DNA from: a virus
Virus record (IMG/VR): IMGVR_UViG_3300043409_000268
Coordinates: 1-22,978 of that record
Strand: one strand, 5' to 3'
Length of the DNA: 22,978 nucleotides
Shown here: piece by piece, positions 1-22,978 of the stretch
Position numbering within the stretch: position 1 is the stretch's first letter
Layout of the letters: each line of letters starts with the position of its first letter
Program-made: the position numbers and the translations under genes
Notes under the pieces: model-generated
Seen by the model: the letters and a program-made list of their open reading frames with translations, nothing else
What the model was told of the DNA's origin: nothing
The model's database searches: none

Positions 1-24
1 GCCCTTACCTCAGCATAGTTGCTA

Positions 25-240
25 CTAATGTAACTGTCTAAGGCTTTTTTCATACCACGTTTCAAAGTCCTTGGACCAAATTCTCCTCCTAACTGATGCA
101 CAAAAGCACTCCCTAGGCTGTCTACCTTCGTATTTCTCTTTAATCTTATAGAGCTTCATACAATTATACTTGGAGTACCTTTCAGCATCATCCATCTTAG
201 CTATTGTATCTACTATCTCTATCTCAGTTTGTGTAAACAT
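25..240 (-). CDS. Small conserved-type phage protein, function unknown (71 aa)
   Basis: I do not recognise a function. The frame is open up to 276, but I chose the Met at 240 (MFTQTEIEIVDTIAK) because it cuts the overlap with the upstream gene to 22 nt; the longer form would overlap by 58 nt. The protein is soluble and basic towards its C-terminus. It has three cysteines (one in KYNC, two in PRECFC) and a run of arginines (VRRRIW), followed by an aromatic C-terminus (FETWYEKSL). That mix would suit a small nucleic-acid-binding or metal-binding protein, but no defined motif is complete. It is the last gene of the early minus-strand operon inside the window and follows a small membrane protein. 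Existence is fairly likely, function open. Confidence 0.6.
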   Translation of the reverse strand: MFTQTEIEIVDTIAKMDDAERYSKYNCMKLYKIKEKYEGRQPRECFCASVRRRIWSKDFETWYEKSLRQLH

Positions 241-467
241 TCGTCTAGTATATAAGCAAGCAGTGCAGCCTGACAAGCTAAAATAAAATCAAAGGTAATA
301 AAAATAGTAAGCCAAAAAGCCACACATTTAATACAGCTCAAAGCAGAGTGTATATGTATGGCTATTGGGTACCTGGTGTTATACTTGAATAAGTAGTTAA
401 AAGTTGCTTGTAATGGTTCAAAAGTAACAAACCACCAAGCTAATGGTATAAGGGCTAGTAATATCAT
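219..467 (-). CDS. Small membrane protein with CxxC motif (82 aa)
   Basis: A hydrophobic protein with an N-terminal membrane segment (about residues 1-16, MILLALIPLAWWFV) and a second longer hydrophobic region (about residues 44-74). The second region is introduced by a CIKC pair (S-C-I-K-C-V-A-F-W). A CxxC motif just before a membrane helix recurs in small Bacteroidota phage membrane proteins that I recognise only as a type, without known function. It lies 22 nt downstream of the SSB-tail gene and overlaps the next gene by 22 nt, so it is probably co-transcribed with the recombination genes. A superinfection-exclusion or host-takeover role is conceivable but unsupported by the sequence. Confidence 0.65.
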   Translation of the reverse strand: MILLALIPLAWWFVTFEPLQATFNYLFKYNTRYPIAIHIHSALSCIKCVAFWLTIFITFDFILACQAALLAYILDECLHKLR

Positions 468-489
468 GGCCCAAATATAGTAATATTAT

Positions 490-732
490 TTAGAATGGCA
501 AATCATCATCTGCATCATCTGGCATTAAAGGTATCTCTGTATGCACTGGCTTCACGTATGGCTCTTGAAATGTAGTACTAAAGTACTTTATACCTGTCTT
601 ACTTTCTTTAAGCCATAGAGCTACCTCCATATCTTTACCATTTACATTTACCTTACCTTTGTAGTCAGGATGAGTTTCGCTTGTCTTTTTGTCGTTCTTA
701 AAGATAGCACCTGTGTTGTTCTTAGTTTCCAT
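490..732 (-). CDS. Small protein ending in an SSB-type acidic tail; candidate ssDNA-binding/recombination accessory protein (80 aa)
   Basis: The last residues are PDDADDDLPF. This acidic stretch ending in L/I-P-F is the hallmark of bacterial and phage single-stranded DNA-binding protein tails, which dock partner repair and replication enzymes. The body is short (about 60 residues) and beta-rich, with alternating segments such as YKGKVNVNGKDMEVALWLKE and GIKYFSTTFQEPYV, compatible with a small OB-like barrel. It is far shorter than a canonical SSB (about 110 residues or more before the tail), so calling it SSB would go too far. Neighbours are YqaJ exonuclease and ERF annealing protein upstream in the same operon, which fits a role on ssDNA. 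Its start is preceded by three TTAACAAT repeats. Confidence 0.75.
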   Translation of the reverse strand: METKNNTGAIFKNDKKTSETHPDYKGKVNVNGKDMEVALWLKESKTGIKYFSTTFQEPYVKPVHTEIPLMPDDADDDLPF

Positions 733-758
733 TGTTAATCATTGTTAAAAATTGTTAA
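731..758 (-). repeat. Three direct TTAACAAT repeats with 10-bp period in the leader of the SSB-tail gene
   Basis: On the plus strand the blocks ATTGTTAA at 731-738, 741-748 and 751-758 are identical and spaced exactly 10 bp apart. On the mRNA this reads TTAACAAT three times directly before, and touching, the ATG at 732. There is no Shine-Dalgarno sequence. The repeats lie inside the 3' end of the upstream 31-aa frame. An unstructured A/C-rich leader favours translation in Bacteroidota, so this is probably a translation-enhancing leader; a one-face protein-binding site (10-bp period) is the alternative. Confidence 0.6.
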
Positions 759-830
759 TAAATAAGCGATTGTGCACCACCACCCCCACACCACAGCAGG
801 GGCTAGTAATATTGTTAGTAGGATTATCAT
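735..830 (-). CDS. 31-residue single-pass membrane peptide
   Basis: Reading the minus strand from 830 gives MIILLTILLAPAVVWGWW, continuing to the end FNND: a single hydrophobic helix of about 25 residues and a short acidic tail. Support comes from context. Its ATG overlaps the TGA of the 59-aa gene upstream (ATGA), and it ends 2 nt before the ATG of the SSB-tail gene, so it fills the gap between them exactly. Genes throughout this operon are joined by the same ATGA coupling. No function can be assigned; small phage membrane peptides often act on host envelope processes. Confidence 0.55.
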   Translation of the reverse strand: MIILLTILLAPAVVWGWWCTIAYLLTIFNND

Positions 831-1006
831 AGGATCCTATCACTAGGCCATACTATCTCCTCACCACACACCTCTAGTGTGATAGCTTCAGCATACTCTA
901 GGGCTTTCTTAGCCACATAGTTAGGGCTTATCCCTTGTTGGCTTAGCATTAGTGCTTCCATAGCCACTAGTATAGCCTTCTCCTTAAACTCTTCTCTTTG
1001 TATCAT
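827..1006 (-). CDS. Small helical protein of unknown function (59 aa)
   Basis: Begins MIQREEFKEKAILVAMEAL and ends VWPSDRIL. It is mostly alpha-helical, with charged and alanine-rich segments and no recognisable motif. Its ATG overlaps the TGA of the YqaJ gene (ATGA at 1003-1006), and its own TGA overlaps the start of the 31-aa membrane peptide. The double translational coupling makes it very likely to be a real gene despite its size. Position inside the YqaJ/ERF operon suggests an accessory role in recombination, but nothing in the residues shows this. Confidence 0.65.
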   Translation of the reverse strand: MIQREEFKEKAILVAMEALMLSQQGISPNYVAKKALEYAEAITLEVCGEEIVWPSDRIL

Positions 1007-1680
1007 AATTGTTTTATTAGTTCGTTAAAATATTCTCTACATTGTTCTACTCTTAACTTAATTTGTTCTATCACCTCCTCATCTCTTTGTATTACAAAGG
1101 TCTTGACTCTTTTAGCATCAGGTATATGATTGAAGCTGTGCTGTTTTTGCACCTGGTCTCTAAGATCTAAACTCTCCTCCATTAGTCCTAACTTGTAGTG
1201 TGCACTCTTTACCTCCTGCTCAACTATGGCATGGGGTGTATTGGTTAGGCAGTAGCACAGTAGTGCCTCTTGTTTATTACATAAAAACATATACCCTTGC
1301 AGTTGGTAAAAATAGTCTTTGTTAGGGCATTCATCAGGTTTGTCAAACCAGGGGAAAGTAGATCCACTCCATGAATTTTTCACATCTAATAGCACCTGAT
1401 CAGTAACTACATCAGGAGTACCTGTTAGCCAATCATTACTAAAGTGCTCTTCATTCTTGAAGATAAAGCCCTTATCTATCTGCTCCATTACAAAGCTGAG
1501 GCACATATCCTCGCACTCATTGCCCTTATCAGTATACTTACTAGTGAACTCTTTACGTATACCATAAACGTGTGCCAGGGCTAAGCCTTGAATATACGTT
1601 TTAGTTGTTTGTGATAGTACCTCCCCTTTAGTTTTAGAAGAGGTCATTATCTTACCTATTGCTGAGCATCTAATCTTCAT
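1003..1680 (-). CDS. YqaJ-type viral exonuclease (PD-(D/E)XK)
   Basis: A 5'-3' exonuclease of the lambda Red-alpha/YqaJ type that resects dsDNA ends to make ssDNA for the annealing protein next door. Visible motifs in order: an N-terminal RCSAIGKIMT segment (residues 4-13) typical of YqaJ; the helix with KGNECED (E55/E57); the catalytic core GTPD (residues 87-90) followed by LLDVK (D99, K101); and the downstream YFYQLQGYM motif with Q126 and Y130, which caps the active site in this family. At 225 residues it has normal length. Its start ATG overlaps the stop of the ERF gene (1677-1680), an exonuclease/annealase pairing typical of phage recombination modules. All expected catalytic residues are present. 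Confidence 0.93.
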   Translation of the reverse strand: MKIRCSAIGKIMTSSKTKGEVLSQTTKTYIQGLALAHVYGIRKEFTSKYTDKGNECEDMCLSFVMEQIDKGFIFKNEEHFSNDWLTGTPDVVTDQVLLDVKNSWSGSTFPWFDKPDECPNKDYFYQLQGYMFLCNKQEALLCYCLTNTPHAIVEQEVKSAHYKLGLMEESLDLRDQVQKQHSFNHIPDAKRVKTFVIQRDEEVIEQIKLRVEQCREYFNELIKQL

Positions 1681-2228
1681 ATCATAGGTATTAAAAGCAG
1701 TGAATTAATCTGAGTATCATTCAAGTCAAAGCTCTCCTTTAATTTCTCTACAGTAAACTTACCATCAGCTATAGCCTTAACAGCCTCAGCAAATCTCTTA
1801 GCATCTATCTTAGGCTTAGCAGTTGTAGCTATGTGACCATCATCATCAGTTGCCTGAAGAGTGAGCAGAGCTTGGATGGTGTACCTACGAAAGTAGGAAA
1901 TTTGACTCCCCTGCTGCTGTGCATTGAGGGTTAAGTCCATAGCCATACAGCTAGAGATAGAAAAACCTGTGTAGATGCATACTATCTGAGTGCATACACT
2001 ACCACCATCTATAGGCTGTAATAAAAGTAGATCATGCTGTAATAAGATAGGCTCAACAGTCTCTAGGATACTATTGATATCTGCATAAGATTTCTTAAAG
2101 TGTGGGTTAGTAGCATTCTTATGTACTTTACCGATTAGTTGTTTTGCCTGGTGAAGGCGAACATAGAAGGGAGCAGGCTGCTGCTCAACCTCCTGAGGCT
2201 TTACAGCCTTAGTTGTTTTTGGTTCCAT
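1677..2228 (-). CDS. erf: ERF-family single-strand annealing protein
   Basis: An ssDNA-annealing recombinase of the P22 Erf superfamily; it pairs complementary ssDNA produced by the YqaJ exonuclease. Family features: residues 41-63 (NPHFKKSYADINSILETVEP, then helix) form the conserved ERF N-terminal segment, and residues 107-131 contain GSQISYFRRYTIQALLTL followed by ATDDDG, the characteristic ERF signature. The C-terminal 50 residues are helical and variable, as usual. It is 183 residues long. It has its own promoter box at 2251-2258, and its translation start carries the AAACTAACCAA leader element shared with two other early operons. Start chosen because it sits correctly behind that leader. 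Confidence 0.93.
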   Translation of the reverse strand: MEPKTTKAVKPQEVEQQPAPFYVRLHQAKQLIGKVHKNATNPHFKKSYADINSILETVEPILLQHDLLLLQPIDGGSVCTQIVCIYTGFSISSCMAMDLTLNAQQQGSQISYFRRYTIQALLTLQATDDDGHIATTAKPKIDAKRFAEAVKAIADGKFTVEKLKESFDLNDTQINSLLLIPMI

Positions 2229-2281
2229 TGGTTAGTTTATTAATTGTTTACAAATATAGTAATTATTATTCTATTTTCACA
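2228..2281 (-). promoter_or_regulatory. Bacteroidota-type promoter and shared leader element before ERF
   Basis: On the minus strand TATATTTG lies at 2251-2258, a match to the Bacteroidota -7 consensus TAnnTTTG. TGTG lies 19 nt further upstream (2278-2281) as a possible weak -33 box. The leader then runs about 22 nt to the ATG and ends AAACTAACCAATG. The 11-nt AAACTAACCAA (2228-2238) is identical to that in the leader at 8335-8345 and is perfectly complementary to the loop of the terminator RNA at 8488-8528. The gap 2229-2311 contains nothing else that I can see. Confidence 0.7.
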
Positions 2282-2311
2282 TTATTTTTAATTAATTATT
2301 GAGATTAGTAC

Positions 2312-2773
2312 TTATATTTCATACTTTACGCAAAAATTATCATACCACTCAATAAAATCATCAAAGGTCTTAGAGATAATATAGATACCTCCTGCAGCTT
2401 CTATCATTAATTGGTATTGCTTTTGCACCACTGACTGCTTATCCTTACCTATCTTTACTTCTATCTTTACAGATCTCCCATAAATAGTAGCAGATATATC
2501 TGCAGATCCTGGAGTACCTGTGCCCTTAGTCCACTGCCCTGCAGTCTTAGTGCCATCAGTTCTATAGCTCTGCCTGAATACTCCCATTGTATTAATCCTC
2601 TCAGCTTGATGCTTAGAGTAGTTAAGAAAGTCAGTGATGCATCTAGTCAAGCCATTAGCTGTAGCATCTGAGTACTTAGTGAATGGTATGATGTGCCCTG
2701 GTGCTGATGGGTACCTGTAGCTCATGTACTTCTCTTCAAGCTCATGTAGTCTTTGTTTGTTTTGTTTGTTCAT
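2312..2773 (-). CDS. VRR-NUC-type nuclease (PD-(D/E)XK), Holliday-junction-resolvase-like
   Basis: Residues 83-125 carry the nuclease core: KGTGTPGSADISATIYG with D92, then VKIEVKIGKDKQS with the catalytic E105-x-K107 and Q113, followed by the helix VQKQYQLMIEAAGG. The closing strand IYIISKTFDDFIEWYDNF is typical of VRR-NUC proteins of Bacteroidota phages. The N-terminal part contains the usual TANGLTRCITDFLNY and HQAERINTMG segments. At 153 residues it is full length. It probably resolves branched DNA or processes replication intermediates. Its start overlaps the out-of-frame ORF 2742-3098 by 32 nt. It belongs to the same unit as the CoiA-like nuclease and the primase-helicase upstream. Confidence 0.87.
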   Translation of the reverse strand: MNKQNKQRLHELEEKYMSYRYPSAPGHIIPFTKYSDATANGLTRCITDFLNYSKHQAERINTMGVFRQSYRTDGTKTAGQWTKGTGTPGSADISATIYGRSVKIEVKIGKDKQSVVQKQYQLMIEAAGGIYIISKTFDDFIEWYDNFCVKYEI

Positions 2774-3098
2774 TTTTTTGTTTTAAGTGTTCTGCATATG
2801 TAAATTGTCTTTTTGGATCATACCAATGTTTTTTGAATACAGGCATCAATAAATCTAATTCTGTTTGTAACAAATTCAATTTGTTCTGTAAGCTGTTCAA
2901 TAGTTCTGCTTGGTCTAACTCTGGCGTTAAAAGTTCGTATGTATTCTCTAGTTTTGTTATATGATAAACTAGCTTTTTGTATTGATATATTACCTGCTCT
3001 AATTCGTTTTCTAATCTCAATTTCGCAGCTTTCTTCCTCTCTAAAATATAACCATTCAGTTCTAATAGGTTGCTGATAATTATCTTTTTGTTTTCCAT
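2742..3098 (-). CDS. Coiled-coil ORF overlapping the CoiA-like nuclease in another frame; may be its frameshifted C-terminus
   Basis: This 118-residue frame starts inside the CoiA-like gene and overlaps it for 281 nt. Its amino acid content looks like a genuine charged coiled coil: LERKKAAKLRLENELEQ, then heptad-like KLENTYELL, then NSLQNKLNLLQTELDLL, ending in WYDPKRQFTYAEHLKQ. Immediately upstream of its Met the frame is closed by TAA. Two readings are possible. It may be a separate overlapping gene, or it may be the true C-terminal extension of the nuclease, reached by a +1 shift around the purine-rich stretch at about 3035-3047. CoiA-like proteins often continue into a charged helical tail after the TEWLYFREE region, which favours the second reading. 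The frame extends into the VRR-NUC start by 32 nt. Confidence 0.5.
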   Translation of the reverse strand: MENKKIIISNLLELNGYILERKKAAKLRLENELEQVIYQYKKLVYHITKLENTYELLTPELDQAELLNSLQNKLNLLQTELDLLMPVFKKHWYDPKRQFTYAEHLKQKNEQTKQTKTT

Positions 3099-3546
3099 AA
3101 GTTAGTTCTATTGTTGGTATTTGATATTGATTAATTTTTTCTATATCCTTATCATCTTTAGCATGTGTTACATTCACTTCTACTATGCACATTATCTCAC
3201 CATCACTATCTAAAAATAAACAATCAGGTCTCATAGAGTAATCAGGTATTTTTGCTTTAATATATCTAGCTGCCTCAGCTTCTAGTAATACTTTATCACA
3301 TATAATTGTTAAATTATCTACTTGCACTGTTTTTTTCTCTTTTAAGTATTTTTGACAGTCTTTGTGAAAAATTATATTTACATCAATATCCTCACCTCTT
3401 TTAGTTTTGTAGTGCTTTCTATACTTATCACCATGTGCTACTATTATCTCATACTCTTTATCTTCATACCTAAAATAATATGTATTACCCTTAACAGCAT
3501 CATCAATATGTATGCTATTACCATCTATATCCTCAGCGTATATCAT
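2818..3546 (-). CDS. CoiA-like PD-(D/E)XK nuclease
   Basis: The centre of this 242-residue protein has the pattern of competence-protein CoiA-like nucleases: a helix (VLLEAEAARYIKAKIPDYS), then RPDCLFLDSDGEI with D108, then CIVEVNVTHAKDDKDIEKI with E123 and the conserved T-H, then YQIPTIELTY, then TEWLYFREEE. The lysine of the usual E-x-K is replaced by asparagine (E123-V-N125), as is common in this subgroup. The N-terminal 65 residues are a beta-rich domain with DKYRKHYKTKRGED. The last 70 residues in this frame are less protein-like than the alternative frame on the same DNA, so the C-terminus may be shifted. Start overlaps the primase-helicase stop (ATGA). Likely role: processing phage or host DNA during replication. 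Confidence 0.72.
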   Translation of the reverse strand: MIYAEDIDGNSIHIDDAVKGNTYYFRYEDKEYEIIVAHGDKYRKHYKTKRGEDIDVNIIFHKDCQKYLKEKKTVQVDNLTIICDKVLLEAEAARYIKAKIPDYSMRPDCLFLDSDGEIMCIVEVNVTHAKDDKDIEKINQYQIPTIELTYGKQKDNYQQPIRTEWLYFREEESCEIEIRKRIRAGNISIQKASLSYNKTREYIRTFNARVRPSRTIEQLTEQIEFVTNRIRFIDACIQKTLV

Positions 3547-5867
3547 AACTTAGTTATCTTGAACCATCTACCTACTGCACTTCTACCCTTGTCGAAGTGA
3601 TACCCCTTAAACTTGCAGTACTCATTAACCATCTTAAGATACCTCTGAGCATTTAGATCATGCCACCCTCCTGTGTAAGTTTGGAAGTCTTGTATAGATA
3701 CATTGTTATAGTGCAGCGTGTCCATTGTAATGTTACCCTCTATTGCATAGTCGTAAAACTCTTTGTTAGTAGAAGAGATAAATCTTTTGTCATTAGCATT
3801 AATAGCTACTGATTTAACAAGGCCCATTGATAAGAATTTCTGCAGGTTGTTTATCATATAGTTATCAAAGATTAACCAATCTACTAAGGTCCAGCTGTCA
3901 AATAACAACCTACCATACTCATCTAGTGGGTTTCGCTGAGCATTAAAGTACTGATTAAACTCTATTTCGTGCCTTCTCCTGTCATGGCTACCACCTGCAC
4001 CACTTATCACATAGTTGGTAGTGATGACTATCTTAGGGCTCCTTTCAAATGGGATAAAGATCTCATCTTTATTTTTTCTGTTCACTGTAATCCCTTCTGA
4101 GATAAGTGAGAATAGCTGCTCAAAGTCAAAGTTCTTTTTAACATCATCAAAGGCTAAAATTTGACTATCTAAATTTACTCGCTGATAAACAAAATCAGAC
4201 TTTTGAGGGTTGAATGCTTTACCATCTATCTTTACTATATTTCTAATCTTACCAATAGCAGTTAGCACTAAGCTCTTACCACTTCCCCCATTAGGATTAT
4301 CATCTATTTCCTGATCATTAAAAATAATTGCTTTCTGATCTGTTTTATCTTTGTAGGTATGGAGTAAATAACCTAAGGTAGTCTCTAAGGCATTCACCCT
4401 CTGCTCATCATCTGCAGATACTTTGCTTACAAAGCTCTTAAAATCATTTTCAATAGTCTTAGTAGGTTTGTAATCTCTATCAATGATTTGCCTATCCCAA
4501 ATGTACCCATCTATATCAATGTAGGGCACAATATCTATCTTATCTTTTGTAATCTTAACTACTCCATTTCTGTAAGGTATGAAGCTCACATCTTTAGTAT
4601 CCTGCAGCATCATTAAACCGATAGGCTCTAGCATAGATAAGTGACCATCTGTAAAGAGGTAGGGTGATTTACTGCAGTAGTTCCAAACTTCCACTTGCTT
4701 CTGCTTCATAAGATAAGCTAAGACAAAATCTTTAACCTGGTCCACTGAGGATAGATTAACTTTATTTTCTATTACCCTAACAAATGTAGGTTTCTCTGAT
4801 CGTTCAGGATAATACTTATTAAAGCCATACTTGTATAAGAAGTCACGATACTTCATAGGATCTACAGATACCCCTTTCTTATCACTAAAAGTCCAGAATA
4901 CATCCTCACTATTAGCCACATCTTTTTTAACATCCTCTACCACATCAGGCTTAATATCTAATTGCTTTGATATATCACTAGGGGAGATGCCCTCTTTTAG
5001 TTTAGACTTTACTTTTATTATAGTTTCTTTATCCTCAAAGTACTTAGTGCCTTTATCACTTCTTTTGTAAGCAGATCCTACACAGGTATTAATTTCTATT
5101 TGTGTAAAGGTCTTATCACTGTACTGATGCAGGTATAGTTTAGCAGTATTTTCACTGATACCATACTCACAAAAGCAGGATGCTACCTTAAACACCCAAT
5201 TATTTCTACCATTACCAATATCACCATGATTAAACTTCATTATATTATCAATGATATTACTTTCATTAGTCATTGGTAGCACTGGCACCTTATCAAAAGA
5301 GCTATGCCCTTTCTCCTCCTCAATAAGATTAAACACCTCAGCATCTAAATTGATATAGGCTGTAGGATCATAAGACTCAAAGCACACCCTACTAACATTA
5401 CAGCTAGAAGTATCAAAGTAGTCACTATCTATGTACTCCTCAAAGGCCTTAAATCTTCTCTTATGTGTGAATTTGTCTGATGGTGGTATCTTAATCACGC
5501 ACTTTAAGCCTTTGCCTGATGGTGATACAAATATCATAAAGACATTGATACAGGCCATTAGCCGAACTTTCTCAGCTTCCATTACCTCATCACTAGGATA
5601 ATCATCAAAGTCTAAGATACAAAGCCCTGAGTGCTCAATAAGGCCATTATCATTCCTTTCATTAAACGTACCATTAAACATTATAGCTCTAAGGCTGTTT
5701 TTTAGGCTGCTGTAGGCAGGATTATCATCTTCCATAGCTCTAAGAGCAGTGATCTTATCAATAAGCTCAGGGTAGCCCTCTTTTATTCTATTGTAAACAT
5801 CTACTACGTCTTGAGTGTAGGGAGTTTCTTTAGAATTGAATAAGGACTTGAATACAGATATCTTCAT
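3543..5867 (-). CDS. Primase-polymerase / SF3 helicase replication protein (BT4734-like N-terminus)
   Basis: The main replication enzyme of the phage. The N-terminal ~200 residues match the BT4734/VirE-N type of archaeo-eukaryotic primase: LCILDFDD (catalytic acidic residues 86-89), SPSGKGLK (115-122) and SRVCFESYDP (159-168). A helical linker (about 200-330) resembles the primase C-terminal region. The C-terminal half is a superfamily 3 helicase: Walker A NPNGGSGKS (524-532), Walker B QILAFDDV (569-576), motif C KIVITTNY (612-619), and an arginine-rich SHDRRRHEIEF segment after it. At 774 residues it has normal length for the fusion. A promoter box and leader element precede it, and an iteron-rich region that may be the origin lies directly upstream. 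Confidence 0.93.
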   Translation of the reverse strand: MKISVFKSLFNSKETPYTQDVVDVYNRIKEGYPELIDKITALRAMEDDNPAYSSLKNSLRAIMFNGTFNERNDNGLIEHSGLCILDFDDYPSDEVMEAEKVRLMACINVFMIFVSPSGKGLKCVIKIPPSDKFTHKRRFKAFEEYIDSDYFDTSSCNVSRVCFESYDPTAYINLDAEVFNLIEEEKGHSSFDKVPVLPMTNESNIIDNIMKFNHGDIGNGRNNWVFKVASCFCEYGISENTAKLYLHQYSDKTFTQIEINTCVGSAYKRSDKGTKYFEDKETIIKVKSKLKEGISPSDISKQLDIKPDVVEDVKKDVANSEDVFWTFSDKKGVSVDPMKYRDFLYKYGFNKYYPERSEKPTFVRVIENKVNLSSVDQVKDFVLAYLMKQKQVEVWNYCSKSPYLFTDGHLSMLEPIGLMMLQDTKDVSFIPYRNGVVKITKDKIDIVPYIDIDGYIWDRQIIDRDYKPTKTIENDFKSFVSKVSADDEQRVNALETTLGYLLHTYKDKTDQKAIIFNDQEIDDNPNGGSGKSLVLTAIGKIRNIVKIDGKAFNPQKSDFVYQRVNLDSQILAFDDVKKNFDFEQLFSLISEGITVNRKNKDEIFIPFERSPKIVITTNYVISGAGGSHDRRRHEIEFNQYFNAQRNPLDEYGRLLFDSWTLVDWLIFDNYMINNLQKFLSMGLVKSVAINANDKRFISSTNKEFYDYAIEGNITMDTLHYNNVSIQDFQTYTGGWHDLNAQRYLKMVNEYCKFKGYHFDKGRSAVGRWFKITKL

Positions 5868-5914
5868 GGTTAGTTAGTTGGGGTGTAAATATAATCATTA
5901 ATTCTATATGACAA
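5867..5914 (-). promoter_or_regulatory. Promoter-like box and leader element before the primase-helicase
   Basis: On the minus strand TATATTTA lies at 5886-5893, one base off the TAnnTTTG box. TTG at 5912-5914 stands 18 nt upstream as a possible -33 element, and it is part of an iteron-like TTGTCAT. The leader ends AACTAACCATG. AACTAACCA (5867-5875) is the same element as in the other two early leaders, here with 9 nt of complementarity to the terminator loop at 8504-8521. Confidence 0.55.
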
Positions 5915-6089
5915 CACTATGACGCAAAATGACGCAAATTTTAAGCCCTTGTCATAGCTAATAAGTATACTGCTATTGACTATTAGAGCTTTATGACGCA
6001 AATGACGCAAAATAAAATAAAAAAAATTATTTAGAAAATGCAAAAAGTTACAGCAGACGCTAATAAGAGAAGTTGTCATAGCGTCATTA
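5908..6089. other. Iteron cluster with AT-rich tract: candidate replication origin or operator
   Basis: This gene-free stretch carries at least eight copies of the core ATGAC(G/A). Direct copies: ATGACAAC at 5908; two perfect tandem ATGACGCAAA units at 5919-5928 and 5929-5938; a second pair at 5993-6001 and 6002-6012. Inverted copies: TTGTCAT at 5950 and 6073, and GCGTCAT at 6081-6087. Between the second pair and the last inverted copies lies a very A/T-rich segment (6011-6050) suitable as an unwinding element. The region sits between a DnaA-domain-IV-like gene and the primase-helicase gene. Iterons next to replication genes are classical for origins; binding of an autoregulator to the primase promoter is the alternative. 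Confidence 0.65.
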
Positions 6090-6090
6090 G

Positions 6091-6453
6091 TTAGTAGTAA
6101 TTGCATCTGATCTGCTCTTTAAGTTTCTCTAATTTCTCAAGGCTAACACATTCTAACACCCTCTGCTTTAATGGTTTGTAGTATTGAGGTAGCACAAACT
6201 TCTCCCTTAATTCTAAGGTATGCATCATATAAGCACTGTCTTTGTACTTTGAGTAAGTGTCATGCTTAGCTATCCCATTTATGACAGTTGCGTGAGTTTG
6301 TTCAAACAGCCTACCAATCTGTGATAGTGTCATACCATCCCTTTTGAGTACTTTGTACAGGTAATACCTCTTGTAAAGTACATGCATATACCTGCTTTTT
6401 TGTTTTAGATCGTGCTTATCTATGATAGCCTGTACCTCTTCTAGTCTGGTCAT
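6091..6453 (-). CDS. Small protein with DnaA domain-IV-like helix-turn-helix; candidate origin-binding protein
   Basis: Residues 41-60 read MTLSQIGRLFEQTHATVING. This resembles the DnaA C-terminal DNA-binding signature (L-P-E-I-G-R-x-F-G-x-x-H-x-T-V), including the IGR-x-F helix and the H-x-T-V recognition helix. It is preceded by a basic helix (RYYLYKVLKRDG) as in DnaA domain IV. There is no ATPase domain; the rest of the 120 residues is helical and charged. The gene lies immediately upstream of the iteron cluster and the primase-helicase, so binding to the iterons as initiator or regulator is the obvious hypothesis. Its ATG overlaps the stop of the preceding gene. Identification rests on motif resemblance only. 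Confidence 0.72.
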   Translation of the reverse strand: MTRLEEVQAIIDKHDLKQKSRYMHVLYKRYYLYKVLKRDGMTLSQIGRLFEQTHATVINGIAKHDTYSKYKDSAYMMHTLELREKFVLPQYYKPLKQRVLECVSLEKLEKLKEQIRCNYY

Positions 6454-6692
6454 GATAATAGTTTAGGGTTTACACTCTTAAAGAGCTCACTTTGACTGTC
6501 TACCAATCCCACTGCATTGATATAATCTATCTCTACCTTTGCACTGGCTATGATAGTAGCACTCAGCTGAGCTATTGCTTTTGCCTTTTCTACTTCCTGC
6601 TGTACTTTCTCATTACTCATGTCCTCATCAGCTAATCTTTCAAGTGCCATAAAGATGTGATCACGTAGATCACTTAGTTTGTTGTTTGCCAT
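6450..6692 (-). CDS. Small helical phage protein, function unknown (80 aa)
   Basis: Reads MANNKLSDLRDHIFMALERL, then an acidic turn (ADEDMSNEKVQQEVEKAK) and a long helix (AIAQLSATIIASAKVEIDYI). Small proteins of this kind, with KLSDLRDHIFxALERL at the N-terminus, are common in phage early regions and are often found with HNH genes and small DNA-binding proteins. I know of no demonstrated function. The stop overlaps the start of the DnaA-like gene (ATGA), and the start overlaps the HNH gene's 3' end by 23 nt. Probably an oligomeric helical protein. Confidence 0.7.
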   Translation of the reverse strand: MANNKLSDLRDHIFMALERLADEDMSNEKVQQEVEKAKAIAQLSATIIASAKVEIDYINAVGLVDSQSELFKSVNPKLLS

Positions 6693-7278
6693 TTGTTTTA
6701 CGTTTTAGTTTACATGTTAGTTTCATTACTTCCTGTAGCTCAGCAGGATATCTTTGTATAGTATTACGAGCCATATTTTCCTTTCTACTTATTACTTGCA
6801 GATTACTTAGTTCACAGTTCAAATAGTTGCCATCTAAAAATATGACTACAGATCCTGGAGCTATCTCCCCATTTGCCTGAGTCCATACGTGCCTCTGCAG
6901 TAGTTCCCATTGGCAATCTTTAATTTTGATATATTGGTAAAATCTACCTGTCTTATCAGCTCTTAAATTAATGGTTCCATTAGGCTTAGTATTGTGAGGC
7001 TTATTGCCTTTCTTAAACATGGTAGGTGCTACCTTCTCATAGATTTCTGCATCCATCTGCTTACCTTTATTATGTGGAGTGTGCCCTGGCTTAAATTGAT
7101 TAGGTACAGATGGCTCTATGATCCTACCACTTTCAGGTGTAAGCATATACTCAGCTGATTTCTTTATCTTAGCACCCCATGCAGTATTGTATACCTTGCT
7201 TATGGTTACCCCTAGAAGCTCAGCTATGTACTTACTGCTGTGATTTGGATATAGATCTATGATCTGCTGTTTTATCAT
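6670..7278 (-). CDS. HNH-endonuclease-like protein with N-terminal helix-turn-helix
   Basis: Residues 1-35 form a helix-turn-helix (SSKYIAELLGVTISKVYNTAW). The centre holds two related segments, FKPGHTPHNKGK and FKKGNKPHNTKPNG. These are followed by a strand-rich part and the HNH-type core: LLQRHVW (H130), then PGSVVIFLDGNYLNCELSNL (D149, N151) and ISRKENMARN. In canonical HNH_3 proteins the second block has a His where this protein has Phe (IFLDGN), so the metal site is incomplete. It may be a weakly active or non-catalytic DNA-binding form, a variant often seen in Bacteroidota phages. It sits within the early operon rather than interrupting another gene, so it is probably not a recent homing insertion. 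Confidence 0.8.
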   Translation of the reverse strand: MIKQQIIDLYPNHSSKYIAELLGVTISKVYNTAWGAKIKKSAEYMLTPESGRIIEPSVPNQFKPGHTPHNKGKQMDAEIYEKVAPTMFKKGNKPHNTKPNGTINLRADKTGRFYQYIKIKDCQWELLQRHVWTQANGEIAPGSVVIFLDGNYLNCELSNLQVISRKENMARNTIQRYPAELQEVMKLTCKLKRKTNGKQQTK

Positions 7279-7421
7279 AAGGTCTCAACTTTAAGTATTA
7301 GTCTAGGCCACATGGCCATAAGTTGTAAAGCGTGCTCTTTGTCTAAGGCCTCTAATATCCTGGTGCCTATCAGCTTTTTACCACTTTCAAAATAGTTATA
7401 GGTTACTTTATAGCGTTTCAT
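7275..7421 (-). CDS. Small protein of unknown function (48 aa)
   Basis: MKRYKVTYNYFESGKKLIGT followed by ILEALDKEHALQLMAMWPRL. A compact beta-beta-alpha-like small protein without recognisable motif. I chose the Met at 7421 rather than the first Met of the open frame (7526). The extra 35 residues would lie wholly over the upstream gene, while the shorter form overlaps it by only 14 nt and begins the natural-looking sequence. Its stop overlaps the HNH start (ATGA). Function unknown. Confidence 0.65.
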   Translation of the reverse strand: MKRYKVTYNYFESGKKLIGTRILEALDKEHALQLMAMWPRLILKVETL

Positions 7422-7662
7422 TGGTCTCAGGATTAAAGGTTTCGTTGTAGTAATCTTCAGCTGTTTCTCTTGGAAAAATATCTTCATCTTGAGTAATATC
7501 AAAACACCCTTGACAATAGCTTTCAAATATCTGTTGCTTCTCCATTGCTAGATACTTATGGAAGTGGTTAATAAACTCTTTGCCCATTATTGAGTGCATA
7601 TTAAAAAGTTCAGGGTATAACTCTTCTAAATCGCTAAATACTTCTTGTATTGCTGTTTTCAT
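7408..7662 (-). CDS. Small acidic phage protein ending in YYNETF-type motif (84 aa)
   Basis: Helical acidic protein: MKTAIQEVFSDLEELYPELF, then MGKEFINHFHKYLAMEKQQI, then an ending containing AEDYYNETFNPETNETL. The sequence EKQQI, a short loop, and a C-terminal YYNETF is a recurrent arrangement in small early proteins of Bacteroidota phages. The function is, to my knowledge, not established. It is coupled by ATGA overlap to the gene before it and overlaps the 48-aa gene after it by 14 nt. Confidence 0.72.
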   Translation of the reverse strand: MKTAIQEVFSDLEELYPELFNMHSIMGKEFINHFHKYLAMEKQQIFESYCQGCFDITQDEDIFPRETAEDYYNETFNPETNETL

Positions 7663-7841
7663 TTGTTTTTTGGTTTTAGTATTGTTTCTTCGTTAAAGTC
7701 TTGCTCACTTAGATAGTCTAGGTACAGCTCTAGATTAAAGCTGCCACCTTTATCACCTTCGCAGCTCTGCTCTCTCCACCATAGCATCTTCCGTTTAAGG
7801 CTAAAGGTTGTTTGTGTAAATTGGTTTTCAGTAGTTTCCAT
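7659..7841 (-). CDS. Small protein of unknown function (60 aa)
   Basis: Begins METTENQFTQTTFSLKRKML and contains WWREQSCEGDKGG and an acidic helix (LELYLDYLSEQDFNEE). Not recognised. Its TGA overlaps the ATG of the next gene, and it begins 2 nt after the previous one, so it is almost certainly translated as part of the early operon. One cysteine, no membrane segment. Function cannot be inferred from the residues. Confidence 0.62.
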   Translation of the reverse strand: METTENQFTQTTFSLKRKMLWWREQSCEGDKGGSFNLELYLDYLSEQDFNEETILKPKNK

Positions 7842-7843
7842 CT

Positions 7844-8095
7844 TTAGATACTTTCAGGGTTAAAATATGCCCACTCTTCTATAAGTAGGCTTGTCTCTTC
7901 TAGCTCTTTGCTAGTTAAGGGATAGGTTAATTTATAGTTAGTGGTAGTTAGGTAGCTATCTACTAGCAGAGCCTCGTAGACACCCTCCTCAACAAAGTAG
8001 CATCTAAACTCAGCAGTGTAAATTATACCTCCATCCTCAGATGCCCACCATACGTTAAGGTATCCCTTGCGTATGTAGTCAAGTTCGTAACTCAT
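7844..8095 (-). CDS. Small protein of unknown function (83 aa)
   Basis: A beta-rich N-terminal half (RKGYLNVWWASEDGGIIYTA, then EFRCYFVEEGVYEALLVDSY) followed by a helical acidic end (SKELEETSLLIEEWAYFNPE). Not recognised. The start overlaps the stop of the 26-aa membrane peptide upstream (ATGA), indicating translational coupling. Composition and codon choice resemble neighbouring genes. The acidic, aromatic character could fit a small inhibitor that mimics DNA or binds a host protein, but this is speculation. Confidence 0.65.
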   Translation of the reverse strand: MSYELDYIRKGYLNVWWASEDGGIIYTAEFRCYFVEEGVYEALLVDSYLTTTNYKLTYPLTSKELEETSLLIEEWAYFNPESI

Positions 8096-8172
8096 AGTGC
8101 ACAGGATATGTACATTCCTACTAAAAATAGTGTTAAGGCAGCTAAGCCTTGGATAAAATCAATAGTTCTCAT
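8092..8172 (-). CDS. 26-residue membrane peptide
   Basis: Reads MRTIDFIQGLAALTLFLVGM and then YISCAL. It has a short charged N-terminus followed by one hydrophobic helix. Its ATG lies 14 nt inside the 3' end of the 58-aa gene, and its TGA overlaps the ATG of the 83-aa gene (8092-8095), so it bridges the gap between them exactly. Together with the 31-aa peptide at 735-830 it is one of two tiny membrane proteins embedded in the early operons. No function can be assigned. Confidence 0.5.
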   Translation of the reverse strand: MRTIDFIQGLAALTLFLVGMYISCAL

Positions 8173-8335
8173 CTAGTCCTAGTTTTTCGATTAATACTAA
8201 TAGAGTTACATACTTTGTTTGTAGTCTCTGAGCTGCAGGATCTGTGTGTCCGAATGCTTTTACCATTTCATTGTACTCATCTCTCAACTCTATTGAATAG
8301 AGGAGGATAGTAGCTTTCATTTGTTCTGTTGTCAT
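8159..8335 (-). CDS. First gene of the early operon, small helical protein (58 aa)
   Basis: Reads MTTEQMKATILLYSIELRDE, then YNEMVKAFGHTDPAAQRLQT and a hydrophobic-charged helix (VTLLVLIEKLGLDENY). Not recognised; a small two- or three-helix protein. It is the first gene after the promoter at 8359-8366, and its start codon is preceded by the AAACTAACCAA leader element. It is therefore probably the first early protein translated from this operon and a direct target if the proposed antisense RNA acts. The start is fixed by the leader. Confidence 0.72.
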   Translation of the reverse strand: MTTEQMKATILLYSIELRDEYNEMVKAFGHTDPAAQRLQTKYVTLLVLIEKLGLDENY

Positions 8336-8391
8336 TGGTTAGTTTTAATTGGTTTAGACAAATATACGTACTTACAATGAATTGTATACAA
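8335..8391 (-). promoter_or_regulatory. Early promoter with palindromic operator-like sequence and leader element
   Basis: On the minus strand TATATTTG at 8359-8366 matches the Bacteroidota -7 box; the leader runs to the ATG at 8335 and ends AAACTAACCAATG. Upstream of the box, where a -33 region would lie, are overlapping inverted repeats: ACAAT-GA-ATTGT (8374-8385) and the perfect palindrome TTGTATACAA (8382-8391). These suggest a repressor site. A TTG stands 22 nt upstream of the -7 box. The rest of the gap up to 8485 shows only AT-rich sequence with tiny unsupported frames. Confidence 0.6.
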
Positions 8392-8485
8392 CTTTGCGTT
8401 ATCAATAATCATTCTAAATAAGGAATGTGAACATATAAGCCTATCATGTATAGAAAATGTAATAATTTGAACATAAGAAATAAGG

Positions 8486-8552
8486 GCAAAAAATAACCCC
8501 CTACCAAACTAACCAAAGATATAGGGGGCTATGAGTCTCTAATACGAGACCT
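8486..8552 (-). ncRNA. Candidate small antisense RNA (about 65 nt) targeting early-operon leaders
   Basis: Starting a few bases after the TATATTTG box at 8557-8564, the minus strand would give a 5' hairpin (GTCTC/GAGAC at 8546-8550 and 8535-8539, loop GTATTA). A second, stronger hairpin follows, with stem CCCCCTA/TAGGGGG and an 18-nt loop UAUCUUUGGUUAGUUUGG, ending in TTATTTTTT. The loop part UUGGUUAGUUU is an exact 11-nt complement of AAACUAACCAA, the leader sequence that ends on the A of AUG in the operons starting at 8335 and 2228. It pairs over 9 nt with the primase-helicase leader at 5867-5875. An exposed loop on a stable stem is the usual arrangement for an RNA that pairs in trans. It could also be released from the 3' end of the late mRNA. 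Transcription and function are inferred. Confidence 0.6.
8488..8528 (-). terminator. Intrinsic terminator of the late operon
   Basis: Minus-strand stem CCCCCTA (8522-8528) with TAGGGGG (8497-8503), an 18-nt loop, and then TTATTTTTT (8488-8496). It lies about 45 nt after the stop of the metallophosphoesterase gene and before the early promoter, so it separates late from early transcription. The loop is unusually long for a terminator and carries the antisense sequence described for the ncRNA. Confidence 0.85.
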
Positions 8553-8556
8553 GGTG

Positions 8557-8564
8557 CAAATATA
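8557..8564 (-). promoter_or_regulatory. TATATTTG promoter box upstream of the candidate small RNA
   Basis: An exact copy of the box found before the ERF and first early operons, placed just after the metallophosphoesterase stop (8574). It is followed not by a gene but by two hairpins and a T-tract. The upstream -33 region has only AGTTT-like sequence, so its strength is uncertain. Its likely start point falls at the base of the first hairpin. Confidence 0.5.
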
Positions 8565-8573
8565 TGTAAAAAA

Positions 8574-9443
8574 TTACATATTAAACTTATGACTATCAAT
8601 ATATTTTGTCACTAATCTATCACCTGTAGTGGCCCTCAATAATTTTATGGTTAATATCCTACCTCCTAATGGCTTAATGGGAGCTCCACGTTCAACGTGC
8701 CACCCTTGCGAACCATCACCGTACTCTTCTTTATAGGTACCTGTAAGCATTAGGTGTAACTGCTTTTGCTTAAGTACATAACCTCCTACACTATGATGCT
8801 CTATAGTATCCCTCACATCATTTCTACAGCTGTTCTCATGTATGTGGCCCATTGTGAACACATCAAAGTTCTCATAAGTCTCTAATGCCCTGGTTAAATT
8901 AATAGCTCCCTTAGTAACTATACCACCACCACCTGAGCCATGGAAGTACTTTACCTTAGTTGAGTATTTAGATCCCCATCCTGAATTTTGCTTAACTACT
9001 AACCACCCACCATAGCCACCTGTCTGAATGTTAGATCCTGCTTTATAGTTGAGTAGGTCCACAAATCTTTGGAGTATATCAGTTTCTTGAAATTTAATTA
9101 TAGCAGTTTCGTGGTTGCCATAACCTATTAGCTTAATGATGTGAGCATAGGGGAGAAACCAATCTACAGCAGTCTCAACTATACTATCTAAGTACTTTGC
9201 GTTATTGTGCTCAGGTCTAATGTCTGACTTGTTACGCCTGTTATCTCCTCTACCTTGCATAAGACAAAACATATCACCGTTAATCATCACAGGTATATCC
9301 TCTTCTAAGCAATAGTCTAGGTGCCTCTTTAGCATATCTCTATCACAGTGAGGGTTATCCCAGTGTAGATCAGATAGCATAGCAATACGTGCATGTAGAT
9401 TATCAATGATAAGCTCATGCACATTCTTAGAATGTTTAATCAT
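8574..9443 (-). CDS. Calcineurin-like metallophosphoesterase
   Basis: A dinuclear metal phosphoesterase with all core motifs: SDLHWDN (D25, H27), MINGDMF (N55-G-D57), YGNHET (N110, H111), YFHGSG (H168) and TMGHIHEN (G-H200-x-H202). Its 289-residue length is ordinary for a single-domain enzyme. The motif pattern fits a phosphodiesterase/exonuclease-like fold, but the substrate (DNA, RNA or a nucleotide signal) cannot be read from it. It is the last gene of the late transcription unit, coupled by ATGA overlap to the spanin-like gene, so it is probably made late together with lysis proteins. Phages often place such enzymes near DNA genes; the position after the lysis genes is less usual. Confidence 0.88.
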   Translation of the reverse strand: MIKHSKNVHELIIDNLHARIAMLSDLHWDNPHCDRDMLKRHLDYCLEEDIPVMINGDMFCLMQGRGDNRRNKSDIRPEHNNAKYLDSIVETAVDWFLPYAHIIKLIGYGNHETAIIKFQETDILQRFVDLLNYKAGSNIQTGGYGGWLVVKQNSGWGSKYSTKVKYFHGSGGGGIVTKGAINLTRALETYENFDVFTMGHIHENSCRNDVRDTIEHHSVGGYVLKQKQLHLMLTGTYKEEYGDGSQGWHVERGAPIKPLGGRILTIKLLRATTGDRLVTKYIDSHKFNM

Positions 9444-9877
9444 AAATAAAGTTTAAGTAATAGTCTAGTAACGAATGACAGGAGTACTCCTATTATAAAG
9501 CCCCATACTAGAAGCATCCAATTAGTTTTTGCTTTTTGCTTTTTTTCAGTTTTGTATATGTACTTATACTTAAGCACATCTTGTTTTAATATCTGAGTTT
9601 TGTACCGGTACTCTATCTTAGTTTGCCACCTGGTCTTAGGAAGGTATACATTCTTAAAACTAATGATAGTATCTTTTGACGTTATTATTTTTTCCCATAC
9701 AATCGTATCATTTCGTATCACTGCAAAGCTATCTACTGAGATTATTCTAATAGTATCACTATCCTCCACTAACTCTAGGCCATACTTAACAGCCTTCTTA
9801 TAGTGGTATTGTGCCTTCTTAGCGTCTGAACAGCTAAATAGTAGGGATAGTATTAAAAGTGGTAGTAAGTGTCTCAT
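9440..9877 (-). CDS. Spanin-like lipoprotein with C-terminal membrane anchor (probable unimolecular spanin)
   Basis: The N-terminus MRHLLPLLILSLLFSC is a lipoprotein signal with lipobox LFSC, so Cys16 would be lipidated and placed in the outer membrane. The next ~100 residues are charged and strand-rich, with repeated short beta segments (TIRIISVDSFAVIRNDTIVW). The C-terminus has a transmembrane helix (about 119-137, NWMLLVWGFIIGVLLSFV) that would sit in the inner membrane. One chain bridging both membranes is the architecture of unimolecular spanins such as T1 gp11, which fuse the membranes in the last step of lysis. It directly follows holin and amidase genes, overlapping the amidase stop by ATGA. 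No sequence match is claimed; topology and context support the call. Confidence 0.75.
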   Translation of the reverse strand: MRHLLPLLILSLLFSCSDAKKAQYHYKKAVKYGLELVEDSDTIRIISVDSFAVIRNDTIVWEKIITSKDTIISFKNVYLPKTRWQTKIEYRYKTQILKQDVLKYKYIYKTEKKQKAKTNWMLLVWGFIIGVLLSFVTRLLLKLYL

Positions 9878-10521
9878 AGGCTCTCTAACATTGTTATCAT
9901 TCTAGGGCAGGGATAGATATCACTCTTATCCTTTCTCACTGAATTGTGGGTAAATATACCACTTTCTCCTTTCAAAGCACGTTTGTCTATATCAAAGATG
10001 GTAGCAAAGTAAGTTTTAGGGATATTGTACTGATCACAAAGGTAGACTAGAAGCTGTCTAGTGCTCTCTATTTGTGCATCTGTATACTTCTGCCAATAGA
10101 TATAGCCTTTGTACTTTTTATCTAAGATAGTTACATCAGTATAGTCTACTTTACCCCCTACATAGTTATAGTAATATCCGTTCTTTTTAGTCAATGGTCC
10201 ATAGTTGCATATCTCAATGCCTACCGATATCTTATCTAAGCTCTTGTATGGTATCCCTGACTCTGTAAATATCTCTTGTTTAAGGCCCAGGTGATAAGCC
10301 CAATTTTTAGAGCTAAAGCATTGCACTATAGTACCTCTATTACCAATGATAAAAGCAGTGGCTACCTTTCCTGCCTGTTTGTTAAAGTACTTTGCTACTG
10401 CTACTGCATCAGGTCCACCTGCTGTATGGTGTAGGTATATCTGCTTTTTGTCAGTAAGCTCATCTACGTATTGATCCTTAGATAATCGGTGTTGTATTAT
10501 CTTTGTTATATCTAACTCCAT
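9874..10521 (-). CDS. N-acetylmuramoyl-L-alanine amidase (endolysin, Amidase_2 type)
   Basis: Cleaves the amide bond between MurNAc and the peptide stem of peptidoglycan to lyse the host. Motifs: IYLHHTAGG with zinc-ligand His at 31/32; the substrate-pocket region FIIGNRGTIVQCF and WAYHLG; SVGIEICNYGPL in the centre; and the C-terminal cluster THNSVRKDKSDIYPCP with H192, a basic catalytic-type residue (K197/K199) and C205, the expected H-x-C zinc ligands of T7-lysozyme-like amidases. There is no signal peptide, so it depends on the holin encoded just upstream, whose 3' end it overlaps by 44 nt. Length of 215 residues is slightly above the minimal family size. Confidence 0.93.
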   Translation of the reverse strand: MELDITKIIQHRLSKDQYVDELTDKKQIYLHHTAGGPDAVAVAKYFNKQAGKVATAFIIGNRGTIVQCFSSKNWAYHLGLKQEIFTESGIPYKSLDKISVGIEICNYGPLTKKNGYYYNYVGGKVDYTDVTILDKKYKGYIYWQKYTDAQIESTRQLLVYLCDQYNIPKTYFATIFDIDKRALKGESGIFTHNSVRKDKSDIYPCPRMITMLESL

Positions 10522-10969
10522 CTATATCTCCTTTTATTTCTTTTGAACGCTGTAATAAATTCTTAAATGCTGACCAAATATCTATGCCTTTTACAGCCTT
10601 GTAATTCTCTGATATTGATATCACCTCTATACTACAAAGTACTAAAGATAAAATTTTTGTGAGCATTAAAGGCACTGAGAAAAATTGCAGAATAATATCA
10701 TTAAGAATAAACTTATCTATCAGGTAGAAGCCAATCACTGCCACCTCATAAAGCATTAGCTTAGAGATGATAGCAGATAGTTTACGTGATGTAATGGGTA
10801 TGCCTAGTTTCTTAGCCTTCCAAATACCTGTTAGCGTATCCACCAAAATAGCAAAACCAATTAAAAATAATATACCTGAGATAGGTAAAAAGAAAGAACC
10901 TACCACTGCTAAAAGTTGAATAATGTATTTTTGAATTGAGGATAAAAGAATGGCTAACTGTAGTTTCAT
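10478..10969 (-). CDS. Phage holin
   Basis: A 163-residue membrane protein with hydrophobic helices at about 15-45 (IIQLLAVVGSFFLPISGILF and onward), 70-90 and 95-115. The signature ILVDTLTGIWKAKKLG, followed by ITSRKLSAIISKLMLYE, is characteristic of the phage_holin_4/toxin-secretion holin type: a D-x-x-T-G helix followed by a short basic loop. The C-terminus is charged and cytoplasmic. It forms the membrane hole that releases the amidase. It sits directly before the amidase gene (44-nt overlap), and its ATG overlaps the stop of the head-tail connector gene (TAATG). Confidence 0.9.
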   Translation of the reverse strand: MKLQLAILLSSIQKYIIQLLAVVGSFFLPISGILFLIGFAILVDTLTGIWKAKKLGIPITSRKLSAIISKLMLYEVAVIGFYLIDKFILNDIILQFFSVPLMLTKILSLVLCSIEVISISENYKAVKGIDIWSAFKNLLQRSKEIKGDIDGVRYNKDNTTPII

Positions 10970-11535
10970 TAGAGAATAAGTATAGAGTTATTATATCCGT
11001 TCTCTCTAAAAGTGCCACAGGTGCCTAGGCAGGTTGTTTGGTATTGATTAATGCAGCTGCAGTTATTAAACATAGGCCTAAGATCTGTATCCTGATTAGT
11101 GGTAGAGATAAACTGAGGAAATAGATTTCTATTAACTAGCAGCCATCTGATTAATCTCTGCTCAAAAAAGCTAGCCTTCTGTGCATAGTGCTCCATACCA
11201 AAGGCTACCTCATTACGTGATACACTAGCAGAATAATCTCCTGACTGAGTTTGTAATCCTTTATTTTTAAGTTGGTAAGTCAAACCAAAAACAGCATCTT
11301 CAGCAGATCTCCAAGCTATCACTGGTTGAATAAACTCAACTAAGTCTACCTCATCAGGGTTCAGTGTCTGAGCATTATACTGAGTTAGCATATAGTTGTA
11401 AAAAGTAGTGCCTAAAATAGGCTGTACTCTTAGTGCTGCCTGAGTAGCTATGTATGGTGTTACATCTGTTACGTCTACATTAGCAGTAATAGGCGTATTA
11501 ACTTTTAGATAAGTTTCAGTTATGAAATATAGCAT
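10969..11535 (-). CDS. Head-tail connector-like protein (DUF6712-type)
   Basis: Helical N-terminal two thirds: a strand MLYFITETYLKVNTPI, then TPYIATQAALRVQPILGTTF, then VEFIQPVIAWRSAEDAVFGL. These are followed by the loop LQTQSGDYSASVSRNEVAFG and the helix FFEQRLIRWLLVNRNLF. This order matches the small connector proteins encoded beside portal genes in Bacteroidota phages (DUF6712-like). The C-terminus is cysteine-rich (CSCINQYQTTCLGTCGTF), which is unusual and could bind metal or form disulphides in the virion. It follows the portal gene with a 1-nt overlap. Role inferred from context and helical pattern. Confidence 0.7.
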   Translation of the reverse strand: MLYFITETYLKVNTPITANVDVTDVTPYIATQAALRVQPILGTTFYNYMLTQYNAQTLNPDEVDLVEFIQPVIAWRSAEDAVFGLTYQLKNKGLQTQSGDYSASVSRNEVAFGMEHYAQKASFFEQRLIRWLLVNRNLFPQFISTTNQDTDLRPMFNNCSCINQYQTTCLGTCGTFRENGYNNSILIL

Positions 11536-12875
11536 TATACAGTGGGTGTTATAGGGGTTGCTACTACAGCAGCAGCTGCTGCACTTTGTGTTACATCACC
11601 ACCCTCAATAGGAGGAAGGGATGCTAAGGCTCTCACCTCATTAATAGTCATAGTTTCAAGTACTTTAGTAGCTACCAATGGACTTAATGAGTTAAGTGCA
11701 TCATTAGTCTTAGAAGTATCACCCTCAAGCTCTACGATATTCTCATTAATTACTTGGAAATTATTTATAGTAAACTCCGCAGGTATCTTAGAGATTGTTA
11801 ATAACTCGTTAAAAATATGCTGAACACATGATCTAAGCTCCATTACTACATTCTTTTCAAATATCACATAAGCCTGCTTAATATCTGCACCACCTCCTAA
11901 GCTACCTGTAGTACGTACACCCATTAAGATAGGATCTATTGTGTGAGCAAAGCATATCTGCTCAGTGTTAAGCTGTGATGCTTCTTGGAATAGTTTATCA
12001 TTATTGTTAATAGGAATAGACTCTATCTTAGGTAGTTGATCCTGTGAGTTTGCAAAAAAGGCAACACTTTTGCCCGCATTGGCCGCTCCTTTCATTCGAT
12101 CCAGTGTCTCTTTTATCATGTGCTTCTCTTCCTCAGACTGTGGTCTCTTAGGAAACATCATAGCAAAAGCAGGAAAAACTGAGTTTTGAATATTAGACTT
12201 AGCAAAGTACGAAAGCTCGCCACTCAAAAATGCAAAATTTAGACAGGAAGTATACTGAGCCAAAGAATAGTGGTCCTGGCCTATTGATTTAATCTCATAG
12301 CAGTATAACTGCTCATAGTCAGTGTTAGCTATGTGGTATGGCTTTATCTCTTGGATGCCTATCCTACGTGACCAATCATCACAAATAAAATACAGCTTCT
12401 TATCTGCACTTACTCTTACCTTCTCAGGTGATACATTCTCTATCCTAGTAATCTTTTTACCTGCACCATAGCATATCTTAAAATACACCCTATTGTGGAT
12501 GATGAGCTGCTTAGTGACAGCCTTAACAATATGCTTAAGATTAATTTTCCTTTCAAAAGTATAAAGCTCTAATTTTTCAACAGTAGTTAGTAGATCAGTT
12601 TTAAGGGCAAAGCCACCACCGATAACTGCATTTGTTTTGAAGTCTACTATAGCACCATGTAAGGGGCTTGCGTAGTACATCTGATTAAGCATGCTAGGGT
12701 AGAGATTATCAGCCCCAAAATTAATCCACATGTTAGCAGAATATCTACTATCTACATAAGGTAGTGTAAGATTGCCAGGGCCAACAGGCATAAATGGGGT
12801 GCTAAAGGATTGATATCCTTCTACTACCTCAGGAGCTGTGCTCTCTTTCTTAAAAAAATTGTTATACCATGCCAT
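11535..12875 (-). CDS. Portal protein
   Basis: Forms the dodecameric ring through which DNA enters and leaves the capsid. Recognisable features: the early block YYASPLHGAIVDFKTNAVIG (residues about 67-86), typical of portal crown/clip proteins; a middle beta region (RIENVSPEKVRVSADKKLYF); the stem region with RMKGAANAGKSVAFF; and the conserved HTIDPILMGVRTTGSLGGGA followed by a long helix. The C-terminus is alanine-rich. At 446 residues it fits siphovirus portals. In this genome it is transcribed after the capsid gene, the reverse of the usual portal-protease-capsid order. Its start lies 2 nt after the preceding stop. Confidence 0.88.
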   Translation of the reverse strand: MAWYNNFFKKESTAPEVVEGYQSFSTPFMPVGPGNLTLPYVDSRYSANMWINFGADNLYPSMLNQMYYASPLHGAIVDFKTNAVIGGGFALKTDLLTTVEKLELYTFERKINLKHIVKAVTKQLIIHNRVYFKICYGAGKKITRIENVSPEKVRVSADKKLYFICDDWSRRIGIQEIKPYHIANTDYEQLYCYEIKSIGQDHYSLAQYTSCLNFAFLSGELSYFAKSNIQNSVFPAFAMMFPKRPQSEEEKHMIKETLDRMKGAANAGKSVAFFANSQDQLPKIESIPINNNDKLFQEASQLNTEQICFAHTIDPILMGVRTTGSLGGGADIKQAYVIFEKNVVMELRSCVQHIFNELLTISKIPAEFTINNFQVINENIVELEGDTSKTNDALNSLSPLVATKVLETMTINEVRALASLPPIEGGDVTQSAAAAAVVATPITPTV

Positions 12876-12877
12876 AG

Positions 12878-13228
12878 TTAATCGTATATTGAGGTGCCTA
12901 CTGGCCCACTTACCACCATTCTACCCTCTTCTATTACTACTCCTGTGGATTGTGCAATAGTTAAAGGTAGTACATAGGGTACTGAGCTCTGATAAATCTG
13001 ATATATAAACTGCCCTTGTAACAAAGTGATATCTACAGGCTCATTAAGTACAAAAAGATTGTACCGTTCAGGCCATAAGCTAGTATCAGCAGTAGTAAAT
13101 AACTGAGTGCTAGAAGTAGTATTCATTTCATTAGTGAAAGCGAATAGATAGTGAGGGGTGGGTACAGTAGTGACCTCTGTTAAGGTTAAAACTATTTGAT
13201 TAATCACTCCCTGTTCAATGTATATCAT
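12878..13228 (-). CDS. Small virion-associated protein, function unknown (116 aa)
   Basis: A beta-rich protein: MIYIEQGVINQIVLTLTEV, then PHYLFAFTNEMNTTS, then LWPERYNLFVLNEP, then QFIYQIYQSS, ending VVIEEGRMVVSGPVG. The pattern (binding-type strands with YLFxFTNE and an E-G-R-M-V-V end) recurs in small structural-region proteins of Bacteroidota phages, without known role. I chose Met at 13228 because the longer frame (from 13279) would start inside the terminator hairpin at 13266-13292. It lies between tail tube and portal genes, so a minor head or neck protein is plausible. Confidence 0.65.
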   Translation of the reverse strand: MIYIEQGVINQIVLTLTEVTTVPTPHYLFAFTNEMNTTSSTQLFTTADTSLWPERYNLFVLNEPVDITLLQGQFIYQIYQSSVPYVLPLTIAQSTGVVIEEGRMVVSGPVGTSIYD

Positions 13229-13265
13229 ACCTATATTAGATGATGTAAGGCAAATGTTTAGAAAT

Positions 13266-13292
13266 AAAAAAAGCCCCACAATATGTAGGGCT
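13266..13292 (-). terminator. Intrinsic terminator after the tail tube gene
   Basis: Minus-strand hairpin AGCCCTACA/TGTGGGGCT (13272-13292, 9 paired positions with one T-G wobble, three-base loop TAT) followed at once by a run of seven T. It would end or reduce transcription after the capsid and tail tube genes and before the small protein and portal. I see no clear new promoter downstream, so partial readthrough is likely. Confidence 0.8.
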
Positions 13293-13312
13293 AATTTTCT
13301 TAGGAGTTTACC

Positions 13313-13855
13313 TTAAACTAATCCTAAAGCTGTGTAAGCAGCAGATCCACCTGTAAGGATAACCTCTAGGGCCAACTGCTCATTTTCAGCAACAGTGGTA
13401 ACGGTGTACTTAGAACCGTCAGCTCTGGCAACCCCAGATCCTTCACCTGTAGCAGTAAGCTGCATGTATGGGAAGTACCAATATTTACCATTAGCATCTA
13501 AAACTACAGCTGCAAGGTATTGTTGACCTGAAGCAAGTATCTTAAGAGCATTAGACTTAGCAGCTTCACGTCTGTGAAATACTAAATTGATAGTCTGAGT
13601 TACAAAAGTAGAGCCATTGATAAGATCAGCAGCCTGCTCTTCTGTATAGTTTGATGTATTTCTGCGAATGAAATAACTTTCAAATACAGGTGTAACAGGT
13701 GATAAAGTAATAGCAGTAACCTCATAAGCAGGATAAACTGTATTAGTTGTAACAGTAGCTATCTGCTCTTGTGGGATAAACCACACCTGATAGATACCTC
13801 CACTGTTATTATCACACGATTTTTGAATGCCCTCGAGGGCTGTACATAGTGGCAT
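13313..13855 (-). CDS. Probable major tail tube protein
   Basis: Segments typical of tail tube proteins of Bacteroidota siphophages, in order: an N-terminal MPLCTALEGIQKSCDNNSGG followed by a strand (YQVWFIPQEQI); the centre with FVTQTINLVFHRREAAKSNA; LAAVVLDANGKYWYFPYMQL; and TATGEGSGVARADGSKYTVT ending in a strand with ALEVILTGG. The block of an oppositely charged helix, D-x-NGKYW, and G-x-G-x-G...Y-x-x-T is the basis for the call. The length of 180 residues fits tube subunits. It is next to the capsid gene and lies between two RNA hairpins, as expected for a gene that must be expressed at high level. A capsid-decoration role is the less likely alternative. Confidence 0.7.
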   Translation of the reverse strand: MPLCTALEGIQKSCDNNSGGIYQVWFIPQEQIATVTTNTVYPAYEVTAITLSPVTPVFESYFIRRNTSNYTEEQAADLINGSTFVTQTINLVFHRREAAKSNALKILASGQQYLAAVVLDANGKYWYFPYMQLTATGEGSGVARADGSKYTVTTVAENEQLALEVILTGGSAAYTALGLV

Positions 13856-13873
13856 ATTTTAAGTTTTATATAA

Positions 13874-13889
13874 AGGGGCCGTAGCCCCT
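13874..13889 (-). other. UACG-tetraloop hairpin between capsid and tail tube genes
   Basis: Minus strand AGGGGC-TACG-GCCCCT: a 6-bp GC-rich stem with a C(UACG)G loop, one of the very stable UNCG tetraloops. It is followed by TTTATATAAAA, a weak T-tract. It can act as a leaky terminator or as a 3' stabiliser of the capsid mRNA. Confidence 0.65.
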
Positions 13890-13903
13890 CTATGAATTAA
13901 TAA

Positions 13904-14827
13904 TTAAGATCCGAAAACGATATCAGTTGGATTAACATAGTTAAATCCAATCTTCATATTTGCACGAGTTCTCAAGTAAGGCTCAGCAACAGTATCAGAT
14001 AAGTTCACTGCACGTAGATCAGATGGATCAGACTCAGCATCAAACAAATAGATAAGATTATCTTTCAATGTGATAACCAAATGGTCATTACTCATACCTG
14101 GACAAAGTACAATCTTAATACCTAAGTAAGTCAAAGATAGATCCTGAGTGATATAAGCATTAGTGTTACCTGAAGCTACACCTAAACGGTAGATATTAAC
14201 TAATTGAGTTGGTAAGTAGATACGTAAATCAGCTGTACGTGATGCAATGTTAGCAGGTACTAAAGCAAATGCAGCCTCTAAGTCAGTTAATAACTGAGCA
14301 AAAGTAGGAGTAGGTGTCATAGCGTAAGGGATAACATTGATATCTCCTGCAAGTTGTACTTCGTAACCATCACACAAAGATAGTGGGTTAGCAGGAAGTA
14401 AAGAGCTATCACCTTGCCATCTCAAAGTCTCAATAGATCCATTGATAGAGTTAGCCATCTCACTCCAGTAGAAGTTCATAAAATTAGCTACAGTGAAATC
14501 ACCGTTTGAACCTTGAGCCATTTGTAAAGATACAAAAGACTGCTCTAATTCAAACTGACAAATCTGAGCCATTGCAGATAGAGCACATACACTCATAATC
14601 TTTGCAGATAAAGTATCTGTAGGTGCAGTAAAAGCACAGTTAGAAGGCTGTAGGATGTCACCAAAAGTAACAGCTCCCAAAGCTACTTCAAATTTCACTG
14701 ATGGTAAAGTACGAAAGTTGTCTACGATATCAGATGATCCTAAATAAGCCTGTGCATAGAATGCCTCAGCATTAGGTGTTAATTGAGCATTAGCTCCATT
14801 GTTTAAGTCAAATCTTAGTTTTCTCAT
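13904..14827 (-). CDS. Major capsid protein (HK97-fold type)
   Basis: A 307-residue protein whose composition and position identify it as the capsid subunit. It follows the protease/scaffold gene, is alanine- and asparagine-rich, has an N-terminal helical arm (FDLNNGANAQLTPNAEAFYA), a central helix region (ANFMNFYWSEMANSINGSIE), the turn SLCDGYEVQL, and a P-domain-like part with SRTADLRIYLPTQLVNIYRL and YLGIKIVLCPGMSNDHLVIT. The end LRTRANMKIGFNYVNPTDIV fits the final A-domain strands. Length and order are those of HK97-like capsids lacking a long delta domain. The leader directly before it is an unstructured TAACAA-rich sequence. The call rests on context plus fold-like segments rather than a diagnostic motif. 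Confidence 0.82.
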   Translation of the reverse strand: MRKLRFDLNNGANAQLTPNAEAFYAQAYLGSSDIVDNFRTLPSVKFEVALGAVTFGDILQPSNCAFTAPTDTLSAKIMSVCALSAMAQICQFELEQSFVSLQMAQGSNGDFTVANFMNFYWSEMANSINGSIETLRWQGDSSLLPANPLSLCDGYEVQLAGDINVIPYAMTPTPTFAQLLTDLEAAFALVPANIASRTADLRIYLPTQLVNIYRLGVASGNTNAYITQDLSLTYLGIKIVLCPGMSNDHLVITLKDNLIYLFDAESDPSDLRAVNLSDTVAEPYLRTRANMKIGFNYVNPTDIVFGS

Positions 14828-14855
14828 TTTGTTGTTATTTGTTATTGTTAAATTT
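14828..14855 (-). promoter_or_regulatory. TAACAA-repeat translation leader of the capsid gene
   Basis: The 28 nt before the capsid ATG read, on the mRNA, AAATTTAACAATAACAAATA followed by ACAACAAA. There are three TAACAA units and no Shine-Dalgarno. The sequence is almost free of G and cannot fold. It doubles as the last codons of the protease/scaffold gene, which explains that protein's FNNNK end. It resembles the TTAACAAT repeats before the SSB-tail gene. Confidence 0.55.
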
Positions 14856-15797
14856 AATAAAGTTACTTAGTCTTTGTTGTACGCTTAAAGCTACAACCTC
14901 TTCTACCACATCCTCTTCACTATCTACAGATAGAGCCTCTTCTAATTGGGCTTTAAGATCTGCTATCATAGCTACTATGTTATTTACTTCTGCATCTAAT
15001 GCAGGCTTCACTATTGCTAGTATTGCCTCAGCATCTAATACAGGATCTACAGCCATAGTCTCTTCCTCTACTACTTCCTCTTCTACTACTGTATCTTCTA
15101 GGGCTACCTCTTCTGAGGCCTCCTCTAGTTCAACATCACGTATCTCAATAATCTCACCGTCTTTTACAACATAGATCTTATCCTCGATAGTGTGCTCTCC
15201 ATCAGGTAATTTGTTCATATTTATATCTGTTTTTAATTGTGTTACCTCTTTTAATTTCATACCTAAGTATCCCTCAATGCTGAAGCCTACCTGGTCGTTA
15301 TCTACCAAATGGTTATAGTACTCCTGATCAGTTACCTGTGCTGTTACCATTAAGGTACCTGTAGGTACTTCTATACCAAATGATGAGTAAGCTTTATCTT
15401 TAAGGGGGTTATCTACTATCCATGCCTCAAGTACATAAGCTGGCACAGTCTCAGTAGTATCATGCTCTAGATTAAACAGGTCCTTATTAGACATATCCTT
15501 CATGAACTTAGAATGTATCTTCTCTATCTCTTCCTTAGTAAACTTTACATAGTACTCTTTGCCATCCTCATCATCTTTACGATATATCTCCATAGGTATA
15601 AGAGCAGGTGCAACAATACGATACTTAACATTATCTTTGAATATCATTTTCTTAGCTTGACTATTAAAAGCCATACCCATTACTTTGATAGCAGGAGTGG
15701 ATGTAAAAGCTATTTGTTCTATCCCTAAATCCTCCCCATTTTCAGAGTATTCAGGATCAATAGTAATTTTGTAAATAGGTAAATTATCTTTTGCCAT
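14835..15797 (-). CDS. XkdF-like prohead protease fused to scaffold domain
   Basis: The N-terminal ~185 residues match the XkdF-type phage serine protease: VKFTKEEIEKIHSKFMKD, FNLEHD (H112), VPAYVLEAWIVDNPLKDKAY, SSFGIEVPTGTLMVTAQVTD, and DNDQVGFSIEGYLGMKL with the probable nucleophile S173. The C-terminal part from about residue 215 is very acidic and coiled (many EEVVEEE-type repeats, then LDAEVNNIVAMIADLKAQLE), as expected for a scaffolding segment cleaved during maturation. A Met at residue 194 (15218) could serve as an internal start that makes the scaffold alone. It directly precedes the capsid gene with 7 nt between. Its own promoter is not evident; the 42-nt gap before it faces the divergent chaperone gene. 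Confidence 0.87.
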   Translation of the reverse strand: MAKDNLPIYKITIDPEYSENGEDLGIEQIAFTSTPAIKVMGMAFNSQAKKMIFKDNVKYRIVAPALIPMEIYRKDDEDGKEYYVKFTKEEIEKIHSKFMKDMSNKDLFNLEHDTTETVPAYVLEAWIVDNPLKDKAYSSFGIEVPTGTLMVTAQVTDQEYYNHLVDNDQVGFSIEGYLGMKLKEVTQLKTDINMNKLPDGEHTIEDKIYVVKDGEIIEIRDVELEEASEEVALEDTVVEEEVVEEETMAVDPVLDAEAILAIVKPALDAEVNNIVAMIADLKAQLEEALSVDSEEDVVEEVVALSVQQRLSNFIKFNNNK

Positions 15798-15816
15798 ACC
15801 TATATTATATTATTTG

Positions 15817-15824
15817 TATATTTG
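15817..15824 (+). promoter_or_regulatory. TATATTTG promoter box for the plus-strand chaperone genes
   Basis: In the 42-bp divergent gap, TATATTTG is found on the plus strand 15 nt before the ATG at 15840, followed by the A-rich leader TAAAAAAAATTAACT. A TTTTG at 15789-15793 lies 23 nt upstream, rather far for a -33 box. It gives the two plus-strand genes a promoter of the same class as the early genes. Confidence 0.6.
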
Positions 15825-15839
15825 TAAAAAAAATTAACT

Positions 15840-16382
15840 ATGATAACTATTTTAGGTAGGGATATCCCTAACACATTAGACGAACTGACCATTGATCAGT
15901 TTGAAGTAATAACAGAGCTAAGTGCTAATAGCACAATAGATCCTGTAGACAAATACCTGCAAATCTTTGGAAGCCTAGGATTAGAGGAAAGCTTATTCTA
16001 TGATGTAGATATAGCTGATTTTATTGAGTTTACTCAAAAGTTTAATGATCTACCTACCATTGATTATCCTACCATTTCTAATATAGAGTTAGCAGGTTAC
16101 AGCTATACTGCAGAAATGAAGCTCACAGTAAGAGATACTAAGCTTGTTGAGAAGATAGCCATTGCTAAGCCTAAGGGATATATCTCTGAGATACTTGCTA
16201 TCATGTTTAAGAGGGATGATCTTACAAATGCTGAGCACTATGCAGATGCTCACTTAAAACTTAAAGCAAAATTAATTAAAGAACTTAAGGCTAACATAGC
16301 TATCCCTTACTTATTGTTTATAGCTAAAAAGATATCTAAACAAGTAGAGAAAGTAGAAGATGTTACCGAAGTCGTGGAGTGA
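15840..16382 (+). CDS. Probable tail assembly chaperone, first of a paralogous pair
   Basis: A 180-residue acidic helical protein. Its N-terminal block LDELTIDQFEVITELSANS and following DIADFIEFTQKFNDLP align with the start of the next gene (WSDVTLEQFIEISAI and DIDELTKLVAKYKWVNSQP). Both then show a strand pair and a helix of the type EILAIMFKR / KICAILYRQ. This N-terminal half shared by two overlapping genes, and the location between head and tail genes, resemble the gpG/gpGT tail chaperone pairs of siphophages that coat the tape measure during assembly. It overlaps the following gene by 23 nt. It is on the opposite strand to all other virion genes of the window. No sequence identity to a named family is claimed. 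Confidence 0.6.
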   Translation: MITILGRDIPNTLDELTIDQFEVITELSANSTIDPVDKYLQIFGSLGLEESLFYDVDIADFIEFTQKFNDLPTIDYPTISNIELAGYSYTAEMKLTVRDTKLVEKIAIAKPKGYISEILAIMFKRDDLTNAEHYADAHLKLKAKLIKELKANIAIPYLLFIAKKISKQVEKVEDVTEVVE

Positions 16383-17091
16383 TGTAACACTTGAGCAGTT
16401 TATTGAGATTAGTGCTATTGAGAAATCATTAGGCTCCTCCCATTACAATGCTGAAACAATATCTATTATTACAGATATATCTATAGATGAGGTAGATGAG
16501 ATGGATATAGATGAGCTAACTAAATTGGTAGCTAAGTATAAGTGGGTAAACTCACAGCCATCAAAACAATATAAGCATGAGCTCCTAGGTATGAAGATAA
16601 AGCCCTTGTCTAAGCTGTGCCTATTTGAGTATATTGATATAGACTATTATTTCAATGATAACTACCTGACTAACCTAGATAAAATTTGTGCTATCCTATA
16701 CAGGCAGTCTAAGGTTAATGAGTGGGGTGAGGTAGTGCTAGAGCCTTATGAGTATGATCTCAATACTAGAGCTGAGAAATTTTTAGATCTACCAATCACT
16801 GAGGTGTATGGTGTCATCAATGAGTTCCTAAAATTTAGGGATAACTTTCTAAAGGTATATGCTAATTTATTCGGTGAAGCAGAAGATGAGCTCACACCTG
16901 AGGAGTTAGCTGCCTTAGATCCTGATGAGATTAAAGAGGTAGACCAGGAAAAAAAGAATACTAAGTGGTCATGGGAGCACATGATATACGGTCTCACAAA
17001 TGGGGATATAACCAAAACTGAAGCTGTAGGAGCTCTACCCCTTACCTATGTATTCAATGTGCTAGGTATGAAAAAAGAATTAGACATCTAA
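16360..17091 (+). CDS. Probable long tail assembly chaperone, second of the pair
   Basis: A 243-residue protein whose first ~125 residues are related to the preceding gene. Its C-terminal extension is absent from that gene: an acidic linker (AEDELTPEELAALDPDEIKE) followed by WSWEHMIYGLTNGDITKTEA and a helix with LPLTYVFNVLGMKKE. A W-x-W-x-x-x-x-Y-x-L-x-x-x-D-I-T-K block near the end is reminiscent of tail chaperone proteins of several siphophages. The start lies inside the 3' end of the first gene (+1 frame), so it is either independently started or reached by +1 frameshifting; no classical slippery heptamer is seen in the 23-nt overlap. Its stop overlaps the stop of the minus-strand gene 17080-17532 by 12 bp. 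Confidence 0.62.
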   Translation: MLPKSWSDVTLEQFIEISAIEKSLGSSHYNAETISIITDISIDEVDEMDIDELTKLVAKYKWVNSQPSKQYKHELLGMKIKPLSKLCLFEYIDIDYYFNDNYLTNLDKICAILYRQSKVNEWGEVVLEPYEYDLNTRAEKFLDLPITEVYGVINEFLKFRDNFLKVYANLFGEAEDELTPEELAALDPDEIKEVDQEKKNTKWSWEHMIYGLTNGDITKTEAVGALPLTYVFNVLGMKKELDI

Positions 17092-17532
17092 GGGGAAGCC
17101 TTGCACAAATTCAGGTGGTGCATAAAGGGCCTCGAAAGTATACACTAATTTTTGTTGCCTTTCTAATACCTCAACAGCTTCTACTAGTGGATATTTTTTA
17201 GTAAGCCATTCAGTATATTGAGCATATATTTCAGCAGTGATACCTTTGCTAGCAAGCTCATCAGTAAATTGAGACACGAAATCTCTAGGAGTAATCACTC
17301 CACCATTCCATAAATAAGCTCCATTGTTTAAGAATATAAAATAATAAGCTGCTACTATTTGTATTTCTAATTTTTGGAAGCCTGTTATCTTTGCATTAAT
17401 TCTTATAGAGCTTACAAGTGTACCCTCACCATCTACCACCTCAGCATCTACTATACGCTTAAGTATATTAGCCATCCTTCTCCTAGTAGGATAGAGCACA
17501 TTAAATTCTCCTGTGTTAGCATATCTTGCCAT
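17080..17532 (-). CDS. Tail-completion/connector-like protein (150 aa)
   Basis: Short N-terminal basic helix (NVLYPTRRRMANILKRIVDA), then strands SIRINAKITGFQKLEIQIVA and AAYYFIFLNNGAYLWNGG, then the ITPRDFVSQFTDELASKG helix and a charged helical C-terminus. The central YYFIFLNNGA element with an adjacent G-G and P resembles the beta-rich core of HK97-gp10-type neck/tail-completion proteins. I give this only as a resemblance. It sits between the fibre-like gene upstream and the convergent chaperone genes, overlapping the latter by 12 bp at the stops. Virion role likely by position. Confidence 0.5.
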   Translation of the reverse strand: MARYANTGEFNVLYPTRRRMANILKRIVDAEVVDGEGTLVSSIRINAKITGFQKLEIQIVAAYYFIFLNNGAYLWNGGVITPRDFVSQFTDELASKGITAEIYAQYTEWLTKKYPLVEAVEVLERQQKLVYTFEALYAPPEFVQGFPLDV

Positions 17533-17533
17533 C

Positions 17534-18304
17534 TTAGTAAGTCATTAAGTTAAGCCTTGTTACTGTACCATCTTCTGTTAGTGTTGAGCATTGTATAGCT
17601 GCTATAAGGTAGTATGCATTAGCAAGTGTATAAGTTACGTTAGTCATAGCTGCACTAGATAAATCTGTACTTATAGGGTTAGTAGGGTTGTAGCATTGAA
17701 GTGAGCTTATAGTGATATAGAAATCTCTAGCCACTCTTTGCATTAATCCTGAGCCTGTCATGTTTGCACCTTGAGCTATCTGAGTAGCACCCACTAAACT
17801 ATTGGTAGTATTAATATAGAAACGTACATTGACTGTACCTGTGCCTCCTATCTTTCTTACCTGTGCTCTTAGCTGTAGTACTTTTGTAGCTACTAAGGTA
17901 TTGCCAGGGATAAGGATAGATGCACTGATAGTATTAGTAGTCGAGTTGTTTACTAATATCCCTGCACTATTACCTACTGTAGTATAAGGGCTCGCACCTG
18001 ATATAGTAATATCTCCACTGCCTAACAATGATGTAGAGTTAATAGTCTTTATGTTAGTGCCTGATACTAGAGTAGCCTGCTTAGCATTCAATGCAGTTTG
18101 TAAATCAGTTTGACTAGATAGAGTTCCTGTGATACCTCCCCATACAGCACCACCACCACTTGCACCTGCTATTATCTGAGCTCCTGTAATAGTGTTATTA
18201 ACTTCCACCCCACCAATGATAGATGTGCAGTCTAGTAAATCAGTTGGCTGTAAGTCGCCTATATGTGCTGGAGCTGTTTGCCTCCAATTACCCCACCATC
18301 CCAT
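17534..18304 (-). CDS. Fibre-like structural protein
   Basis: A 256-residue, serine/threonine/asparagine-rich protein with little charge. Residues about 55-100 contain GGITGTLSSQTDLQTALNAK and NIKTINSTSLLGSGDITISG. This linker-type block occurs in many phage tail or head fibres of Bacteroidota and other hosts and usually joins the virion-bound end to the exposed domain. The rest is beta-rich (VNVRFYINTTNSLVG, DFYITISSLQC), consistent with a receptor-binding or decoration domain. The N-terminal MGWWGNWRQTAPAHIGDL is tryptophan-rich and probably the attachment part. It begins 3 nt after the previous gene's stop. It may determine host recognition. Confidence 0.72.
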   Translation of the reverse strand: MGWWGNWRQTAPAHIGDLQPTDLLDCTSIIGGVEVNNTITGAQIIAGASGGGAVWGGITGTLSSQTDLQTALNAKQATLVSGTNIKTINSTSLLGSGDITISGASPYTTVGNSAGILVNNSTTNTISASILIPGNTLVATKVLQLRAQVRKIGGTGTVNVRFYINTTNSLVGATQIAQGANMTGSGLMQRVARDFYITISSLQCYNPTNPISTDLSSAAMTNVTYTLANAYYLIAAIQCSTLTEDGTVTRLNLMTY

Positions 18305-18307
18305 AGT

Positions 18308-18565
18308 TTATATTGTTGAGTCCTCCCATGCCTGTATTACATTCAAAGTATTAGGAGTACCTGATAAAGCTACCACTAGATCCTCCATATAATTCTTAGA
18401 GTTAGCAGCATCACCACCCTGAGCTTCTAAGATATCATACATTAGACAGTTAGAGTGATTAGGATTAACTCCATAGTATTCAGCTATGCCAATGAGTAGG
18501 CTACTATTATCGTAACCTGTTACTCCTAAATTTGTTGCTATTTGTTGTAGTGTATTATTCGCCAT
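18308..18565 (-). CDS. Small protein of the tail module, function unknown (85 aa)
   Basis: Reads MANNTLQQIATNLGVTGYDN, then SLLIGIAEYYGVNPNHSNCL, then a helix with YMEDLVVALSGTPNTL. It is a small helical protein rich in N, G and S, without a recognised motif. It lies between the tail-completion-like gene and the fibre-like gene with 3-nt and 29-nt gaps. Its size and position would fit a small fibre-associated or neck protein, but nothing in the residues confirms this. Confidence 0.65.
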   Translation of the reverse strand: MANNTLQQIATNLGVTGYDNSSLLIGIAEYYGVNPNHSNCLMYDILEAQGGDAANSKNYMEDLVVALSGTPNTLNVIQAWEDSTI

Positions 18566-18594
18566 AACTATATTAGTTTAGTAAAGTGATTTGT

Positions 18595-19029
18595 TTAGAT
18601 TGGCACAGCACAGTCAGTCCAATCATTAACTGTTAGTGTAATACTCATCTGATACCCTGCAGCGTAATCTAATAGATCATTGTTGAGGGGTGTAAAGGTA
18701 GGCATACCTACCACATCAAAGTCATAGTCAGTGCTATCATTAAAGTATACATTGAGATCACTAAGTATCTGCTGAGTGTCACTAAGTATAGTGATGATGT
18801 TAGCTCTATCCTTTTGTATTATATCATAGCAGTAAATATCAAAGGTAAACTCAGTAGTGTTCTCAGTTGGGATCACTCCACTAGGCACAATATACACCAA
18901 AGGATACTTCTCATTCTGAGTAGCAAAGTTATATAACTGTTCTTTGAAGTCAGTGCCTACTTTGAATACTTGCTTATGGGCTGTATAGAATGCTATTATT
19001 TTATTAGTTATTGCTTGTAGACTATTCAT
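18595..19029 (-). CDS. Tail terminator/completion-like protein (144 aa)
   Basis: The order of elements is helix (NSLQAITNKIIAFYTAHKQV), strand (YPLVYIVPSG), strand (TEFTFDIYCYDIIQ), helix (ANIITILSDTQQILSDLNVY) and a final strand (AGYQMSITLTVNDWTDC). It matches the alpha/beta fold pattern of gpU/tail-terminator-type proteins found next to tape measure genes. No diagnostic residue exists, so the call rests on secondary-structure order and context. Its stop is 30 nt before the next gene, and its start overlaps the tape measure stop (ATGA). Confidence 0.6.
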   Translation of the reverse strand: MNSLQAITNKIIAFYTAHKQVFKVGTDFKEQLYNFATQNEKYPLVYIVPSGVIPTENTTEFTFDIYCYDIIQKDRANIITILSDTQQILSDLNVYFNDSTDYDFDVVGMPTFTPLNNDLLDYAAGYQMSITLTVNDWTDCAVPI

Positions 19030-21308
19030 AGCTCTGAGTTTTTATTTATCATGTTTATTTTTTTCTGCACGTTTGTTATCTGAGTTTCACTAACCACAGC
19101 TGTAACCATCATATTACCACCACCACCTGCAGTAGTACCTCCTGCACTCATAGTGTTAGCATTGTTTGATGAGCCAAACAGCTGAGCTGCCTGAGGTATC
19201 ATAGTAGCTGTATTGCTACCACCACCAGTATCTCCACCTCCTCCTCCACCTCCTGATGTTACAGGGGTAGATGGTGATGTTAGTAATTGCTTAGCCTTAG
19301 CTATGTTTGTAGCTATCTGAATAATACCTGAAGCAAATTGAGCTATACCTGCACCACCTGCTGTCACAGCATTCAATGGGTTGGTATTAGCAGCTGCTAC
19401 CAAAGCTGAGATAGCCTTAGCAGTATCAATACCTATTTGAACTAGAGCAGATGCCTTATTGAATTTAGCTAGCTTAGCCTGATCTTTGATTAGCAGTCCT
19501 CCTAAGTTAGTCAAGCCATCTACTGTATCCTTAGCAAACCCTAGCTTAGCATCTCTTACTTGTCTATCCTTTTCAACTGCAGCATTAGCTGCCATAGTAT
19601 TAGCATTCTCAATATCTTTATCATGTTTATTTTTCAAAGCTAGCAAAGTCTCAGCGTGACCATTAGCAAGCTCTTGTTCTTTAAGATACTTAGCTTCAAT
19701 GGCTGCTATTTTTTTCTCATCATCAGTTAAAGTTAACTCATCCAATAGAGTTTGCTGATCTAGTAATTTCTTAGCTTTAACTGCCTCAGCAGCTGCCACC
19801 TTAGCCTCTTCAATTTTTAGATACTTATCTCGGATAGCTTGTAAATCTGTTTTTTGTTTTTCTAGTAAAACTTTCTCAAGCTCTTCATTACCCTTAGCAG
19901 TTTCATTCTTTTTATCATAAGCCTGATTAAGAGCCATCTCTTCCTTTTGCTGAGCAGTAAGAGTCATCTCATTCATTAGATCAAACTGAGCATCTTCACG
20001 CTTTATTCTGTTCTCATTCTCTTTAACTGCCAAATCATTCAATCTCTTAGCCTCAGCTTCAGCTTCTTTTATTCTTTTTTCAGCTTCACCTTTATTACTT
20101 TTAGTTTTCTTTTTATCCCCATCAATAGTTATGTTATTAGCCTCTTCTAATTTAAGGGCTGCCTCCATAGCTTTTTTAGCCTCATCTGCATAGATATCAG
20201 CAGTTTGATTAAGTTCTTTCTTTTTTTCTTTTACCCTCTTTTTTTGTTTGTCAGCTAAGGTCTCATCAGAAGTACCTGTTGCTGCATTGTATGCTAGTGC
20301 ATATGCCGAAAGACCTCCTGTCACAAAACCTAATGCAATAGCTGTTTTTTTGTTTTCGTTTAAGAAGCCCATAGTTTTATCTAGGGCAGTAGTCTGGTCT
20401 TTAGTTCCTGCTACTACAGCTGCTGCTTGCTCCTCTGCTGCCTTCTTAGCAAACACTTCAGCCTTAGCTCTTAGCATAGTTGCCTCTACGTATGCTTTAG
20501 TTTTAGCTACATAGTTTGCCTCAGCTTGAGCTAGAGTAGTAGCAGCTCCAAATGTATCCCCTAATTTTTCATTGTATATCTCAAGGGCTTCCTTCTTAGA
20601 AATTACACCCTCTTTAGCCATCTCAAACGCATTGCCTACTTCATTGGTTACTTGGATAGCTCCTGCTCCTGCAGTTTCATAAGCACCCATAGCTTCAGTG
20701 GTAGTCTCTTGCACTGCCTTAAACTGCTCACTTTCAGTGACAGCTAAGCCCATACTATCTATAAAGGCATTCATAGCTTCTAGGGCACCATCAAAAGCTG
20801 TACCCACAGCACTCATGATTATATCTAAATAACCTAGCTTATCCATTAGTACTACTACTATGGCTATTATGGCTGCTATTACTGCTGCTATCAAATAGAT
20901 AGGGTTAGCCAATAGAGTTTGCCCTAATGAAACGAATGCCTTACCTACTGTGCCTATGGTAGATACTAGAGCTGACATTGCGTTTTTAATATCATCAGGC
21001 TTAATGTTACCTATAGATTGAGCAAAGACCTTAGCTTTTTGAGATGCCTCTTCAAAGTCCATAGACCTGATACTATCACCAATACCTGCAAAACCCATAG
21101 ATGCCTGCTCAAACTTACTCCCTGATGAGAATACATTGACAGCATCATTAGCATCCTGTATCTGGTCTTTGAGTGCACCTGCAGCTTCACTTAATCTTAA
21201 TATATCAGCAGGATCAGTAGCATTGGCTATCTCACCTTTGAGTGCTTTTAACTCTGCTTTGATAGCACCTATGCCTGATATCTTTAATGGTATTTCAACT
21301 TCATTCAT
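19026..21308 (-). CDS. Tape measure protein
   Basis: The longest structural gene of the window (760 aa). The N-terminal ~130 residues are helical with ALKGEIANATDPADILRLSE-type segments. A hydrophobic stretch at about 132-157 (LLANPIYLIAAVIAAIIAIV, then VVLMDKLG) and further hydrophobic helices follow. Residues about 380-600 are a long charged coiled coil rich in K, E and A. The tail end is glycine-rich (SGGGGGGGDTGGGSN). This is the typical make-up of siphovirus tape measures, which set tail length and help DNA enter the host. By the usual ~0.15 nm per residue, 760 residues would correspond to a tail near 110 nm. Start overlaps the preceding stop by one base (TAATG). Confidence 0.88.
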   Translation of the reverse strand: MNEVEIPLKISGIGAIKAELKALKGEIANATDPADILRLSEAAGALKDQIQDANDAVNVFSSGSKFEQASMGFAGIGDSIRSMDFEEASQKAKVFAQSIGNIKPDDIKNAMSALVSTIGTVGKAFVSLGQTLLANPIYLIAAVIAAIIAIVVVLMDKLGYLDIIMSAVGTAFDGALEAMNAFIDSMGLAVTESEQFKAVQETTTEAMGAYETAGAGAIQVTNEVGNAFEMAKEGVISKKEALEIYNEKLGDTFGAATTLAQAEANYVAKTKAYVEATMLRAKAEVFAKKAAEEQAAAVVAGTKDQTTALDKTMGFLNENKKTAIALGFVTGGLSAYALAYNAATGTSDETLADKQKKRVKEKKKELNQTADIYADEAKKAMEAALKLEEANNITIDGDKKKTKSNKGEAEKRIKEAEAEAKRLNDLAVKENENRIKREDAQFDLMNEMTLTAQQKEEMALNQAYDKKNETAKGNEELEKVLLEKQKTDLQAIRDKYLKIEEAKVAAAEAVKAKKLLDQQTLLDELTLTDDEKKIAAIEAKYLKEQELANGHAETLLALKNKHDKDIENANTMAANAAVEKDRQVRDAKLGFAKDTVDGLTNLGGLLIKDQAKLAKFNKASALVQIGIDTAKAISALVAAANTNPLNAVTAGGAGIAQFASGIIQIATNIAKAKQLLTSPSTPVTSGGGGGGGDTGGGSNTATMIPQAAQLFGSSNNANTMSAGGTTAGGGGNMMVTAVVSETQITNVQKKINMINKNSEL

Positions 21309-22978
21309 TATCCGTAGTATTTAATTTCGATTGTTGTATTTAATAAATAGCCATCTATGTATCCTGTACCTATTTGCGAGGTAGTTATATAGACTTCATT
21401 AGACGCACCTAAGTAAGTGGTAGATACTATCCCATCATAAAATACGTTATTGATTAGCACAGTTATCTTAGTCACTATTATATCCCCTATGTTATAGCCA
21501 TCTAAATAACCTACATACTCACCTACGTTTGACCTTGTCCAAGTGATGCCTCCTATTGTATCATTAAGCACCTCAGGTATAGGATCACCTATCCCTACCT
21601 GTGATAAGGTAGCAGTGTATACTAAGGGAGTGATACCTACAGGTACTCCATTGAAAGTAGAAGCTCTAAGGTTATCACCTATTAATTCATTTTCACTCAC
21701 TATGTACCCATCTCCTACCACCACTGATCTAGTGCCTCCTACGATTGTATTACCTCTACCCACTACCTGAGCAGTAGCTTGGTTACCAAATACATTAGAG
21801 GTAATCATAGCAGTAGTGTTGATGCCACCCATAGCTAACATCTGCATAGCTCCTATAGCAGCAGGAGGAGTAGGTATCACTGGTCCACCTGGGCCCATGA
21901 AGGGGGTGAAGTTTATTTCATTATCTATGCTGATAAGTTCTACCCTTGTGAGCTTGCGAGCATTAGCATCATAGTCAATTACCTTATTGATATTCCACCA
22001 TGAGTTATCTATCCTTATCTTATCATTTAGCTTCAGAGCCTGTATATCATTCTCCTTTAAATCAAAGTTAGCTATGAGCATCTTACCATTGTTAATCTGC
22101 CCCATTGTACGCCTCCAATATCTATTGTATAGATTGTTATCAGTTAGGCTACTAGGTTGGTAATAGTAGAAGTCACATATAGCGAAGTTAATATCAAAGC
22201 TTGGTGTTAATGGATCATCAAAGTGACCTACTAATGGGTAGCTAGTTAAGTTGCTTTGGCCCACTGATCCATAGTCTAAAATAGAATAAGGGCCACAGGT
22301 AGCTAATGGTACACCTGTAAGTGTCTTATCGTATAAGATCCTTATGTTAGTCTCAGGTGCTGCACCTGCTATCATAGGTACAAATGCTCCAAACAAAGTT
22401 TTGATAACAGGAGTAGGGCTAAATAGTATAGGCTTAGTTTCTACCTCCTTAACATACTCATTATCAAAGACCACCTCTACCTGCCCATAGATATCATTAG
22501 TGGCATTGGTATAAGTTACATTGGGTGCATCCTTATCAGCTGCATAAGTGAGTATCACTTTCTTAGCAGTAATCTCAGGTAGAAACGATAGCTCCTGCTC
22601 CTGGTCCTTAGCAAGCTTCTCAGTCCAATCTACCTCCACACCACTATCATAGAAATCATCTCTATTTTGCAGTAGTAGTTTGTTAGGTTGTACGCTATCT
22701 ACCTGAGCATAGATGTTATACATATTGAATATGCCCTTAATAAAATCTGACTGCTTAATCTTCTTAGGCACGTAATCATTTACCTCTATGGTGCCACCTA
22801 TGGTATATACTGTAGATGATGGCACTATGCTTAGTTGTATGTTTGTTATGACAGCCTGTATTAATAACTGCCCTACAGCAGGCACAGGCCCTGATGGTGA
22901 TATCCTTCTCCATGCTCTTACAGAACTTGTATTGGCAGTTGTTATTAAGGCGTGCTGAGATACATTAATACCTAAAGT
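21308..22978 (-). CDS. Tail-tip/baseplate-hub-like protein with fibre-type C-terminus (5' end outside window)
   Basis: The frame remains open to the right edge of the window, so the true start lies outside. The Met-like GTG at 22885 is not a convincing start, since 31 further in-frame codons precede it. The first ~320 residues visible (counting from 22885) look like a tail-tip protein of Bacteroidota phages: IKQSDFIKGIFNMYNIYAQV, NRDDFYDSGVEVDWTEKL, KKVILTYAADKDAPNVTY and FDLKENDIQALKLNDKIRID. After a proline-rich hinge (GPGGPVIPTPPA, about 331-342) comes a section with NTIVGGTRSVVVGDGYIVSE repeats, like the beta-roll of trimeric adhesin heads. The C-terminal domain contains VLNDTIGGITWTR, a common phage fibre end. 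Role: host contact at the tail tip. Confidence 0.7.
   Translation of the reverse strand, partial: TLGINVSQHALITTANTSSVRAWRRISPSGPVPAVGQLLIQAVITNIQLSIVPSSTVYTIGGTIEVNDYVPKKIKQSDFIKGIFNMYNIYAQVDSVQPNKLLLQNRDDFYDSGVEVDWTEKLAKDQEQELSFLPEITAKKVILTYAADKDAPNVTYTNATNDIYGQVEVVFDNEYVKEVETKPILFSPTPVIKTLFGAFVPMIAGAAPETNIRILYDKTLTGVPLATCGPYSILDYGSVGQSNLTSYPLVGHFDDPLTPSFDINFAICDFYYYQPSSLTDNNLYNRYWRRTMGQINNGKMLIANFDLKENDIQALKLNDKIRIDNSWWNINKVIDYDANARKLTRVELISIDNEINFTPFMGPGGPVIPTPPAAIGAMQMLAMGGINTTAMITSNVFGNQATAQVVGRGNTIVGGTRSVVVGDGYIVSENELIGDNLRASTFNGVPVGITPLVYTATLSQVGIGDPIPEVLNDTIGGITWTRSNVGEYVGYLDGYNIGDIIVTKITVLINNVFYDGIVSTTYLGASNEVYITTSQIGTGYIDGYLLNTTIEIKYYG

Follow-up and report, generated by a model that had tools for sequence, protein, structure and literature searches.

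The window, the whole stretch of DNA that was analysed, is the complete virus record IMGVR_UViG_3300043409_000268 (22,978 bases). Its genes, nearly all of which point in one direction, include those for a portal, a protease-like protein and an endolysin, which indicated that the record derives from a tailed phage. A repeat array lies between a gene for a DnaA-like protein (6091-6453, - strand) and a primase-helicase gene (3543-5867, - strand), and both neighbours, named as such in the original prediction of a phage origin at this site, were confirmed by domain searches and fold matches. The gene downstream of the primase-helicase gene overlaps it by 4 bp, leaving no intergenic space there. An open reading frame at 5870-6106 was judged spurious because relatives carry indels across the region. 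Elsewhere in the window, an exonuclease adjoins an Erf-like annealing protein (1003-2228), likely as a recombination module, and an 80-aa protein (6450-6692) matched, with an E value of 2.1e-18, a PHROG that carries the label RNA polymerase beta subunit, which is doubtful for so short a protein. The features of the locus are as follows.

3543-5867, - strand: primase-helicase gene, whose product is the proposed iteron reader
5868-6090, - strand: whole intergenic array, the proposed replication origin and primase promoter (from repeats and conservation)
5886-5893, - strand: likely -7 box of the primase promoter (TATATTTA), from the alignment of relatives and a presumed consensus
5908-5914, - strand: promoter-proximal iteron that reads TTGTCAT on the gene strand, with the TTG lying across part of the likely -33 box (presumed consensus)
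5919-5938, - strand: right-hand iteron pair, two perfect 10-bp units that read ATGACGCAAA on the + strand
5949-5955, + strand: inverted iteron that reads TTGTCAT on the + strand and forms the inverted arm at a fixed distance
5957-5992, no strand: central element inside the 44-45 bp arm, of the CTGAAA, AAT, TTGATTTATAG type, conserved across iteron classes
5993-6011, - strand: left-hand iteron pair of two ATGACGCAAA units spaced by 9 bp, directly adjoining the A/T tract
6011-6050, no strand: A/T-rich tract, candidate melting region
6073-6087, + strand: outer inverted iteron pair, TTGTCAT and GCGTCAT, beside the stop codon of the DnaA-like gene
6091-6453, - strand: gene for a 120-aa protein like DnaA domain IV alone, an exchangeable neighbour and not a likely iteron reader

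The predicted cluster of repeats proved to be real. Eight of the 19 ATGAC(A/G) cores in the window, counted on both strands, lie within 5908-6087, at 5908, 5919, 5929, 5993 and 6002 on the + strand and at 5950, 6074 and 6082 on the - strand, with the inverted copies within one base of the sites first given for them. The array holds all five window copies of ATGACGC (5919-6087) and all four of ATGACGCAA. The perfect 10-bp tandem and the 9-bp-spaced pair were both present as described, and so was the A/T-rich tract, which at 90% A+T is rich and not unique because 29 of the 22,939 40-bp stretches in the window reach that value. Only 2 of 2000 local Markov simulations produced a 10-mer with four copies in 223 bp, whereas a 9-mer with four copies in any 223-bp stretch of the simulated whole window, a weaker control, appeared in 4 of 200; the evidence from the window only is therefore moderate, and it is the comparative evidence that settles the reality of the array.

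No richer cluster of repeated words of 8-9 bases was found elsewhere in the window. Outside the region CGTCA occurs twice, against 28.5 copies expected by base composition and 3.7 by the Markov model. Avoidance of the iteron word elsewhere is not claimed; the Markov expectation is itself low, and CGTCA is common elsewhere in the related contigs G007 and G010. A stem-loop origin within the array gained no support, as the region folded no better than shuffles (z -1.06). Rfam gave no match to an E value of 1 in the window and three relatives (L056, L069 and L078), and among INPHARED phages no real match to the array was found (best E 0.06).

Viral loci were collected by two scans with proteins of the window, one with the tandem repeat and one with the primase alignment; the relatives used were the best 80 of 242 and the best 80 of 513, a sample of the closest members. 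Of 139 primase loci that had 300 bp or more of upstream sequence, 101 were left once identical 200-bp upstream stretches had been removed; these come from uncultured phages and a few bacterial genomes. Among the matches listed, 86 of the 101 loci carry at least three CGTCA within 600 bp upstream of the primase gene, and CGTCA is 13.6-fold denser in these 600 bp than in the rest of the loci. The 15 loci below three are L018, L038 and L039 (class B), with TTGTCAT iterons; L049, L050 and L052 (class C), with a CGTAG core; L164, L172 and L178, with a CGTCC variant; L233-L235, with a GCAACAC word; and three in which no array could be clearly recognised (L179, L228 and L232). The CGTCA count of L227 passes, yet its sites form no ordered array. 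Gene order kept without repeats, the case raised against an origin when it was first proposed, was encountered in only a few loci (L228, for example). One clade lacks ATGACG words, but in it another iteron holds the same places: in this changed-core clade (L049 and L050) they are occupied by CGTAGTGA iterons. A similar layout with GCAACACTT was seen in L234, which is about 40% identical.

Several observations were made in more distant records. In a Cytophagales MAG (L236; primase about 39% identical), ACCGTCAT occurs eight times within 250 bp upstream, and a DnaA-like gene was not detected. No array was seen upstream of the primase gene in phage record MW202828 (primase 38.5% identical), which carries a gene annotated dnaA. 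In this record (MW202828.1, L246), GATAATCA occurs four times around and just past the end of the primase gene (5357-5640), as the sole notable repeat in the 8.4 kb analysed; its position matches that assigned to the SaPI and pRN1 origins. The 37.4-kb contig IMGVR_UViG_3300027754_000223 (L021 and L024) carries two copies of the DnaA-like gene at a distance of 27,842 bp, which suggests a genome unit near 27.8 kb that is circular or terminally redundant. Six loci with this primase come from bacterial genomes, five of Bacteroidota type and one from Ignavibacteria by record title. Because these are mostly of Bacteroidota type, we infer hosts of that type for the phages. To our knowledge, little is known of the origins of phages of uncultured Bacteroidota-type hosts.

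The sites follow one order along the primase gene: an outer pair in inverted orientation, a gap of about 65-80 bp, a direct pair, an inverted site, a gap of 20-21 bp, and direct sites. The direct pair and the inverted site are 43-44 bp apart, or 44-45 bp by the other counting convention. The full pair-plus-arm pattern is present in 63 of the 101 loci, among the matches listed; in these 63 the left (direct) pair is spaced by 8 bp in 50 and by 9 bp in 13, and the right-hand direct sites are mostly 10-11 or 20-21 bp apart. The general 10-bp phase first proposed for the sites was thus not borne out. With a looser definition, the opposed arm was found in 80 of 101 loci, at exactly 44/45 bp in 79, compared to 5 and 1 of 101 in control stretches of the same length inside the primase gene. 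When primases were clustered at 90% identity, 13 of 22 clusters showed the 44/45 bp arm.

Conservation was scored in 18 non-redundant arrays. Mean information was 1.63 bits in the pair, 1.51 in the inverted site and 1.12 in the central element, and lower in the left spacer (0.56 bits) and right flank (0.72 bits). The central element (CTGAAA, AAT, TTGATTTATAG) is kept although the iterons change (window 5957-5992 and 18 non-redundant relatives), and in the alignment of relatives the A/T tract abuts the direct pair. The proposed origin is supported in that most of the 101 loci carry, ahead of the same initiator-type gene, a conserved array whose geometry is fixed, and it is likely, judged from sequence, that the array at 5868-6090 is a replication origin.

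The array might instead act only as an operator and promoter that regulates the primase gene, with the origin elsewhere. Opposed sites around promoters are common in operators, and here one of the sites extends over the likely -33 box, having retained TTG in place of the GCG found in the other iterons. The -33 and -7 boxes were assigned by what we take to be the Bacteroidota promoter consensus; at the likely -7 box, TA(T/C)ATTTAC is present in all aligned rows. However, eight sites in 180 bp, the A/T tract, an outer pair some 65-80 bp upstream and a conserved central element exceed the needs of repression; the distance between the sites and the primase ATG is about 165-425 bp in classes E and F; and no richer cluster of repeated 8-9-base words is present elsewhere in the window. 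We therefore regard a role restricted to regulation as rather unlikely. The earlier suggestion that initiation and autoregulation are linked is plausible as far as the position of the TTG-keeping site goes, but the promoter it overlaps is assigned by a presumed consensus. No sigma-70-type promoter was found in the array; one weak - strand site at 6452-6481 was detected, fewer than in shuffles.

About 93-97 bp before the primase ATG, 15 of 101 loci (L055, L056, L058, L059, L061, L063, L066, L067, L069, L071-L073 and L077-L079) have what is probably a pseudoknotted leader RNA that includes a terminator-like run of T. It is also present in L060, L062, L068 and L074, and no copy of it was found in the window. 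Pairing between the hairpin loop ACTGCATC and a GATGCAG further upstream forms a loop helix that is invariant. Overall, 98% of cells are paired, with 14 compensatory cells over 11 distinct rows, and none of 500 shuffles scored as high. The leader in L056, L069 and L078 had no Rfam match.

A GC-skew minimum at the array, expected when the origin was proposed, was not found in the window or in the related contigs G001, G007, G010 and G011, and third-position skew did not change side at the array. This test is weak because nearly all genes point one way. The array could also be a site for a host protein or another phage protein, serving in partition or packaging or binding host DnaA, and a conserved central element without a known reader would suit such a role. 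We consider this very unlikely, as the word type changes with the primase lineage and no DnaA boxes (TTATNCACA) are present in the window.

The primase-helicase (774 aa) comprises a BT4734-like N-terminal domain, PriCT-1, a D5/SF3-type helicase and a C-terminal winged-helix-like domain; domain searches found no TOPRIM match in it. In its structure model (mean pLDDT 83.8), helices 721-732 and 740-754 and the two strands that follow fit a winged helix. The best VIA fold match was SaPI5 Rep (Z 17.9, 385 aligned, rmsd 6.9), with the helicase part best covered, followed by vaccinia D5 and mpox E5; the C-terminal region of NrS-1 matched with Z 12.7. Foldseek placed AsfvPrimPol in the first row and SaPI5 Rep in the second. 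The primase region weakly resembles primase entry 6a9w, which we take to be from NrS-1.

The product of the DnaA-like gene (120 aa) resembles DnaA domain IV only and lacks the AAA+ domain. Its model (pLDDT 87.7) gave a VIA match to 1j1v, DnaA domain IV with a DnaA box (Z 10.2, 86 aligned, rmsd 2.9); with Foldseek alone, no match reached an E value below 0.001. All 13 DnaA-like proteins compared carry R29 and H54, which align with an R and an H of the M. tuberculosis DnaA domain (E 0.031), residues that presumably contact the DnaA box. No match to the protein was found among INPHARED phages.

The original prediction was upheld in part: the origin gained support, but the DnaA-like protein that it named as the binder of the repeats did not. 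In favour of a model in which that protein reads the iterons and recruits the primase-helicase, its gene is present in 94 of the 101 loci, mostly just upstream, and the protein has the DnaA domain IV fold. However, iteron type tracks the primase and not the DnaA-like protein, both in partial Mantel tests and in natural swaps. The tests covered 44 loci, which were drawn from the first scan plus the window and had four or more sites and a DnaA-like protein no shorter than 110 aa; class C was entered by hand. Iteron similarity was associated with the primase given the DnaA-like protein (r 0.58, p about 0.0005), and not with the DnaA-like protein given the primase (r -0.17, p 1.0).

The swaps separate the two candidate readers in both directions. 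L019, L023 and L035 have primases 91-93% identical to that of the window and the same class-A iterons, beside DnaA-like proteins that are about 33% identical to that of the window and nearer to class E (that of L019 is 63% identical to that of L071); window-class iterons also occur with DnaA-like proteins near 54% in L015, L016 and L037. Conversely, L049-L051 have DnaA-like proteins 90-95% identical to that of the window, primases near 68% and CGTAGTGA iterons. Because the same iterons stand beside 33%-identical and other iterons beside 95%-identical DnaA-like proteins, assigning the reading of the repeats to this protein is probably wrong. Repeats also precede the primase gene in L233-L236, where tblastn found no DnaA-like gene, and the window lacks the DnaA box. 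An origin read by the DnaA-like protein is thus an unlikely explanation.

The comparisons suggest the primase-helicase itself, acting through its C-terminal domain, as the best-supported candidate reader. Of the 100 primases aligned, 86 and three of class C were used, and L232-L236 were left out of the background of the residue test. In the changed-core clade, alterations affect 11 of the 37 positions otherwise conserved in the post-helicase part, from residue 645 onward, compared to 10 of 268 before it (excess from 645 on, p 2.9e-6); 11 control groups showed no such C-terminal excess (p 0.28 to 1). This signal comes from a single clade, and in the more distant L233-L236 no clean separation by iteron type was seen at the C-terminal positions. 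The iteron flank distinguishes classes A and B, whose primases show excess divergence at residues 301-450 and at the C-terminus. These residues were not adopted as evidence for the reader domain; no column separates the classes perfectly, and 417 does so nearly. As the array adjoins the primase gene, physical linkage alone could be a real alternative cause of co-inheritance. Related initiators offer precedent: according to PMC7581432, iterons are read by the C-terminal domain of SaPI Rep, and that of Cch2 binds direct repeats, while PMC5862659 states that origins may be recognised by the winged helices at the C-terminus of mobile-element primases.

Taken as a whole, the observations are probably best explained by an origin of a tailed phage that is read by a self-loading primase-helicase. 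The initiator would be the protein encoded just downstream, whose C-terminal winged-helix-like domain would bind the GTCA-core iterons. Two groups of molecules, opposed via the fixed 44-45 bp arm, would assemble as helicase rings, and their ATP-driven action would open the adjoining A/T tract, where the archaeo-eukaryotic-type primase domain of the same protein could lay the first primers. Binding at the site over the promoter may repress the protein's own gene and so limit initiation. More tentatively, such loci may form a separate class of phage origin, with two opposed primase-helicase rings at a fixed 44-45 bp, a central element read by a second factor or by the helicase, and the DnaA-domain-IV protein as an exchangeable accessory aimed elsewhere, for example at host DnaA boxes.

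What is new is the upstream position, the fixed inverted arm, the conserved central element and the natural swaps that map specificity. The loci amount to a natural swap experiment, with many initiator/iteron pairs and recombinants that separate the candidate readers. A single 3-kb piece holds an initiator and its proposed origin that can be tested as a pair, and the loci offer a route to map iteron specificity in the D5/SF3 family. The literature searches made here listed no description of an iteron origin combined with such a primase in phages of Bacteroidota.

Several known systems resemble the locus in part. An oriC/DnaA-type origin has DnaA boxes and an initiator with AAA+ and domain IV; here there are no boxes and domain IV only. 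Iteron plasmid origins likewise place direct repeats beside an A/T-rich tract but use Rep-type initiators and DnaA boxes, neither of which was found here; a Pfam scan of the nine window proteins at 490-7278 gave no plasmid Rep domain. The replicon of phage P4 alpha requires a second cis region (crr) besides ori. P4 alpha is alike in that one protein combines winged-helix repeat binding, unwinding and priming, but it has a TOPRIM-type primase (excerpt of PMC4234260), whereas the protein studied here has BT4734-like and PriCT-1 domains. The proteins of pRN1 (ORF904) and of the Bordetella phage BPP-1 type share an archaeo-eukaryotic primase, an SF3 helicase and a C-terminal winged helix, and for these the same excerpt (PMC4234260) gives a proposed stem-loop downstream of the gene, in contrast to the upstream iterons without unusual fold found here. 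RepA of PLE, which also acts with iterons, belongs to a different initiator family (part of PMC7145576). SaPI5 Rep and the SaPI/SCCmec Cch2 initiators join a primase and a D5/SF3-type helicase in one chain with a like fold, by the predicted model, and also have a C-terminal DNA-binding part and short iterons (PMC7581432, in part). SaPI elements are chromosomal islands that depend on helper phages, whereas the present phage has its own portal and endolysin genes. SaPI and SCCmec origins lie directly downstream of the rep gene, and the array described here lies upstream of the primase gene, an origin position opposite to that of the SaPI and pRN1 replicons.

Follow-up and report, generated by a model that had tools for sequence, protein, structure and literature searches.

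A short putative phage RNA, predicted to be antisense to the start regions of three early operons, with a seed that changes together with its target leaders

We found that a virus genome segment (IMG/VR record IMGVR_UViG_3300043409_000268, positions 1 to 22,978; this whole stretch of 22,978 nt is here called the window) carries on its minus strand a short putative RNA gene that, in our judgement, is likely to encode a trans-acting antisense RNA blocking translation initiation of early replication and recombination operons. Sequence comparison with related phages established the structure of this unit together with its promoter-type box, the antisense match to the early leaders and the joint change of seed and leaders.

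The candidate RNA is located directly 3' of a metallophosphatase gene (8574–9443, minus strand), the 3' end of which is the site of the small RNA both here and in related phages. Just beyond the stop codon of that gene there is a predicted promoter −7 box, TATATTTG (8564–8557, minus strand), which fits the TAnnTTTG −7 consensus of Bacteroidota promoters (PMC7366714); a −33 element could not be clearly made out for this promoter. The box is followed by a predicted RNA of about 65–75 nt (8556–8482, minus strand, with approximate ends) composed of two hairpins. The first is a 5' hairpin with the predicted fold GGUCUC-GUAUUA-GAGACU (8551–8534, minus strand), which recurs in relatives, and the second is an intrinsic terminator hairpin (8528–8497, minus strand) having a GC-rich stem of 7–8 pairs, of which seven are formed by CCCCCTA (8528–8522) and TAGGGGG (8503–8497), with TTATTTTTT lying directly 3' of the loop and stem and a U-rich tail at 8496–8488. 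This stem encloses an 18-nt loop, UAUCUUUGGUUAGUUUGG (8521–8504, minus strand), identified as the antisense seed by sequence matching and duplex energies. Folding of the small RNA unit in the window gave a minimum free energy of −27 kcal/mol with a z-score of −3.46, and no Rfam family matched at gathering score in the window or in eight relatives from other groups. An earlier note on this DNA had described the terminator and its loop as the end of a late operon but had missed the promoter box and the 5' hairpin; with these included, positions 8556–8482 look like a compact RNA gene of about 70 nt, beyond a mere operon end. From the promoter type and the relatives of the primase, the host of the virus is probably a member of the Bacteroidota.

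Re-reading of the sequence confirmed the loop, the stem and the complementarity of the loop to three early leaders, with runs of 11, 11 and 9 nt, at the positions originally given. The first predicted target is AAACTAACCAA at 8345–8335 (minus strand), the last nucleotide of which is the A in the ATG start codon of an early gene, GENE1 (8159–8335, minus strand), encoding a 58-aa protein for which no known function was found and whose family is kept in other phage groups. The second is AACTAACCA, 9 nt at 5875–5867 (minus strand) in front of a primase-helicase gene (BT4734-like N-terminal and PriCT-1 domains; 3543–5867, minus strand, start ATG at 5867), supported by sequence and by duplex prediction, in which the pairing is predicted to extend beyond the ATG through AAGATA with UAUCUU. 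The third is again AAACTAACCAA, at 2238–2228 (minus strand), where its final A likewise begins the ATG start codon, here of a gene for an ERF-family single-stranded-DNA-annealing protein (1677–2228, minus strand), which is followed by an exonuclease gene (1003–1680). The leaders of the 58-aa gene and of ERF each have the box TATATTTG upstream, of the same kind as the small-RNA box, and the primase box reads TATATTTA. That all three operons serve replication or recombination, as the earlier note had stated, is thus shown for primase and ERF, the 58-aa gene having no known function.

The match was rare as well as exact. The 11-mer AAACTAACCAA was absent from the rest of the window when both strands were searched, and the second-best run against the three leaders was at most 8 in all 22,841 other 18-nt minus-strand windows. 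Predicted duplexes between the loop and the leaders had energies of −15.0, −16.5 and −15.4 kcal/mol and were the three strongest among 30 minus-strand gene starts, albeit with a small margin between −15.0 and the next-best gene start at −13.9 kcal/mol. The leaders themselves were nearly devoid of predicted structure. RNA and targets lie on the same strand at separate sites, 0.2, 2.7 and 6.3 kb apart, and the RNA is hence encoded apart from its targets and has short complementarity, of 9–11 nt, to their start regions.

Further features were seen upstream of the primase leader. About four TTTGCGTCAT repeats at 5920–6050 resemble iterons and may mark a replication origin or a regulator site, and a nearby gene (6091–6453) encodes a protein of 120 aa, possibly an origin-binding protein near these repeats, whose match to the C-terminal helix-turn-helix of DnaA is weak and below cutoff. 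An 80-aa protein (6450–6692) matched phrog_2044, labelled 'RNA polymerase beta subunit', a label that seems doubtful for a protein of this size.

Relatives were collected from IMG/VR by scanning with the metallophosphatase and the primase. Of 179 loci with a metallophosphatase 3' end, among them those of the closest relatives of the window (here called class A), 147 had a terminator directly after the gene. In class A, 93 loci gave 31 distinct transcripts, which retained the box, both hairpins and the core of the loop. The 5' hairpin was built from at least five unrelated sequences, with a hairpin nevertheless predicted in every distinct transcript, and it was better than shuffled sequences (p<0.05) in 9 of the 11 sequence types tested and weak in two. 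In 18 distinct relatives, all stem positions of the terminator were paired (100%), and at two pairs both partners varied (G-C/A-U and C-G/G-U); the covariation score of the stem was reached by none of 500 shuffles. The loop core CUUUGGUUAGUUU was invariant in the aligned relatives and its flanks were variable.

The element was present at the leaders of the 58-aa gene, primase and ERF in the class-A contigs. The window and 56 distinct class-A loci, 539 kb in all, contained 125 exact copies of AAACTAACCAA, of which 57 lay in the small RNA, 65 were assigned to leaders by rule and three were classed as 'other'. Of these three, two belonged to leaders truncated by the end of a contig and one was a tandem duplicate at a leader; no copy in this set was thus found outside the early leaders or the small RNA. 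Some class-A ERF leaders instead read AACTAACCCAATG or AACTAACCC although the loop was unchanged. We also noted that one relative (L096, 3476) has an additional 95-aa gene with a AAACTAACCAA leader between the RNA and the 58-aa gene, that another (L198) has the element doubled in one leader, and that the gap between the RNA and the 58-aa gene in L004–L043 is of very variable length, being a mosaic of recurring modules such as GGTTATAGC(C/T)AACATA... and AAGGTTAT..CCTTA in combinations that differ among relatives.

The earlier note had proposed that late transcription would automatically produce the inhibitor, the loop being solely the 3' end of a late operon mRNA that thereby acts as an early-to-late switch. 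The hairpin does lie 3' of a lysis and structural operon on the same strand, read-through from upstream would yield an identical 3' end, and in some groups the boxes deviate from the consensus. However, all 31 distinct class-A transcripts have a box immediately where the predicted RNA begins (30 TAnnTTTG and one TAnnTTTA), reading TAAGTTTG, TATATTTG or TAATTTTG and once TAATTTTA, and the box region occurs in two alternative sequence forms having the same end point. A separate 5' hairpin is also retained, and in the groups of L157 and L209 similar RNAs are located away from the metallophosphatase gene. Because of the TAnnTTTG-type box at its 5' end, of the same kind as those of the early leaders, the small RNA is most likely a gene of its own with its own predicted promoter, and the view that it derives from late transcription alone appears unlikely.

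We then considered more distant groups. At loci with 70–80% identical metallophosphatases, the short RNA after the gene carries another seed. In group A2 (L129) the loop is TTAGTGGTTTGG and the leaders are AACAAACCACAATG and TACAAACCAATG, with the A2 primase leader lacking such a match. Group B has the seed CATAGCGTTTTTAATTA with leaders ending in AATTAAAAACGCTATG, and variants thereof, at several operons, and group C has the seed TTCATAATACGTTGTTTTG with the leaders AAAACAATTTATTATGAA (58-aa-gene family, of which several leaders deviate) and CAAAACAACATTTTATGAA (primase). The corresponding pairs are TCATTAGCGTGTGTAATT with leaders ending in ACACGCTATG or reading AACACACACGC in group D, and TTCATAATTGTTTTGA with AAAACAACTATGA in group E. 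Boxes in groups C–E were off consensus (TAACTTAG and others). Presentation of the seed by a terminator loop, as first described, is only one of the arrangements: in groups B–E the seed precedes the terminator and contains the complement of the ATG, which makes the class-A loop one form of a broader type of anti-start RNA.

Independent change of loop and leaders in related phages had been named beforehand as evidence against the idea; they were instead found to change jointly. When seeds were swapped among six groups, the true assignment ranked 1 of 720 with all leaders, and with leaders of homologous genes alone it was likewise 1 of 720 overall (GENE1 1 of 720, PRIM 2 of 120, ERF 1 of 24), ranks that are strong but not pristine because the groups were defined by hand from the RNA sequence and the local-alignment score used was adopted after the result of a first score had been seen. 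With that first score, the longest exact run, the true assignment was not first in its group permutation, the score being blurred by the mismatches or bulges in the pairing of groups C–E. About 6–10 sequence groups can be regarded as independent, and groups G–K were found by searching for matches. A natural swap was also seen, in that the class-A contigs L032, L042 and L198 carry an ERF type otherwise typical of class B (67% identical protein). The leader of this ERF type is AAAACTAACCAATG in class A, fitting the RNA found there, and ends in ACGCTATG in class B, with scores for the A and B seeds of 23 versus 14–20 in class A and 6–9 versus 16–22 in class B. In L021, whose metallophosphatase is 86% identical, RNA and ATG-proximal element are both missing, with ACTAACCAA persisting about 20 nt upstream of its ERF start. 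Together, the rarity of the match and this co-change strongly support the notion of one RNA antisense to three early leaders.

Units elsewhere were sought with a box-plus-terminator filter, as an unrestricted scan for 9-nt complements gave many AT-rich chance matches. When this filter was applied blind to position in 12 dissimilar clusters, two of them of class-A type, the best pair-scores averaged 36.0, compared with 30.3 ± 1.2 with leaders swapped, and none of 200 leader exchanges reached 36.0. L157/L152, L209, L047, L153–L155 and L066/L049 are new candidates which, having been found through a search for matches, should be taken as leads. L157 (9714) and L152 have a box–seed–terminator arrangement with the putative RNA CATAATTTTTTAAGG facing the leaders CCTTAAAATTATG and ACAAAAATTATG, directly upstream of primase. 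A first k-mer scan of distant loci had picked L155 and a site in L066 (3872), the latter of which was rejected because it is the terminator of a structural gene and has no genuine partners among the leaders. The L145/L150 clade has four copies of AAACTAAACAA, at least two of them in leaders, but gave no exact antisense, with GTTTAGTTTGGTTAATTTAA 5' of a terminator as a weak candidate; searches of group F (L045) and of L083 gave no convincing seed–leader match. A stem-anchored scan designed to detect different loops recovered nothing beyond the known loop core and a few unrelated terminators. No close cultured relative was found, with identities of at most 34% for the metallophosphatase and 39% for the primase. 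Nonlabens phage P12024S (L266, 9277–16021 of that phage) resembles the window in its order of endolysin, holin, metallophosphatase, ERF, exonuclease, SSB and primase, but no small RNA was found in its 170-nt gap after the metallophosphatase. The leaders listed from three further phage records were uninformative.

The lineage specificity of the seeds could also be read as an immunity code directed against superinfecting relatives, like the heteroimmunity of c4 in P1 and P7, and not as timing within a single infection. Seed and leader pairs match within a lineage only, as immunity specificities do, but one seed is common to many class-A genomes, and no lysogen was found, with three MAG contigs as the only matches among 84,980 species genomes. 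We hold such a role to be distinctly unlikely.

For the antisense RNA favoured here, the following mechanism can be proposed. The host-type promoter TATATTTG would probably drive an RNA of about 70 nt comprising the 5' hairpin and the terminator hairpin, with the latter exposing its open 18-nt loop. This loop would pair just upstream of the start codons of the first genes of three operons (58-aa gene, primase and ERF), with the pairing predicted to span the start codon in the case of primase. Bacteroidota naturally lack Shine–Dalgarno sequences, with mRNA structure and nearby bases tuning initiation (PMC6847099), and in a host without Shine–Dalgarno pairing the paired region would be where the ribosome must bind. 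A duplex formed there, beside the AUG or across it, would then keep the 30S subunit from binding, and the replication and recombination operons would be repressed together. As the RNA gene would be copied along with the phage genome, repression should rise with genome number and act as a delayed brake that reduces early genes after sufficient DNA synthesis, to which late-operon read-through may contribute RNA. Expression, repression as opposed to activation, and this logic of dosage and timing are what we infer; a dosage-linked brake is favoured over a late-operon switch because the RNA promoter resembles the early ones.

Computation gives the pairing and not its sign, and since some small RNAs activate translation, the pairing might conceivably activate or protect the early mRNAs, or the leaders might act as a sponge for the RNA. 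This we find improbable, as hardly any structure that could be opened is predicted in the leaders, the seeds of groups B–E overlie the AUG itself, and start-region pairing is repressive in known cases, namely in GibS of Bacteroides, where an open seed pairs with start-codon regions (PMC7366714), and in sar and c4 (PMC12197685). Repression is thus suggested by the nearly unfolded leaders and by a start-region duplex that would exclude the 30S subunit, as in these three systems.

Finally, we consider it very improbable that the shared leader works as a DNA or protein site, or else enhances translation, with the loop as a chance copy or decoy. The leaders are A-rich, resembling the Kozak-like signals of the host (PMC6847099), and the L145/L150 clade has similar leaders with no convincing RNA. 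Against this stand the co-change of seed and leaders across groups, the restriction of copies to leaders and RNA, the complement of ATG within the seeds of groups B–E, and the joint absence of RNA and ATG-proximal element in L021. That the leader is a mere Kozak-like host signal was rejected on account of the group-specific matching.

The copy-number RNAs of plasmids, RNA I of ColE1 and CopA of R1, are stem-loops that initiate pairing through their loops and exert gene-dosage feedback on replication functions, and they are encoded opposite their target. The antisense RNA proposed here is like them in its predicted stem-loop and loop-initiated pairing and in the dosage feedback suggested for it, but its targets are several separate operons, with RNA and targets located on one strand at separate places. 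GibS and other trans-encoded small RNAs of Bacteroides are similar in being short intergenic RNAs in hosts without obvious Hfq, and GibS also in having an open seed that pairs around the start codons of at least two mRNAs (PMC7366714). GibS is, however, a host RNA with metabolic targets, whereas the RNA studied here is phage-encoded, matches the genes that head the early operons of that same phage and, in class A, carries its seed in the terminator loop. The sar RNA of P22 (68/69 nt, similar in size) and c4 of P1/P7, which has its complementary sequence in loops, are phage RNAs acting at the ribosome binding region of a phage mRNA, each with the antirepressor gene ant of a temperate phage as its single target (PMC12197685); in the present case at least three operons are matched, two of them encoding replication or recombination proteins. 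OOP of lambda is a short promoter-to-terminator phage antisense RNA of 77 nt, comparable to the unit predicted here, but cis-acting on the single target cII (PMC12197685), whereas the present RNA would come from a locus separate from its targets and the seeds are of 9–16 nt. In place of the single target of sar, c4 and OOP, three leaders were matched here, none of them opposite the RNA. A phage small-RNA review from 2025 lists the single-target antisense RNAs sar, c4, OOP and aQ together with host-directed ones (PMC12197685), and in the literature covered, mostly papers available without subscription, no report turned up of a phage RNA directed at several early operons.

By analogy, the RNA would work like a phage-borne GibS or sar, yet it falls outside those families. 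With about even confidence we further suggest that it belongs to an undescribed, large class of phage riboregulators, in which each lineage of these uncultured phages has one short RNA with a private seed matching a 'password' common to its early replication leaders, incoming genes adopt that password, seed and password drift together, and the resulting RNA code sets the stop of early genes and possibly which phages cross-regulate each other. Accounts of timing in phages usually invoke repressors, sigma factors or RNA polymerases; one RNA of about 70 nt matched to several early operons, with seed and leaders changing jointly, would be a means of coordination without protein, in bacteria to which Shine–Dalgarno logic does not apply. 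The seed and leader pairs provide testable predictions, natural compensatory variants and a handle for finding such RNAs in metagenomes.
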